A stretch of DNA of 56,244 nt, taken from contig NZ_CADEFI010000020.1 of NCBI RefSeq assembly GCF_902826555.1, positions 1 to 56,244 on the forward strand, written 5' to 3'. The translations under genes and the position numbers were made by a program. Below, piece by piece: positions 1-56,244 of the stretch (positions are counted from its first letter, which is position 1; the number at the start of each line of letters is the position of its first letter). The notes beneath the pieces were generated by a model, which saw nothing but the letters and a program-made list of their open reading frames with translations, did no database searches and was not told the origin of the DNA. The stretch is from an uncultured Hyphomicrobium sp. (GTDB taxonomy: Bacteria > Pseudomonadota > Alphaproteobacteria > Rhizobiales > Hyphomicrobiaceae).

Positions 1-872
1 ATGAAGTAGTACATGATGCCGAGGAAGCCGGCCGTAAGGAAGAAGCCGACCGCGTTGTGGCCGTACCACCATTGCGTCATGGCGTCCTGCACGCCGGCGA
101 ACAGCGAGTAGCTCTTGGAGCCGAGGAACGATACCGGCACCGCGAGATTGTTGACGACGTGCAGCAGGGCGATGGTGACGATGAAGGCGAGATAGAACCA
201 GTTCGCCACGTAGATATGCGGTTCTTTGCGCTTCCACAGCGTGCCGAGGAACACCAGCAGATAGGCGACCCACACGATCGTGAGCCAGATGTCGATGTAC
301 CATTCCGGCTCCGCGTATTCCTTGCTCTGCGTGGATCCGAGCAGATAGCCGGTCGCGGCGAGGACGATGAAGATCTGATACCCGTAGACGACGAACCACG
401 ACGTCCAGTAGCCCGCGAGACGCGCACGGCTGGTCCGCTGCACGACATAGAGCGAAGTCGCGATCAGCACGTTGCCGCCGAAAGCGAAGATGACGGCGGA
501 GGTATGCAGCGGCCTGAGCCGCCCAAAGTTGGTCCACGGCAGATCGAAGTTGAGAGCCGGGAAAGCCAGCTGCCAGGCGATGACATCGCCGACCAAAAAT
601 CCGGCGATGCCCCAGAACACCGCCGCAAGCGTCGCGAACTTGATCGGGCCATCCATGTAGCCCGCCTGCTCGGTAGCTCCACCCGTCCGCGGATTGGACA
701 GCACGTAGAACCCGGCTACCGCGGCCGCGGCAAGAAGCAGCATCCCGTGGAAACGGATCACCTCGTCGAGACCGGCGATCGCGAGCAGCCCGCCAATCGA
801 TCCGAAGAGCGCCGCCGCAACTAACGCGCCGGCCCCCGATAGCGCGATCACCTCTTCGCTGGTTGCTTTCAT
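1..872 (-). CDS. ccoN: cbb3-type cytochrome c oxidase subunit I (CcoN), 5' part only
   Basis: Catalytic subunit of the high-affinity cbb3 terminal oxidase in the inner membrane, reducing O2 with electrons from c-type cytochromes. Translating the minus strand gives an open frame of about 290 codons running off the left edge without a stop. It is rich in hydrophobic segments and contains the subunit I signatures [13 protein letters not shown] and [13 protein letters not shown], the latter including a copper/heme-region His. The start at 872 is preceded by a GAGGGG ribosome-binding sequence; an in-frame ATG at 887 is the alternative. It is divergent from hemN, and the shared upstream region carries an FNR-type box, so expression at low oxygen is likely. 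The rest of the gene and any ccoOQP lie outside the window. Confidence 0.93.
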
Positions 873-933
873 CAGCCCCTCGCCCATGCGGAAAAACTCG
901 GCTGGACACTGCGGGCAGCCGTCGCGCCCAGCC

Positions 934-947
934 TTGATTGCGATCAA
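934..947. promoter_or_regulatory. FNR/FixK-type binding site (anaerobox)
   Basis: The sequence TTGAT-TGCG-ATCAA is a perfect palindromic match to the FNR/Anr/FixK consensus TTGAT-N4-ATCAA. It lies 62 bases upstream of the ccoN start and 58 bases upstream of the hemN start. Both genes are classic low-oxygen targets of this regulator family in alphaproteobacteria. No FNR or FixK gene is present in the window. Confidence 0.88.
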
Positions 948-1004
948 CCTGCGACGAAACAGGCGTTGCTAAGCGTGGATGCGCATCCCTGATGGAGCCC
1001 GCCC

Positions 1005-2357
1005 ATGCGCATCGCCCCCTTGAGGTCCCTGGCCGAGCGCTATGCGGCCCCGGTGCCGCGCTACACGAGCTATCCGACGGCTCCGCACTTCCACGATGGT
1101 ATTGGCCCGCGCGAGGCGGCCGCGTGGATGAGCGAGCTGCCAAAGGGCTCCAACCTCTCGCTCTACGTCCACATCCCCTTTTGCCGGGCCCTGTGCTGGT
1201 ACTGCGGATGCACCACCACGGTCGCAAACAGCCCTCAGCCGGTCGCGGCCTACCTTCAGACGCTCGAAACCGAAATGACGCATGCGGCAGCGCTCGTGCC
1301 CGCGGACCACCGCGTCAGCCACCTGCATTGGGGCGGCGGCTCGCCTAACACCCTCGTCGCAGCGGACATCGTCGCCCTTGCTGACCGCACGCGCGAGCTG
1401 TTCAATGTCGACGACGCGGCGGAGTTCGCCGTCGAGATCGATCCGCGCTTCATGGACCGCGACCGCGTCGCCGCCTTTCGCCAGGCCGGCGTCAACCGCG
1501 TCTCCATCGGCGTGCAGGACTTCGATCCAAAGGTTCAGGCCGCAATAAACCGCCACCAATCCTACGAGCTCACAGCTCGAGTCGTCGCGATGCTGTGCGA
1601 GGTCGGCATTCCGTCCCTCAACATCGATCTCGTGTACGGATTGCCCGGCCAGACCCAGGCCAGCGTCGCGCGAACGCTCGATCAGGTGCTCAAGCTCGAT
1701 CCCGATCGAGTGGCCGTCTTCGGCTACGCGCACCTACCCGAGCGCATCCGCCACCAACGCCTCATCGACACCAGCGCCCTCGCGGGCCCGGGAGACCGCC
1801 TCGGTCAGGCCAACAGGATCTCCCGCAAGCTCTTGGCACACGGATATGTGCGCGTCGGCCTCGATCACTTCGCAAAGCCCAGCGATCCTTTGGCCGCCGG
1901 CCCCTTGGGCCGTAACTTTCAGGGCTATACCACCGACACCGCCGACGCGCTGATCGGGTTCGGCGCCTCCGCCATCAGCCGACTGCCGCAAGGCTTTACG
2001 CAGAACGCGCCGCGCGTGCCCGACTATACGTCCAGGATCGCAAGCCGGCGGCTAGCCACGGCACGCGGATTCGCATTTTCGAGCGAGGATCGCATCCGCG
2101 GCTATGTGATCGAACGCTTGATGTGCGACCTCACGTTCTCGGAGACGGATTTGCGCGCCCGCTTCGGCGCAGCCGAAGCCCAGTCCCTGATCGATGACGC
2201 GCAACTCTTGATCGAATCCGACCAGGATGGCCTCATCGAGCCGACGCCCGACGGCTTCCGCGTCTCCGAGGGGGGGCGTCCGTTCGTACGCAGCATCTGC
2301 GCCTGCTTCGATTCCTACCTCGGCCAGTCGGCGGCGCGTCACGCCGCAGGCGTCTGA
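1005..2357 (+). CDS. hemN: oxygen-independent coproporphyrinogen III oxidase (HemN)
   Basis: Radical SAM enzyme that oxidatively decarboxylates coproporphyrinogen III to protoporphyrinogen IX without O2, keeping heme synthesis running under microaerobic conditions. The 450-residue product has the usual HemN length. The [4Fe-4S]/SAM motif CxxxCxxC is at Cys60, Cys64 and Cys67 with the extra Cys69 typical of HemN, preceded by YVHIPFC. The GGGSPN SAM-binding segment and the N-terminal PRYTSYPTAPHF signature are also present. A GGAG ribosome-binding site precedes the ATG. It is divergent from ccoN across an FNR box, consistent with co-induction of heme supply and the cbb3 oxidase. Confidence 0.95.
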   Translation: MRIAPLRSLAERYAAPVPRYTSYPTAPHFHDGIGPREAAAWMSELPKGSNLSLYVHIPFCRALCWYCGCTTTVANSPQPVAAYLQTLETEMTHAAALVPADHRVSHLHWGGGSPNTLVAADIVALADRTRELFNVDDAAEFAVEIDPRFMDRDRVAAFRQAGVNRVSIGVQDFDPKVQAAINRHQSYELTARVVAMLCEVGIPSLNIDLVYGLPGQTQASVARTLDQVLKLDPDRVAVFGYAHLPERIRHQRLIDTSALAGPGDRLGQANRISRKLLAHGYVRVGLDHFAKPSDPLAAGPLGRNFQGYTTDTADALIGFGASAISRLPQGFTQNAPRVPDYTSRIASRRLATARGFAFSSEDRIRGYVIERLMCDLTFSETDLRARFGAAEAQSLIDDAQLLIESDQDGLIEPTPDGFRVSEGGRPFVRSICACFDSYLGQSAARHAAGV

Positions 2358-2453
2358 CCGATCATGGCGAGCCCGCTAAATGACCTTAGGCGGAGGAGAA
2401 AGGCCGTCCGGCGGGCGGGTCGGCGAAAGATTCCTTCCAAAACCGGTCCGGCA

Positions 2454-2472
2454 TTGCTAAGCATTTTAGCAA
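2454..2472. promoter_or_regulatory. palindrome upstream of the NtrC-type regulator gene
   Basis: TTGCTAA-GCATT-TTAGCAA is a perfect inverted repeat with 7-bp arms and a 5-base spacer, ending 17 bases before the chosen ATG of the regulator. Its TTGC/GCAA ends recall the TTGC/GCAA-rich motifs upstream of the hydrogenase genes at 4215-4250 and 8635-8701. It may be an operator (possibly autoregulatory) or a small hairpin in the leader. Its position also argues that the frame upstream of 2490 is not coding. Confidence 0.4.
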
Positions 2473-2489
2473 ATCGGAAACTAGGTTTC

Positions 2490-3950
2490 ATGGAACGCGT
2501 CAACACCGTTCTGATCGTCGCTCGTCTCGATTCCGACTGGTCGGCGCTTGTCGGCCTCCTGTCGGAACGGCAGGGATATCGCGTACTCACGGCCGCAAAT
2601 GAGCCCGACGCGCTGCAACTGGCCCACGACGTCCACATCGACCTCGTCATCGCCGAGGACGGAAACAAGGACGTCGACGGCTGCACGCTCCTGGCCGGAC
2701 TGCGCCTGTCCCATCCGGATGTCATGCGCGTCCTTGTTCTCGCCAAGAGCTCGAAGCTCTCCTCCCGGGCACTCCGCGAAGCGTCTGTCTATCAGTACCT
2801 CCGCAAGCCCCTCGACATCGAGCAAGCGGCCCTCGTAGTCATGCGCAGCCTCGAAGCGCGCGAGCTCGCACGGCGGCACCGCCTCATTTCGCGCGAGTTC
2901 AAGATGTCGGATGACGGCACGACGTTTGCCGTTCCACCCGTTCTGAGCTTTCAGCCCCAGAGCCAGCGCTTCGAAAAACTCGTTTACGTCAGCGAAATGA
3001 TGTCGTCGCTCTGCGACCTGGCCAAGACGGCGGCGAAGACCGACCTCCCGATCCTCATTCAGGGAGAGACCGGAACAGGCAAGGAGCTGCTCGCCAGGGC
3101 CATCCACTATAACTCATCGCGCAAGACGAGCCCGCTTCTCGTGCAGAACTGCGGCGGCATGAACGACGAGCTGCTGCAATCGGAGCTTTTCGGACACCGG
3201 CGCGGCGCGTTCACCGGCGCTGTCTCCGACCGTCTGGGCCTGTTCCGGGCTGCCGACGGCGGAACCGTGTTCCTGGATGAGATCTCCGACGTCTCGGCCT
3301 CCTTCCAGGTCAGCCTGCTCCGCTTTCTTCAGGAAGGCGAGGTCAAGCCGCTTGGATCCGACCAGACGACACAATCGAACGTACGCATCATCGCCGCTTC
3401 GAACCGCTCACTCGCCCAGCTGGTGAACCGCGGCGAGTTCCGGCGCGACCTCTATTATCGGCTCAAGGGCTTCGAATTCGAGGTCCCGCCGCTCCGCGAC
3501 CGCACCGAGGACATCGCCGCCCTTGCCGAGTTCTTTGCCGCCAAGCACAGCGAGGCGACAGGACGAAAGATCCTCGGCCTCTCGGCAAACCTCATCGAAA
3601 AGCTTTCTCACTACGACTTTCCGGGTAATATTCGTGAGCTGGAGAACGAGATCCGCCGCCTTGTCGTGCTGACGGGCGACGGAGAGTATCTGACCACGCG
3701 GCATCTCTCTCCGGCCGTTCAAGCCGCAACGCAACGCCAGGCAGTGGAGCGGCGCAGCGCCTTCTCTCCATCCGGTGAAACGCTCAAAGACCAGGTTGAA
3801 AGTCTAGAGCGGCACTTGGTGGAGAAAACTTTGCACCGGCACCGCTGGAACCAGAGCAAGGCGGCCGACGAGTTGGGCCTTTCGCGGGTAGGGCTCGCCA
3901 ACAAGATTCGCCGCTACGGTCTCAATCAGGAGGGACCACATGATCGCTGA
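2490..3950 (+). CDS. hoxA: sigma-54-dependent NtrC-family regulator, HoxA/HupR-like, with degenerate receiver
   Basis: Predicted activator of the hydrogenase operon acting through RNA polymerase with sigma-54. The 486 residues comprise a receiver-like domain (about 5-120), an AAA+ domain with Walker A GETGTGKE (192-199), the sigma-54 contact loop GAFTGA (239-244) and Walker B GGTVFLDE (257-264), and a C-terminal Fis-type helix-turn-helix (NQSKAADELGLSRVGLANKI). The receiver lacks the usual acidic pair after strand 1 (Ala11-Arg12), and the phosphoacceptor position aligns with Glu56 rather than Asp, although Asp57 is adjacent; Lys106 of the KP motif is kept. The frame is open upstream to 2364, but 2490 is preferred because the receiver fold begins there. 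No partner histidine kinase is seen. A sigma-54 promoter lies before hhyS downstream. The HoxA assignment is inferred from context. Confidence 0.85.
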   Translation: MERVNTVLIVARLDSDWSALVGLLSERQGYRVLTAANEPDALQLAHDVHIDLVIAEDGNKDVDGCTLLAGLRLSHPDVMRVLVLAKSSKLSSRALREASVYQYLRKPLDIEQAALVVMRSLEARELARRHRLISREFKMSDDGTTFAVPPVLSFQPQSQRFEKLVYVSEMMSSLCDLAKTAAKTDLPILIQGETGTGKELLARAIHYNSSRKTSPLLVQNCGGMNDELLQSELFGHRRGAFTGAVSDRLGLFRAADGGTVFLDEISDVSASFQVSLLRFLQEGEVKPLGSDQTTQSNVRIIAASNRSLAQLVNRGEFRRDLYYRLKGFEFEVPPLRDRTEDIAALAEFFAAKHSEATGRKILGLSANLIEKLSHYDFPGNIRELENEIRRLVVLTGDGEYLTTRHLSPAVQAATQRQAVERRSAFSPSGETLKDQVESLERHLVEKTLHRHRWNQSKAADELGLSRVGLANKIRRYGLNQEGPHDR

Positions 3951-4185
3951 CGACGATCACGATGAGGCCGCACCGGGCGCTTCCATCGTTGCCTTTCCTT
4001 TCTCGCGCCTGCCGCCGCCGCAGACCGCGTCCGCGCAGACGCCCGAGAGGTTCGGCGAGTTCGCCAAGCTCTTCGGAATGCCGCGCGAGCAGACGACCGG
4101 CCATTGGTGCAGTCGCTGTCAGATGATCTGGTACGGCTATTTGCTTGAGGTCGCGTGCCCGGTATGCGGCAACAGGCACGGCTGA
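3940..4185 (+). CDS. small zinc-ribbon-like protein of the hydrogenase locus
   Basis: An 81-residue protein overlapping the end of the regulator gene by 11 bases, with a strong GGAGGG ribosome-binding site. The C-terminal half has two CxxC pairs (CSRC and CPVC, separated by 16 residues), a zinc-ribbon or rubredoxin-like arrangement; the N-terminal half is acidic and proline-rich. The tight coupling suggests co-expression with the regulator, but the function is unknown. It could be a metal-binding partner of the regulator or a hydrogenase accessory protein. No signal peptide or membrane segment is visible. Confidence 0.75.
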   Translation: MIADDDHDEAAPGASIVAFPFSRLPPPQTASAQTPERFGEFAKLFGMPREQTTGHWCSRCQMIWYGYLLEVACPVCGNRHG

Positions 4186-4214
4186 GAAAACACCCGATTG
4201 TGCACGCGCAGCAT

Positions 4215-4250
4215 TTGCAAACTCACTTACCCATAGCAAAGCAACTTTGC
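4215..4250. promoter_or_regulatory. probable upstream activator region of the hydrogenase operon
   Basis: Two elements lie about 90-125 bases upstream of the sigma-54 promoter. First, TTGCAAA-N3-ACTTACC at 4215-4231 recurs with identical spacing at 8685-8701 before the second gene block. Second, GCAAAG-CAA-CTTTGC at 4236-4250 is a perfect inverted repeat with 6-bp arms. The distance suits an enhancer site for the NtrC-type regulator encoded just upstream. The assignment to that regulator is inference. Confidence 0.5.
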
Positions 4251-4340
4251 AGATATTTCGAAAAACAGGACGTTTTTACTCAAGAAATTCAAGTCACACA
4301 AAATATTGATATAAGGCACTTTTTTATTCCTCCTGCGAAT

Positions 4341-4355
4341 TGGCCCGCGACTTGC
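4341..4355 (+). promoter_or_regulatory. sigma-54 (-24/-12) promoter of the hydrogenase structural genes
   Basis: TGGCCCGCGACTTGC matches the sigma-54 consensus: GG at 4342-4343 and GC at 4354-4355 with exactly 10 bases between them, and the flanking TGGCxCG-N4-TTGC pattern. It lies 53 bases upstream of the hhyS ATG, so transcription would begin around 4367. The GAFTGA-containing regulator encoded at 2490-3950 is the obvious activator. Confidence 0.75.
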
Positions 4356-4408
4356 TTTCGTTATCTGAAAACGCAAGCGAAACACGGCTTCATGGGAGGG
4401 AAAAGGCA

Positions 4409-5371
4409 ATGGCCAATCTTTTGTGGCTCCAAGGCGGGGCGTGCTCCGGAAATACGATGTCGTTTCTCAACGCCGAGGAGCCGAGCGCGTGCGATCTCGT
4501 CACGGACTTCGGCATCAACGTGCTATGGCACCCGTCTCTCGGAATGGAGTTGGGCGAAAACCTTCAGCGCATGCTGCGCGGACTGATCAGCGGCGAGATC
4601 CCGCTCGACATCTTCGTTTTTGAAGGCTCTGTCGTGAATGCCCCGAACGGCACCGGCGAATGGAACCGCTTTGCCGGCCGCCCCATGAAGGATTGGGTAC
4701 GCGAGCTGGCGGCCATGGCCGGTTTCACCGTGGCGGTCGGCGACTGCGCCACCTGGGGCGGCATCCCCGCGACCGCACCCAATCCATCCGAAAGCGTCGG
4801 GCTTCAGTTTCTGAAGCGCGGCCACGGCGGCTTCCTCGGCAAGGACTACAAATCCAAGGCCGGACTTCCCGTGATCAACATTCCGGGCTGCCCCGCACAT
4901 CCCGACTGGATCACCCAGATCGTCGTCGCCGTTGCCACCGGACGCGGCGGCGACCTCTCGCTCGACGAATTCGGCCGGCCGAAGACGTTCTTCTCGAGCT
5001 TCACGCAGACCGGCTGCACCCGGAACATGCATTTCGCCTACAAGGTCTCGGCGACCGAATACGGCCAGCGCAAAGGCTGCCTCTTCTACGATCTCGGCTG
5101 CCGCGGGCCCATGACGCACTCGCCGTGCAACCGCATTCTCTGGAACCGGCAGTCATCGAAAACGCGCGCCGGAATGCCCTGCATGGGCTGCACGGAACCG
5201 GAGTTCCCCTTCTACGACCTCGCGCCCGGCACCGTCTTCAAGACGCAAACCGTCATGGGCGTACCGAAGGACATGCCGAGCGGCGTCGACAAGACCGGCT
5301 ACGTCAAGCTCACGGCCGCCGCCAAGGCCGCTTCGCCCAAGTGGGCCGAAGAAGACATCTTCGTCGTCTGA
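4409..5371 (+). CDS. hhyS: group 1h [NiFe]-hydrogenase small subunit
   Basis: Iron-sulfur subunit that carries electrons from the NiFe site of the high-affinity, oxygen-tolerant (actinobacterial-type, group 1h/5) hydrogenase. The 320-residue product begins directly with the subunit (WLQGGACSGNTMS, Cys12) and has no Tat signal peptide, as is usual for this group. Conserved proximal-cluster Cys are in GDCATWGG (Cys113) and IPGCPAHPDW (Cys161). Further Cys lie in the C-terminal half (TGCTRNMH, GCLFYDLGCRGP, SPCNR, MPCMGCTE) for the medial and distal clusters. In this family the proximal cluster is known to use three Cys and one Asp. The ATG at 4409 follows GGGAGGG; the frame is open to 4340 but that region holds the promoter. 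Confidence 0.93.
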   Translation: MANLLWLQGGACSGNTMSFLNAEEPSACDLVTDFGINVLWHPSLGMELGENLQRMLRGLISGEIPLDIFVFEGSVVNAPNGTGEWNRFAGRPMKDWVRELAAMAGFTVAVGDCATWGGIPATAPNPSESVGLQFLKRGHGGFLGKDYKSKAGLPVINIPGCPAHPDWITQIVVAVATGRGGDLSLDEFGRPKTFFSSFTQTGCTRNMHFAYKVSATEYGQRKGCLFYDLGCRGPMTHSPCNRILWNRQSSKTRAGMPCMGCTEPEFPFYDLAPGTVFKTQTVMGVPKDMPSGVDKTGYVKLTAAAKAASPKWAEEDIFVV

Positions 5372-5424
5372 GCGACGCCACACGCACAACAAGCCATACG
5401 TTCTCTTAGGGAGAGAGACCTCCA

Positions 5425-7023
5425 ATGCCAGCAGCAGTGCAAACACTTGATATTTCTCCGGTCGGACGCGTCGAGGGCGACCTCGATGTCCGCGTCGAAA
5501 TCCAGGACGGAGTTGTCGTCAACGCCTGGACCAACGCGGAGCTGTTCCGCGGTTTCGAGATCATCCTGCGCGACAAGGATCCGCAAGCCGGCCTCGTCGT
5601 CACGCCGCGCGCCTGCGGCATCTGCGGCGCCTCGCATCTCTCGTGCGCGGCTTGGGCGCTCGATACGGCCTGGAAAAGCGAGGTCCCGCGCAACGCCATC
5701 CTGGCTCGCAACCTGGGACAGATCGTCGAGACGATCCAGAGCCAGCCGCGGCACCACTACGGCCTGTTCATGATCGATTTCACGAACAAGAATTACTCGA
5801 AGTCGCCCTACTACGAAGAAGCCGTAAAGCGTTGGGCGCCCTTCACCGGAAGAAACTACGAGATCGGCGTGACGATCTCCGGCCGTCCCGTCGAAATCTA
5901 CGCCCTCCTCGGAGGTCAGTGGCCGCATTCGAGCTACATGGTGCCGGGCGGCGTCATGTGCGCGCCGACTCTGACCGACGTGACGCGCGCGTGGTCCATT
6001 CTTGAGCACTTCCGCCGCAACTGGCTGGAACCGGTATGGCTCGGCTGCTCACTAGAGCGCTACGAGCAGATCCGCTCCTACCATGATTTCATGACTTGGC
6101 TCGATGAGCGGCCGGAGCACGCGAACTCTGATCTCGGCCTGTTCTGGCGCATGTCGAAGGACATCGGCCTCGACAAGTACGGCCGCGGCCACAAGAAATA
6201 CATCTCCTGGGGCTACCTCCCGCACGAGGATCGTTACAACAAGCCGACGATCGAGAACCGCAACGCCTCCGTAATCATGAAAAGCGGCGTGTTCGACGGC
6301 GCATCCAGCACGCACAAGCTGATGGAGCAATCCTTCACCCGCGAGGACCTGCGTCACGCGTGGTACGACGAGCCCCAGGCACTGCATCCCTTCGACCGCA
6401 CGACCAAGCCGGTGCAGAAGAACGCCATCGACCACAACGGGAAGTACTCGTGGTCCTCCGCCGTGCTCCATGCCCAGGATGGGCGCCTGGAGGCCGGGCC
6501 CCTATCGCGCCAGTTGGTCGCCGGCGGCACGCACGGCGAGAGCTGGCAGCACTACGATCCGCTCGTGCTGGACATGTATCGAAACATGGGCGGCGCCAGC
6601 ATCCTGCTCCGCCACTTCGCCCGCATGCACGAGGCCGTGAAACTCTACCGCGAGGCCGAGCGCATCCTGCGCGAGTTCAAGCTCAAGGATCAATGGTACA
6701 TCAAGCCGACCGAGAAGGACGGTCGCGGCTGGGGCGCCACTGAGGCGGCACGAGGGGCGCTGTGTCACTGGATCGAGGTGCAGGGCGGCAAAATCAAGAA
6801 CTACCAGATCATTGCTCCGACCACTTGGAATGTCGGCCCGCGCACCACGGATGGAGCGCGCGGCCCCATCGAAGAGGCACTCATCGGTACACCGATTGTC
6901 GATCCGCATGACCCGGTTGAGGTCGGCCACGTTTGCCGCTCCTACGACTCTTGTCTGGTTTGCACAGTCCATGCTTACGACGCTAAGACCGGCAAAGAGC
7001 TTGCGCATTTCCGGACCGCCTGA
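5425..7023 (+). CDS. hhyL: group 1h [NiFe]-hydrogenase large subunit
   Basis: Catalytic subunit binding the NiFe(CN)2CO centre and oxidising H2. The 532 residues contain the N-terminal ligand motif RACGIC (Cys64, Cys67) and the C-terminal motif DSCLVCTVH (Cys510, Cys513, His516). Cleavage after His516 would remove a 16-residue tail, the job of the protease encoded at 7820. GASH after the first motif and the extra central region resemble other group 1h large subunits. The start follows a GGGAGAGAG ribosome-binding site 53 bases after hhyS. Group 1h enzymes typically oxidise H2 down to atmospheric levels; that property is inferred here from family. Confidence 0.95.
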   Translation: MPAAVQTLDISPVGRVEGDLDVRVEIQDGVVVNAWTNAELFRGFEIILRDKDPQAGLVVTPRACGICGASHLSCAAWALDTAWKSEVPRNAILARNLGQIVETIQSQPRHHYGLFMIDFTNKNYSKSPYYEEAVKRWAPFTGRNYEIGVTISGRPVEIYALLGGQWPHSSYMVPGGVMCAPTLTDVTRAWSILEHFRRNWLEPVWLGCSLERYEQIRSYHDFMTWLDERPEHANSDLGLFWRMSKDIGLDKYGRGHKKYISWGYLPHEDRYNKPTIENRNASVIMKSGVFDGASSTHKLMEQSFTREDLRHAWYDEPQALHPFDRTTKPVQKNAIDHNGKYSWSSAVLHAQDGRLEAGPLSRQLVAGGTHGESWQHYDPLVLDMYRNMGGASILLRHFARMHEAVKLYREAERILREFKLKDQWYIKPTEKDGRGWGATEAARGALCHWIEVQGGKIKNYQIIAPTTWNVGPRTTDGARGPIEEALIGTPIVDPHDPVEVGHVCRSYDSCLVCTVHAYDAKTGKELAHFRTA

Positions 7024-7115
7024 TGGCAGGCTACCCTTCGCTGCGCCACCCGGTTGCGAGCGAATCGGATCGGGGTGCGCGAGACATCGGTTCGCGCCGG
7101 AAAGAAAGCAGGGAC

Positions 7116-7433
7116 ATGAGCGCCAAAGGGAAGGACGAGTCGCTCCTTCAGCGGATCGCCGACATGATGGCGGAAGGGCTTGAGACACAAACGGAGCCCT
7201 TCCCCGAAACCGAGAAGGAGTTCGGCGCGATCCTTACTGAGCTGCGCCAGCTTCCTTCGGACGATCTGCGCTCGAAGCTCGTCATAAGCGGCTTTGTCGA
7301 TCATCCGTATGGCCCCGAGCAGCAACGCTGCCTCGAGTGCATGTACTACCTCGTGCATCGCAAGTGGTGCGATCTGCCGGAGCTTTCCGTGCCGGTCGAG
7401 CCGCACTGGTGGTGCAGACTTTGGAGGATTTGA
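7116..7433 (+). CDS. HiPIP-like small cysteine protein, copy 1
   Basis: A 105-residue protein just downstream of hhyL. The C-terminal third carries Cys72, Cys75, Cys85 and Cys100 (C-x2-C-x9-C-x14-C) in CLECMYYLVHRKWC and HWWCRLWRI. The C-x2-C-x-Y start and the C-x13/14-(W)WC-x-xW end resemble high-potential iron-sulfur proteins, although the middle spacing is shorter than in classic HiPIPs (x2, x16, x13). A [4Fe-4S] electron-transfer role next to the hydrogenase is inferred, with zinc binding the alternative. No signal peptide is visible. A start at 7023 overlapping the hhyL stop is possible, but 7116 has AAGCAGGG before it and leaves a core that matches copy 2. Confidence 0.8.
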   Translation: MSAKGKDESLLQRIADMMAEGLETQTEPFPETEKEFGAILTELRQLPSDDLRSKLVISGFVDHPYGPEQQRCLECMYYLVHRKWCDLPELSVPVEPHWWCRLWRI

Positions 7434-7459
7434 GCGGACGCGAGTTGCTGAGGTGCCTC

Positions 7460-7789
7460 ATGGTCGAAGACACGCAACTGGTCAGCGATACCAGGGAACG
7501 GGACGAAATTTCTGCCTTGCTCGCTTCCGGCCTCGAGACGGAAGTATTTCCTCGCGCCGACACGCACGAAGCCGTGCAGGAGATCGTCGCGCGCCTGAGG
7601 ACGGTGGACGGGGATCTCAAGGCCAAACTCGTGATCGCCGGCTTCACCGACCACCCCATCGAGCACGGCGGCATCGAGCAACCGTGCGAAACCTGCATGT
7701 ACTATCTCGTGCACCGCAAGTATTGCGAGCTCCCGGAACTCGCGTGCTCCGTGGAGCCCGAATGGTCGTGCAGGCTATGGCGCATTTAG
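7460..7789 (+). CDS. HiPIP-like small cysteine protein, copy 2
   Basis: A 109-residue paralogue of the preceding gene. Cys76, Cys79, Cys89 and Cys104 repeat the C-x2-C-x9-C-x14-C pattern, with an extra Cys96. Both copies end in CRLWRI and share MYYLVHRK and KLVI-GF-DHP blocks, so they arose by tandem duplication. The start at 7460 is preceded by TGAGGTG at good spacing. The pair presumably works with the hydrogenase, for example as successive or alternative electron acceptors, but this has not been read from sequence alone. Confidence 0.8.
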   Translation: MVEDTQLVSDTRERDEISALLASGLETEVFPRADTHEAVQEIVARLRTVDGDLKAKLVIAGFTDHPIEHGGIEQPCETCMYYLVHRKYCELPELACSVEPEWSCRLWRI

Positions 7790-7819
7790 CGGGAGCGGAC
7801 CGTCACGGTCACGAATGCC

Positions 7820-8317
7820 ATGATTGCTGTCATCGGCTGCGGTAACGCCAACAGAACCGACGACGCCGCCGGGATAGAGGTCATCAAGCTCCTCCACGCG
7901 CGCAATACCGCTCGCGAGCGTCCAGACGTGCGTCTCCTCGACGCCGGCACCGATGGCATGGCCGTCATGTTCGCGGCTCGCGGTTGCACGACCTTGATCG
8001 TCGTCGATAGCTGCTGGACCGGAGCCGAGGCAGGCGCCATCTTCGAGGTGCCGGGCCGCGAGGTGGAGAACAAGTTCACGCCGTCGCTCAACCTTCACGA
8101 GTTCCGCTGGGACCATGCGCTCCATGCCGGCCGCCAGATCTTTCGCGATGCGTTTCCGACCGACGTAACCGCCTATCTCATCGAGGCGCACTCTCTGGAG
8201 TTCGGCTGCGGTCTTTCTGCAAGTGTCGGCGAATCCGCCATCAAGGTCGCGCAACGGATCGAGGCGCGCATCGCGGCTGCGGCGAGCCTCAGCCGAACGG
8301 CGGAGCAACCGCCATGA
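7820..8317 (+). CDS. hydrogenase maturation protease
   Basis: Nickel-dependent endopeptidase of the HyaD/HybD/HoxM family that removes the C-terminal tail of the large subunit after NiFe insertion. The 165-residue product starts with the family signature IAVIGCGNANRTDDAAG, whose acidic residue near position 15 is expected to sense nickel. It continues with DAGTDGMAVMF and VVDSCWTG, corresponding to the second metal-binding region. The small subunit family size (150-200 residues) is met. It lies between the HiPIP-like genes and an overlapping small gene, so it is probably dedicated to HhyL. Confidence 0.88.
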   Translation: MIAVIGCGNANRTDDAAGIEVIKLLHARNTARERPDVRLLDAGTDGMAVMFAARGCTTLIVVDSCWTGAEAGAIFEVPGREVENKFTPSLNLHEFRWDHALHAGRQIFRDAFPTDVTAYLIEAHSLEFGCGLSASVGESAIKVAQRIEARIAAAASLSRTAEQPP

Positions 8318-8625
8318 CGGACGGCTGCATTCTGATCGTTCGGCGCGGCGCACTCCACCTCACCCGCCAGGTCTACGAGCGCTTCTTCGCCACACTGGAC
8401 AATGTCGTCCTGCTCCGCGACGGCAACGACCTCGTGGTGCTTCCCGTCCGCCACCAGGCCGCCGGCGGCTACGTCATCAAGCTGAGAAGCGGAGCCGGAG
8501 ATCGCTCCGTCACCGCCGCCGACTTCTTCCGCGACAACGGCGTGGACGACGAGGTCCATCTCACGCTTTCCGCAACCTGGAGTGACGAGCGCGCGGCGCT
8601 GATCGCCCGCGGCGCATTTGGCTGA
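8314..8625 (+). CDS. conserved-looking hypothetical protein in the hydrogenase operon
   Basis: A 103-residue protein whose ATG overlaps the stop of the protease gene (ATGA), implying translational coupling. The sequence has alternating hydrophobic beta-like segments and a central VVLLRDGNDLVVLPV block, with no Cys, no membrane segment and no recognised motif. It is soluble and probably cytoplasmic. Its position suggests a role in hydrogenase maturation or assembly, but I do not recognise the family. Confidence 0.7.
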   Translation: MTDGCILIVRRGALHLTRQVYERFFATLDNVVLLRDGNDLVVLPVRHQAAGGYVIKLRSGAGDRSVTAADFFRDNGVDDEVHLTLSATWSDERAALIARGAFG

Positions 8626-8733
8626 CAACTAAGTTTGCAATATGCAATTGCAATAGACAGCTACCTAATAATGCGCTTACTGTATTGCAAATGAACTTAC
8701 CGCACGAAGAGGCGGACATGGGGAGGGTGTAGC
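8626..8733 (+). promoter_or_regulatory. intergenic region with a repeat of the hydrogenase-operon motif
   Basis: This 108-base gap is AT-rich compared with its neighbours. It contains TTGCAAA-N3-ACTTACC at 8685-8701, identical in both arms and spacing to 4215-4231 upstream of hhyS, plus further TTGCAA/TGCAATTGCA sequences at 8635-8653. It probably holds a second regulated promoter driving the TPR-to-hyp gene block. I found no good sigma-54 -24/-12 match here. Confidence 0.5.
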
Positions 8734-9765
8734 GTGGCAGTCGGAGTGCAAGAGCAGGTTCGCGCCGCACTCGCCGCCGCCGATGCGGAAACGGCGAGCC
8801 CCGAAGAGCGCGCCGAGATGCTGATGGAAATCGCCGTCGGCCTTCAGCTGAAACCCAAGTCATCGGAAGAGCTGCTGGTCGCGGTCGAGCTTTACGATCG
8901 CGCGCTCGCGCTTTGCCCGCCCGCGCAGGATCTCCTCGCCGCCCGCATTCGTGCACGCAAGGCCACCGCCCTGCAGGCGCAGCCGGAGACCGGATCGGGC
9001 TCGCTCGAGAAGGCTCGCGAGTCTCTGCTCGAAGCCATCCCAGTCATTCGCGCGCACGGCACCCCCGAGGAGCTGGCCGAAGCCGAGATGAATCTCGGCC
9101 TCGTGCTGCAGAGCCTCGCCGGAGCGGGAAAGGCGCGCATCACGGATGCCATCTCCGCCTATCAGCGCGCACTCCGCACCTTCGACCGCAGTCGGTTCCC
9201 GAAGGAGTACGCGATTTTGCAGAACAACCTCGCGACCGCTTTCCTGTCCATCCCATTCACGGACGAACGCGCCAAGATGCGCGAAGCCCTTGCCGTGCAG
9301 GCGTTCGAGGACGGCCTCAAGGTGGTGAGCCTGATCGACCATCCCGCCGAGTACGCCATGTTGCAGAACAACCTCGGCAACGCGCTTCAGTACGCGTCTT
9401 CGAGCCACACCGTCGAAAACAATGTGCGTGCGCTCGAAGCCTACGACGAGGCGCTGAAGGTCCGCACACGCGAGACCATGCCGGTCGAATATGCCAACAC
9501 CATCGCCAACAAGGCGAACTGCCTCTGGAACCTGCCAGACGATCTCGGCGATCCGGCCGCAGGAAACCGGCGCAACCTGGCTACGGCCGCACGCCTCTAC
9601 GTCGAAGCGCGTGAGATCTTCAACGGCACGGGCGACGCGGAGAAGGCACGCATCGTTGCCGAAGCCATCGATCAGATCGAGCGCGAAGCCCTCTCGCTCG
9701 TTCGCCCCAACGGAGGCTCAGGCCCGATCAACGGACATCACCACGAAGGAGATCAAGCGCAATGA
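8734..9765 (+). CDS. TPR-like protein of the group 1h hydrogenase locus
   Basis: A 343-residue, mostly helical protein starting at GTG 8734 after a GGGAGGG ribosome-binding site. Repeats of the form EYA-LQNNLATAFL / EYAMLQNNLGNALQY / EYANTIANKANCLW and an N-terminal helical repeat (LLVAVELYDRALALCPP) fit a degenerate tetratricopeptide-repeat scaffold. No signal peptide or Cys cluster is seen. Tetratricopeptide proteins are found beside hydrogenases of this group. A role in assembling or localising the enzyme is plausible but inferred. Its stop overlaps the next start (ATGATGG). Confidence 0.8.
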   Translation: MAVGVQEQVRAALAAADAETASPEERAEMLMEIAVGLQLKPKSSEELLVAVELYDRALALCPPAQDLLAARIRARKATALQAQPETGSGSLEKARESLLEAIPVIRAHGTPEELAEAEMNLGLVLQSLAGAGKARITDAISAYQRALRTFDRSRFPKEYAILQNNLATAFLSIPFTDERAKMREALAVQAFEDGLKVVSLIDHPAEYAMLQNNLGNALQYASSSHTVENNVRALEAYDEALKVRTRETMPVEYANTIANKANCLWNLPDDLGDPAAGNRRNLATAARLYVEAREIFNGTGDAEKARIVAEAIDQIEREALSLVRPNGGSGPINGHHHEGDQAQ

Positions 9766-9971
9766 TGGAAGTTCCACTTTTCGATTCAGCAGCCCTCGCG
9801 ATGGTCGCCGGCATTCTGGCGTCGGTCATCGGCGGAATGCTGGGCGGCGTCGTCACGGGCGGAAAAGCTCTCGGCATGGAGCTGGCCGCCTTCATGGGAT
9901 CCTTTTACGGCGTGGTCTCCGGATCCGCAGGCGTAGCCATCGGTCTCATCATCTTCTCCTACATGACCTGA
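9762..9971 (+). CDS. small glycine-rich membrane protein 1
   Basis: A 69-residue hydrophobic protein with two predicted membrane helices: residues about 11-33, rich in Gly in the segment ILASVIGGMLGGVVTGG, and about 41-67, GSFYGVVSGSAGVAIGLIIFSYM. It overlaps the TPR gene by 4 bases. Small-residue packing motifs suggest oligomerisation in the membrane. As the hydrogenase subunits carry no membrane anchor or signal peptide, this protein and the next are candidates for tethering the enzyme or connecting it to the quinone pool; that is inference. Confidence 0.7.
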   Translation: MMEVPLFDSAALAMVAGILASVIGGMLGGVVTGGKALGMELAAFMGSFYGVVSGSAGVAIGLIIFSYMT

Positions 9972-9984
9972 CGGGAAAACTGAC

Positions 9985-10209
9985 ATGTTTGAAATGATCA
10001 AGAACTCGATCGGATTGTTCTTCAGAGGCAGGCTCTTTGCCGAGCCGCAAAAGGCCTATACCCAGCTTGCCCTCGGCATTCTGACCGGCGCGCTCATCTT
10101 CATAGCCGCGCGCAAGGCCGGCATCGCGGCGGTCCCATCCTCCGTCGTCGCGGGCGCGATTGCCGGCGCCCTGCAACCCTACCTCTTCCGCAATCTCCGC
10201 TATCGGTGA
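9985..10209 (+). CDS. small membrane protein 2
   Basis: A 74-residue protein with an amphipathic, positively charged N-terminus and hydrophobic segments at about residues 27-43 and 47-65 (LALGILTGALIFIAA; VPSSVVAGAIAGALQPYLF). It lies 13 bases after membrane protein 1 with GACGGGAAAA upstream of its ATG. The two are probably partners. The function is unknown, and the location inside the hydrogenase operon is the only clue. Confidence 0.65.
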   Translation: MFEMIKNSIGLFFRGRLFAEPQKAYTQLALGILTGALIFIAARKAGIAAVPSSVVAGAIAGALQPYLFRNLRYR

Positions 10210-10216
10210 GGGCCAG

Positions 10217-11107
10217 GTGTCCGCGCTCGCAGCCATACCCACGACCGTAGAGAGTGAGCGCAACGATGTCGCCCATCTGGTCGGCGACGTCGAGCGCCTC
10301 GAAATGATCTTCGACGGCTGGGACGAGACGGCACGCGGCGCGGCACGAGCCTATGGCCTCGCCATCGAGGCCCTGAACGGCGAGGCCTTGCGCCGCCTCG
10401 TCGCGGCGCTGAAGCACGATCCCGCGGCGCTCGCGGCCATGAAGTCCGCGGTGGCCGACGATGTCGTCTATGCCGTGATGCGCCGTCACGGAATCATAAA
10501 GCCGAGCCTGACCGAGCGCGTCGAAGCCGCCCTCGACGGTATCCGGCCGATGCTTGCCTCTCACGGCGGAGACGTCGAGCTGGTCGCCGTGACCCCTCCC
10601 GCCATCGAGGTCCGCTTCACCGGATCGTGCGACGGATGCCCGGCCTCCGCGCTGACCTTCCACGCCGGAGTGAAAAAGGCGGTCGAGGAAGCCTGTCCCG
10701 AAATAACCGACATCCTTCAGGTCAAGGGTCTCGCAACAGCATCGGCGCCCAATGGAGACACCGTACGCTTCGTCAGCCCCTTCGCGCTGGCATCCGGCGG
10801 GCAATGGCACTACGCGGCCAAGATTGCGGATATCCCCGAAGCGGGCATCAAGGCCATGATCCTCGACGGTGAGAAGCTTCTGCTCTCCCGGCGGGGCTCC
10901 ATCGTCACATGCTTCCAGAACGCATGCGCCCATCTCGGCCTCGCACTCGACGACGGCGAGATCGAGAACGGCGTCATCACCTGTCCCTATCACGGCTTCC
11001 GCTACGATCTGTCGAGCGGTGAATGCCTGACGGCTCCGTCGGTGCAGCTACAGCCCCACGCCGTCCGTGTTGTTGGAACTCGCGTCGAGGTGAGGTTGCA
11101 AAAATAG
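10217..11107 (+). CDS. NifU-type / Rieske [2Fe-2S] fusion protein
   Basis: A 296-residue protein with a helical N-terminal region (about 1-95), a NifU C-terminal-like domain (about 95-175) with the CDGCPAS motif, and a C-terminal Rieske domain with CAHLG and CPYHG (C-x-H and C-x2-H ligands). Related iron-sulfur proteins occur beside group 1h hydrogenases and are thought to carry electrons towards the respiratory chain or aid cluster supply. GTG 10217 follows GTGAGGG. The frame is open to 10160, but that would overlap the preceding gene by 50 bases. The assignment to electron transfer is family knowledge; the N-terminal region is unrecognised. Confidence 0.85.
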   Translation: MSALAAIPTTVESERNDVAHLVGDVERLEMIFDGWDETARGAARAYGLAIEALNGEALRRLVAALKHDPAALAAMKSAVADDVVYAVMRRHGIIKPSLTERVEAALDGIRPMLASHGGDVELVAVTPPAIEVRFTGSCDGCPASALTFHAGVKKAVEEACPEITDILQVKGLATASAPNGDTVRFVSPFALASGGQWHYAAKIADIPEAGIKAMILDGEKLLLSRRGSIVTCFQNACAHLGLALDDGEIENGVITCPYHGFRYDLSSGECLTAPSVQLQPHAVRVVGTRVEVRLQK

Positions 11108-11109
11108 CC

Positions 11110-12303
11110 ATGCGCGTGTCGTTGAACCCAGCTCGCAAGCGGCCAGGAGGCGAGCACTCGGCTCCGCCCTCCTTGCTTCTCGATGCGGACGGCGCGCAGG
11201 TGATCCTTGGTCGCCAATCCGCGCCGATGGGTATGGTGGATCCGATAGCACCTGCTGCACGCACTCTTTTCGGACCACGTGGCGCGACCCTCGCCGGCGA
11301 TCACGGACCGCTGTTCGTCGCCGACACCGGCCATCATCGCCTGTTGATCTGGAACGAGCGGCCCGCACGGGACGAAACGCCGGCAGACTTCGTTATCGGC
11401 CAGCCCGACTTCGCATCCGAGGGGCGGAATGCCCACGGCCTCGTCGGAGCAGCGACGCTCAACGTCCCAACCGGCGTGGCAGCGAGCGACGGCGTGCTGG
11501 CAGTCGCCGACGCCTGGAACCATCGCATTCTCATCTGGCACGGCTACCCCACGCGATCCAACCAGCCGGCCGATGTCGTACTCGGTCAAGCCGATTTCGA
11601 AAGTGGCGCACCGAACCGCGGCCACGACACGCCCAGCGCCGAAACACTCAATTGGTGTTACGGCGTGGCGATCTGCGACGGCGCCCTTTACGTCGCCGAC
11701 ACCGGAAATCGCCGTGTCTTGAAATGGAACCGCATCCCGGACGCCAATGGCACGCCAGCCGACGCCGTTCTTGGACAGCGTGATTTCGAAACGCGTGACG
11801 AGAACGGCGGCCGGCCAGCAGACGCCGCCGGCATGCGCTGGCCGCACGGTGTGACCGTCGATCACGATCGGCTGTTTGTCGCCGATGCCGGCAACAATCG
11901 CATCATGGTGTGGACTGCGCCGCCCCTGTGCAACGGCGATCCATGTGCCTTCGTTATCGGCCAACGCGATGCCGCGGGCGTCGACCACAACCAAGCGGCG
12001 TACTATCCGACCGCCTCATCGCTCAACATGCCGTACGGCGTCGGCATCGTCGGCAGCAAACTGCTGGCAGCCGATACCGCGAATTGCCGGTTGGTCGGCT
12101 ACGACCTCGCGGCGCTCGGCATGACGGCTGAGGCCCAGGGCTTGGCCGGACAGGCGAGCTTCGAAGACAAAGGCGAGAACCGCTGGGGCATGCCGCGGCG
12201 CGACAGCCTATGCTGGCCCTATGGCGTTTCCGTTTGCGGCACGACCGTCGTCGTTGCCGACAGTGGCAATAACCGGGTGTTGATTTGGGAGGCGTCGCCA
12301 TGA
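11110..12303 (+). CDS. NHL-repeat beta-propeller protein
   Basis: A 397-residue protein made of recurring blocks of about 55-70 residues with the pattern GVA-DG-L-VADAWNHRILIW-..PADVVLGQ-DF, typical of NHL propeller blades (at least five visible). No signal peptide is seen, so it is probably cytoplasmic. It starts 2 bases after the stop of the NifU-Rieske gene and overlaps hypF by 4 bases. NHL propellers are usually binding scaffolds. Being buried in the operon, it is likely a hydrogenase assembly or partner protein, but no direct function can be read. Confidence 0.82.
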   Translation: MRVSLNPARKRPGGEHSAPPSLLLDADGAQVILGRQSAPMGMVDPIAPAARTLFGPRGATLAGDHGPLFVADTGHHRLLIWNERPARDETPADFVIGQPDFASEGRNAHGLVGAATLNVPTGVAASDGVLAVADAWNHRILIWHGYPTRSNQPADVVLGQADFESGAPNRGHDTPSAETLNWCYGVAICDGALYVADTGNRRVLKWNRIPDANGTPADAVLGQRDFETRDENGGRPADAAGMRWPHGVTVDHDRLFVADAGNNRIMVWTAPPLCNGDPCAFVIGQRDAAGVDHNQAAYYPTASSLNMPYGVGIVGSKLLAADTANCRLVGYDLAALGMTAEAQGLAGQASFEDKGENRWGMPRRDSLCWPYGVSVCGTTVVVADSGNNRVLIWEASP

Positions 12304-14768
12304 GCACGACGGCGCCTCTTGCGCGGAGCGTGACCTCCGGCTCCGTCGCCGTTCAGATCCGAGTCCGCGGGCGGGTGCAGGGCGTGGGTTTCCGCCCGAT
12401 GGTGTGGCGCCTTGCCCGCGAGCTCGGGCTGCGCGGAACGGTTTTAAACGATGCCGAAGGCGTGCTGATCCGCGCCACCGGAGCGGCAGACGCCCTTTCG
12501 TCGTTTGTCGCGCGCCTCCAATCCGAGCGCCCGCCCTTGGCCTCCGTCGAAAGCATCGACGTGATGTCCTACGCCGGCAGCCTGCCCGCAACCTTCGAGA
12601 TCATCGAAAGCCGGACCGGCAAGGCCGATACGGAGATTGCGCCAGACGCGGCGCTCTGCGCCGAATGCGCCGCCGACATTTTCGATCCGTTCTCGCGCCG
12701 CTATCGCTACCCGTTCACGACCTGCACCAATTGCGGCCCGCGCCTCACGATCATCGCCCGCATGCCCTACGACCGGGCCTCGACCAGCATGGCCGCTTTC
12801 GACCTCTGCCCAGAATGCGGATCCGAGTACACCAACCCGGCCGATCGCCGCTTCCATGCCGAGACTATCGCATGTCACGCTTGCGGGCCCAAAGCCCGCC
12901 TCATGCGCTTCGATGGCAAGGCCGTAAGCTTCGAGCAGACCTCGATGCTGGACGACGTCGACGCCGCTCTCGGCCTCATTCAGAAAGGCGAGATCGTCGC
13001 CATCAAGGGCCTCGGCGGCTATCACCTGGCCTGCGATGCCACGCAGCAAAACGCCGTCGAGCGCCTTCGCAGGTTGAAGCAGCGCGACAGCAAGCCGTTC
13101 GCCCTCATGGCGCGCGACCTCGACATCATCCGCAGCTACGCCGCCGTTGGTCCGGACGAGGAAACAGCTCTCGCGAGTCCCGCGGGACCTATCGTTCTGT
13201 TGCAGGCGAAAGGTAACAAGTGTCTTCCGGACGCGATTGCACCCGATTTGCGCACCCTTGGCTTCATGCTGCCCACGACGCCGCTGCACGCTCTCCTCCT
13301 GCGCCGCATGAACCGTCCCGTCGTCATGACGTCGGGCAATCTCTCCAATACTCCGCAAGCCATCTCTGACGAGGATGCGCGGGTGAGGCTCGCCGCCATC
13401 GCCCCGTTCGCACTCGTTCATGAGCGCGACATTCTCAATCGTGTCGACGATTCCGTCGTGCGGTTCGCAGCCGGATCCATCCGCGTCCTGCGGCGCGCAC
13501 GGGGATACGCGCCCGCACCCATCCGGCTGCCGAGCGGCTTCGAAGCCGCGCCCGAGATGCTGGCCGTGGGCGGTGATCTCAAGGCGGCCTTCTGCATGGT
13601 GAAAGCAGAAAGCGCCGTGTTGTCCCAGCACATCGGCGACCTTGACGACGCTCTGACGTTCGACGACCTCACGCGCGCGATTGCGCTCTATAGAGATATG
13701 CTTGCGATGGAGCCCGGCGTCATCGTAGCCGACCAGCATCCGGCCTATCGCAGCTCAGCTCTCGCCCGGAAAATGGCGAGCGCCGAAAACCTGCCGCTTC
13801 TCGAGGTTCAACACCACCACGCACACATCGGGAGCTGCCTTGCCGAGAACGGTTGGCCCCTTGAGGGCAAACCCGTTCTCGGCATCGCGCTTGATGGTCT
13901 CGGCTACGGATCGAACGGCGAAATCTGGGGTGGCGAGTTCCTGCTGGCCGATTACACGCACTTCACCCGCCTTGGCACGTTCAAGCCCACCGCCATGTTG
14001 GGCGGCGACCAGGCCTCGCGTGAGCCGTGGCGCAATCTCTATGCGCATCTCATGGCCGAGATGGGCTGGGGCGCCTTCAGCATGAATTTCTCGGAGCTCG
14101 CAATACACGAAGCTCTTAGCGCGAAGCCGCGAAAGATTCTCGATGCGATGCTCCGCGACCGCTTCAACGCACCTCCGGCATCGTCGTGCGGGCGGTTGTT
14201 CGACGCCGTCGCGGCAGCTCTCGGTCTTTCCTTCGAGCACCAGGGTTATGAAGGCGAGGCCGCGGCCCGGCTCGAGGCGATTGTCGACCACGACGCACTC
14301 GTCAACGAGGATCGCGCGCTCGACTACCCGTTCACGATCCCGCAACTCAAGAATGCTGGGCTGCCCTATGTCGAGCCGCTCGCGGTGTGGAACGCGATCC
14401 TCGGCGACATGATCCTCAAAACCCCGGCGGGCGTCATCGCCGCCCGCTTCCACCGCGGTCTCGCGCGCGTGCTCTGCGCCATGGCCGTCAAGCTTGCCCA
14501 GCGCGACAGCGAGACGGGAGCTCGCTTCGACACTGTGGCCCTCTCCGGCGGCTGCTTCCAGAACAGGATCCTCCTGGAGACGACCGTCCAGTCACTCGAA
14601 GCGGCGGGATTCTCCGTCCTGACACACAAGGCCGTCCCCGCTGGCGATGGGGGACTGGCACTCGGTCAGGCCGCAATCGCCGCCGCTCAAATCATAACAA
14701 GCAGAACAAGCACACGACCCATCGGAGGAAGCAACCCATGTGCCTCGGAATCCCAGGCCGAATTGTAG
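12300..14768 (+). CDS. hypF: hydrogenase maturation carbamoyltransferase HypF
   Basis: HypF activates carbamoyl phosphate and transfers the carbamoyl group to the HypE C-terminal Cys for cyanide ligand synthesis. The 822 residues show an N-terminal acylphosphatase domain (VRGRVQGVGFRPMVWR), two zinc-finger-like CxxC pairs (CAECAADIF..CTNCGP and CPECGSEY..CHACGP), a YrdC-like domain, and a Kae1/carbamoyltransferase domain with the HHHAHIGS metal motif. Start at 12300 overlaps the NHL stop (ATGA). The 3' end overlaps hypC by 31 bases. Confidence 0.95.
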   Translation: MSTTAPLARSVTSGSVAVQIRVRGRVQGVGFRPMVWRLARELGLRGTVLNDAEGVLIRATGAADALSSFVARLQSERPPLASVESIDVMSYAGSLPATFEIIESRTGKADTEIAPDAALCAECAADIFDPFSRRYRYPFTTCTNCGPRLTIIARMPYDRASTSMAAFDLCPECGSEYTNPADRRFHAETIACHACGPKARLMRFDGKAVSFEQTSMLDDVDAALGLIQKGEIVAIKGLGGYHLACDATQQNAVERLRRLKQRDSKPFALMARDLDIIRSYAAVGPDEETALASPAGPIVLLQAKGNKCLPDAIAPDLRTLGFMLPTTPLHALLLRRMNRPVVMTSGNLSNTPQAISDEDARVRLAAIAPFALVHERDILNRVDDSVVRFAAGSIRVLRRARGYAPAPIRLPSGFEAAPEMLAVGGDLKAAFCMVKAESAVLSQHIGDLDDALTFDDLTRAIALYRDMLAMEPGVIVADQHPAYRSSALARKMASAENLPLLEVQHHHAHIGSCLAENGWPLEGKPVLGIALDGLGYGSNGEIWGGEFLLADYTHFTRLGTFKPTAMLGGDQASREPWRNLYAHLMAEMGWGAFSMNFSELAIHEALSAKPRKILDAMLRDRFNAPPASSCGRLFDAVAAALGLSFEHQGYEGEAAARLEAIVDHDALVNEDRALDYPFTIPQLKNAGLPYVEPLAVWNAILGDMILKTPAGVIAARFHRGLARVLCAMAVKLAQRDSETGARFDTVALSGGCFQNRILLETTVQSLEAAGFSVLTHKAVPAGDGGLALGQAAIAAAQIITSRTSTRPIGGSNPCASESQAEL

Positions 14769-15019
14769 CCATCGACGACGCGCGAAAAAAGCTCGCCACC
14801 GTCGACGTCTCCGGCGTCAAGCGCCAGGTCAACATCGCCTGTGTCGTATCGGACGACCATCCGGTCGAAGCCTGCGTGGGGGACTGGGTGCTCGTGCACG
14901 TCGGCTTCGCCATGAGCCGCATCGACGAGGCGGAAGCCGCAGAGACTTTGAAGGTCCTGACAGAACTCGGCGAGGCTCAGGCCGAGATGGAAGCGATGCG
15001 GCTCTCCGCAACCGGCTAG
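14738..15019 (+). CDS. hypC: hydrogenase maturation chaperone HypC
   Basis: A 93-residue HypC/HybG chaperone. With HypD it holds the Fe(CN)2CO unit and delivers it to the large-subunit precursor. It begins MCLGIPGRIV, with the essential Cys2, and has the small beta-barrel pattern (VGDWVLVHVGFAMSRID). The ATG follows GGAGGAA. It begins inside the end of hypF. In this locus it probably serves the group 1h enzyme. Confidence 0.95.
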   Translation: MCLGIPGRIVAIDDARKKLATVDVSGVKRQVNIACVVSDDHPVEACVGDWVLVHVGFAMSRIDEAEAAETLKVLTELGEAQAEMEAMRLSATG

Positions 15020-15029
15020 GAGACACGCC

Positions 15030-15718
15030 ATGGCCAATGAAACGGAACTTTCGGGTCTCTACCCCTTCCTGCATGGCAAGGTCCAGGACCCAGGAAAGCT
15101 CGACGCCGCCCTGCTCCACTCTGTTACTGAGAAGGCGCGCGAGAGCCGGGAGACGAACCAGGCGTTCTTTGCCGAGAGCGCGCCCGTGCTCGTTGGCGCC
15201 GCCAAAGCACTGGCAAATCTCTACCGCAACGGCGGCCGGCTCTTTTCCATGGGCAACGGTGGATCGAGCTGCGACGCCTCGCATGTCGCCGTCGAATTCG
15301 TGCACCCCATCACGGCGGGACGCCCGGCCCTCGCCGCGACCAACCTCGTCGCCGATCTGGCCATGATCTCCGCCGTCGGCAACGACATCGGCTTCGACCA
15401 CGTCTTCGTGCGCCAGATCATTGCCCAAGGCCGCGCGGGCGACGGTCTCGTCGGCATCTCCACAAGCGGAAACTCGACCAATATCATCGCCGCATTCGCC
15501 AAGGCCAAGGAGATGGGCCTCGTCACCATCGGCCTCGCGGGCGGCGATGGCGGCCGCATGAAAACGTCAGGCGTGGTCGACTATTGCCTGGTCGTCCCCA
15601 CGCACTCGATCCACCGCACGCAGGAATGCCACGTGACGGCCTACCACATCCTCTGGGATCTCGTTCACACGCTGCTGGCCGACGATCGCGGCTCGGCAGC
15701 CAGCAAAGGAGCGGCGGC

Positions 15719-15722
<4 letters not shown>
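15030..15722 (+). CDS. SIS-domain phosphosugar isomerase-like protein between hypC and hypD
   Basis: A 230-residue protein of the GmhA/DiaA SIS class: it has MGNGGSSCDASHVAVEF (phosphosugar-binding loop), ISTSGNSTNII, a TIGLAGGDGG loop and RTQECHVTAYHILWD near the end, matching sedoheptulose-7-phosphate isomerase-like proteins. It is inserted into the hyp operon: it starts 10 bases after hypC and overlaps hypD by 4 bases. A link to hydrogenase maturation rather than lipopolysaccharide heptose synthesis is suggested by the coupling, because no other heptose genes are nearby. The substrate is unknown. Confidence 0.85.
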
Positions 15723-16845
<1,123 letters not shown>

Positions 16846-16849
<4 letters not shown>

Positions 16850-17913
16850 ACGTCATGCCCATGCCGCGCAAACGCAGCTTTGGTCACATCTCGGTTCCCA
16901 AGGTCACGCTCGCCCACGGTGGCGGCGGCAAGGCCATGAAGGACCTCATCGACGACGTCTTCGTATCCGCTTTCGACAACGCCGCTTTGGCCCCGCTCGA
17001 GGATCAGGCGCGGTTCGACCTGTCGGACCTCGCCCGGTACGGGGACCGTCTCGCATTCACGACAGACTCCTTCGTCGTCGACCCGCTGTTCTTCCCGGGT
17101 GGTGACATCGGCAAGCTGGCCGTCTGCGGGACGGTCAACGACCTGGCGGTCGGCGGGGCTCAGCCGCTTTATCTCTCCTGCGCGGCCATCGTCGAGGAAG
17201 GCGTCGAAGTGGACCTCCTGCGGCGCATCGCACTCTCCATGGCAATGACGGCGCGCGCCGCCGGCGTCGAGATCGTCACCGGCGACACCAAGGTCGTGCA
17301 GAAGGGAGCCTGCGACAAGGTCTTTCTGACGACCACCGGCATCGGCGTCATCCGCACCGGAATTGTGCTGGGCGCCGACAGGGCGCGTCCCGGAGACGTC
17401 GTGCTTGTCAACGGCGTGCTGGGCGATCATGGCGCAGCCATTCTGGGCGCGCGCGGCGATATGGCGCTCGATAGCCCCATCGTCAGCGACTGTGCCCCGC
17501 TCAACGATCTGATCGATGTGCTCATCGCCGCGGCACCCGGGACGCGGGCCATTCGCGACGCCACGCGCGGCGGTGTAGCCACCGTACTGAACGAGATCGC
17601 ACAAGCGTCCGGAGCAGCCATCGACATCGACGAACGCGCGACGCCGTTGAGAGAAGAGGTCAGAGGTTTCTGCGAGATCCTGGGACTCGATCCGCTTTAT
17701 CTCGCCAACGAAGGCAAGATCGTTGTGATCGTACCGCCGGAAGAGGCCGACGGCGCACTCTCCGCCATGCGAACTCACCCACTGGGCGCAGCCGCCGCCG
17801 CAATCGGCGAAATCCGTTCGGGCGAGCCGGGCCGCGTCACCATGCGTACGGTCTTCGGCGGCAACCGCATCGTCGACATGCTCGTCGGCGAGCAACTGCC
17901 GAGGATCTGCTGA
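16846..17913 (+). CDS. hypE: hydrogenase maturation protein HypE
   Basis: PurM/thiL-like ATPase that dehydrates the carbamoyl group received from HypF to thiocyanate on its C-terminal Cys. The 355-residue product ends in PRIC, exposing the acceptor Cys as the last residue. HGGGGKAMKDL near the N-terminus and the TGDTKVV motif (nucleotide binding) are present. It overlaps hypD by 4 bases and precedes hypA by 1 base. Confidence 0.96.
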
Positions 17914-17914
17914 C

Positions 17915-18253
17915 ATGCACGAACTCGGCATCACCCGAAACATCGTCGCCATCGCCGCCGACGCCGCCAAGGGCCGCAGGGTGCTGCGCGTCACGCTCGA
18001 TGTCGGAAGGCTCGCTGGTGTCATGACGGAAGCCATTCAATTCTGCTTCGAGACGGTAGCCGCGGGCACGGCCCTCGACGGCGCGCAGCTCGACATCAAC
18101 GAGATCACCGGACGCGCCAAGTGCCAGGCGTGCGGCTCGGTCTACGACACCCCGACACTGTTCACGGCCTGCGTCTGCGGCAGCCGCGCCTGCGAGCGCC
18201 TGTCCGGAGAAGAGTTGAAAATCAGAAGCATCGAACTCGAGGAGGCTGCGTGA
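17915..18253 (+). CDS. hypA: nickel chaperone HypA
   Basis: A 112-residue nickel metallochaperone that works with HypB to insert Ni. It begins MHELGI, where His2 is the known nickel ligand. The C-terminal zinc site is CQACG..CVCGSRAC: the first pair is CxxC and the second is CxC rather than the usual CxxC, with an additional Cys nearby. Its stop overlaps the hypB start. Confidence 0.93.
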   Translation: MHELGITRNIVAIAADAAKGRRVLRVTLDVGRLAGVMTEAIQFCFETVAAGTALDGAQLDINEITGRAKCQACGSVYDTPTLFTACVCGSRACERLSGEELKIRSIELEEAA

Positions 18254-19236
18254 TGTGCGGAACCTGCGGATGCGACAGCACCACGAAAGTGACGATCACG
18301 AATCTCGAGACGGGCCTCACGGCAACGCTTGACCGACACGCTCACGAGCACGCCCATGAGCATGTTCATGCCGACGGAACGCGACATAGCCACGCGCATA
18401 CGCATGGCCACGAGCACCACCATCATGACCACCACGGCGACGATGGCCATGACCACCACCATCACGACCATGAGCACACGCACGAAGACGGCACGACACA
18501 CACCCATGCCCATCAGCACAGCCACTCCCATGACCACGGAGATGTTGCGGGCGCCAGGGGCGAACGCGCGACCATCGTCGCTCTCGAAGCCAGGATCCTC
18601 GCCAAAAACGACGCGCTGGCGGACAGAAACCGGGCCTGGTTCGCCGGCCGCGAGATCCTTGCGCTGAACCTCGTCAGCTCGCCAGGCTCCGGCAAAACGA
18701 CACTCCTCGAGCGCACCATCCGCGATCTCTCGACGGAATTGAAGCTGTCCGTCATCGAAGGCGATCAAGCCACCGCCAACGACGGAGAGCGCATCCGCGC
18801 AGCCGGCGCCCCTTGCGTTCAGGTGAACACCGGAACCGGATGCCACCTCGAAGCCGACATGATCGCGCGTGGCTTATCCGACCTGAGGCCACCCACGGGA
18901 TCGGTCGTGCTCGTCGAGAACGTCGGCAATCTCGTTTGCCCGGCCCTTTTCGATCTCGGCGAGCGCGCCAAGGTCACGATCCTCTCCGTCACCGAAGGCG
19001 AGGACAAGCCCCTCAAGTATCCGCATATGTTCAAGGCCAGCCGCATCATGATCCTGAACAAGATCGACCTCCTGCCCCATGTCGATTTCGACGTCGAGAA
19101 AGCGATCGGCAATGCCAAAGCCGTGAACCCCGACATCGTCGCCCTTCGTGTGTCGGCGCGCACCGGGGAGGGCATGGCTGCCTGGTACGACTGGATTCGC
19201 CATGAAGCAGCTCTCGTGCGTGCGGATCCCATCTGA
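18253..19236 (+). CDS. hypB: nickel-storage and insertion GTPase HypB
   Basis: SIMIBI-class GTPase that delivers nickel to the hydrogenase precursor. The 327 residues start MCGTCGC (Cys2, Cys5, Cys7, the high-affinity nickel motif), followed by a very histidine-rich segment at about residues 29-97 with around 32 His, as in rhizobial HypB proteins that store nickel. The GTPase domain has the P-loop SSPGSGKTTLL, and NKIDLL gives guanine specificity. It overlaps the hypA stop by one base. The His-rich region indicates substantial nickel buffering and fits the adjacent nickel uptake and NikR genes. Confidence 0.96.
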   Translation: MCGTCGCDSTTKVTITNLETGLTATLDRHAHEHAHEHVHADGTRHSHAHTHGHEHHHHDHHGDDGHDHHHHDHEHTHEDGTTHTHAHQHSHSHDHGDVAGARGERATIVALEARILAKNDALADRNRAWFAGREILALNLVSSPGSGKTTLLERTIRDLSTELKLSVIEGDQATANDGERIRAAGAPCVQVNTGTGCHLEADMIARGLSDLRPPTGSVVLVENVGNLVCPALFDLGERAKVTILSVTEGEDKPLKYPHMFKASRIMILNKIDLLPHVDFDVEKAIGNAKAVNPDIVALRVSARTGEGMAAWYDWIRHEAALVRADPI

Positions 19237-19283
19237 AATCACCACGACGCAAACGAAAACATCAACTTGGAGGATTTGACGAC

Positions 19284-19895
19284 ATGACAACCGACAAGCT
19301 CGCGCGATGGATAGGCACTGCGGGTATAGCGGCCATCGCTTTCGTCCTTTCGACACCGGCAAGCGCCCACGTCGGCACCGGCGAGGCCCATGGCTTCATG
19401 CATGGGCTGTCGCACCCAATCGGCGGCCTCGATCATGTGCTCGCCATGGTGGCCGTCGGCCTGCTTGCCGCCAACCTCGGCGGGCGCGCGATGTGGCTGG
19501 TGCCGGCTGCGTTCGTCCTCATGATGGCTGCCGGCGGCGCGCTTGCCATGTCGCATGTGGAAGTGCCGTACGTCGAACTCGGCATCGCCGCTTCGGTCGT
19601 CGTGCTCGGGCTTGCGGTGGCGCTTCGGCTGCCCCTTCCGACAATGGCCGCCATGGCGCTCGTCGGCTTCTTTGCCATATTCCACGGCTTCGCTCATGGC
19701 GCGGAGATGCCCGCGGACGCATCGGGCGCGAGCTATGCGGCGGGCTTCATGCTCGCGACCGCGCTTTTGCATGCGATCGGCATCGGCATTGGCCTCGCCG
19801 TCGCCCGCATCCGTACCGGGAGCGTCGACGCCAGTCAGTTGGGAGGGGCCGCGGTCTCGATCGCCGGCGTCGCGCTGATCGGCGGCTGGATCTGA
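19284..19895 (+). CDS. hupE: HupE/UreJ-family nickel permease
   Basis: A 203-residue inner-membrane protein with an N-terminal signal-like segment ending in STPASA|HVG and about six hydrophobic helices. The HupE/UreJ hallmarks HPIGGLDHVLAMVAVG and FHGFAHGAEMP, with metal-coordinating His and Asp, are clear. It follows hypB by 47 bases with GGAGG before the ATG, and closes the hydrogenase block. It probably takes up Ni2+ for hydrogenase maturation. Confidence 0.92.
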   Translation: MTTDKLARWIGTAGIAAIAFVLSTPASAHVGTGEAHGFMHGLSHPIGGLDHVLAMVAVGLLAANLGGRAMWLVPAAFVLMMAAGGALAMSHVEVPYVELGIAASVVVLGLAVALRLPLPTMAAMALVGFFAIFHGFAHGAEMPADASGASYAAGFMLATALLHAIGIGIGLAVARIRTGSVDASQLGGAAVSIAGVALIGGWI

Positions 19896-19910
19896 CACGC
19901 GAAACGATGA

Positions 19911-19937
19911 ACGGCGCAGACGTCAAGTCTGCGCCGT
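19911..19937. terminator. bidirectional hairpin between hupE and the CBS gene
   Basis: ACGGCGCAGAC-GTCAA-GTCTGCGCCGT forms a perfect 11-bp stem with a 5-base loop, lying between the convergent hupE and CBS-domain genes. No clear U-tract follows on either strand, so termination strength is uncertain. Position and stability make it the likely end of the hydrogenase operon. Confidence 0.7.
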
Positions 19938-19943
19938 AGTGTT

Positions 19944-20378
19944 CTACTCGGAAACCGCAAGCCAGCTTTCGACGGCCTTGTAGCGCCGCTCCATCTCGGT
20001 CAAACGGTACTCCATCACATCTCTGATGCTGATGATCCCGATCAACCGCTCGGCCTCGACCACCGGCACATGCCGGATGTGGTGCTGACGCATCAGATGC
20101 ATCACCTCCGCCAGGCTGGATTGAAGCGAGCACGTGACGACGCGGCGCGTCATCAAGGCTGACACGGGCAACAGGTGCAATTCTCCGCGGCGGTCCGCGA
20201 GGCTGTATGCGACATCCCGCTCGGAAATGATGCCGTCGAGTGTCTGTCCGTCCCGGCTGACAACTAGAACACCGACGCGGTGTTGTTGAAGTTTTCGCGC
20301 CAGCAGACCAATGCTCTCGTTCGGCTTAACGGTCAAAATGTGCTGGTCTCGCCCTTCCAATAAATCAGCTACGTTCAT
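19944..20378 (-). CDS. CBS-domain pair protein
   Basis: A 144-residue protein consisting almost entirely of two CBS motifs (about 8-65 and 73-130), recognisable by IISERDVAYSL and RHVPVVEAERLIGIISIRDVMEYR. Such stand-alone proteins bind adenine nucleotides or related ligands and sense energy state. There is no catalytic domain. It is transcribed towards the hydrogenase operon and separated from it by a strong hairpin. The partner is unknown. Confidence 0.85.
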   Translation of the reverse strand: MNVADLLEGRDQHILTVKPNESIGLLARKLQQHRVGVLVVSRDGQTLDGIISERDVAYSLADRRGELHLLPVSALMTRRVVTCSLQSSLAEVMHLMRQHHIRHVPVVEAERLIGIISIRDVMEYRLTEMERRYKAVESWLAVSE

Positions 20379-20659
20379 CGCGTTTCATCCCATTTAAATT
20401 TTTGCCATGCCGCATTCGCGGCACTCCATTTCGCTGCGACGCGGAATGGACGCTCTTTTGAGTGGTTCCGAATTAATTGCTTCGGAACGACCATGAGGAC
20501 ATTTTAGGAATGACGCAGGCAGTCGCGGGATTGTCGCGCGACATGTTGTACTCCGGAACTACGCTCCGGAATTTATATCGCCGAAAAATTGGAATGATCT
20601 AAAAACTCAGGGCACTCGCCCTACCGAATTTGACCACGGCACCGGCATCGCAAATCCGC
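20379..20659. other. 281-base intergenic region with a palindrome
   Basis: No gene is supported here. The region is AT-richer than its neighbours and holds a perfect inverted repeat GTTCCGAA-TTAATTGC-TTCGGAAC at 20465-20488 (8-bp arms) and two TCCGGA sequences separated by 7 bases near 20551-20569. These may be operator sites for the CBS gene promoter, which should lie just upstream of 20378. Confidence 0.5.
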
Positions 20660-21124
20660 TTACCGAACCCGGATGTGCTCGTGCGTATGGACACGCCCGC
20701 CGCCGTGCGCATGGCGCGTGGTCTCGATCGTCGCCGGGATCATTGTGATACGCCCGTGCCGGGCCCCGCGCTCAGCGATAATTTCATTCGCAAGTTGCTG
20801 AACAGCCTTTGATTTCCCCCTGAGAACCGCCACCTCCATGCAGCTGTCGTGATCGAGCGCGATGCGCATCGTCGCCACGGACAGGTCGTGCGCTTTCTGA
20901 AAGGTATGGGCGAGCCGCTGCGGAAGTTCGCGCGTCTCCTGATCGTAGACATAGACGACGCTCGCAATGCAGTCCCCCGACGGAGAAACCGCGTCCGTTT
21001 CCGAAATACCCGCCCGAACGAGATCCCGAATAATCTCAGAGCGGTTCTGATAACCGCGAGCTTCGGCGAGTTTTTCGATCTCATTGTAAAGCTGGTTATC
21101 AATGGTGATTGTAATGCGTTGCAT
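20660..21124 (-). CDS. nikR: NikR-family ribbon-helix-helix regulator with altered nickel site
   Basis: A 154-residue regulator colinear with E. coli NikR. It has the N-terminal ribbon-helix-helix (MQRITITID; Arg3 and Thr5 retained) and an ACT-like C-terminal domain with DLSVAT and SCMEVAVLRG. Of the four canonical square-planar nickel ligands (His76, His87, His89, Cys95) only Cys95 is kept; the others align with Gln76, Arg87 and Ala89. His79 and His92 remain, and an unusual C-terminal tail holds about six His (RHAHGGGRVHTHEHIRVR). The frame is open to 21277, but homology and the operator position place the start at 21124. It is divergent from a TonB receptor gene across a perfect NikR operator. 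The effector could be nickel bound differently, or another metal. Confidence 0.92.
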   Translation of the reverse strand: MQRITITIDNQLYNEIEKLAEARGYQNRSEIIRDLVRAGISETDAVSPSGDCIASVVYVYDQETRELPQRLAHTFQKAHDLSVATMRIALDHDSCMEVAVLRGKSKAVQQLANEIIAERGARHGRITMIPATIETTRHAHGGGRVHTHEHIRVR

Positions 21125-21154
21125 GTTTGCCCCACTCAACCGAATTGCGCGCAA

Positions 21155-21182
21155 GTATGACGATCGACCATAGAAATCATAC
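21155..21182. promoter_or_regulatory. NikR operator
   Basis: GTATGA-N16-TCATAC matches the E. coli NikR operator exactly in both half-sites and spacing. It lies in the 108-base gap between nikR and the TonB-receptor gene, 31 bases from nikR and 51 bases from the receptor start, so it can control both. Confidence 0.9.
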
Positions 21183-21232
21183 TCCATAACAATTCGAATG
21201 CCACAAAGATCGTACGCAGAAGGGTTGTTTCC

Positions 21233-23407
21233 ATGCAAACGCGCCTCGCCATTGCGATAGCTTTTTTCGTATTCCACTCGTGCGCACTTTCCTTCGCTCA
21301 GGGCGTGCAGGAGCTGCCGACGGTGACTGTCACCACGTCCGAGGCGAAAGCCAAGAAAAAGATGACGATGAAGCCGGCGTCACAAGCGCCGCTCGCATCC
21401 GCCTCGGCACAGGAACCCGCCGGTCAACTGGAATTCACCCCCGCCGACGAACTCGACCCCAGAAGCGAGCAGATCGGCATCGCGCAATCGGCAAGCCAGG
21501 GCATCGTCACCGCATCGGAATTGGCGGCGCGCCCGGTCTACAGGACCGGAGAGCTGCTCGAATCCGTTCCGGGGTTGATCGTCACCCAGCACAGCGGCGA
21601 GGGGAAAGCCAACCAGTACTTCCTGCGCGGCTTCAATCTCGACCACGGAACGGACATCGCGATCACGATCGACGGCATGCCGGTGAACATGCGCACGCAC
21701 GGGCATGGCCAGGGATATGCCGATACCAACTTCATCATTCCGGAGATCGTCCGCGGCCTCGCTTTTCGCAAGGGACCGTACTACGCATCGGAAGGCGATT
21801 TCGCATCCGCGGGCGCCATTCACCTCGACGTCTTCGATCGGCCGACGCCGAGCTTTGCCAAGGTCGAGGTCGGAGAGTTCGGCCACCGCCGCGCCGTCGC
21901 CGCGTCATCTGCCCCCGTCGGAGTGGACGGAACGGTGATGGTCGCCGGCGAGGTCGCCCGCTTCGATGGACCCTGGGAACGTCCCGACGACGTCGAACGG
22001 CTGAACGGGGTTCTGCGCTATACCAGCGGATCCTACGCCAACGGTTTCGCGCTCACGGCAATGGCCTACTCCGGGCACTGGAACTCGACCGACCAGATTC
22101 CCCTCTATGCCGTCGAGTCAGGCGCGCTCGATCGCTTTGGCACCATCGACCCCACCGACGGCGGCGCCTCGCACCGCTACAGCCTGTCCGGACGTTGGCA
22201 TGCGACGGACGCGGACTCAGCGACACGCATCAACGCCTACCTCGTGAAAAGCGACCTCGCGCTGTTCAACAATTTCACCTACTTTCTCAATGATCCCATC
22301 AACGGCGACCAATTCCAGCAGGCCGACGACCGCGTGCTTGCGGGCGGCAGCGCCAGCAAAACCTATTTCTCGAGCCTCACAGGCGGGATCAAGAGCGCGA
22401 CGACCATCGGCATCGACACCCGCTACGATGATATCGATGTCGGTCTTTTCAATACCAAGGAGCGCAAGCGGCTCTCGACGGTGCGCGAGGACTCGGTTCA
22501 GGAGGCAAGCGCGGGAATTTTCGTCGAGAACACGATGCGTTGGACCGATTGGCTCCGCACGACCGTCGGCCTCCGCGGCGACCTCTTCCACGTCGACGTC
22601 GCAAGTGACCGCGACGAAAACTCCGGAAATGAAACCGATGCCATGCTGAGCCCGAAGGTAGGGCTGGTGTTGGGGCCGTGGGCCGACACAGAGTTGTATT
22701 TGAACGCGGGAACGGGCTTCCACAGCAACGATGCACGCGGCACCGTAACAACCCTCGATCCCGTGACGCTGCAATCGGTCGATCCGGCGCCGCTCCTCGT
22801 GCGCTCGGAAGGCGCAGAGGTAGGCGTCAGAACGCAGCCGACGCGCGCCATCACCAGTACGCTCTCGGCTTTCGTCCTCGATTTCGACTCCGAGATCGTC
22901 TTCGTCGGCGATGCCGGAACGACGGAGGCCAGCCGCCCGAGCCGCCGCGTCGGCACCGAGTTCACGCTGCAGGCGCAATTGCTCCCCTGGCTGTTTCTCG
23001 ATTTTGACGCTGCCTACACGCGCGCTCGTTTCACCGATCGCGATCCCGCCGGCGACCGTATCCCGGGTGCCATAGAGGGCGTCGTCACTGCCGGGCTCTC
23101 GTTCCAGGACGTGTGGGGCGGCCTATTCGGTGCCGTCAACGTACGCTATTTCGGACCGCGCCCGCTCATCGAGGACGACAGTGTGCGCTCGGAGCGGAGT
23201 ACGCCGGTCTCGGCGCGCCTCGGGTACAAATTCGACGACGGACTCATCGTCCAGGTCGACGCCTATAACCTCTTCGACGAGACCGCGAGCCAGATCGACT
23301 ACTTCTATGAATCGCGTTTTCCCGCAGGTGCAGCTCCGGAGGAAGGAATCCATTTCCACCCCCTCGAGCCACGCTCCTTCCGCCTCTCCGTCACCAAGGA
23401 ATGGTAG
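21233..23407 (+). CDS. TonB-dependent outer-membrane receptor, probably for nickel
   Basis: A 724-residue TonB-dependent transporter: signal peptide ending near SFAQG, a TonB-box-like segment (LPTVTVTT), a plug domain (ELLESVPGLIVTQHSGEGKANQYFLRGFNLDHGT), a His-containing loop MRTHGHGQGYADTN and a beta-barrel ending in an aromatic residue (VTKEW). Control by the adjacent NikR operator, next to hupE and hypB, points to uptake of nickel or a nickel complex across the outer membrane; the substrate is inferred. No TonB/ExbBD is in the window. Confidence 0.9.
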   Translation: MQTRLAIAIAFFVFHSCALSFAQGVQELPTVTVTTSEAKAKKKMTMKPASQAPLASASAQEPAGQLEFTPADELDPRSEQIGIAQSASQGIVTASELAARPVYRTGELLESVPGLIVTQHSGEGKANQYFLRGFNLDHGTDIAITIDGMPVNMRTHGHGQGYADTNFIIPEIVRGLAFRKGPYYASEGDFASAGAIHLDVFDRPTPSFAKVEVGEFGHRRAVAASSAPVGVDGTVMVAGEVARFDGPWERPDDVERLNGVLRYTSGSYANGFALTAMAYSGHWNSTDQIPLYAVESGALDRFGTIDPTDGGASHRYSLSGRWHATDADSATRINAYLVKSDLALFNNFTYFLNDPINGDQFQQADDRVLAGGSASKTYFSSLTGGIKSATTIGIDTRYDDIDVGLFNTKERKRLSTVREDSVQEASAGIFVENTMRWTDWLRTTVGLRGDLFHVDVASDRDENSGNETDAMLSPKVGLVLGPWADTELYLNAGTGFHSNDARGTVTTLDPVTLQSVDPAPLLVRSEGAEVGVRTQPTRAITSTLSAFVLDFDSEIVFVGDAGTTEASRPSRRVGTEFTLQAQLLPWLFLDFDAAYTRARFTDRDPAGDRIPGAIEGVVTAGLSFQDVWGGLFGAVNVRYFGPRPLIEDDSVRSERSTPVSARLGYKFDDGLIVQVDAYNLFDETASQIDYFYESRFPAGAAPEEGIHFHPLEPRSFRLSVTKEW

Positions 23408-23468
23408 ACCGCCCCAACTCAACTCGCGATCGACCTGCATTCTAGTATTGTCTGATGACAGACGGTCA

Positions 23469-23493
23469 CCCTAAGATGCGATGCATCTTAGGG
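23469..23493 (+). promoter_or_regulatory. hairpin overlapping the CHAT gene ribosome-binding site
   Basis: CCCTAAGATG-CGATG-CATCTTAGGG forms a perfect 10-bp stem. Its 3' arm runs into the AGGGGGG that is the only ribosome-binding sequence before the ATG at 23501, so the folded form would hide part of that site. It could also act as a terminator for the upstream receptor gene, but no U-tract follows. Confidence 0.6.
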
Positions 23494-23500
23494 GGGCGTC

Positions 23501-26500
23501 ATGTTTCAGATGGTTCATCGCGCAATTTTTCTCATCATGCGGGTTGTACTTTTGCTGCTCGTCACGGCGGTTCCATCCGCGGGCGAGGAAAAGTTCATCA
23601 CGCTCTTCAAACGCGTCCAAGAGCTGAGCAGTGCCGGCAAGACCGCCGAAGCCGCAAAGGTGGGGCGGCGCCTCTACGCGGCTGCGGAGAAGAGACGCGA
23701 CCTCGATCCTCTGTCGCGCGCCAATGTCTACGGTCTCGTCGCCAACGCGCTCTGGGACGACCGCCAGATCGAAGACGCGCTCGCGCTCTACAAGCGCGAG
23801 GTCCAAGCGCTCGAAAAAGCGCCGGACGCCGAGCGCCGCTACGTCGGTGTGCGCTATGCCAATCTGGCGAACGCGTTCTACGACCTAAGTCGCTTCGACG
23901 ACGCGGAGTTGCCGGCACGCCGAAGCGTCGAGTTCCTGAAGACGACTTCCAAAGGAGAACCTGCAGGCGCCTACGCCAATGCGTCACACCAACACGCTAC
24001 TATACTGCGTAAGCTGGACCGTCGCGAGGAGGCGCTTGAGGCCGCGCGCATCGCCGTTGCGATGTGGGAACGCGCTGACGGACCGGAGAGCGGCGCCGTT
24101 GCCAATGGATTGAACACGCTCGCCATCCTGCTCAACGAGCTACACGAGCTGGCGGAGGCCGACAAGACGGCGCGGCGCGCACTCCAGATTCGCATCAAGG
24201 AAGCCAAAGGACGCGAGACGCTCGAAATCGCCGGAGCACGATTCACGCTTGCCAATATCCTGAGTGCGCAAAACCGCCTGCCAGAAGCCATCGTGGAGGC
24301 AAAGAAAGCATTCTCGCTGCAAACGGAGCTGAAAGACGAGGGCGCCGCGGCAAACACGGCCAACTCGCTTGCGATCTTTCTCAAGGACGCGGGTCGCGCG
24401 GGTGAAAGCGAATTTTATATCCAGAAGGCGATCGAGCACTTCAGCAAGGACCCGAACCCTGACAACGAGATGCTGGTCAACGCGCGCAATACGCTCGTCT
24501 CCGTCTTGATCGCCCAGGGCCGAGAAACGGACGCCCTCCCGATTGCGCGGGAAGTTGTCGAGAGCCGCCGACGGGTGGCCGGACCCGACCACCGTGAGAC
24601 CGGCAACGCAGAGAACACACTCTCCTCGATCCTGACCGACATCGGTCAATTTGAAGAGGCCGAGCGGGCCGCACGCGAAACCATCCGCATCTGGGACCTG
24701 AGATTCGGTCCAAAAAGCGGAGCGGCCGCAAACGCACGCAATTCCCTGACAAGCGTCCTGCAGCTCCGAGGAGACCTGATCGGCGCTCAAGCGGTCGCAA
24801 AGGACGCTTACGAGATCTGGCTGGCGCAGGACGCGAAAGAGCCCGCCTCGTCGGCGTTCGGACTCTGGAGGCTAGCGACGATCTCCCTGGCGATGGGCAA
24901 TGCCGCCGAGGCAGAGGATCAATTCCGGAAGGCGCTCAAAGGATGGACAGATGCCTTTGGCAGCACGTACCATCGGACCGCACTGGCCCGCTCCGGTCTC
25001 GTCTCCGCCTACGTCCTGCAGTCGAAATGGGACGACTCCGTCACGGAATGCCACACGCTCATCGACGCTTCGGCCGAGCGCACGGGCTTCGGCACGGCGG
25101 AGCTCGGCGGCAAGGTGTCCGGTGAGTTCCTGAGCGATATGGACAAAACGCGGAGCGACATTCACCGCTGCACAAAAGCCGCCTTCCGGAAGGGAAACAC
25201 GGACAACGACAATTCGGCCTACTTCTTCAAGGTGGCTCAATGGGCAACCAACAGCAAGGCGGCGCTGGCGCTCGCGCAGATGGCCGCCCGCGCCTCGAAA
25301 GGCGACGAAGCCATCGCAGAGGCCCTCCGCAATCGCCAGCGGCTCGTCGCCGAAGGCCAGCTGCTCTCCACCGAGCTGATCGAGATCATGAAAGCTCCAC
25401 GCTCCGAAGAACGCGCCCACCGCGAGCGTGAGGTGCGAACGAAGCTGCTCAATCTGCAAATGGGGAAGGACTCAATCGACCATCGTCTGCAATTGGGCTT
25501 TCCCGACTACGCAGCATTGAGCGCGCCACAGCCGGTGAGCATCGAGGATCTTCAGAAAAACTACCTTCGTGACGACGAGGCGTTGATCCTATTCCTCGAT
25601 ACGAACGAACAAAAACCTGTGCCGGAGGAGACGTTCGTCTGGGTCGTCACCAAGACCGACGCGAAGTGGGAAAAATCGGACCTGGGGTCTTCCAGGCTGG
25701 CGCGAGAGGTTACCGCCCTGCGGTGCGGGCTCGATCCGTCGGCTTGGACGCAATCAGCCAAGAAAAATGCCTGCGCGGCCCTGCTCGGCGCGGTATCCGA
25801 GACTGCCTCCACCGGAAACGCACCTGCGCCGTTCGACTTCGAACGAGCCCACAGCCTCTTCACGTCGTTGCTCGGCCGCGTTTCGGAGGTGATCGCGGGC
25901 AAGTCGCTCATCATCGTCCCGTCCGGCGCACTCACTCAGCTGCCGTTCCAGGTGCTAATCACAGCCCCGGCGAACGACGGAAAAAGCCCGGCATGGCTGA
26001 TCCGCGATCATGCCATCACCGTGTTGCCGTCGGTGGCCAGCCTCAAGGCTTTGAGGGGAAATGCACGCGCCCCGGGTGCGGGGCGCAAACCCTATCTCGC
26101 CTTCGCCAACCCGCTGCTGAGCGGAGACGGAACGCCCGAGGATGAGAGCGCTGCAACCCTCGCCAAGCTGAAAGCCGATTGCAACACGGTGAGCGCCGTG
26201 TCGGCGCTGCATGAGAGCACGGCAGATCTCCGGCAGGGCATCCGGATGCTTGGAGGCAGCCAGGACATTGCCGAGCTGCGTCGCCTGCCGCCGGTCCCGC
26301 AGACCGCGGACCTCGCCTGCGCCGTCGCAAAGTCGATAGGGGCATCCGACGACGACATCAATCTCGGCGCTCGCGCCACCGAAGCCCACCTCAAGACATT
26401 GAGCACCTCGGGAGCGCTCGCGAAATACGCGGTGGTCAACTTCGCAACCCACGGCGCCGTCGCTGGCGAGCTGACCACGCAGACGGAATCCGGCCTCGTA

Positions 26501-26899
26501 CTCACTCCGCCGACCACACCCACCGAAGACGAGAATGGCTACCTCTCCGCCTCCGAGGTGACCGAGCTCAAGCTCGATGCGGACTGGGTGATCCTGTCCG
26601 CCTGCAACACCGCAGCAGGTGGCACCGCCAATGCTGAGGCGCTGTCCGGCCTCGCACGCGCCTTCTTCTACGCCGGCGCCCGCTCGCTCGTCGTCTCGCA
26701 CTGGCCCGTACGCGAGTCGGCCGCGGTGACCCTCATCACCAAGGCCATGACGGCAACGGCCGGCGACAAGCCGCTCGGGCGTGCTGAAGCAATGCGCGGC
26801 GCCATGCTGGCCCTTGCGGATACCGGCGATCCCAAGGTTGCACATCCGTCATATTGGGCGCCGTTCGTCGTGGTGGGCGAAGGCGCAGCCGGAAAGTAG
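23501..26899 (+). CDS. secreted TPR-CHAT domain protein
   Basis: A 1132-residue protein with an N-terminal signal or anchor sequence (hydrophobic residues about 10-27, cleavage possible after VPSAG). A long array of helical tetratricopeptide-like repeats follows (about 30-560, with TANSLAIFLKDAGR, NARNTLTSVLQLRGD and similar), and then a C-terminal CHAT domain (caspase-like; about 760-1130). The predicted catalytic pair is His in NFATHGAV and Cys in ILSACNTAAGG. The arrangement is typical of CHAT-TPR proteins, whose roles range from protease to signalling. An extracytoplasmic location is inferred. Neighbouring genes give no functional clue. Confidence 0.9.
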   Translation: MFQMVHRAIFLIMRVVLLLLVTAVPSAGEEKFITLFKRVQELSSAGKTAEAAKVGRRLYAAAEKRRDLDPLSRANVYGLVANALWDDRQIEDALALYKREVQALEKAPDAERRYVGVRYANLANAFYDLSRFDDAELPARRSVEFLKTTSKGEPAGAYANASHQHATILRKLDRREEALEAARIAVAMWERADGPESGAVANGLNTLAILLNELHELAEADKTARRALQIRIKEAKGRETLEIAGARFTLANILSAQNRLPEAIVEAKKAFSLQTELKDEGAAANTANSLAIFLKDAGRAGESEFYIQKAIEHFSKDPNPDNEMLVNARNTLVSVLIAQGRETDALPIAREVVESRRRVAGPDHRETGNAENTLSSILTDIGQFEEAERAARETIRIWDLRFGPKSGAAANARNSLTSVLQLRGDLIGAQAVAKDAYEIWLAQDAKEPASSAFGLWRLATISLAMGNAAEAEDQFRKALKGWTDAFGSTYHRTALARSGLVSAYVLQSKWDDSVTECHTLIDASAERTGFGTAELGGKVSGEFLSDMDKTRSDIHRCTKAAFRKGNTDNDNSAYFFKVAQWATNSKAALALAQMAARASKGDEAIAEALRNRQRLVAEGQLLSTELIEIMKAPRSEERAHREREVRTKLLNLQMGKDSIDHRLQLGFPDYAALSAPQPVSIEDLQKNYLRDDEALILFLDTNEQKPVPEETFVWVVTKTDAKWEKSDLGSSRLAREVTALRCGLDPSAWTQSAKKNACAALLGAVSETASTGNAPAPFDFERAHSLFTSLLGRVSEVIAGKSLIIVPSGALTQLPFQVLITAPANDGKSPAWLIRDHAITVLPSVASLKALRGNARAPGAGRKPYLAFANPLLSGDGTPEDESAATLAKLKADCNTVSAVSALHESTADLRQGIRMLGGSQDIAELRRLPPVPQTADLACAVAKSIGASDDDINLGARATEAHLKTLSTSGALAKYAVVNFATHGAVAGELTTQTESGLVLTPPTTPTEDENGYLSASEVTELKLDADWVILSACNTAAGGTANAEALSGLARAFFYAGARSLVVSHWPVRESAAVTLITKAMTATAGDKPLGRAEAMRGAMLALADTGDPKVAHPSYWAPFVVVGEGAAGK

Positions 26900-27122
26900 A
26901 TGCGCCTGACGCAGCGACGATCGACAAACGAAGTCGGCAATAGTCCCGAAAGAGAAGACAACGCACACCGCAAAAGAGCATGTGTCGTGAAAGCCCAGGC
27001 TGTGCCGTCGGCGGTGCGGCAAATCGTACGGTGCGCGTTCAGGTGCCATCCCTGCGTTGGAATCTAGCGCTTGGGCTTAAACCTGTGCTAAGGGCCGCGA
27101 CGGACCTAGTCCGGGCGAGCGG
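26900..27122. other. 223-base gap upstream of nasT
   Basis: No gene is supported. The gap separates the CHAT gene from the NasTS operon and should contain the nasT promoter. I could not identify a confident -35/-10 or -24/-12 element or a clear repeat. Confidence 0.4.
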
Positions 27123-27731
27123 ATGCCAGAATCGGAAACCACACTTTCCATCCTCGTGATCGATGAAAACCGCTTGCGGGCCGCGGTCATCGAGGCCGGC
27201 CTGCGTGACGCCGGCTATTCGAAGCTCACGATCGTTCACGATGTCGCCGGCATCGCACGCCGTATCGCCGACATCGCCCCCGACGTCATCGTCATCGATC
27301 TCGAGAATCCCAATCGCGACATGCTGGAAAGCATGTTCCAGCTTTCTCGCTCCGTAAAACGCCCCATTGCCATGTTCGTGGACCGCTCCGACCAGGCGGC
27401 GATCGAGGCCGCCGTAGAGGCCGGCGTCTCCGCGTACGTGGTCGACGGCCTGAAACGCGAGCGCGTCAAACCGATCCTCGATATGGCCATCAGCCGCTTC
27501 AATGCCTTCTCCCGCATGTCGCGCGAGCTCGAGGAGGCGCGCTCGCAGCTCGAAAGCCGCAAGCTCGTCGATCGCGCCAAAGGCATCCTAATGAAGACGC
27601 GCGGGCTTTCGGAAGCTGACGCCTACGCACTTCTGCGCAAGACGGCCATGAACCAGAACCGCAAGATTTCCGAGATCGCCGAGAGCCTCATCACGGCCGC
27701 CGGCCTGCTGGCTCCGCCGGAGGACAAATGA
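27123..27731 (+). CDS. nasT: nitrate-responsive antiterminator NasT (receiver-ANTAR)
   Basis: RNA-binding antiterminator for nitrate assimilation. The 202 residues contain a receiver-like domain (about 8-125, with DVIVIDLENP holding the candidate phosphoacceptor Asp) and a C-terminal ANTAR domain (about 135-195: LVDRAKGILMKTRGLSEADAYALLRKTAMN). NasT is held by NasS without nitrate and binds tandem hexaloop hairpins in the target leader when released. It overlaps the nasS start by 4 bases. The expected target lies at 29084-29211. Confidence 0.93.
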   Translation: MPESETTLSILVIDENRLRAAVIEAGLRDAGYSKLTIVHDVAGIARRIADIAPDVIVIDLENPNRDMLESMFQLSRSVKRPIAMFVDRSDQAAIEAAVEAGVSAYVVDGLKRERVKPILDMAISRFNAFSRMSRELEEARSQLESRKLVDRAKGILMKTRGLSEADAYALLRKTAMNQNRKISEIAESLITAAGLLAPPEDK

Positions 27732-28957
27732 GCGAGCGCCGACCATATGAGATCGTCGCCGGCTTCATGCCGCTGCTCGACAGCTCCGTTCTCGTCGCCG
27801 CCAAGGAGAAGGGCTTTGCCGCGGCTGAAAACATTGATCTCACGCTCGTGCGCGAAACCTCGTGGGCCAACATCCGCGACCGCATGGCCGTCGGGCATTT
27901 CCAGGTCGCACACATGCTGGCCCCGATGCCGCTCGCGGCCAACCTTGGCCTCACACCGCTTGCGGCCAAGACGATTGCCCCCATCGCACTCGGGCTCGGC
28001 GGCAACGCAATCACGGTTTCGAACGGCCTGTGGGCGCGCATGGTGGCTCAGGGAGCCAAGGCCGATCTCGATCCAGCCTCGGCAGGCAGGGCGTTGCGGG
28101 GCGTGATCACGGAGCGGAGCAGCGCTCGTGATGCCGCCTTACGCTTCGCCGTCGTACACTCATTTTCGGGCCACAACTATGAGCTCCGCTACTGGCTCGC
28201 CGCGTGCGGCATCAACCCCGACCGCGACGTCGAGATCGTCTTCGTTCCTCCGCCGCTGATGGCCGACGCACTCGCGAGCGCGACCATCGACGGCTACTGT
28301 GTCGGCGAGCCTTGGAGCACGGCCGCGGCAAAGGCGGGTCTCGGCCATATCGCGACGGTCAAGGCCGCGCTGTGGCGCTCGAGCCCGGAAAAAGTGTTGG
28401 GTGTCGTTGCGAATTGGGCGAACCAGGAGCCTGAGGCACTCACCGCGCTGCTGCGTGCATTGTGCCGTTCGGCGGAGTGGTGCGCGGCGGCTCGGAACCA
28501 TCGCGAGCTGGCCGAGATCCTGGCGGCACGCGCGTTCATCGATCGTCCTGCCGAATGGATGCTGCACGGCCTTTCGGGAGAGCTGGACGTCGGCGGCGGC
28601 GAAATCAGGCGCGCCGAGGATTTCTTCGTCCCGTTCGCCAAAGCAGCCACGTTTCCCTGGAAGAGCCACGCGCTCTGGTTCTATTCGCAGATGGTGCGGT
28701 GGGGGCAAGTTGCGCACACGTCAGAGCAGGCAGCCATCGCCCGTGAAACATATCGCCCCGACATCTATCGCAGCGCGCTGAAGCCGCTGGGCATTGCGCT
28801 GCCGTCCGCGAATGCGAAGGTGGAGGGGGCTCTCGTTGCCCCGACTCCGGTCGGCTCGGCCGGCGCCAGCCTCACACTCGGCCCGGATGGCTTCTTCGAT
28901 GGCGCATTGTTCGACCCGGATCAGCTGGACGCCTACATCGAAGCCCAGCGACGATAG
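27728..28957 (+). CDS. nasS: nitrate sensor NasS (NrtA/CmpA-like, cytoplasmic)
   Basis: A 409-residue ABC-type nitrate/bicarbonate-binding-protein fold (VAGFMPLLDSSVLVAAKEKGF, AHMLAPMPLAANLGL, GYCVGEPWSTAAA) without a signal peptide. This is the hallmark of NasS, the cytoplasmic co-regulator that sequesters NasT until nitrate or nitrite binds. Its start overlaps the nasT stop (ATGA). The structural genes follow after a 289-base leader. Confidence 0.92.
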   Translation: MSERRPYEIVAGFMPLLDSSVLVAAKEKGFAAAENIDLTLVRETSWANIRDRMAVGHFQVAHMLAPMPLAANLGLTPLAAKTIAPIALGLGGNAITVSNGLWARMVAQGAKADLDPASAGRALRGVITERSSARDAALRFAVVHSFSGHNYELRYWLAACGINPDRDVEIVFVPPPLMADALASATIDGYCVGEPWSTAAAKAGLGHIATVKAALWRSSPEKVLGVVANWANQEPEALTALLRALCRSAEWCAAARNHRELAEILAARAFIDRPAEWMLHGLSGELDVGGGEIRRAEDFFVPFAKAATFPWKSHALWFYSQMVRWGQVAHTSEQAAIARETYRPDIYRSALKPLGIALPSANAKVEGALVAPTPVGSAGASLTLGPDGFFDGALFDPDQLDAYIEAQRR

Positions 28958-29083
28958 GTCCACTGCGCGTGCGCTGCACAAACTTTGTGCCCCTGGTGCA
29001 TAAATTGTCTATTCTTTGGCCTTGCTGAAGGCCCTGCGACGCGAGTATCCGTTTCAATAACAGGTTGATCCCAAGCCATTTGC

Positions 29084-29145
29084 TGCAGCGCCAAAGTTGG
29101 TGCGGCACCGGCTCCAGGATTAACGCGGCGCCCAACGACGGGCGC
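29084..29145 (+). ncRNA. ANTAR-type tandem-hairpin antitermination element (NasT target)
   Basis: Two hairpins with six-base loops obey the ANTAR RNA rule (A at loop position 1, G at position 4). P1 at 29084-29107: GCGCC-AAAGTT-GGTGC, extended by three pairs below an A-G mismatch. P2 at 29128-29145: GCGCCC-AACGAC-GGGCGC, a perfect 6-bp stem. They are 20 bases apart and sit 9 bases before an intrinsic terminator, the standard layout for NasT-controlled leaders. Confidence 0.88.
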
Positions 29146-29154
29146 TCAACAGGC

Positions 29155-29216
29155 AAAGCCGCCGATCAAGCAATTGCGCACACGCGCAGGGGTTTGACCG
29201 GCGGCTTTTTTGTTTT
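29155..29216 (+). terminator. regulated leader terminator upstream of the nitrate transporter gene
   Basis: AAAGCCGCCG pairs with CGGCGGCTTT; the stem continues inward through TCAA/TTGA and is capped by TGCGC-ACAC-GCGCA. A TTTTTTG-TTTTTT tract follows at 29206-29218. It precedes the transporter ATG by about 30 bases. Without NasT binding to the upstream hairpins, transcription should stop here. Confidence 0.88.
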
Positions 29217-29246
29217 TTCAGGCCCTGCGGGGCGGGAGACGGATCA

Positions 29247-30557
29247 ATGCAGGAAAACGGCCACGGAGATCTCGGATTGGCGCGCACCGAAGGCCGCGCG
29301 CTCTGGATGTCGACCCTCGCCTTCACGGTGTGTTTTGCCGTATGGACGATCTTTTCCATCATCGGCGTGAAGATAAAGCAGGAGCTGGGACTCTCCGAAA
29401 CCGAGTTCGGGCTTCTCATCGGCACGCCGATCCTGACCGGCTCGCTCTCGCGCATCTTCCTCGGCATCTGGACCGATCGCTTCGGTGGCCGTCTGGTCTT
29501 CACGCTCATGATGCTCGCGACGAGCGTCGCCACCGTTCTGCTCGCGTTCGCGCACACCTATCCGCAGATCCTTGCCGCAGCTCTCGGTGTCGGCCTCGCG
29601 GGCGGCTCGTTTGCGGTTGGTGTTGCCTATGTCTCGCGCTTTTTCCCGCAGAAGCGTCAGGGCACCGCGCTCGGCATCTTCGGCGTCGGCAACGTCGGCG
29701 CGGCTGTGACGAAGTTCGCAGCTCCCTTCGTGCTGCTTGCTTGGGGGTGGCAGGCCGTCGCGCTCGTGTGGGCCGCCGTCCTCTTCATCATGGCGATCGT
29801 GTTCTACTTCACGACTATTGACGATCCGGTCCTCGTCGAGCGGCGCAAGACGGGCGCAGAGGCCAAACCCTTCATGCTCGAGCTTTCGGCGTTGCGCGAT
29901 GTCCGGGTCTGGCGCTTTGCCTTCTACTATTTCTTCGTGTTCGGCGCGTTCGTCGCACTTGCCCTCTGGCTGCCGCGCTATCTCATCGGGGTATACGGCT
30001 TCGACATCGCCACGGCCGGCATGATCGGCGCCCTCTACTCGATCCCCGCCAGCATCTTCCGCGCCTACGGCGGCGTGCTCTCGGACCGCATCGGCGCCCG
30101 CACCGTGATGTACTGGAGCCTTGCCGTTTCGGCCATGGCAACCCTTGTACTCTCGCTGCCTCCGACCAGCTACGTCATGCGCGGAATCAAAGGTGATATC
30201 TCCTCTCACTTCGAGATCGGTGTCGGCGCCTTTATCGCCGCCGCCTTCGTGCTTGGCTTCTTCATGAGCCTCGGTAAGGCCGCCGTCTTCAAGCACATCG
30301 CTTCTTATTATCCGAACAGCGTCGGCGCAGTCGGCGGCCTGGTCGGCATGATCGGCGGACTCGGCGGCTTCGTGCTCCCCATCGCCTTCGGCGCCCTGAA
30401 CGACCTCACTGGCCTCTGGTCGAGCTGCTTCATGCTGCTTTTCGTCATCTCATCTGGCCTGCTCCTGTGGATGGATGTGGTGGTGCGGCGCATGAACCGG
30501 ACCGAAAACACCGCCGCGAAAGGTCTTCCCGCCCAAGCCTTCGTCGCAGCCGAATAG
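29247..30557 (+). CDS. NarK/NasA-type nitrate/nitrite MFS transporter
   Basis: A 436-residue inner-membrane protein with about 12 hydrophobic helices, belonging to the nitrate/nitrite porter branch of the major facilitator superfamily. The family motif GLLIGTPILTGSLSRIFLGIWTDRFGGR and the glycine-rich segments GVGLAGGSFAVGVAYVSRFFP and GLVGMIGGLGGFVLPIAFG are visible. First gene after the NasT-regulated leader. It probably imports nitrate (or exchanges nitrite) for assimilation. Confidence 0.92.
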   Translation: MQENGHGDLGLARTEGRALWMSTLAFTVCFAVWTIFSIIGVKIKQELGLSETEFGLLIGTPILTGSLSRIFLGIWTDRFGGRLVFTLMMLATSVATVLLAFAHTYPQILAAALGVGLAGGSFAVGVAYVSRFFPQKRQGTALGIFGVGNVGAAVTKFAAPFVLLAWGWQAVALVWAAVLFIMAIVFYFTTIDDPVLVERRKTGAEAKPFMLELSALRDVRVWRFAFYYFFVFGAFVALALWLPRYLIGVYGFDIATAGMIGALYSIPASIFRAYGGVLSDRIGARTVMYWSLAVSAMATLVLSLPPTSYVMRGIKGDISSHFEIGVGAFIAAAFVLGFFMSLGKAAVFKHIASYYPNSVGAVGGLVGMIGGLGGFVLPIAFGALNDLTGLWSSCFMLLFVISSGLLLWMDVVVRRMNRTENTAAKGLPAQAFVAAE

Positions 30558-30576
30558 CACAGGGGGAAGGCGCACA

Positions 30577-33027
30577 ATGACCGAGAAACTTGTCATCGTC
30601 GGAAACGGCATGGCGCCGGGGCGCATGCTCGAGCACCTATTCGAGAAGGCGCCGGGACGCTACGAGGTTACGATCTTCAACGCCGAGCCGCGCGTGAACT
30701 ACGACCGCATCATGCTGTCGCCCGTGCTCTCCGGCGAGAAGGACTACGAGCAGATCATCATTCACGGCGACGGCTGGTACATCAAGAACGGCATCACCCT
30801 CTACAAGGGCCACAAGGTCACCGGCATCGACCGGACGGCGAAGACCGTCACATCGGACCAGGGCGTGAAGACCCACTACGACAAACTCGTTATCGCCACT
30901 GGCTCGATGCCCTTCATTCTTCCGGTACCCGGCAACAATCTCGCCGGCGTGCTCTCCTACCGCGATCTCGACGACGTCAACGCGATGCTGCTTGCCGCCC
31001 AGTCACGCTCCAAGGCGGTGGTGATCGGCGGCGGCCTCTTGGGCCTTGAAGCTGCAGCCGGACTGAAAGAGCGCGGCATGGACGTCACCGTGTTGCATCT
31101 CATGCCGACCCTCATGGAGCGGCAGCTCGACCCGGCCGCAGGCTACCTCCTGCAGCGGGAGCTCGAAGGACGCGGCATCAAGGTGGCATGCAACGCAAGC
31201 ACGAAACGCATTCTGGGAGAAACCCGGGTCGAAGGCGTCGAGCTTGCAGACGGCACGACAATTCCCTGTACGCTGGTCGTCATGGCGGCCGGCATCCGCC
31301 CGAATGCCTGGCTCGCCAAGGACGCCGCCCTCGAGACCAACCGCGGCATCATCGTCGATGACCACATGCAGACGTCGGACCCCGATATTCTCGCGCTTGG
31401 CGAGTGCGCCGAGGTCGGCGGACACGTCTACGGCTTGGTCGCACCGCTCTACGAGATGGCGCGCATAGCCGCGGCAAAGCTCGCGGGTGAAGCCGCGTCG
31501 GGCTTCGTTCACAACGATACCCCGACCAAGCTCAAGGTCACCGGCATCGATGTTTTTTCGCTGGGCGATTTCGCCGACGGCGAGGACCGCCAGGAGATCG
31601 TGCTTCGCGACGCGGCAGCGGGCGTCTACAAGCGCCTGGTGCTGAGGGAGAACCGCATCGTCGGAACAGTTCTCTACGGAGAGACCGCGGACGGCGCCTG
31701 GTTCAACGATCTCAAGAAGAAAGCCGTCGATATCTCGGAGATGCGCGACACGCTGATCTTCGGACAAGCCTATCAGGGCGGTGCGCCGCTGGACCCTACG
31801 GCGGCCGTTGCAGCGTTGCCCGATAACGCAGAGATCTGCGGCTGCAACGGCGTGTGCAAGGGCAAGATCGTCTCCACGATCAAGGGAAAGGGCCTCACGT
31901 CGCTCGACGACGTGCGCGCCCATACCAAGGCCTCGGCCTCGTGCGGATCGTGCACGGGGCTTGTCGAGCAAGTGATGAAATTCACGCTCGGCGATGCTTA
32001 CAATCCGGTCGCGGTGCAGCCCATGTGCGCCTGCACCTCGCTAGGTCATGACGACGTACGCCGCCTCATCAAGGCCAAGGGCCTCAAGACGGTCTACGCT
32101 GTCATGCAAGAGCTTGAATGGAAGACGTCGTGCGGTTGTGCCAAATGCCGCCCGGCGCTCAACTACTACCTCATTTGCGACTGGCCGGGTGAATACGCCG
32201 ACGACTACCAGTCTCGCTTCATCAACGAGCGCGTGCACGCCAACATCCAGAAGGACGGCACCTATTCGGTCGTGCCCCGCATGTGGGGCGGCGTCACGAA
32301 CGCCAGAGAGCTGCGCGCCATCGCCGACGTCGTGGACAAGTTCCATATCCCGACCGTGAAGGTGACCGGCGGCCAGCGCATCGACATGCTAGGCGTTCGC
32401 AAGGAGGATCTACCCGCCGTATGGGCCGACCTCGGCAAGGCCGGCTTCGTCTCCGGACACGCTTACGCTAAGGGTCTGCGCACGGTGAAGACCTGCGTCG
32501 GCAGCGAATGGTGCCGTTTCGGCACCCAGGATTCGACCGGATTCGGCGTGCGCATCGAGAAGTTCATGTGGGGTTCGTGGACGCCGGCCAAGGTGAAGAT
32601 GGCCGTCTCCGGCTGCCCGAGAAACTGCGCCGAAGCCACCTGCAAGGACGTCGGTGTCATCTGCGTCGACAGCGGCTACGAGATTCATTTCGCAGGCGCC
32701 GCCGGCCTCGACATCAAAGGCACGGAAGTGCTCGGCCTGGTGAAAAGCGAGGACGAAGCCCTCGAAGCGATCGTCGCGCTCACGCAGATGTATCGCGAGC
32801 AGGCGCGCTATCTCGAGCGCATCTATAAATGGGCGAAACGCGTCGGGATCGACGAAATCCGGCGCCAGATCCTCGACGATGCGGAGCGCCGGCGCGGATT
32901 CTTCGATCGCTTCGTCCACTCCCAGAAGTTTGCCCAGGTCGACCCATGGTCGGAGCGCGTCTCCGGCTTGCACAAGCACGAGTTCCGGCCGCTTGCCACG
33001 GTCGGCCTTCCCCAGGCAGCGGAGTGA
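30577..33027 (+). CDS. nirB: assimilatory NAD(P)H nitrite reductase large subunit
   Basis: Reduces nitrite to ammonium. The 816 residues include an N-terminal FAD/NAD(P)H pyridine nucleotide-disulfide oxidoreductase part (LVIVGNGMAPGRMLE; VVIGGGLLGLEAA). Two BFD-like [2Fe-2S] regions follow (CGCNGVCKG..CGSC and CACTSLGHDD..CGCAKCRP). The C-terminal siroheme/[4Fe-4S] domain has CVGSEWCRFG and SGCPRNCAEATC. It starts 19 bases after the transporter gene, and nirD follows 4 bases later. Confidence 0.95.
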   Translation: MTEKLVIVGNGMAPGRMLEHLFEKAPGRYEVTIFNAEPRVNYDRIMLSPVLSGEKDYEQIIIHGDGWYIKNGITLYKGHKVTGIDRTAKTVTSDQGVKTHYDKLVIATGSMPFILPVPGNNLAGVLSYRDLDDVNAMLLAAQSRSKAVVIGGGLLGLEAAAGLKERGMDVTVLHLMPTLMERQLDPAAGYLLQRELEGRGIKVACNASTKRILGETRVEGVELADGTTIPCTLVVMAAGIRPNAWLAKDAALETNRGIIVDDHMQTSDPDILALGECAEVGGHVYGLVAPLYEMARIAAAKLAGEAASGFVHNDTPTKLKVTGIDVFSLGDFADGEDRQEIVLRDAAAGVYKRLVLRENRIVGTVLYGETADGAWFNDLKKKAVDISEMRDTLIFGQAYQGGAPLDPTAAVAALPDNAEICGCNGVCKGKIVSTIKGKGLTSLDDVRAHTKASASCGSCTGLVEQVMKFTLGDAYNPVAVQPMCACTSLGHDDVRRLIKAKGLKTVYAVMQELEWKTSCGCAKCRPALNYYLICDWPGEYADDYQSRFINERVHANIQKDGTYSVVPRMWGGVTNARELRAIADVVDKFHIPTVKVTGGQRIDMLGVRKEDLPAVWADLGKAGFVSGHAYAKGLRTVKTCVGSEWCRFGTQDSTGFGVRIEKFMWGSWTPAKVKMAVSGCPRNCAEATCKDVGVICVDSGYEIHFAGAAGLDIKGTEVLGLVKSEDEALEAIVALTQMYREQARYLERIYKWAKRVGIDEIRRQILDDAERRRGFFDRFVHSQKFAQVDPWSERVSGLHKHEFRPLATVGLPQAAE

Positions 33028-33031
33028 CGCC

Positions 33032-33358
33032 ATGCAGTGGATCTCAATCGGAGAGATTTCGGACATCCCGCAGCGGGGCGCGCGCTGCATCGACACCCCA
33101 CAAGGAAAAGTCGCGGTCTTCCGCACGGGTGACGATCGCATATTCGCCATCGATGACCGTTGCCCGCACAAAGGGGGGCCCTTGAGTCAGGGCATCGTGC
33201 ACGGCGCCTCGGTGACGTGCCCGCTGCACAACTGGGTCATCTCGCTCGAAACCGGGAAGGCCCAGGGCGCGGACGAAGGTTGCGTCCGCACCATTCCGCT
33301 CAGGGTCGAAGGCAGCACGATCTACATCGCCGCCAACGCAAACGTAAAGGCGGCCTGA
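33032..33358 (+). CDS. nirD: nitrite reductase small subunit, Rieske type
   Basis: A 108-residue NirD with an intact Rieske motif, CPHKGGPL and CPLHNWVI, unlike some NirD proteins that have lost the ligands. It pairs with NirB encoded 4 bases upstream. Start 33032 is chosen because the Rieske domain begins there. The reductase gene begins 3 bases after its stop. Confidence 0.93.
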   Translation: MQWISIGEISDIPQRGARCIDTPQGKVAVFRTGDDRIFAIDDRCPHKGGPLSQGIVHGASVTCPLHNWVISLETGKAQGADEGCVRTIPLRVEGSTIYIAANANVKAA

Positions 33359-33361
33359 TCC

Positions 33362-36022
33362 ATGGACATGGCCGCCCCGCGCTCGGTCAAGACGACGTGC
33401 CCGTACTGTGGCGTCGGCTGCGGCGTCATCGCCGAGATCGGCGCGAGTGGCGAGGTCGGCGTGCGCGGCGACCCTGACCATCCGGCCAACTTCGGCCGGC
33501 TCTGCTCGAAGGGGTCGGCGCTCGCCGAAACGATCGGGCTCGAGGGACGCCTACTCTATCCCGAGGTCAAGGGCGCCCGAACCGACTGGGATCCGGCGCT
33601 CGATCTGGTGGCCTCGACTTTCGCCAACACCATTCGCGAGCACGGACCGGACTCCGTCGGCTTCTACGTTTCCGGCCAGCTTCTCACCGAGGACTATTAC
33701 GTCGTCAACAAGCTGATGAAAGGCTTCATCGGCACCGCTAACATCGACACCAATTCGCGCCTCTGCATGGCGTCGTCCGTCGCCGGCCATCGCCGCGCCT
33801 TCGGTGCCGACACCGTCCCCGGCTGCTACGAGGATCTCGAGCTTGCCGACCTCGTTGTCCTCGTCGGCTCGAACCTCGCTTGGTGCCATCCGGTTCTCTA
33901 TCAGCGCATCGCCGCCGCGAAAGAGAAGCGCCCGGACATGAAGGTCGTGCTGATCGACCCGCGCCGCACGGCCACGGCCGACATCGCCGATCTCCATCTT
34001 CCGATACGATCCGATGGAGATGTGCCGCTCTTCTTGGGCCTGCTGGCCCACCTGGGACGCGGCCGCGCGCTCAATCCCCGGTACATCGCCGAGCACACCA
34101 CCGGCATCGCCGAGGCGCTCTGCGCCGCCGACGCGATCGACACCTACACGCTTGCACGCCGCACCGGGCTCCCGCTGTCGACGCTGGAGCAGTTCTATTC
34201 CCTGTTCGCCGCCACGCAGCGCACCGTCACCATCTATAGCCAGGGCGTCAACCAATCGTCTTCCGGCACGGACAAGGTCAACGCCATCATCAACTGTCAT
34301 CTGGCGACGGGGCGCATCGGCAAGCCCGGCATGGGTCCGTTCTCTGTCACCGGCCAGCCGAACGCCATGGGCGGCCGCGAGGTCGGCGGCCTCGCCAACA
34401 TGCTGGCCGCCCACATGGCGATTGAGAATGCCGAGGATCGCGACCGCGTACAGCGCTTCTGGCACGCGCCCGCCATCGCCGGGAAACCAGGCCTGAAGGC
34501 CGTCGACATGTTCCAGGCCGTGGCCGACGGACGCATCAAGGCCCTATGGATCATGGCAACCAATCCCGTCGTCTCCATGCCGGAGGCGGGTGGCGTGAAG
34601 GATGCCATTGCGCGCTGCCCATTCGTCGTCGTGTCCGACGTGACGGCGGCGACCGACACCGCGCAGCTTGCCCACGTGCTTCTGCCCGCCCTCGCATGGG
34701 GCGAGAAGAGCGGTACCGTCACCAATTCGGAGCGGCGCATCTCGCGCCAGCGGAGCTTCCTACGAGCGCCGGGAGGCGCACGGCCCGACTGGTGGATCGT
34801 CTCGGAAGTGGCAAAGCGCATGGGCTACACGGAGGCATTCGCCTATGCCGAACCCGACGAAATCTTCGCCGAGCACGCCGCCCTTTCGGCATTCGAGAAC
34901 AACGGCACGAGGGATTTCGACATCGGCGCGTACGCAACTCTCGACCACGGGGCCTACGACGATCTGGCTCCGTTCCAATGGCCCCACCCGGCGGGCTCGA
35001 ATGGCGCCCAGCGCATGTTCGCCAAGGGCCGCTACTTCACGGCCGACGGAAAAGCGCGTCTCGTACCCGTTCGGCTCTCCGGCGACGAAATGGCCACGCC
35101 TGGATTTCCTCTGACGCTCAACACCGGTCGCGTACGGGACCACTGGCATACCATGACCCGCACCGGCAAAAGCCAGCGTCTGTCTCAGCACTACGCCGAG
35201 CCCTTCGTCGAGATTCACCCCGACGATGCCCAGCGCTTCCGCATTCACGATGCAGATCTCGTGCGCGTCTCCACCGGATTGGACGCGATCCTCGTCCGCG
35301 CACTCGTCACGCCGCGGCAGCAGCCCTGCTCGATCTTTGTTCCCATGCACTGGAACGACCAGTTCGCCTCGAGCGCACGCGTCGATTGCCTGGTTCCCGG
35401 AATAACGGATCCAATTTCTGGCCAGCCGGCATCCAAGAACATTCCGGTGCGCATCGAGCGCTTCGTCGCCGCGACCTACGGATTTGCAGTGCTGAGACGC
35501 AAGCCGGAAAAGATCCCCGCAGAGTATTGGGCGATCGCAAAATGCAACGGCGGCTGGCGCGTCGAGATGGCCTTCGCGTCCGATCAGACGGACTGGCCAG
35601 CCTTTGCACGAGGGCTTCTCGGTCGGGCAAGCGAGCCGGCCGTCTACCACGATACGCAAACCGGACGTATGCGCTTCGCCGCCTACGACAACGGCAACCT
35701 GATGGGCATGATGTTCCTCGCACCCGAGCCGGTTGCCGTGTCCCGCGAGTGGGCAATCTCCCAATTGGCGGCGACGGATCCCGTTTTGAGGCGGCGCAAT
35801 GCGATCCTGGCCGGACGCCCAGGCGCCGGCACGGTCGATCGCGGCGCAACCGTGTGTGCCTGCTTCGGCATTGGCGTCAATGAGATCGCCGGCGCAGTGG
35901 CGAGCGGCTGCTGCACGGTCGCGGCGGTGGGTGAAGCCACCCAGGCGGGCACCAACTGCGGCTCCTGCCGACCCGAAATCAAGAGGATCATCCATGAAAA
36001 CGCGCTCGCGAAAGCCGTCTGA
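33362..36022 (+). CDS. nasA: assimilatory nitrate reductase, molybdopterin catalytic subunit
   Basis: Reduces nitrate to nitrite in the cytoplasm. The 886 residues begin with a [4Fe-4S] motif (CPYCGVGCGV..GRLCSKG), followed by a bis-MGD molybdoenzyme domain (NSRLCMASSVAGHRRAFG, NPVVSMPEAG). A C-terminal BFD-like [2Fe-2S] segment is also present (CACFGIGVNEIAG..NCGSCRPEI). No Tat signal is present. A reductase partner (NADH flavoprotein or ferredoxin) is not encoded nearby, so the electron donor may be NirB or an external ferredoxin. The 3' end overlaps the next gene by 29 bases. Confidence 0.95.
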   Translation: MDMAAPRSVKTTCPYCGVGCGVIAEIGASGEVGVRGDPDHPANFGRLCSKGSALAETIGLEGRLLYPEVKGARTDWDPALDLVASTFANTIREHGPDSVGFYVSGQLLTEDYYVVNKLMKGFIGTANIDTNSRLCMASSVAGHRRAFGADTVPGCYEDLELADLVVLVGSNLAWCHPVLYQRIAAAKEKRPDMKVVLIDPRRTATADIADLHLPIRSDGDVPLFLGLLAHLGRGRALNPRYIAEHTTGIAEALCAADAIDTYTLARRTGLPLSTLEQFYSLFAATQRTVTIYSQGVNQSSSGTDKVNAIINCHLATGRIGKPGMGPFSVTGQPNAMGGREVGGLANMLAAHMAIENAEDRDRVQRFWHAPAIAGKPGLKAVDMFQAVADGRIKALWIMATNPVVSMPEAGGVKDAIARCPFVVVSDVTAATDTAQLAHVLLPALAWGEKSGTVTNSERRISRQRSFLRAPGGARPDWWIVSEVAKRMGYTEAFAYAEPDEIFAEHAALSAFENNGTRDFDIGAYATLDHGAYDDLAPFQWPHPAGSNGAQRMFAKGRYFTADGKARLVPVRLSGDEMATPGFPLTLNTGRVRDHWHTMTRTGKSQRLSQHYAEPFVEIHPDDAQRFRIHDADLVRVSTGLDAILVRALVTPRQQPCSIFVPMHWNDQFASSARVDCLVPGITDPISGQPASKNIPVRIERFVAATYGFAVLRRKPEKIPAEYWAIAKCNGGWRVEMAFASDQTDWPAFARGLLGRASEPAVYHDTQTGRMRFAAYDNGNLMGMMFLAPEPVAVSREWAISQLAATDPVLRRRNAILAGRPGAGTVDRGATVCACFGIGVNEIAGAVASGCCTVAAVGEATQAGTNCGSCRPEIKRIIHENALAKAV

Positions 36023-36809
36023 CGGCAACGCGCGGCGAGGCGGCCGCGTCACCCTTGTCGGCGCCGGACCCGGAGATCCGGAACTGCTGACGATCAAGGC
36101 CGTGCGCGCCATGCAGAACGCCGACGTTATTCTTTTCGACGCTCTCGTATCCGAGGAGGTGCTGGCCTTCGCACAGTCGAGCGCCAAGCGGATGCTCGTC
36201 GGCAAACGCGGCCACCGCCCGTCGTGCCGGCAGGAGGACATCAACGACCTCATGCTGAAGCTCGCGCTGCAGGGAAAGCATGTCGTCCGGTTGAAGTGCG
36301 GCGATCCCGTCATGTTCGGACGCGCCGGAGAGGAGATCGCGCACCTCCGCGCGGCAGGGATCGAAGTCACCATCGTCCCGGGCATCACAAGCGCGTCCGC
36401 GATGGCGTCGCTGCTGAACGTATCCCTGACGCATCGCCATCATGCCCAATCGGTCCGCTTCGTCACCGGTCACGCGAAAGACGGTGCCATGCCGAAGGAT
36501 ATCGACTGGAGCGGGCTCGCCGACGCCGCCACCACGCTCGTGATCTACATGGGCGGTCGCACGGGCGCCGCCATCGCACGGCGCCTCATCGCCGAGGGGC
36601 TGACTGAGGAAACGCCGTGCGTGATCGCCACGTCGATTTCGCGCCCCTCGGAGACGCAGCGCTTCGGAACCCTCCGCGAACTTGCAGGCGGGATCTTGAA
36701 ATGCACAAGCGACGAGCCGGTTCTCATCGGCATCGGCAATGTTTTCGCAGCAGCCTCATCTTCACGCTCGGAAGAAGCCCGACCAGCTGCCGCCTGTCTC
36801 AGAGCGTAA
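35994..36809 (+). CDS. cobA: uroporphyrinogen III C-methyltransferase (SUMT)
   Basis: Methylates uroporphyrinogen III to precorrin-2, the first step to siroheme, the cofactor of NirB. The 271-residue product has the SUMT signatures VTLVGAGPGDPELLTIKA, HVVRLKCGDPVMFGRAGEE and VVPGITSASAMAS. It is a single methyltransferase without the CysG dehydrogenase/ferrochelatase part. It begins inside the end of nasA, so it belongs to the nitrate operon. Confidence 0.94.
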   Translation: MKTRSRKPSDGNARRGGRVTLVGAGPGDPELLTIKAVRAMQNADVILFDALVSEEVLAFAQSSAKRMLVGKRGHRPSCRQEDINDLMLKLALQGKHVVRLKCGDPVMFGRAGEEIAHLRAAGIEVTIVPGITSASAMASLLNVSLTHRHHAQSVRFVTGHAKDGAMPKDIDWSGLADAATTLVIYMGGRTGAAIARRLIAEGLTEETPCVIATSISRPSETQRFGTLRELAGGILKCTSDEPVLIGIGNVFAAASSSRSEEARPAAACLRA

Positions 36810-36839
36810 CGTGAAATCCGGCACCAGAGGACATCAGGA

Positions 36840-38141
36840 ATGAACCGCCCCACAGTTTCACGGATTTCATTGCTCCCCCTGGCACTCGGCGTTTGCGCCA
36901 TCTCCGCAGAGGCGGCCGATCTCGGCGGCGATTGCTGCGCCGATTTGGAAGAACGCATCGCGGAGCTCGAGGCCACCACCACCCGCAAAGGAACCCGCAA
37001 GGTGAAGCTCATGATCTCCGGCTACGTCGCCCAGGAGATCACTTGGTGGGACGACGGCGGCGAGAGCAACGTCTACCTCAACGGCCTCGGACCTACACAG
37101 GCGACGCACGTGAAATTCAACGGCGAGGCGACGATTTCTCCCGGCTTGACGGCAGGCTACATGATGCGCATCCAGAACTTGGAGGACAATCCGTTCGGTC
37201 GCAGCGGCGCAGACGCTATGAACCAGGGCAGCGACGATTTCAGTCAAGGTCTCAATCTGCAGATGTCCTACTGGTATCTGCAGAGCAAGGCGCTCGGCAC
37301 GGTGAGCGTCGGCAAACTTGCGCCCGCAGCCAAGAGTGCCGCCATGTTCACCGACAAATCCGGCACGCAGGTCATCGACAACTACACGTTCCTCGACGGC
37401 TTCCCGCAGTTCGTCATCCGTAGCGGCGGGGATCTTGCGCCGGCTGCCCTCACCTGGGGGCAACTCGCCTTCTGCTATTCTCAGGCTGTACCGCTCGGGG
37501 GCGACTGCGACGGCCTCGTCATGAATGCGGTGCGCTACGATACGCCCGTGATCGCCGGCTTCAGCGCCTCCGCCAGCTGGGGCGAGGACGACGACTGGCA
37601 GATCGCCGCGCGCTATGCCGGAGAAATCTCGGGCTTTAAAGTCCTGCTTGGTGTCGGCTATTCCGGAAGCACGGACGAGAACCTGACCGTTCCGATTGCG
37701 GGCCTGATCAAGAAGGACTCGAACTACCTCCAGGCCGGCGGCTATGCCGAGCACATCGCCACAGGCCTGTTCATTCACGGCGCCTATGGCCATGAAGACA
37801 ACGGCGAAACGATCCTCGCAGGCGGCGTGACACCCCCCGACAGCGAGCATTGGTATGTCAAAGCCGGAATCCGCAAGACGTGGACGCCGCTCGGCGCAAC
37901 GATCGTCTACGGCGACTACGGTCAGTACATCGACCAGCTTGGCCCTGGCGCTCTCGCGCTCGGCGTAACGTCGAGTGAGCTCGAGCAGTTCGGCGGCGGC
38001 GTGGTTCAGGAGATCGACGCCGCGTCGATGTCGATCTGGCTCAAGTACCGTGACCAGAGCGCCGACATTTCAGGTGCCGGCGGTCTCGGGCGGCTCGACG
38101 ATTTCCGCACCCTCTCGACGGGAGCGCTCATCAACTTCTGA
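36840..38141 (+). CDS. outer-membrane porin at the end of the nitrate operon
   Basis: A 433-residue alphaproteobacterial porin with a signal peptide (cleavage near ISAEAAD), a short heptad-like segment (DLEERIAELEATTTRK) before the barrel, alternating beta-strand patterns (VKLMISGYVAQEITWW) and a terminal Phe. It follows the methyltransferase by 30 bases and may serve nitrate entry; the substrate is inferred from position. Confidence 0.88.
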   Translation: MNRPTVSRISLLPLALGVCAISAEAADLGGDCCADLEERIAELEATTTRKGTRKVKLMISGYVAQEITWWDDGGESNVYLNGLGPTQATHVKFNGEATISPGLTAGYMMRIQNLEDNPFGRSGADAMNQGSDDFSQGLNLQMSYWYLQSKALGTVSVGKLAPAAKSAAMFTDKSGTQVIDNYTFLDGFPQFVIRSGGDLAPAALTWGQLAFCYSQAVPLGGDCDGLVMNAVRYDTPVIAGFSASASWGEDDDWQIAARYAGEISGFKVLLGVGYSGSTDENLTVPIAGLIKKDSNYLQAGGYAEHIATGLFIHGAYGHEDNGETILAGGVTPPDSEHWYVKAGIRKTWTPLGATIVYGDYGQYIDQLGPGALALGVTSSELEQFGGGVVQEIDAASMSIWLKYRDQSADISGAGGLGRLDDFRTLSTGALINF

Positions 38142-38195
38142 GCGCCAAAGAAATACCGCGACACTCTTGGGCGTCATAAATTTCGCAGTGTCTCG

Positions 38196-39098
38196 CTAGT
38201 CGAGTTTCGCATCGATGTCCGCGACTCGAGGCGCCTGCCCGCCGCGCAGCACCGTATTGCCCTGATAAAGCGTGCGTTGGTCGATAGGCGGCGGCGCGAG
38301 CCAGTCTGCCTCTGCCATCTGTCCGCTCTTGCCGTACACCGCAAGAGCGTTGGCATAGGTGACGAGGCGAACGTCCTCTTCGGCAAGGCCCTGCTCGGCC
38401 ATAAGCGCCGCGGTCTTGGGAACTGAAAGCGGATCGGAAACGCCCCAGTCACACGCGGAATCGACGATCAGCCGTTCCGCGCCAAAGCCTTTCACCAGCG
38501 CTACCATGCGCTCGGCCGTCATCTTCGAGTGCGGATAGATCGAGAACGCAGCCCAGAAACCACGGTCTTTCACCTCCTGTATCGTTTCCTCGTTGACGTG
38601 ATCGATGACCACGCGCGAGGGGTCGAGCTTGTGCTCGAGGATTACGTCCATGGAACGCGACGCGCCACGCTTCTTGTCGCGATGCGGCGTGTGGATCATG
38701 ACCGGAAGATCGAGTTCGCGTGCCAGATCGAGCTGCAAGCGGAAATACTTGTCCTCGAGCGCCGTTTGTTCGTCGTAGCCGATCTCGCCGATGGCAACGA
38801 CCCCCTCCTTTGTGGCGAACCCCGGCAGGATCTCCATCACGCCCTCGGCCAGCGCCTCGTTGTTCGCCTCCTTGGAGTTGAGCCCGACGCAGCAATAGTG
38901 CCGAACACCGAACTGGCCAGCGCGAAAGCGCTCGAAGCCAAGGATGTGCGAAAGGTAGTCCTTGTAGCTTCCGACATTCGTACGCGCCTGACCGATCCAG
39001 AACGCTGGCTCGATCACGGCGACGACGCCAGCTTTGGCCATCGCCTCGTAATCGTCCGTCGTGCGGGAGATCATATGAGCGTGTGGGTCGATAAACAT
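38196..39098 (-). CDS. eboB: EboB-like TatD-family metal-dependent hydrolase
   Basis: A 300-residue TIM-barrel hydrolase starting MFIDPHAHM (His6, His8 metal ligands), with GEIGYDE, MIHTPH, VIDHVNEE and DSACDWG supplying further metal ligands. TatD-type enzymes are nucleases, but the version in ebo clusters is probably specialised. It is the last gene of the minus-strand ebo arm, 19 bases after eboA, and convergent with the porin gene. Confidence 0.88.
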   Translation of the reverse strand: MFIDPHAHMISRTTDDYEAMAKAGVVAVIEPAFWIGQARTNVGSYKDYLSHILGFERFRAGQFGVRHYCCVGLNSKEANNEALAEGVMEILPGFATKEGVVAIGEIGYDEQTALEDKYFRLQLDLARELDLPVMIHTPHRDKKRGASRSMDVILEHKLDPSRVVIDHVNEETIQEVKDRGFWAAFSIYPHSKMTAERMVALVKGFGAERLIVDSACDWGVSDPLSVPKTAALMAEQGLAEEDVRLVTYANALAVYGKSGQMAEADWLAPPPIDQRTLYQGNTVLRGGQAPRVADIDAKLD

Positions 39099-39117
39099 TG
39101 CTGCCTCCGTGACGTCG

Positions 39118-40011
39118 TCAGGGGATGGTGTTCCACGTAATGCGGCCGTCGCTGACCGCCGCGGCGAAGTCGGGACTTGAGGCCAGCGCCGATCTCGCGG
39201 ATGGCAGCGGGCACTCGGCGAGTGCCAATGCCGCTCCTGCTCGTTCCGCGTCCGTGCCGTCTCTCAATATTGCCACGAGCGCAGCGACCTCCGCTTCGCT
39301 CGCAAGGGGTGCCACGCAGCGCCACAGCTCGGGTGAAATCGTTCGCCCAGCGGCACGGCGTTCGGCCGCATAGTCGATGAGCATCTTGGCGAGCTCGGCG
39401 TTTCGCCGACCATCCAGACCCTGGATCGGCGCGAGACGACTTCCGATAAAGAGCGTCTTCACAACCATCTGGTTCCACTGCGCGTCACTGAAGTGCTCGC
39501 TCGGATACGGATTGCGGTGGGCCACGGCTTCGAAGATCGGCTGCATCGCGGAGCGGACGCCTTCGATCGCGCGGGGGAGGATGAGGCCCGGCGCGGGAAA
39601 GAGCGGCAAACCACGCAGGAGGGCGATCTGCTCGCCAATCTCGGCTGTAGCGAGAGTACGTTCGAGGCCGGCAGCGAACGCCACGTCATCACCACGAAAA
39701 CTCGCAAGCGCCAGAAGAATTCGCGCCGCCTGATCCGTGCTCCAATCTGTTGCATCGAGGCCGTAGCGGGCAGCCCCGCCTCGCTCGTGCTCCTCGCGAC
39801 TGAGGTTGAGATCGGCCTTGCCGATCTTGCGTGGCGCAAGGCTAATGGCGACGCCGAGTTGCAGCGGCCGATCACCCGTTTCGATGATCGCGATCTGCCC
39901 GTCGAGCCAGGCAAGCGCGTCGGGAGACAGCCGTTTTGCGAGCCATGTTCGGAGAACCGACATGCGCAGAGACACGTCACGTTCTGGGGGATGATGCGCA
40001 CTCATGAGCAT
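39118..40011 (-). CDS. eboA: EboA-like protein
   Basis: A 297-residue largely helical protein of unknown activity, identified mainly by its position between eboC and eboB and by its overall character (LPLFPAPGLILPRAIEGVRS, NPYPSEHFSDAQWNQMVVKTLF). The minus-strand frame is open up to 40746, but that part lies antiparallel-free across eboC in another frame. The ATG at 40011 (or 40005), just after the eboC stop, is the sensible start. No signal peptide or Cys motif is visible. Confidence 0.8.
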   Translation of the reverse strand: MLMSAHHPPERDVSLRMSVLRTWLAKRLSPDALAWLDGQIAIIETGDRPLQLGVAISLAPRKIGKADLNLSREEHERGGAARYGLDATDWSTDQAARILLALASFRGDDVAFAAGLERTLATAEIGEQIALLRGLPLFPAPGLILPRAIEGVRSAMQPIFEAVAHRNPYPSEHFSDAQWNQMVVKTLFIGSRLAPIQGLDGRRNAELAKMLIDYAAERRAAGRTISPELWRCVAPLASEAEVAALVAILRDGTDAERAGAALALAECPLPSARSALASSPDFAAAVSDGRITWNTIP

Positions 40012-40016
40012 GCTCG

Positions 40017-40718
40017 TCAGGTTCCGGGAACGATCCGCTGCAAAGCCAACGTGAGAAGGAAAAAACCGGCGCAGACCAACGCCGCGATCGCATTGCCGCC
40101 AAGAACGGCAACGGCAGCATCCACGAGCGCGATGGCAGCAATCAACGCCCCAACATGCGGAAAACCTCGCTTCGCGAGTTGAGTGAGACCGACGACATAC
40201 GCGAGCAGCACCAGCGCCGCACCTAGGATAGGCGCGGATAGCACCGCTCCTGCCGCGAGCGCGGTTCCCACGTAGACGAGCGAGCGGCACAACCCCATGA
40301 TCAATGGTGAAAACGGATTGCCCTTGTGCCAGGCGTCGTAGACCAGGATGGCAGCCGCAAGCGCAACACCGCCGACGGCGCTTTCGGTCCCAAACGTCGC
40401 CAGGAGAGCAACCCCGAATGCCAGCAGGCCGCCCCCGATGATCCACGCCGTGGCGGGCGCGACGGCACCGGCTGGCAACGGTCGCTCGGGACGCTCGCGA
40501 GCATCGATATCGCGATCGAACGCATCGTTCAGCACCATGCCGCCGGTGTAGAGTGCCGACATCGCCAGCAACACCAAAGCCAGACCCGTGGCAGAAAAGC
40601 CGCCCGCGAGAACAGAAGCCGCAATCACGTTGCTCCAGACCGTCGGCAGATTGGAGACGCGCGCCAGATGCAACAGGGCAGGAAGCGTGATCACGCGCCG
40701 AGCTCCGTCCGCACCCAT
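40017..40718 (-). CDS. eboC: EboC-like UbiA-family prenyltransferase
   Basis: A 233-residue polytopic membrane protein with the UbiA aspartate-rich motif LNDAFDRDIDARERPERPLPAG, which binds Mg2+-prenyl diphosphate, and about seven to nine hydrophobic helices. It transfers an isoprenyl chain to an unknown acceptor. The ATG at 40718 overlaps eboE by 28 bases. A GTG at 40694 overlapping the eboE stop (GTGA) is an equally good start. The idi gene at 46994 could supply its prenyl precursor. Confidence 0.88.
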   Translation of the reverse strand: MGADGARRVITLPALLHLARVSNLPTVWSNVIAASVLAGGFSATGLALVLLAMSALYTGGMVLNDAFDRDIDARERPERPLPAGAVAPATAWIIGGGLLAFGVALLATFGTESAVGGVALAAAILVYDAWHKGNPFSPLIMGLCRSLVYVGTALAAGAVLSAPILGAALVLLAYVVGLTQLAKRGFPHVGALIAAIALVDAAVAVLGGNAIAALVCAGFFLLTLALQRIVPGT

Positions 40719-41890
40719 TGCAGCTCGCGCACGATATCGCCGGCAAGCTCCTGCGACTTCAACTCATCCGGCAAGATGCTCCAGGTGTAGGTTTCCACTT
40801 CGAGATGAGGCGAAACCTCTCGCGTACGGCAAAGAGCCAATGCCTCCCGAAGATTTTGTTGCGTGGATTCCAGCGCGTCGAAACGGTCGACGAACACCGG
40901 CACGTGACAGTGCACGCGCCATTCTCCGCCTGCTTCTCCGCGGCGCACGGCTGCAAAAGCATCCGCAAGATCCGTATGTCGCGTGAGCGCGCCGTCGCGC
41001 CGCTGGACGGTCTGATGCAGATAGATGCCGTCGTCGAAACGTCCGAGGAGGCGTTCGAGCCGCGAGGGTTCGACCGTTGCGCGCAGAGCCGCGCTGAGCT
41101 GCAGCTTGGCAACGGAAATTCCGGCGGCGCGCACGGCCGCGAGTGCCGCCGCGGTCTCCTCGAAGGCCACCGCCGAATGGCAGACATCGAAACAGAGCCC
41201 GATGTGGCGCCGGAGCGCGCCCTCGGCTTTGGCAACCGCCGTGCCGGTGAGGCGGGCGAACAGAGCCCGCGCCGGTTCCGCAAATAGGTGCGTCTCGAAG
41301 AAGCGAATGGCCTCTGCGGTGGTTTCGAGAAAGCACGCGGGCTCGGGCTCGATGGCGAGCGCGATCGTGCGGCCCCTGTGACGCAGAATTCCGTCCAGAT
41401 GCGCCGCGGCACGCACGAACCCTTCCACGATCTGTGCAATGTCGGTTGGCGTCGTCGCGTTGGCACGAAACGCGCCCGGCACGGTGCTGATACTCGTGGC
41501 AATGCCGGCCGGCGCGATATCGTCCAGGAGGTCCGCGACCTGATTTGTAAAGCGCAGCCGCTCCGGGCCGCGCCAATCGGGTTCGTACACCTGCTCCTTC
41601 ACGCGTGCGCCGTGAAAGTTGCCATAGGGGAACGCGTTGACAGTGAACACGTAGAAGCCGCCGCCGGCGAGAAAGCGCTTGAACTCCGCCAGCGTGATGG
41701 GATCGGAAAGCTCGCGCGCCGCCACGCCCGAAAGCCGCAGTCCGACGCCCATTGCCCTATCGGGAGAGATTTGCTGCTTGACGACCGGCAGATGGCACGC
41801 CAGCGCCGAGCGGATGTCCGCCCAGGTTTCACCCGCATGAATGTTCGTACAGTAGGTAAGATGTGGCTGTCCGGGCAGGGATAGCTGCAT
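40691..41890 (-). CDS. eboE: EboE-like xylose isomerase-family TIM barrel protein
   Basis: A 399-residue protein of the xylose isomerase/endonuclease IV-like TIM barrel class. Candidate metal ligands are in IEPEPACF, LCFDVCHSAV, HCHVPVF and LEVETYTWS. It starts on the eboD stop (TGATG overlap). The substrate is unknown, and the gene is identified by fold motifs plus the ebo order D-E-C-A-B. Confidence 0.88.
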   Translation of the reverse strand: MQLSLPGQPHLTYCTNIHAGETWADIRSALACHLPVVKQQISPDRAMGVGLRLSGVAARELSDPITLAEFKRFLAGGGFYVFTVNAFPYGNFHGARVKEQVYEPDWRGPERLRFTNQVADLLDDIAPAGIATSISTVPGAFRANATTPTDIAQIVEGFVRAAAHLDGILRHRGRTIALAIEPEPACFLETTAEAIRFFETHLFAEPARALFARLTGTAVAKAEGALRRHIGLCFDVCHSAVAFEETAAALAAVRAAGISVAKLQLSAALRATVEPSRLERLLGRFDDGIYLHQTVQRRDGALTRHTDLADAFAAVRRGEAGGEWRVHCHVPVFVDRFDALESTQQNLREALALCRTREVSPHLEVETYTWSILPDELKSQELAGDIVRELQWVRTELGA

Positions 41891-43101
41891 CAGGCCAGGG
41901 CCTCCGATCGGAGCCAGTCGAGCGCTTCGCCAATGAGCCCGGCATCCATGGTGTGGACTTCGATTCCGGTTCCGAGCTCCTTCAGAAGGGTGATGGTGAG
42001 CTCACCGCCAAGGTGCTCGCGGAATTCCTCGAGCCCCTTGAGAAGCATGAGCGCACCCGAACCGTCGCGCAGATCACAGGCATCGTGCCAAAGCCCGAAC
42101 CCGAGCCGTTTCAAAAGACGGCACACGCGCAATTCCTCGCCGGCGGGCAGCAGGCCGGACAGCACGGAGTATCGCGTATCGAGCGCGATCCCGATGGCGA
42201 CCGCCTCGCCATGGCGCAATTCGTAGTTGGAAAGCACTTCGAGCTTATGGGCCGCCCAGTGCCCGAAATCCAGAGGCCGAACGCTGCCGCGCTCGAAGGG
42301 ATCGCCTCCGTGTGCGATCTGGCGCATGTGCAGCACCGCGCAATGGCGGATCAGCTTTTCGAGCGGCTCGGAAGCAAAGATCGCCAGCGCCTCCGCCTTC
42401 TCCTCGATCCACTCGAAAAAGGCCTTGTCGCGAATGAGCGCAACCTTGACCGCCTCCGACATGCCAGCGCGTTTGTCGCGTCCCGGCAGCACGTCGATGA
42501 AGACCGAGTCGTTGATCACCGCGTGGGGCGGCACGAAGGTGCCGAGCATATTCTTCATGCCGAAGGCGTTGATGCCGTTTTTGACGCCCACGCCGGAATC
42601 GTTCTGTGCGAGCACGGTGGTCGGAATGCGAATGTGCCGGATGCCGCGATGCGTCGTAGCCGCCGCATATCCGACGAGGTCCAGCACCGCGCCGCCGCCG
42701 ACGCAAACGACATAGGAATGACGGTCGAGCCCCAACGCGACAAAGCGCTTCTGAAGCTGAGTGACGTGCGCAGCGTCGTTCTTCGCGGCCTCGCCGCCGA
42801 CAATCGTCTCGACAGGCCCCGCGAGCGCTAAATTGGGCCACGCCCCCACGTATGCCGAAATGCGCCGCTTGAGATCCGGCATTTCACGTTCAACGCCTTC
42901 ATCGATAACGAAGGCCACCCGGTGAACCCCGCGGGCACCCGCTTCACCAACCGCGTCGATAAGCGTTCTGTTGTCCTCGGAAAAGACATCACGAGTAAAC
43001 GAGACGGAGAAATGGAAAGATACGGAAAACCGCTGCAAAAACAGACGATGATTGTTTTCAGATTGCAGTTGCGGAATAGAGAGAGCGACTTCTCGTGACA
43101 C
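41890..43101 (-). CDS. eboD: EboD-like sugar-phosphate cyclase (3-dehydroquinate synthase superfamily)
   Basis: A 403-residue NAD-dependent cyclase with CVGGGAVLDLVGYAAA, RIPTTVLAQNDSGVGVKNGIN, a Lys in AVKVALIRD and the zinc His in FGHWAAHKLE and LRHGEAVAIGIALD. It belongs to the dehydroquinate synthase-like family, but the ebo context argues against a simple shikimate role. The frame extends to 43266. GTG 43101 is chosen because GGGGAAA lies just before it and the protein's first strand (RFSVSFHFSVSFTRDVF) follows soon after. Confidence 0.86.
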   Translation of the reverse strand: MSREVALSIPQLQSENNHRLFLQRFSVSFHFSVSFTRDVFSEDNRTLIDAVGEAGARGVHRVAFVIDEGVEREMPDLKRRISAYVGAWPNLALAGPVETIVGGEAAKNDAAHVTQLQKRFVALGLDRHSYVVCVGGGAVLDLVGYAAATTHRGIRHIRIPTTVLAQNDSGVGVKNGINAFGMKNMLGTFVPPHAVINDSVFIDVLPGRDKRAGMSEAVKVALIRDKAFFEWIEEKAEALAIFASEPLEKLIRHCAVLHMRQIAHGGDPFERGSVRPLDFGHWAAHKLEVLSNYELRHGEAVAIGIALDTRYSVLSGLLPAGEELRVCRLLKRLGFGLWHDACDLRDGSGALMLLKGLEEFREHLGGELTITLLKELGTGIEVHTMDAGLIGEALDWLRSEALA

Positions 43102-43581
43102 GACGTTTCCCCAAAATCCGTTTCGTTGTTTCGGGTAAAAGCACCGCAAGTCACGCGGACATTTTCCCGGGCTGCCGCGAGCGCCAACCTCGGCGGACAG
43201 CTCCACCGCATTCCGTTCTGCTCCATTTGAAGGACGCTGGCAACAACCGCCCGTGCCGAATAACAAAGCACATATGACGGCACTTAGGGCCTGAAGCCCG
43301 CAATAATCGGATTATCGGGAATTAATCCCGATGCGGGATTGGATGTTTTGCCATAGAGCATTCGGAAAACTTCCCAGTTTCAAAAAATTTCCTCATATTC
43401 AAATTTTCTTGATTGCCATAAGCAATGAATTCGTTGCTCTATAAAAATCGCGCGATAGTCTTTCGCGCAATGCAAGGGCTGTTTCGGCACTGCGCTTGCA
43501 TTTTTGCGCGCCGCAATACAATCAGCCGACGCGCAAAAATAATCAGTCATAAAACTAACGTGGAAATGGGAGAACGTCCAA
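43102..43581. promoter_or_regulatory. 480-base divergent region between the two ebo arms
   Basis: No gene is supported. The region is AT-rich near 43370-43560 and must hold the promoters for the minus-strand ebo arm and the plus-strand PQQ dehydrogenase gene. It contains a perfect inverted repeat ATCGGGA-ATTAA-TCCCGAT at 43314-43332 (7-bp arms), a possible operator. Confidence 0.55.
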
Positions 43582-45000
43582 ATGCGAATGCGGTTTATAA
43601 TGTCCGCGTCGATATTGGCGGCTGGCCTCCTCATGACGGGCTCGGTGGTTTCGCTCGCGCAAGAGGTTCCCAAGACAGCCGATCAAGTGGCACGCCCGGG
43701 CGGCAAGCTGCCCGGAGATCCGAAGATTGCACTGGTCAAGGTAGCCGATGGCTTTCTCGATCCCGTCGGCGTGGCGTCGGCCCGCGACGGCACCGGCCGC
43801 ATCTTCGTGGTCGAGCGTCAGGGAAAGATCAAGATCGTCACCAAGGACGGCAAGGTCAACGAGAAGCCGTTCCTTGATCTGACCAAAAACAGCCCCCTCG
43901 GCAGCGAGGTTCAGACCGGCTTCGTCGAGCAGGGTCTCTGGGCCGTGGCATTCCATCCGAAGTTCAAGGAGAACGGCCACTTCTTCGTCAGCTATGCGTC
44001 CCTGCCGTTCAACGGCGCGCACATCATCGCCCGTTATACCGTCGATCCGGCGAACCCGGACGTGGTTTCGGTCGAGCACGCCAACAAGACCGTCAAGGTC
44101 ATCATGAACATCCCGCAGCCCTACTACAATCACTACGGCGGCGGCATTCAGTTCGGCCCCGACGGCAATCTTTATATCGGCAAGGGCGACGCCGGCTGGG
44201 AAGGCGACCCGCTCGACGCGGGCCAGAGCAAGAACATGCTCTGGGGCAAGATGCTGCGCATCAACGTCGATACAGCAGACGATGTCGCCTACACCATCCC
44301 CAAGGACAACCCGTGGGCCGGCGCCTATCAGGATCGCATGATGACGCTCTTCGGCATTACCGAGGAGGGCTTCTCCAAGATCCACATGGGCGCCCGGGGC
44401 GAGATCTGGTCTTACGGCCTGCGCAACCCCTATGCGTTCCACTTCAACAAAAAGGGCGATCTCTTCATCGCAGAGGTGGGCCAGAACCATCTCGAGGAGA
44501 TCAACTGGCAGCCCGCGTCGAGCAAGGGCGGCGAGAACTACGGCTGGAAACACAACATGGGCACCAACTGCCATCCGATGACGGGTCCGGATGACAAGTG
44601 CCCGATCGTTGGCGTGCTTCCGGCAGCCGAGTATCCGCACCAGGAGCCCTATCCCGGAGCTGAGAAGCTAAAGGACGGCTGGGGCTGCTCGGTCATGGGC
44701 CTCGGCGTCGCCGATTATGCTGGTCTCGACGGGGCCTACCTTACCGGCGACTGGTGCTCGGGCCGCGTGTTCGCGACCGGCTGGGACGGCAGCAAATGGC
44801 AGCTCCAGGAGCTCGCACAGACTGCTCTCCAGTTCACGGCGGGTAACAACGACGAGGACGGCACCGTGCTGGCAGTGAACTGCAACTGCTTCTACCTCGA
44901 CGACAAGGGCGCCGCTGCGAACCCGCCGGGTGCGCTGTGGAGGATTGTTCCGGCCGACAAGGTTCCTGCCGGGGCTGAGGTTGCAAAGACCAAAAAGTAG
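43582..45000 (+). CDS. periplasmic PQQ-dependent sugar/aldose dehydrogenase-like protein
   Basis: A 472-residue protein with a signal peptide (cleavage near SLAQE) and a beta-propeller of the soluble glucose dehydrogenase/Asd (GSDH) family. Visible markers are GRIFVVERQGKIKIV, EQGLWAVAFHPKF, the segment YNHYGGGIQFGPDGNLYIGKG, and RGEIWSYGLRNPYAF followed by LFIAEVGQNHLEEIN. PQQ binding and substrate are inferred from family. A cytochrome c gene follows, separated by a strong terminator. It is inserted between ebo genes, so its substrate may be an ebo-pathway intermediate. Confidence 0.85.
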   Translation: MRMRFIMSASILAAGLLMTGSVVSLAQEVPKTADQVARPGGKLPGDPKIALVKVADGFLDPVGVASARDGTGRIFVVERQGKIKIVTKDGKVNEKPFLDLTKNSPLGSEVQTGFVEQGLWAVAFHPKFKENGHFFVSYASLPFNGAHIIARYTVDPANPDVVSVEHANKTVKVIMNIPQPYYNHYGGGIQFGPDGNLYIGKGDAGWEGDPLDAGQSKNMLWGKMLRINVDTADDVAYTIPKDNPWAGAYQDRMMTLFGITEEGFSKIHMGARGEIWSYGLRNPYAFHFNKKGDLFIAEVGQNHLEEINWQPASSKGGENYGWKHNMGTNCHPMTGPDDKCPIVGVLPAAEYPHQEPYPGAEKLKDGWGCSVMGLGVADYAGLDGAYLTGDWCSGRVFATGWDGSKWQLQELAQTALQFTAGNNDEDGTVLAVNCNCFYLDDKGAAANPPGALWRIVPADKVPAGAEVAKTKK

Positions 45001-45040
45001 AGAACACGGTCTTTGATGCACCACGCTTCATGATCTGCGG

Positions 45041-45078
45041 CAGGCCCTCGCGCCGAAAGCGCAAGGGCCTGTCGTTTT
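45041..45078 (+). terminator. intrinsic terminator after the PQQ dehydrogenase gene
   Basis: CAGGCCCT and AGGGCCTG pair, followed inward by one mismatch and GCGC/GCGC around a CGAAA loop; TCGTTTTC follows. It ends or attenuates transcription before the cytochrome gene. Confidence 0.82.
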
Positions 45079-45123
45079 CTCGCGACACCGCAATTCCCAC
45101 GCAATCACACGGATCCGCTGTTC

Positions 45124-45588
45124 ATGGCTTCGAAAATGCATGTCTCAACATCCAAGGCGCGGTGGCTGATCCTGCTCGCCGCTGCCGCATTTGCTCAGCC
45201 CGCACTCGCCGACATCGAATTTCGTCACGCGCTCGACGACTCGGTCCTCGACCTCGCGCCGATCAAGGGCGAGGAGATCACCGACGCCGTGAAGGCGTTC
45301 CGCAAGGACGGCGTAAATCCCTACTCCGGCAGCGCCGACGCCTTGGCGGCCGGCAAGACGCTTTACGAAGAGAACTGTCAGGCATGCCACCTCGAGGACG
45401 GTCGCGGCGGCATGGGGCCGAGCCTTGTCGATAATGTCTACGTCAATTCACGCGCCAACACCGACGTCGGCATATTCGAGATCATCCACTCCGGAGCCTC
45501 GGGCGCAATGCGCTCATTCTCCGAACGCGGCGTGACCCAGGACCAGATCCTCAAGATCATCGCCTACATCCATTCGCTCAAAAAGTAG
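45124..45588 (+). CDS. cytochrome cL (MxaG/XoxG)-like c-type cytochrome
   Basis: A 154-residue periplasmic protein with a signal peptide (cleavage near QPALAD) and one heme-binding motif CQACH (85-89). The blocks GEEITDAVKAFRKDGVNPYSG, GKTLYEENCQACHLEDGRGGMGPSLVDNVY, NTDVGIFEIIHSGASGAM and QILKIIAYI strongly resemble cytochrome cL, the electron acceptor of PQQ methanol dehydrogenases. Here it sits beside a GSDH-type PQQ protein rather than mxaF/xoxF. The ATG at 45136 is an alternative start. Confidence 0.87.
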   Translation: MASKMHVSTSKARWLILLAAAAFAQPALADIEFRHALDDSVLDLAPIKGEEITDAVKAFRKDGVNPYSGSADALAAGKTLYEENCQACHLEDGRGGMGPSLVDNVYVNSRANTDVGIFEIIHSGASGAMRSFSERGVTQDQILKIIAYIHSLKK

Positions 45589-45605
45589 TCGCGCCCAGCG
45601 AGACG

Positions 45606-46982
45606 ATGCATCCAACCGTCGTCATAAATATGGTCGGTCTGACGCCTGCGCTCATGGGGCCGCACACGCCCAACCTGAGCCGTTTTGCAGCCGCCGGATG
45701 TTTGCGCCCGCTCAAGACGGTAACGCCCGCTGTCACTTGCTCCGTGCAGGCGACTTTTGTAACCGGCGAGGCCCCGAGCGCGCATGGCATTGTCGGCAAC
45801 GGCTGGCTGTTCCGGGACCTCATGGAGATATGGCTCTGGCGCCAATCCAACAAACTGGTCGCAGGAGAGCGCGTGTGGGATGCGGCGAAGGCGCGAGATG
45901 CGCGTTTCACCTGCGCCAACCTGTTCTGGTGGTACGCCATGGGCGCTTCGACCAACATCACAGTCACGCCGCGCCCAATCTACAAAGCCGACGGGCGCAA
46001 GCTGCCGGACTGCTATTCCGATCCACCGGAGCTGCGCGGCGAGCTCACGAATACGCTTGGTGCCTTTCCGCTGTTCCGATTCTGGGGTCCGGCGACGTCG
46101 ATCGAATCCAGTCGCTGGATCGCTGAGGCCGCAAAGCATGTGCTCTCAACGCATAATCCGACGCTTACACTGGTCTACCTGCCTCACCTCGACTACGGCC
46201 TTCAGCGGCTCGGGCCCGACCATCCGCACATCGCCAAGGACATCACCGAAATCGACGCGGTCGTCGGCGATTTGATTGAGCACGCCCAAGCCATGGATCG
46301 GAGAGTCATCGTGCTCTCCGAGTACGGGATAGTGCCCGTGAACCGGCCGGTTCACATCAACCGCGTCTTGCGTCAGGCGGGTCTTCTGTCCGTTCGCGAT
46401 GAGGATGGCGGCGAAATCCTCGACATCCCGTGCTCACGCGCCTTCGCGGTCTCGGACCATCAGATTGCGCATGTCTATGTTCGAGACGCCGAGGATGTGC
46501 GCGCCGCACGAGCCTGCCTCGACGGGCTGGAGGGCATCGCTCATATCCTCGGTCGCAACGAGCAGGCCCGCTGGGGCATCGATCACGAACGGTCGGGCGA
46601 GCTTGTCGTTCTCTCGCACGCCGATTCCTGGTTCACCTACTACTATTGGCTCGACGACGGGCACGCGCCGGACTTCGCGCGCACGGTCGACATCCACAAA
46701 AAGCCCGGCTATGACCCGGCCGAGCTATTCATCGATCCGCAGATCCGCAGTCCAAAGCTCGCCATCGGCTGGCGGCTCATGAAAAAAGCGCTCGGCTTCC
46801 GCACGTTGATGGATGTCATTCCGCTCGATGCTTCCCTGGTCAAAGGCTCTCACGGCCGGGCCGATGGTCCCGAAGATCACGGTCCTGTCTTTCTATCGTC
46901 GGAACCGCATCTCGTTCCGAATGGTCCCGTCGAAGCCACTGCGGTGAAGGGTCTGATGCTGTCCCACATTTTTGATCAATGA
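45606..46982 (+). CDS. eboF: EboF-like alkaline phosphatase/nucleotide pyrophosphatase superfamily protein
   Basis: A 458-residue protein of the alkaline-phosphatase/phosphodiesterase fold. The nucleophile region VTPAVTCSVQATFVTGEAPSAHGIVGNGW, the metal-ligand segment YLPHLDYGLQRLGPD and ILSEYGI are visible. The usual N-terminal Asp ligand position reads Asn (VVINMVGLTP). No signal peptide is evident. It follows the cytochrome gene by 17 bases, and the idi gene follows. It completes the ebo set on the opposite strand from eboA-E. Confidence 0.85.
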   Translation: MHPTVVINMVGLTPALMGPHTPNLSRFAAAGCLRPLKTVTPAVTCSVQATFVTGEAPSAHGIVGNGWLFRDLMEIWLWRQSNKLVAGERVWDAAKARDARFTCANLFWWYAMGASTNITVTPRPIYKADGRKLPDCYSDPPELRGELTNTLGAFPLFRFWGPATSIESSRWIAEAAKHVLSTHNPTLTLVYLPHLDYGLQRLGPDHPHIAKDITEIDAVVGDLIEHAQAMDRRVIVLSEYGIVPVNRPVHINRVLRQAGLLSVRDEDGGEILDIPCSRAFAVSDHQIAHVYVRDAEDVRAARACLDGLEGIAHILGRNEQARWGIDHERSGELVVLSHADSWFTYYYWLDDGHAPDFARTVDIHKKPGYDPAELFIDPQIRSPKLAIGWRLMKKALGFRTLMDVIPLDASLVKGSHGRADGPEDHGPVFLSSEPHLVPNGPVEATAVKGLMLSHIFDQ

Positions 46983-46993
46983 GGAACTCGATC

Positions 46994-47578
46994 ATGGCCG
47001 TTGCGTGCGAGTCCGTCATCCTGGTCGACGCCGATGATCGGGAGATCGGAACGGCCGAGAAGATCGACGCGCATCGGCGTGGCCTGCTGCATCGCGCATT
47101 CTCGGTGATCATCTGGGATTCAGCGGGTCGCCAGCTGCTGCAGAAGCGCGCCGCGACCAAGTATCACTCCGGCGGCCTCTGGACCAACACGTGCTGCGGA
47201 CATCCCCGCCCGGCCGAGCCGGTCGCTGCCGCGGCTCAGCGCAGGCTCGGCGAGGAAATGCGCTTCACCTGCCCGCTCGAATGGCTCGGCAAGATCATCT
47301 ACCGCGCCGAGGTCGGCAACGGGCTCGTGGAGCACGAGATCGTGCACGTGTTCCGCGGGACCTATGACGGCGCCGTGGCGCCCGACTCCGCGGAGGCGGA
47401 AGGGTACCAGTGGACGACCCTCGATGTGGTCCGCGACGATGTCCGCACGGCGCCAGCAAGGTTCAGCGTCTGGTTCCAGCGCTACCTGGCGGAGGAATGG
47501 CCATTTGCTTTCGAGCCACCGGCACAGAGCGCGAGATCGTCCGCAGAGGACGCAGCCCGCGAAGCCGTCACGCGTTAG
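46994..47578 (+). CDS. idi: isopentenyl-diphosphate delta-isomerase, type I
   Basis: Interconverts isopentenyl and dimethylallyl diphosphate. The 194-residue Nudix-fold enzyme has the catalytic Cys in WTNTCCGHPRP, catalytic Glu in EHEIVHVF, the residues EKIDAHRRGLLHRAFS and a Nudix-like helix RRLGEEM. Start 46994 is chosen over 46979 because GAGGAA precedes it. Close linkage to eboF and to the UbiA-type eboC suggests it feeds prenyl diphosphate into the ebo product. Confidence 0.93.
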   Translation: MAVACESVILVDADDREIGTAEKIDAHRRGLLHRAFSVIIWDSAGRQLLQKRAATKYHSGGLWTNTCCGHPRPAEPVAAAAQRRLGEEMRFTCPLEWLGKIIYRAEVGNGLVEHEIVHVFRGTYDGAVAPDSAEAEGYQWTTLDVVRDDVRTAPARFSVWFQRYLAEEWPFAFEPPAQSARSSAEDAAREAVTR

Positions 47579-47603
47579 CATCGAGCGCAGCGAGAGGTAG
47601 CAC

Positions 47604-48047
47604 ATGGCGATCCAGAGAAACCCTGATCACGATTACTCGGTCGACCTGGCTCGCATCGTCGGCGACCATCGCGCCGATAGTGGAACCATTCATTTTCTAG
47701 GCGACGACGGACAACTCCACCTCGCCGCAACAACGTCGGGCCTTCCCGATGCCGTGCTTGCCCTCATACGCACGATCCCGGTTGGCAAGGGAATGGCCGG
47801 GCTTGCCGTCGAGCGGGCCGAACCTGTCACCGCGTGCAATATCCAAACCGATGCCAGCGGCGACGTTCGGCCGGGTGCGAAAGCCACCGGGCTTGCCGGT
47901 TCTATCGTCGTGCCGATCTTCGACGGCGACACAGTCATCGGCGCCTTGGGGGTCGCCAACCGATCCGAGCGAACGTTCTCCGACGACGAAATAGCGCGCC
48001 TCGTCCTCGAAGGACGCCGGCTGGCCGCCGAGCGCCGCGGCGCCTAG
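47604..48047 (+). CDS. GAF-domain protein
   Basis: A 147-residue single GAF domain (IHFLGDDGQLHLAATTSGLPDAVL; IPVGKGMAGLAVERAEPVTACNI; GSIVVPIFDGDTVIGALGVAN). There is no output domain, so it may bind a small ligand and act through a partner or oligomer. It begins 25 bases after idi on the same strand. Confidence 0.85.
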   Translation: MAIQRNPDHDYSVDLARIVGDHRADSGTIHFLGDDGQLHLAATTSGLPDAVLALIRTIPVGKGMAGLAVERAEPVTACNIQTDASGDVRPGAKATGLAGSIVVPIFDGDTVIGALGVANRSERTFSDDEIARLVLEGRRLAAERRGA

Positions 48048-48115
48048 CCCATTACGACCGCTTCGAGCAGCAGCTCCGGATCGCGCGACCGGCCGCTGGG
48101 CTCGAAACTCGGAAA

Positions 48116-48289
48116 ATGATTGCCATCACGGCACTTGCCAACGTCGGGGTCGGCGCGGTCTACGCGGGGCTCGGTGCCGCGGCCGATACCGGGCCGGATT
48201 TCTGGCTGGCATCGCTTGCCTCAATCTGCCTGCCGTCGGCGGGGTTGATTGCCGCGAAAGCGTGGAAAAGCCGCATCCCCTCGCAATGA
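48116..48289 (+). CDS. possible small membrane protein
   Basis: A 57-residue frame with two hydrophobic segments (MIAITALANVGVGAVYAGLGAAA; FWLASLASICLPSAGLIAA) and CTCGGAAA before the ATG. It lies between two same-strand genes in an otherwise empty stretch. No family is recognised, and it may be spurious. Confidence 0.35.
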   Translation: MIAITALANVGVGAVYAGLGAAADTGPDFWLASLASICLPSAGLIAAKAWKSRIPSQ

Positions 48290-48370
48290 TCCTGTCATAT
48301 GCTCAGCCGGCGGCCGGTATGAACACCGCCCTGCTGAATTCGACGGGTATCCAACTTGGCGGAGGTGGAG

Positions 48371-48715
48371 ATGTCGAACACGCTCAAGCTGCTGCTCACC
48401 GTTGGGCTCCTTCTGCCCCACGGCTCTGCTCGGGCAGAGCCCGTCTACGAGTTTGTCCGGCATTGCAAGGAAGAGAACCTAGGACACTGCTTCTTTCGCA
48501 TCCAGGAGCGCCTGACGTACCTCAACAGCAACGCCGCTAGACGAGTCTGCCTCCCGCCCGCATTCAGCTCAGCCATGGTTCACAATGCGAGCATTCCGGT
48601 TTCCGTGCTCGAACATGTGCGGCTTGGTCTCTCCGCGGCCCGCTTCGGGCATGCGGAAGAGGAAGCCAACATCGTGATCGCCAAAGTCGTCGCCACGATC
48701 TATCCCTGCGAATAG
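48371..48715 (+). CDS. small secreted protein, possibly Rap1a/Tai immunity-like
   Basis: A 114-residue protein with a signal peptide (cleavage near SARAEP) and four Cys (CKEENLGHCFF, VCLPPAF, YPCE-end). The layout of C-x7-C, a CLP motif, a helical middle and a C-terminal PC resembles the Rap1a/Tai immunity-protein domain, but I make that link from the pattern only. GGAGGTGGAG precedes the ATG. No effector gene is adjacent. Confidence 0.6.
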   Translation: MSNTLKLLLTVGLLLPHGSARAEPVYEFVRHCKEENLGHCFFRIQERLTYLNSNAARRVCLPPAFSSAMVHNASIPVSVLEHVRLGLSAARFGHAEEEANIVIAKVVATIYPCE

Positions 48716-48790
48716 CAGCGAGACATCGGCCATTGTGTTCGCTTTGCGTTTTCACCGACGAGGCAACGCCCTTCAAGTCGGGACGCCCAC

Positions 48791-49843
48791 CTAAGCTCGA
48801 CCCGCAAGGATGGCCGCGATCTTGCCCGCGGCATTTCCATCGCCGTAAAGCGTCACCGGCTCCGGCGAAGATGCCAGCGCCTCCTCGATGGCGGTGACGA
48901 TCGCTCGCGCGCTGGTCGGGGGGCAAAGCCTGTTCCATCCCGCCTCGACCAACTCGGTCCATTCTGTCTCCTCACGCAGCGTCACGCACGGCACGCCCTG
49001 GAAATAGGCTTCCTTCTGCACGCCTCCGGAATCCGTGAGGATCACCCGTGCCCGCCGCTCGAGCCAAACCATGTCGAGAAAGCCCACGGGCGGGCAAACG
49101 ATGACACGCGCCGGAATGGCCAGCCCAAACGAGCCGATCATCTTTCGTGTGCGCGGATGCAAGGGGAGCACCACCGGAAGCGGGCTCTTCTCGAAGCCTT
49201 CGAGAATGGCTGCCAGCAGAACAGGATCATCGGTGTTGGACGCGCGATGCACGGTCGCAAGAGCAAATTCAGCTGGCAATCCCGCGATCGGTGTCGAACG
49301 CGCCTCGGCCTGCGCCCCGTAGTGCAACGCCACGTCATACATGACATCGCCCACGAGATGGCAATGCGTGAGCCCCTCGCGCGCCAGGTTGGTCATGGCC
49401 GTCTGCGTCGGCGCGAACAGGACATCCGAGACGTGGTCCGTCACGACGCGATTGATCTCTTCAGGCATCTGCCGATTGAACGACCTGAGGCCCGCTTCCA
49501 CATGCGCGACGGGGATATGCAGCTTCGAGGCGGCCAATGCACCGGCAAGCGTGCTGTCGGTATCGCCGTACACGAGGGCATGATCGGCCTTGAAGTCGAT
49601 CAGAGCCCGCTCGATGGCCTCGAGCATCCGGCCGGTATTCTGACCGTGACTTCCGCCACCGATGCCGAGATTGAGCGCCGGCGCCGAGATCCCCAGCTCC
49701 CGGAAAAAGACATCCGACATGTTGTCGTCGAAGTGCTGCCCGGTATGGACGATCTTCTCATCGATGCCCGCTTCTGCGAGAGCACGCGAAACGGCGGCTG
49801 CTTTGACGAATTGAGGACGAGCCCCGAGAATGGATACGATCAT
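48791..49843 (-). CDS. wecB: non-hydrolysing UDP-GlcNAc 2-epimerase-family protein
   Basis: A 350-residue epimerase of the WecB/WbpI family: MIVSILGARPQFVKAAAVSRAL, HTGQHFDDNMSD, VYGDTDSTLAGALAA, HVEAGLRSFNRQMPEEINRVVTDH and LTDSGGVQKEAYFQGVPCVTLREETEW. It inverts C2 of a UDP-HexNAc or a 2,3-diacetamido uronic acid derivative; sequence alone does not separate these. The start at 49843 follows CGGAACAA. It is the most downstream gene of a minus-strand polysaccharide group. Confidence 0.9.
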   Translation of the reverse strand: MIVSILGARPQFVKAAAVSRALAEAGIDEKIVHTGQHFDDNMSDVFFRELGISAPALNLGIGGGSHGQNTGRMLEAIERALIDFKADHALVYGDTDSTLAGALAASKLHIPVAHVEAGLRSFNRQMPEEINRVVTDHVSDVLFAPTQTAMTNLAREGLTHCHLVGDVMYDVALHYGAQAEARSTPIAGLPAEFALATVHRASNTDDPVLLAAILEGFEKSPLPVVLPLHPRTRKMIGSFGLAIPARVIVCPPVGFLDMVWLERRARVILTDSGGVQKEAYFQGVPCVTLREETEWTELVEAGWNRLCPPTSARAIVTAIEEALASSPEPVTLYGDGNAAGKIAAILAGRA

Positions 49844-49970
49844 GATTGTTCCGCAACAGGATGCGTCCGCATGCGCGCACACGCACGCGCAGGAAAGTCT
49901 CGCTTGCCGCCTTCGATTTCAAAGCCTGACCGGCGCCATCCGGGCAGCGTCCCCGAGCACGGAAAGTGCA

Positions 49971-50897
49971 TCAGCCCTTCCCCTGCAGATGTGAATAGAC
50001 GTCGGTGACGCCGTAGCGATCGTACCATGCAAGCTGCCGGCGTATCGTTTCTTCAAACCCCAGCTCGGCCTTCCAACCGAAATCCCGCGCCGTATTGGCG
50101 GGATCGAGCGCCACCACCGGCACGTCATCCGCCGCCGCCGGCACGACCGGCACATCGATCCGTCCAAGGCCGAGGTAATCCGTGACGATATCGAAGATTT
50201 CTTTGATCGAATGCGCTTCGCCGCTCGAAACATTGAAGACACCCGTGGCAGCACCGGGCTTGATCGCAAGATCCATGAAGGCAAGAAAGTCGCTCATGTC
50301 GAAAAAGTCACGCGCCGTGTCGGAGCAAAAGCATTTCTGGCCGGCCTTGAGACGTTTGTAGAAGGTCGGAATAGGACCGATGGCGAGCCGCGGCCCTGTC
50401 ACGTTGGCGATGCGCAGCGAGAGAGCCGGCACGCCCGACAGAAGAACGTACTGCTCGCCTGCCGTCTTGCTGATCCCGTAGCTCGTAAACGGCGCCGTTG
50501 GATGCTCGACAGGGATAGGTAGCTGCGAGGGGCGCCCGTAGCACAGCGCCGTCTGGAAGTTGATCAACCGGCTCACGCCGTGCGCCGCCGCCGCTTTCGC
50601 CACGTACGCGCTGCCGATGACGTTCGTGCGGGAATCCTCGACCCAGTCGTCCGGATCCTTGTAGGCCGCCGCCGCGTGGACAACGACTTCCGGCTTGAAA
50701 GACGAGAAGCAGCCATCGACGGTTGCCTGATCGGCGACCGACCCCTCGACGACCGAAAGCCCTGGCACCTCGGGCACCACATCGCGCTTGCCCGTCGCAA
50801 AATTGTCGAGAGCCAGGATCTCGTGGCCCGACGGCAGCCAGTGCTCGATGAGGTTCGACCCCAAGCACCCGGCTCCGCCCGTGATCAGAATACGCAT
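49971..50897 (-). CDS. NAD-dependent epimerase/dehydratase, WbmH-like
   Basis: A 308-residue extended SDR enzyme with the NAD motif ILITGGAGCLGSN, the catalytic Tyr-x3-Lys in SYGISKTAGE and the conserved AAAYKDPDDW. From memory it closely resembles Bordetella WbmH of the O-antigen locus. It is a diverged paralogue of the next gene (YKDP, NFQTALCYG, RLK/RLR-G-KCFC, DDVP/DDAP). It follows that gene by 9 bases. The substrate is probably a UDP-sugar. Confidence 0.85.
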   Translation of the reverse strand: MRILITGGAGCLGSNLIEHWLPSGHEILALDNFATGKRDVVPEVPGLSVVEGSVADQATVDGCFSSFKPEVVVHAAAAYKDPDDWVEDSRTNVIGSAYVAKAAAAHGVSRLINFQTALCYGRPSQLPIPVEHPTAPFTSYGISKTAGEQYVLLSGVPALSLRIANVTGPRLAIGPIPTFYKRLKAGQKCFCSDTARDFFDMSDFLAFMDLAIKPGAATGVFNVSSGEAHSIKEIFDIVTDYLGLGRIDVPVVPAAADDVPVVALDPANTARDFGWKAELGFEETIRRQLAWYDRYGVTDVYSHLQGKG

Positions 50898-50906
50898 GGC
50901 GACCGT

Positions 50907-51845
50907 CTATTTCTTTTCGTGCGCGAGGTGCGTGTATTCGCCGTGCACGCCGAAATCCTGGTAATAGTCCACGGCTGCCTGCACGGTTTGCGACAGCGGA
51001 GTGAACTCGATCTCGCCAAAGTCCGCAAACGTGCGGCTTGGATCGAGCAGGATCGACGGAGCATCGTCCGGACCGAGGTCGCGGATGTCCGGCTCGGGAT
51101 AGGTGTTGAGCTTCATCGCCTTCACCACTTCGTCATACAGCGTCGTGATGGCAATGTCCGTGCCCGACGAGAAATGATAGGTCCCGTTGCCCGTGCCGTC
51201 GACGGCCTTGACCGTGTAGCGGGCGAGATCCTTCACAAAAACGAAGTCGCGCCGCGCTTTCGTGCAGAAGCACTTTTTACCGTCGCGCAGGCGCTGGAAA
51301 AAGATGGGCAGCGGGCCGCTGACATTGCGCGGTCCGACCACGTTCGCCAGTCGGAACGTAACGAAGTCGAGCCCGGAGATGGCTAGAAAATCCTCGTTGG
51401 CCGTCTTTGTGATCGCGTAGCTGGAATTGGCAGGGAACTTCGGATGGTCGAGCCGGATCGGCTGCTGCAGAGGCTTCACGCCGTAGCAGAGCGCGGTCTG
51501 GAAATAGACAAACCGGCCGACCTTGTTCTCCTTCGCCGCGAAAATGACGTTGCTGCCGCCGACGACATTCGTGAGCGTGTCGTTGTACCAGTCGTTGGGA
51601 TCCTTGTAGGACGCGGCGGTGTGCACGACGGCATCCGGTTTGAAATCCGCAAACAGGCCATCGACCATCGCCTTGTCGGCGATCGACCCCAGCACCACCG
51701 TCAAATTCGGATGCTCCGTCAGGTGCTCCTTGCGCCCGGTCGCCAGATTGTCGACGGCGACAACCTTGTCGCCACGCGCCAGAAGTAGCTCGACGACGTG
51801 CGAACCAATTTGGCCGAGGCCGCCAGTCACGACGACTTTGTTCAT
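50907..51845 (-). CDS. NAD-dependent epimerase/dehydratase, WbmG-like
   Basis: A 312-residue extended SDR with VVVTGGLGQIGSHV, catalytic YAITK (Tyr-x3-Lys) and AASYKDPNDW. It resembles Bordetella WbmG as I recall it. First gene of the minus-strand polysaccharide group; its promoter should be in the divergent region 51846-52159. With the WbmH-like and epimerase genes it probably modifies a nucleotide sugar for O-antigen or capsule. Confidence 0.85.
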   Translation of the reverse strand: MNKVVVTGGLGQIGSHVVELLLARGDKVVAVDNLATGRKEHLTEHPNLTVVLGSIADKAMVDGLFADFKPDAVVHTAASYKDPNDWYNDTLTNVVGGSNVIFAAKENKVGRFVYFQTALCYGVKPLQQPIRLDHPKFPANSSYAITKTANEDFLAISGLDFVTFRLANVVGPRNVSGPLPIFFQRLRDGKKCFCTKARRDFVFVKDLARYTVKAVDGTGNGTYHFSSGTDIAITTLYDEVVKAMKLNTYPEPDIRDLGPDDAPSILLDPSRTFADFGEIEFTPLSQTVQAAVDYYQDFGVHGEYTHLAHEKK

Positions 51846-52159
51846 AACGTCCCTTTGCGATGAGGGTTGATTCTGCCCGCCGCCGGCCGGAAGCGCTGCT
51901 CGGCCCCGATGGGTCGGGAGCCGCTTGTTAGCTTTACGCTCGGTTCGGCGTGTTAAGTTGTGACCACGTTTTCCATAGCATCTTTTGAAAACGCCAGCGA
52001 AAAATTCCCCTTCTCCCCAAGGCTCCTCCGCACGTCTCCCAGACGCCGGCCGAAGGACGCGGCAGTCCGCTTCCGCGTCCTTGTGACGCTACAGATAGGC
52101 GGAGCGCGGTTCAAGCCTGCGGGCAACCGAAATGTTGCCATGTCCGGGGGACTTCGATA
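51846..52159. promoter_or_regulatory. 314-base divergent intergenic region with a hairpin
   Basis: No gene is supported. It should hold the promoters of the minus-strand SDR gene and the plus-strand fusion gene. A perfect inverted repeat AAGGACGCGG-N10-CCGCGTCCTT lies at 52053-52082 (10-bp arms). It looks like a terminator stem without a U-tract and could be left from a gene formerly upstream. Confidence 0.55.
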
Positions 52160-54757
52160 ATGAACTTGAGCGTCCAAGGACCAGTAGGACAGGGTCCGGA
52201 CCGGGGATTGGCGGAGCGGCGGCGCATGCCACAACTGAAGCTCACTAAGGAGCGCGCCGTAGCCATCTATCTGGGCCTGCTGTTTCTCTATTTCGCAGTC
52301 CTTTTTTTGGCTTTCGAGCTGCGCGAGCACATCAGCTTCTTGCCGTCGTCTTATTTCGTCCTTTCCGTCAAGCGGCTGATGGCCCTTTCGGCGCTGTCCG
52401 CGATCCTCACTCTGCCCGCACTTTTCCTGGTTCGCTCCCGCGCCATCCTCGCGGTCCTGCTCATGCTCGTTGCGGCGGTGCCGCTGACCGCCCGCCGCGA
52501 TATGTTCGTAGGCCGGAAATCACCGTCTCTGGAGGCCAAGGGCGCGCAGCTGATCGCCGGCAACAACCCCTACCTCGACAAAGTCGCGATCATCAGAGAG
52601 CTCAAGGCGAAAAGCGAGAGTGCCGACGCTCTTTGGTCGACCCTGTCCACCCAGTTCATGGCCGACATCGACAGGTCGAACCCTGCCAACGCGCGCGAGC
52701 TCACGACGCGGGCCATGTTGATCGTATCGACGTTCTACGATTACGGAAATGCCCAGTTGAAGAACAAGCGCAAGGGCGGATGCGCAATCCTCAACGAGCA
52801 GACGGACTTCAAGCCCCTCACCCCCACCTTCAAGGCTTACAGGGATGCGCAGATCGGCTGTTGCTCCGACTTTTCGGCGATGCTCGCGTCGTTTCTGACA
52901 TGGCTACGCATCGAAAATATGTTCGTCACCATGCCAGGTCACATCGCCAACAAGGTGTTCTTCGACGGCGAATGGCACTTCGTAGACGCCAACACGAATA
53001 CGATCATCCAGGGGGTCTTCGAAGAAGGCGGGCCGAGACCGGATCTTCGAATTGCATATTTTCCGCATCCCAACAATTTGCCGGAAATCGGCAGGTACGA
53101 CATCTACAACTATATCGAGTTGCGCGAGGAGCTCGGCGCCGCGCTGTTCCGAACGACGTCCGACACCGAGGTTATCATCAAGGCTTACGAGCGGTGGGGC
53201 GAGAACTGCGTATCGCGGCTGCGCGGCATGTTCGCGTTCGCCATCTGGGACAACATCGAGCGCACCGTATTCCTCGCCCGCGATCGCTTCGGCATCAAAC
53301 CGCTGTATTGGGCGAACACATCCCGCGGCTTGTTTTTCGCTTCCGAGATCAAGGCGCTGCTGCCTTTCCTGGATCGACGGGAGATCGATGCCGCGGCGTT
53401 TTCTGATTATTTCTCGTTCCAGTTCTGCATCGGCGAGAAGACGATGCTGACGGATGTCGCCCAGTTTCCGGCTGCTCATCGCGCGACCGTCCGGCTGGGA
53501 GAGGTCCCAAATCCCAAGCGGTACTGGGAGGTCCAGTACACCATCGACTATTCCCACACACAAAAGTGGTTCTCGGAGCGGCTTCAGGAACTCATGCACG
53601 ACTCCATCCGCATGCATCTTCGTGCGGATGTCGAGATCGGCAGCTATTTGAGCGGTGGCATCGATTCGAGCCTGGTCGCGACCCTCGCTCGCGAGCAACG
53701 TCCTGACGGACGCTTCCAGGCTTTCAATGGCCGTTTCCTGGACGGCAAGGATTTCGATGAATCCCACTACGCGAAAGCGGTTGCCGATCAGAACCGCATG
53801 GATCTGCACGTCACCGATATTTCAGAGCAGGATTTCGTCGACAACATTGCCAAAGTGATCTGGCACATGGACCAGCCGAATGCGGGTCCCGGCTCGTTCC
53901 CACAATATCTTGTTTCGAAAAACGTCCGCAATCACGTGAAAGTCGTCTTGGGCGGCCAGGGCGGCGACGAGATTTTCGGTGGCTACGCGCGATACCTCAT
54001 CGCCTACTTCGAGCAGTGCATCAAGGGTGCCATCGAAGGGTCCCTTCACGACGGGAAATACGTGGTCTCATACGAGTCCATCATCCCGAACCTGGTCTCG
54101 CTGCAACAATACAAACCCATGCTGCGCGAGTTCTGGTCGGATGGCTTGTTCAACGGTCGCGATGAGAGATATTGGCGTCTCGTCAACCGCACCAACACGT
54201 TCGGCGAAATCCTTGCCCCCGGTGTCATTGACCAAACCGGAACGTTCGAACGGTTCAAATCAATCTTCTGGGGCGCGAACGTCGGCAAAGAATCCTACTT
54301 CGACTCGATGACCCACTTCGACTTCAAGACCCTGCTGCCGGCACTGCTGCAAGTCGAGGATCGGATGAGCATGGCGCACGGCATCGAGGCGCGCGTTCCC
54401 TTCCTCGACCACCCGCTGATCGAGTTTGCCGCGACCGTACCGGCCGACATCAAGTTCGCAGGTGGTGAGCTCAAGCGCATGCCGCGGGCCGTCTTCAGCG
54501 ACAAACTGCCGGTCGCCTTGCTCAACCGAAAGGACAAAATGGGCTTTCCGGTGCCGCTCAACTTATGGCTCAAGAAGAAGGGCCAGGCGCGCGAGCTTGT
54601 TGGTGACCTCCTGGGATCGGCCACGGCGCAATCCCGCCCCTATCTCCGCAACGGCTTGCCCGTCGACAAGCTGCTCGATTCCCAGAGCGTCTACAGCCGA
54701 AACATCTGGGCGCTCCTCAGCCTTGAGCTGTGGCATAGATCGGTTGTGGACGGCTAA
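52160..54757 (+). CDS. membrane/transglutaminase-like domain fused to an asparagine synthetase lacking its N-terminal nucleophile
   Basis: An uninterrupted 865-codon frame. Residues about 34-112 hold three hydrophobic helices. Residues about 180-290 form a transglutaminase-like domain with the triad Cys235 (GCCSDFSAML), His261 (GHIAN) and Asp276 (FVDANTN). From about 312 (YDIYNYIELREEL) the sequence becomes AsnB: the second half of the glutaminase domain (SDTEVIIKAYERWGENCVSRLRGMFAFAIWD) and the synthetase domain with PP-loop SGGIDSS (about 498-504), GGQGGDEIFGGYARY and VPFLDHPLIEFA. The first ~75 AsnB residues, including the essential N-terminal Cys, are absent, so glutamine hydrolysis is not expected. 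Positive-inside reasoning puts the transglutaminase part outside the membrane, conflicting with an ATP-using synthetase. In Bordetella, wbmG/wbmH are accompanied by an AsnB-like amidotransferase (WbmI), which this resembles by context. ATG 52160 follows GGGGGA. Confidence 0.85.
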   Translation: MNLSVQGPVGQGPDRGLAERRRMPQLKLTKERAVAIYLGLLFLYFAVLFLAFELREHISFLPSSYFVLSVKRLMALSALSAILTLPALFLVRSRAILAVLLMLVAAVPLTARRDMFVGRKSPSLEAKGAQLIAGNNPYLDKVAIIRELKAKSESADALWSTLSTQFMADIDRSNPANARELTTRAMLIVSTFYDYGNAQLKNKRKGGCAILNEQTDFKPLTPTFKAYRDAQIGCCSDFSAMLASFLTWLRIENMFVTMPGHIANKVFFDGEWHFVDANTNTIIQGVFEEGGPRPDLRIAYFPHPNNLPEIGRYDIYNYIELREELGAALFRTTSDTEVIIKAYERWGENCVSRLRGMFAFAIWDNIERTVFLARDRFGIKPLYWANTSRGLFFASEIKALLPFLDRREIDAAAFSDYFSFQFCIGEKTMLTDVAQFPAAHRATVRLGEVPNPKRYWEVQYTIDYSHTQKWFSERLQELMHDSIRMHLRADVEIGSYLSGGIDSSLVATLAREQRPDGRFQAFNGRFLDGKDFDESHYAKAVADQNRMDLHVTDISEQDFVDNIAKVIWHMDQPNAGPGSFPQYLVSKNVRNHVKVVLGGQGGDEIFGGYARYLIAYFEQCIKGAIEGSLHDGKYVVSYESIIPNLVSLQQYKPMLREFWSDGLFNGRDERYWRLVNRTNTFGEILAPGVIDQTGTFERFKSIFWGANVGKESYFDSMTHFDFKTLLPALLQVEDRMSMAHGIEARVPFLDHPLIEFAATVPADIKFAGGELKRMPRAVFSDKLPVALLNRKDKMGFPVPLNLWLKKKGQARELVGDLLGSATAQSRPYLRNGLPVDKLLDSQSVYSRNIWALLSLELWHRSVVDG

Positions 54758-55076
54758 TTTTAACCGCCCCTTCGTGCGCGTTTGTAGCCCTGCCCGACCC
54801 GGTCTCGCGACTTCACTGGCCGCGCCGGTCTGGACGAGGTTGCACACAACACGAAAACGGCTGAGCAGAAGAAGCGGGCAAGAGCCGCCATCGACCGGCT
54901 TGTTCGGAGCCGATCTGACATCGAATTCCCAAACCTATCCTAGGGTCTGGAAAAACACAGCAGTATCAATGGAAATTTGCCTGAGTGGCGCCCGTAGGGG
55001 AATGCCACGTTTGAGGGATTTCAAAAGGTTATCGAAAAGTGGGACACTTTTTCTTCCCTGATGTGACCCCCGTCTT
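54758..55076. other. 319-base gap between the fusion gene and the insertion sequence
   Basis: No gene is supported. A symmetrical sequence AAAAGTG-GGA-CACTTTT at 55035-55051 lies 26 bases beyond the transposase stop and may mark or lie near the right end of the IS. CCCCG/CGGGG pairing around 55068-55085 could form a hairpin at the transposase 3' end. Confidence 0.4.
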
Positions 55077-55967
55077 TTATCCGGGGGCAACTGGAATCCG
55101 GTCGTCATTGAACGCTCCCGATGAGCGTCCTTCAAGCTCTTCGTTCTCCTGCCAGCGCGCCGCGTAGCCGGCCGGCGTCAGCCAGCCGAGCTTCGAATGC
55201 GGGCGATGGTGGTTATAGTCGTGCCTCCAGGCTTCGATCAGCCGCCGTGCCTCGCCGAGCGAGCGAAACAACGTCTCGTTCAGCAGCTCGTCGCGCAGCC
55301 GGGCATTGAAGCTCTCCGCGAACGCGTTCTGCACCGGTTTGCCGGGCTGGATGTACCGCCACGCGATGCGCCGCTCGTCCGCCCAGGCCAGGATCGCGTT
55401 CGAGGTCAGCTCCGTGCCGTTGTCGGAAAGAACCGCTGCAGGCCGGCCGCGCCAGGCGATGATGCGGTCGAGCTCCCGCGCCACGCGGGCACCCGAGATC
55501 GACGTGTCCGGCACCAGGCCCAGACATTCGCGCGTGCAGTCGTCGACGATGACCAGCACGCGGAAGCGCCGCCCGTCCGTCATCTGGTCGTGCACGAAAT
55601 CGAGCGACCAGCAGGCGTTGGGCCGATCCGGAACCGGCAGCGGCGCGCGAAGCCCCAACGCGCGCTTGCGGCTGCCGCGCTTGCGCACCATCAGCCGCTC
55701 CTCGCGGTAGAGCCGCTGTACCCGCTTCCGGTTTACCGCCCAGCCTTCGCGGCAGAGCAGCACGTGCAGCCGTCGATAGCCGAAGCGCCGGCGCTCATGC
55801 GCCAAGGCTTTCAAACGAGTGCGAAGCTCTGCATCGTCCGGCCGCCGCGAGCGGTAACGCACCAAAGCGCGCTCGACGCCGGCCACCCGGCACGCCCGAC
55901 GCTCGCTCATCTGACGCCCCGCCATCAGATGCGCGACGGCTTCTCGCCTCTGCGCGGGCGTCACCAT
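55077..55967 (-). CDS. IS3-family transposase OrfB (DDE integrase)
   Basis: A 296-residue catalytic part with an N-terminal HTH_21-like region ([32 protein letters not shown]) and an rve integrase core. Catalytic residues are Asp in WSLDFVHD, Asp in VLSDNGTEL and Glu in [14 protein letters not shown]. It overlaps orfA by 7 bases in the -1 frame and is probably made as an OrfAB fusion. The C-terminus has the usual [19 protein letters not shown]. The frame is intact. Confidence 0.93.
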
Positions 55968-56227
55968 TTTTTTGCCAGCAGGTCTTTCAGGCCCGCGTTG
56001 TCGATCATCTGCTCGGCCAACAGCCGCTTCAGCTTGGCGTTCTCCGCCTCGAGTGCCCTGAGCTTCTGCGCGTCAGAGACATCCATGCCCCCGAACTTCG
56101 CCTTCCAGGCATAGAGGCTCGCGCTCGACATGCCGTGCTTGCGGCAGAGATCTGCCGTCGCCACGCCCGCCTCGTGCTCGCGCAGGATGGCGATGATCTG
56201 CTCTTCCGAAAACCGCTTCCGCTTCAT
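55961..56227 (-). CDS. IS3-family transposase OrfA (helix-turn-helix)
   Basis: An 88-residue OrfA with a helix-turn-helix ([43 protein letters not shown]) followed by a leucine-zipper-like coiled coil ([21 protein letters not shown]). It binds the IS ends and dimerises. The gene ends at the A7 slippery run where -1 frameshifting would join it to orfB. Confidence 0.93.
55967..55973 (-). other. A7 programmed -1 frameshift site joining OrfA and OrfB
   Basis: On the minus strand the run reads GC[A AAA AAA]TGG in the OrfA frame, a perfect X-XXY-YYZ slippery heptamer placed just before the OrfA stop and overlapping the OrfB ATG. A -1 shift here gives the OrfAB transposase typical of IS3 elements. 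Confidence 0.85.
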
Positions 56228-56244
56228 CGTCCGGCTCCTCTCTA

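Follow-up and report, generated by a model that had tools for sequence, protein, structure and literature searches.

An open reading frame joining a candidate transglutaminase-like membrane protein to a truncated AsnB-type amidotransferase in a Hyphomicrobium surface-polysaccharide gene cluster

A single open reading frame in the window analysed here, a complete contig (G000:C20) of 56,244 bases from a 3.72 Mb assembly of 81 contigs that is rated 99.9% complete, runs from hydrophobic helices through a divergent transglutaminase-like (TGL) core directly into an AsnB-type amidotransferase, homology to which begins at I315 (Table 1). The explanation that we favour, with moderate confidence, is that a recent and probably real in-frame deletion or recombination event joined the gene for a membrane TGL protein to that for an AsnB-type (WbpS/WbqG-like) uronic-acid amidotransferase of a surface-polysaccharide cluster. 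This is built on features read directly from the sequence, namely the open frame, the sharp edge of homology at I315, losses from the glutamine site, a complete synthetase domain and the identity of the neighbouring genes. With the break, the amidotransferase would have lost its first ~79 residues, and the TGL protein probably its end. We infer that the amidotransferase would no longer use glutamine and that, if the TGL part is periplasmic like WbmE, the synthetase domain would lie away from ATP, leaving the amidotransferase effectively dead; the TGL part may have stayed active, possibly in deamidating the polysaccharide. Overall, the surface polymer would carry fewer uronamides and so be more acidic. 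The join is probably one strain's accident, of value mainly as an example of how the charge of a surface polymer may be changed by one deletion, in which an amidating gene is lost and a candidate deamidase stays.

Table 1. Positions of the fused frame, its parts and the adjacent genes in the window
Feature	Position	Strand	Evidence
Fused open reading frame, 865 aa (alternative start ATG 52226, 843 aa)	52160..54757	+	Open frame; alternative start by eye
Hydrophobic N-terminal region, three predicted membrane helices, aa 31-113	52250..52498	+	Kyte-Doolittle windows; low-confidence AlphaFold helices
Putative TGL core, aa 223-288	52826..53023	+	Invariant columns; matches to G006 TGL and G886 TGL
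Putative TGL triad codons Cys235, His261, Asp276	52862-52864, 52940-52942, 52985-52987	+	5-sequence alignment
Join: AsnB N-G-E replaced by R312-Y313-D314; AsnB homology from I315	53090..53106	+	Sequence comparison
C-terminal remnant of AsnB glutaminase (GATase_7) domain	53102..53362	+	Pfam, PF13537 matches
Complete Asn_synthase (ATP-dependent synthetase) domain with SGGIDSS	53582..54739	+	Pfam, translation
WbmH relative (nucleotide-sugar SDR)	50907..51845	-	PDB 2q1w, 546.7 bits
WbmG relative (nucleotide-sugar SDR)	49971..50897	-	PDB 2pzk, 504.4 bits
UDP-2,3-diacetamido-2,3-dideoxy-glucuronic acid 2-epimerase (UDP-GlcNAc3NAcA 2-epimerase) relative	48791..49882	-	PDB 8sxv, 453.1 bits
IS3-type transposase orfA/orfB; contig end just beyond	55077..56227	-	Domains

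The join and its origin

As the initial annotation had it, the frame is open over 865 codons and holds no internal stop; ATG 52226, which has GGAG upstream, is judged by eye to be the likelier start. GC3 is 0.777 and 0.772 in the two halves, and codon-position GC is alike either side of the join, as expected if both halves code in the fused frame. An Rfam scan of the window returned nothing at gathering score. The Asn_synthase domain is complete (aa 475-860, 308.7 bits, profile positions 2-354 of 354; Pfam) and GATase_7 is matched at aa 315-401 only, from position 32 of the 123-position profile (Pfam). The fused protein scores 426.1 bits against TIGR01536, above the cut-off of 267.1, but fails to reach the curated cut-off of 816.9 for TIGR03108 (eps_aminotran_1), at 353.1 bits, because the AsnB start is absent.

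The missing AsnB start amounts to ~79 residues, I315 being equivalent to about residue 80 of the Rhodoferax lacus AsnB (L102) when the catalytic Cys is counted as 1; the earlier estimate was ~75. Lost with it are Cys1, a conserved Arg and the N-G-E of the glutamine site. In human ASNS that site is described as comprising Cys-1, Arg-48, Val-52, Asn-74, Gly-75, Glu-76 and Asp-96 (PMC6748925). A CG[ILVFM] motif occurs within the first 120 residues of all 57 full-length AsnBs of the subfamily. Since both the AsnB start and N-G-E are absent, glutamine use by the fusion would not be expected, while use of ammonia would in principle remain.

Columns conserved at 95% or more among the 57 full-length AsnBs were used to examine the state of the sequence either side of the join. 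Only one of four such columns is kept at aa 301-314 (N312R, G313Y and E314D being the losses), as against 149 of 153 at aa 315-865, made up of 24/25 in the glutaminase remnant (aa 315-401), 8/9 at aa 402-474 and 117/119 at aa 475-865. Divergence of the remnant relative to the synthetase domain is 0.966, which is normal when compared with the 0.854-1.261 of other rows. AsnB is therefore undecayed right of the join, useless remnant included, which indicates that the join is either young or not biological and disposes of a decayed pseudogene. Relatives' AsnB genes can be aligned at the DNA level only to the right of about 53100, which, together with the homology edge at I315 and the undecayed remnant, best fits a recent fusion at the IYNY segment, one of the origins proposed initially. 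The fusion reads GRYDIYNY where relatives with 'GR[YF]' read GR[YF][ST]I[VI][YF]NGE[IV]YN, and the exact base of the join is uncertain as 'GRY' could derive from either parent. For the F-HP-N-P segment just before the join, a TGL origin is favoured by alignment with the TGL protein of G886, at 25% identity overall.

Several features sit less easily with a recent deletion. The frame has been kept, for which chance alone allows 1 in 3, there is no stop, and 117 of 119 synthetase columns are retained, as if the AsnB were still used. The terminal branch of the fusion's AsnB is also long, at 0.356 about twice the 0.167-0.189 of its nearest neighbours, and a cluster of positive charge follows the third helix (see below). 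The closest AsnBs, from Rhodoferax lacus and a proteobacterial MAG (71.5% identity each) and Ramlibacter (70.1%), all have a normal start, and no TGL gene was recognised beside the nearest relatives among the matches listed, so that none of them shows the parental gene order.

An assembly chimera was raised at the outset. Such a chimera, or one arising in the library, would mean that the contig brings together two genes that are intact and separate in the organism, where the fusion is absent; it is considered here to be unlikely, though it is the main rival. The fusion is a singleton, its AsnB side is free of decay, and the window, one contig among 81, stops at transposase genes, indicating a region that is hard to assemble. 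However, after a misjoin the other halves would be expected to turn up elsewhere, and the assembly, rated 99.9% complete, yielded no second TGL part, no intact AsnB of the fusion's subfamily and no stray AsnB start, although unassembled gaps could hide them. PF00733 is matched at three places in the assembly: contig 41, which encodes a full-length AsnB of a different type, the fusion itself, and contig 25, where the match is weak (28 bits). PF13537 is matched on contig 41, in the fusion, at two places on contig 36 and at one on contig 1, those on contigs 36 and 1 being absent from the Asn_synthase matches. The missing AsnB start, when used as query against the assembly, returned only contig 41's different AsnB and two hits with E-values of 0.38 and 0.69; that it was not found elsewhere speaks for a real deletion and against a misjoin. 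No repeat of 14 bases or more within 52000-56244 touches the join, a result that bears on the fused sequence and not on bases that its parents may have shared, and no further copy of 54758-56244 was found in the assembly among the 40 of 133 first-look candidates that were scored. The IS3 element reported downstream is present, the label being taken from orfA/orfB domains as opposed to a database match, but 320 bases separate its transposase genes from the AsnB stop and they do not lie at the join, for which reason an IS3-mediated fusion was rejected.

Neighbouring genes and the search for a second fusion

The three sugar-nucleotide genes to the left of the fused frame lie on the opposite strand. 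Because close relatives of WbmH, WbmG and the 2-epimerase adjoin, the fused frame lies in a diacetamido-uronic-acid polysaccharide cluster, in which an AsnB would be expected to make uronamides, and the polysaccharide setting suggested initially is thus borne out. The structures 2Q1W and 2PZK are those of Bordetella WbmH and WbmG, respectively (PMC2279256), and conversion of UDP-ManNAc3NAcA to UDP-GalNAc3NAcA is ascribed to WbmF, WbmG and WbmH (PMC3849452). Relatives of the WbmG, WbmH and UDP-GlcNAc3NAcA 2-epimerase genes that mark an L-GalNAc3NAcA-type O-antigen cluster are all present in the window. Elsewhere in the window are genes for a 1132-aa protein with tetratricopeptide repeats followed by a CHAT domain (23501-26899, +), for a protein with assimilatory nitrite reductase domains (30577-33027, +) and for one of the molybdopterin nitrate-reductase type with a BFD-like domain (33362-36022, +). 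By eye, a similar-looking long repeat protein is encoded near the other AsnB of the assembly (contig 41, L082:3275-6523).

Association of AsnB with WbmH relatives was examined in the best 80 of 112 loci, adjacency being scored for an AsnB of over 450 bits with a gap of -120 to 400 bases. In 39 of the 80, an AsnB of the fusion's subfamily is the immediate upstream neighbour, on the same strand; in 20 it is elsewhere in the stretch, and in 21 none was found there. TGL proteins, sought with a profile grown from that of G006, were found in just four (L112, L114, L136 and L158), indicating that a TGL gene is an occasional and not a constant member of such clusters. Among the 103 genomes of the window's family, a WbmH relative at E<=1e-60 is present in two, the window's own and G006, a member of the same genus whose wbmH-like protein shares 63% identity with that of the window. 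G006 carries an intact asnB, the wbmH-like gene, a wbmG-like gene and a TGL gene of its own next to one another, all on one strand; a relative holding the two genes separately, as was sought following the initial annotation, does therefore exist, but its TGL protein is only distantly alike.

No second fusion was found in the 103 family genomes, 70 of which (own included) match the fused protein; among the matches listed, only that of the own genome extends left of query residue 301. The AsnB-like ORF set numbered 111 at over 200 bits, from the window, L025, L026 and the 80 loci (82 other loci), and the longest of the 110 others is 708 aa, as against 865 aa for the fusion; four of the 111 are under 450 aa, being incomplete or split. 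Five other long open frames (L169-L173), inspected by eye, have a normal MCG start in four cases and a TGL part in none. No report of such a fusion was found in the literature among the best matches listed, as judged by title and start of abstract. An ancient conserved fusion family can be set aside, given that no second member was found. Two other frames may be recorded: an AsnB-like ORF in G044 (L170:1325-3934) that by eye apparently starts MMAIAGSC, not MCG, and possibly lacks the usual Cys1, and a cluster AsnB in a Burkholderiales MAG (L124:7973-9896) that is present as two ORFs of 309 and 400 aa, perhaps through a frameshift.

These searches weigh against a working fusion, the new architecture proposed initially, of which no second example emerged. 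Such a protein might pair a uronamide writer with an eraser, or a transglutaminase-type amidase might stand in for the glutaminase and pass ammonia to the synthetase. The open frame, the retained triad and the complete synthetase domain could all be accommodated, as could the uronic-acid cluster and the fact that the two partners have relatives whose known chemistries oppose one another. It is nevertheless improbable, since a useless half of a glutaminase domain is kept undecayed, the predicted topology separates the synthetase from ATP, and the probable C-terminal helix of the TGL protein is missing. More improbable still are its specific forms, in which a transglutaminase-fold amidase has replaced the Ntn glutaminase, feeding amide nitrogen from glutamine or uronamides to the synthetase, or in which writing and erasing of uronamides are balanced across the membrane in one molecule. 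Were the fusion functional, it would represent a new way to feed ammonia to an amidotransferase.

The N-terminal transglutaminase-like portion

The triad of the initial annotation was correctly numbered, and the Cys235, His261 and Asp276 columns are invariant in an alignment of the fused protein with four TGL proteins encoded near WbmH relatives; the PF01841 cut-off was exceeded by all three of the four that were scanned. Order and motif context of the triad in the fused protein are those usual for the Cys-His-Asp of the transglutaminase-like superfamily. The stand-alone TGL protein of G886 (L063:1150-1944) matched the N-terminal part at E 3e-7 in a two-sequence test, although such E-values are too generous, as indicated by G1145, which reached E 1e-6 despite a match outside the catalytic motifs. 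The G886 protein aligns with the fusion up to the F-HP-N-P segment, beyond which it has a hydrophobic C-terminal stretch (best hydropathy window 1.86) that is missing from the fusion. Judging from this one distant relative, the TGL part of the fusion has probably lost a C-terminal helix. The G886 protein has a hydrophobic segment at both ends and its gene adjoins one for a large membrane protein, making it a possible guide to the original end of the fusion's TGL protein.

Conversely, the N-terminal part might be a membrane protein of some other kind, in which the triad arose by chance, a reading to which only a slight probability is attached. PF01841 gave no row at E<=10 (Pfam) on aa 1-313, and nor did this region have any meaningful Pfam or NCBIfam match, the sole Pfam row at E<=10 being a meaningless acyltransferase (E 0.58). 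A single-sequence AlphaFold model of aa 23-326 was poor (pLDDT 44.2), Foldseek gave E 0.019 at best, and G1145, matched outside the catalytic motifs, scored E 1e-6 against the E 3e-7 of G886. G1145, methyltransferase-like by eye, was rejected as a TGL relative, as was a match to G494 that was unconvincing on inspection. No relative of the N-terminal part was confirmed among 65 pattern stretches in genome contigs or two in viral contigs; none was found in plasmids, with the G886 protein as query likewise returning none there, and phages gave one match only, at E 0.1. Remaining matches in the searches for second examples were weak (E 0.001-0.1). In G004, a frame at L025:2-2116 with NHL/propeller matches has a first part that is transglutaminase-like by eye; an intact AsnB and genes of ABC-exporter type are close by.

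Three helices are predicted from hydropathy (aa 31-56, 66-93 and 93-113; Kyte-Doolittle), as the initial annotation described. Its placement of the TGL part outside the cytoplasm is less secure. With an odd helix count and a start rich in Lys and Arg, the TGL part would face the periplasm, and with it the AsnB tail, away from ATP; however, five Lys/Arg residues directly after helix 3 weigh against so simple a periplasmic topology, which is therefore tentative. Whichever side it faces, the amidotransferase would be expected to have lost glutamine use, with fewer uronamides as the simplest outcome.

Comparison with known systems

The closest AsnB, that of Rhodoferax lacus (L102:18511-20457), shares 71.5% identity over the aligned part and has a matching C-terminus, but is full-length with an MCGIFG start and adjoins a glycosyltransferase-like gene, with no TGL gene recognised in the stretch. 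WbpS and WbqG are described as AsnB-like enzymes that make uronamides (PMC7468200). In common with these amidotransferases (TIGR03108), the fusion has an AsnB half that aligns end to end from I315 with cluster AsnBs, has a complete synthetase domain and belongs to a diacetamido-uronic-acid cluster. It differs in lacking Cys1, the conserved Arg and N-G-E, in being placed behind a membrane protein, and in its TIGR03108 score (353.1 against 816.9). Of the features of an AsnB-type glutamine-dependent amidotransferase, the synthetase domain is present, and the Cys nucleophile and an intact Ntn glutaminase domain are not. The stand-alone TGL proteins of G006 (L026:6255-7478), whose gene adjoins those for asnB and the wbmH-like and wbmG-like proteins, and of G886 share the Cys, His and Asp motifs, but are encoded by separate genes, have low identity to the fusion and carry no AsnB part.

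WbmE is described as a transglutaminase-superfamily protein that deamidates uronamides in the periplasm (PMC3507681). Like it, the fusion has a transglutaminase-like part and is encoded alongside relatives of wbmG and wbmH; it differs in its AsnB tail and hydrophobic N-terminal helices. The likeness is one of superfamily and context only, and deamidase activity of the fusion is a candidate function. WbmE itself belongs to Bordetella bronchiseptica, in which it acts as a periplasmic uronamide deamidase. The tie between a WbmG/WbmH-type uronic-acid cluster and a membrane protein that is transglutaminase-like but highly divergent may provide a lead to further WbmE-like deamidases acting on polysaccharides after assembly.
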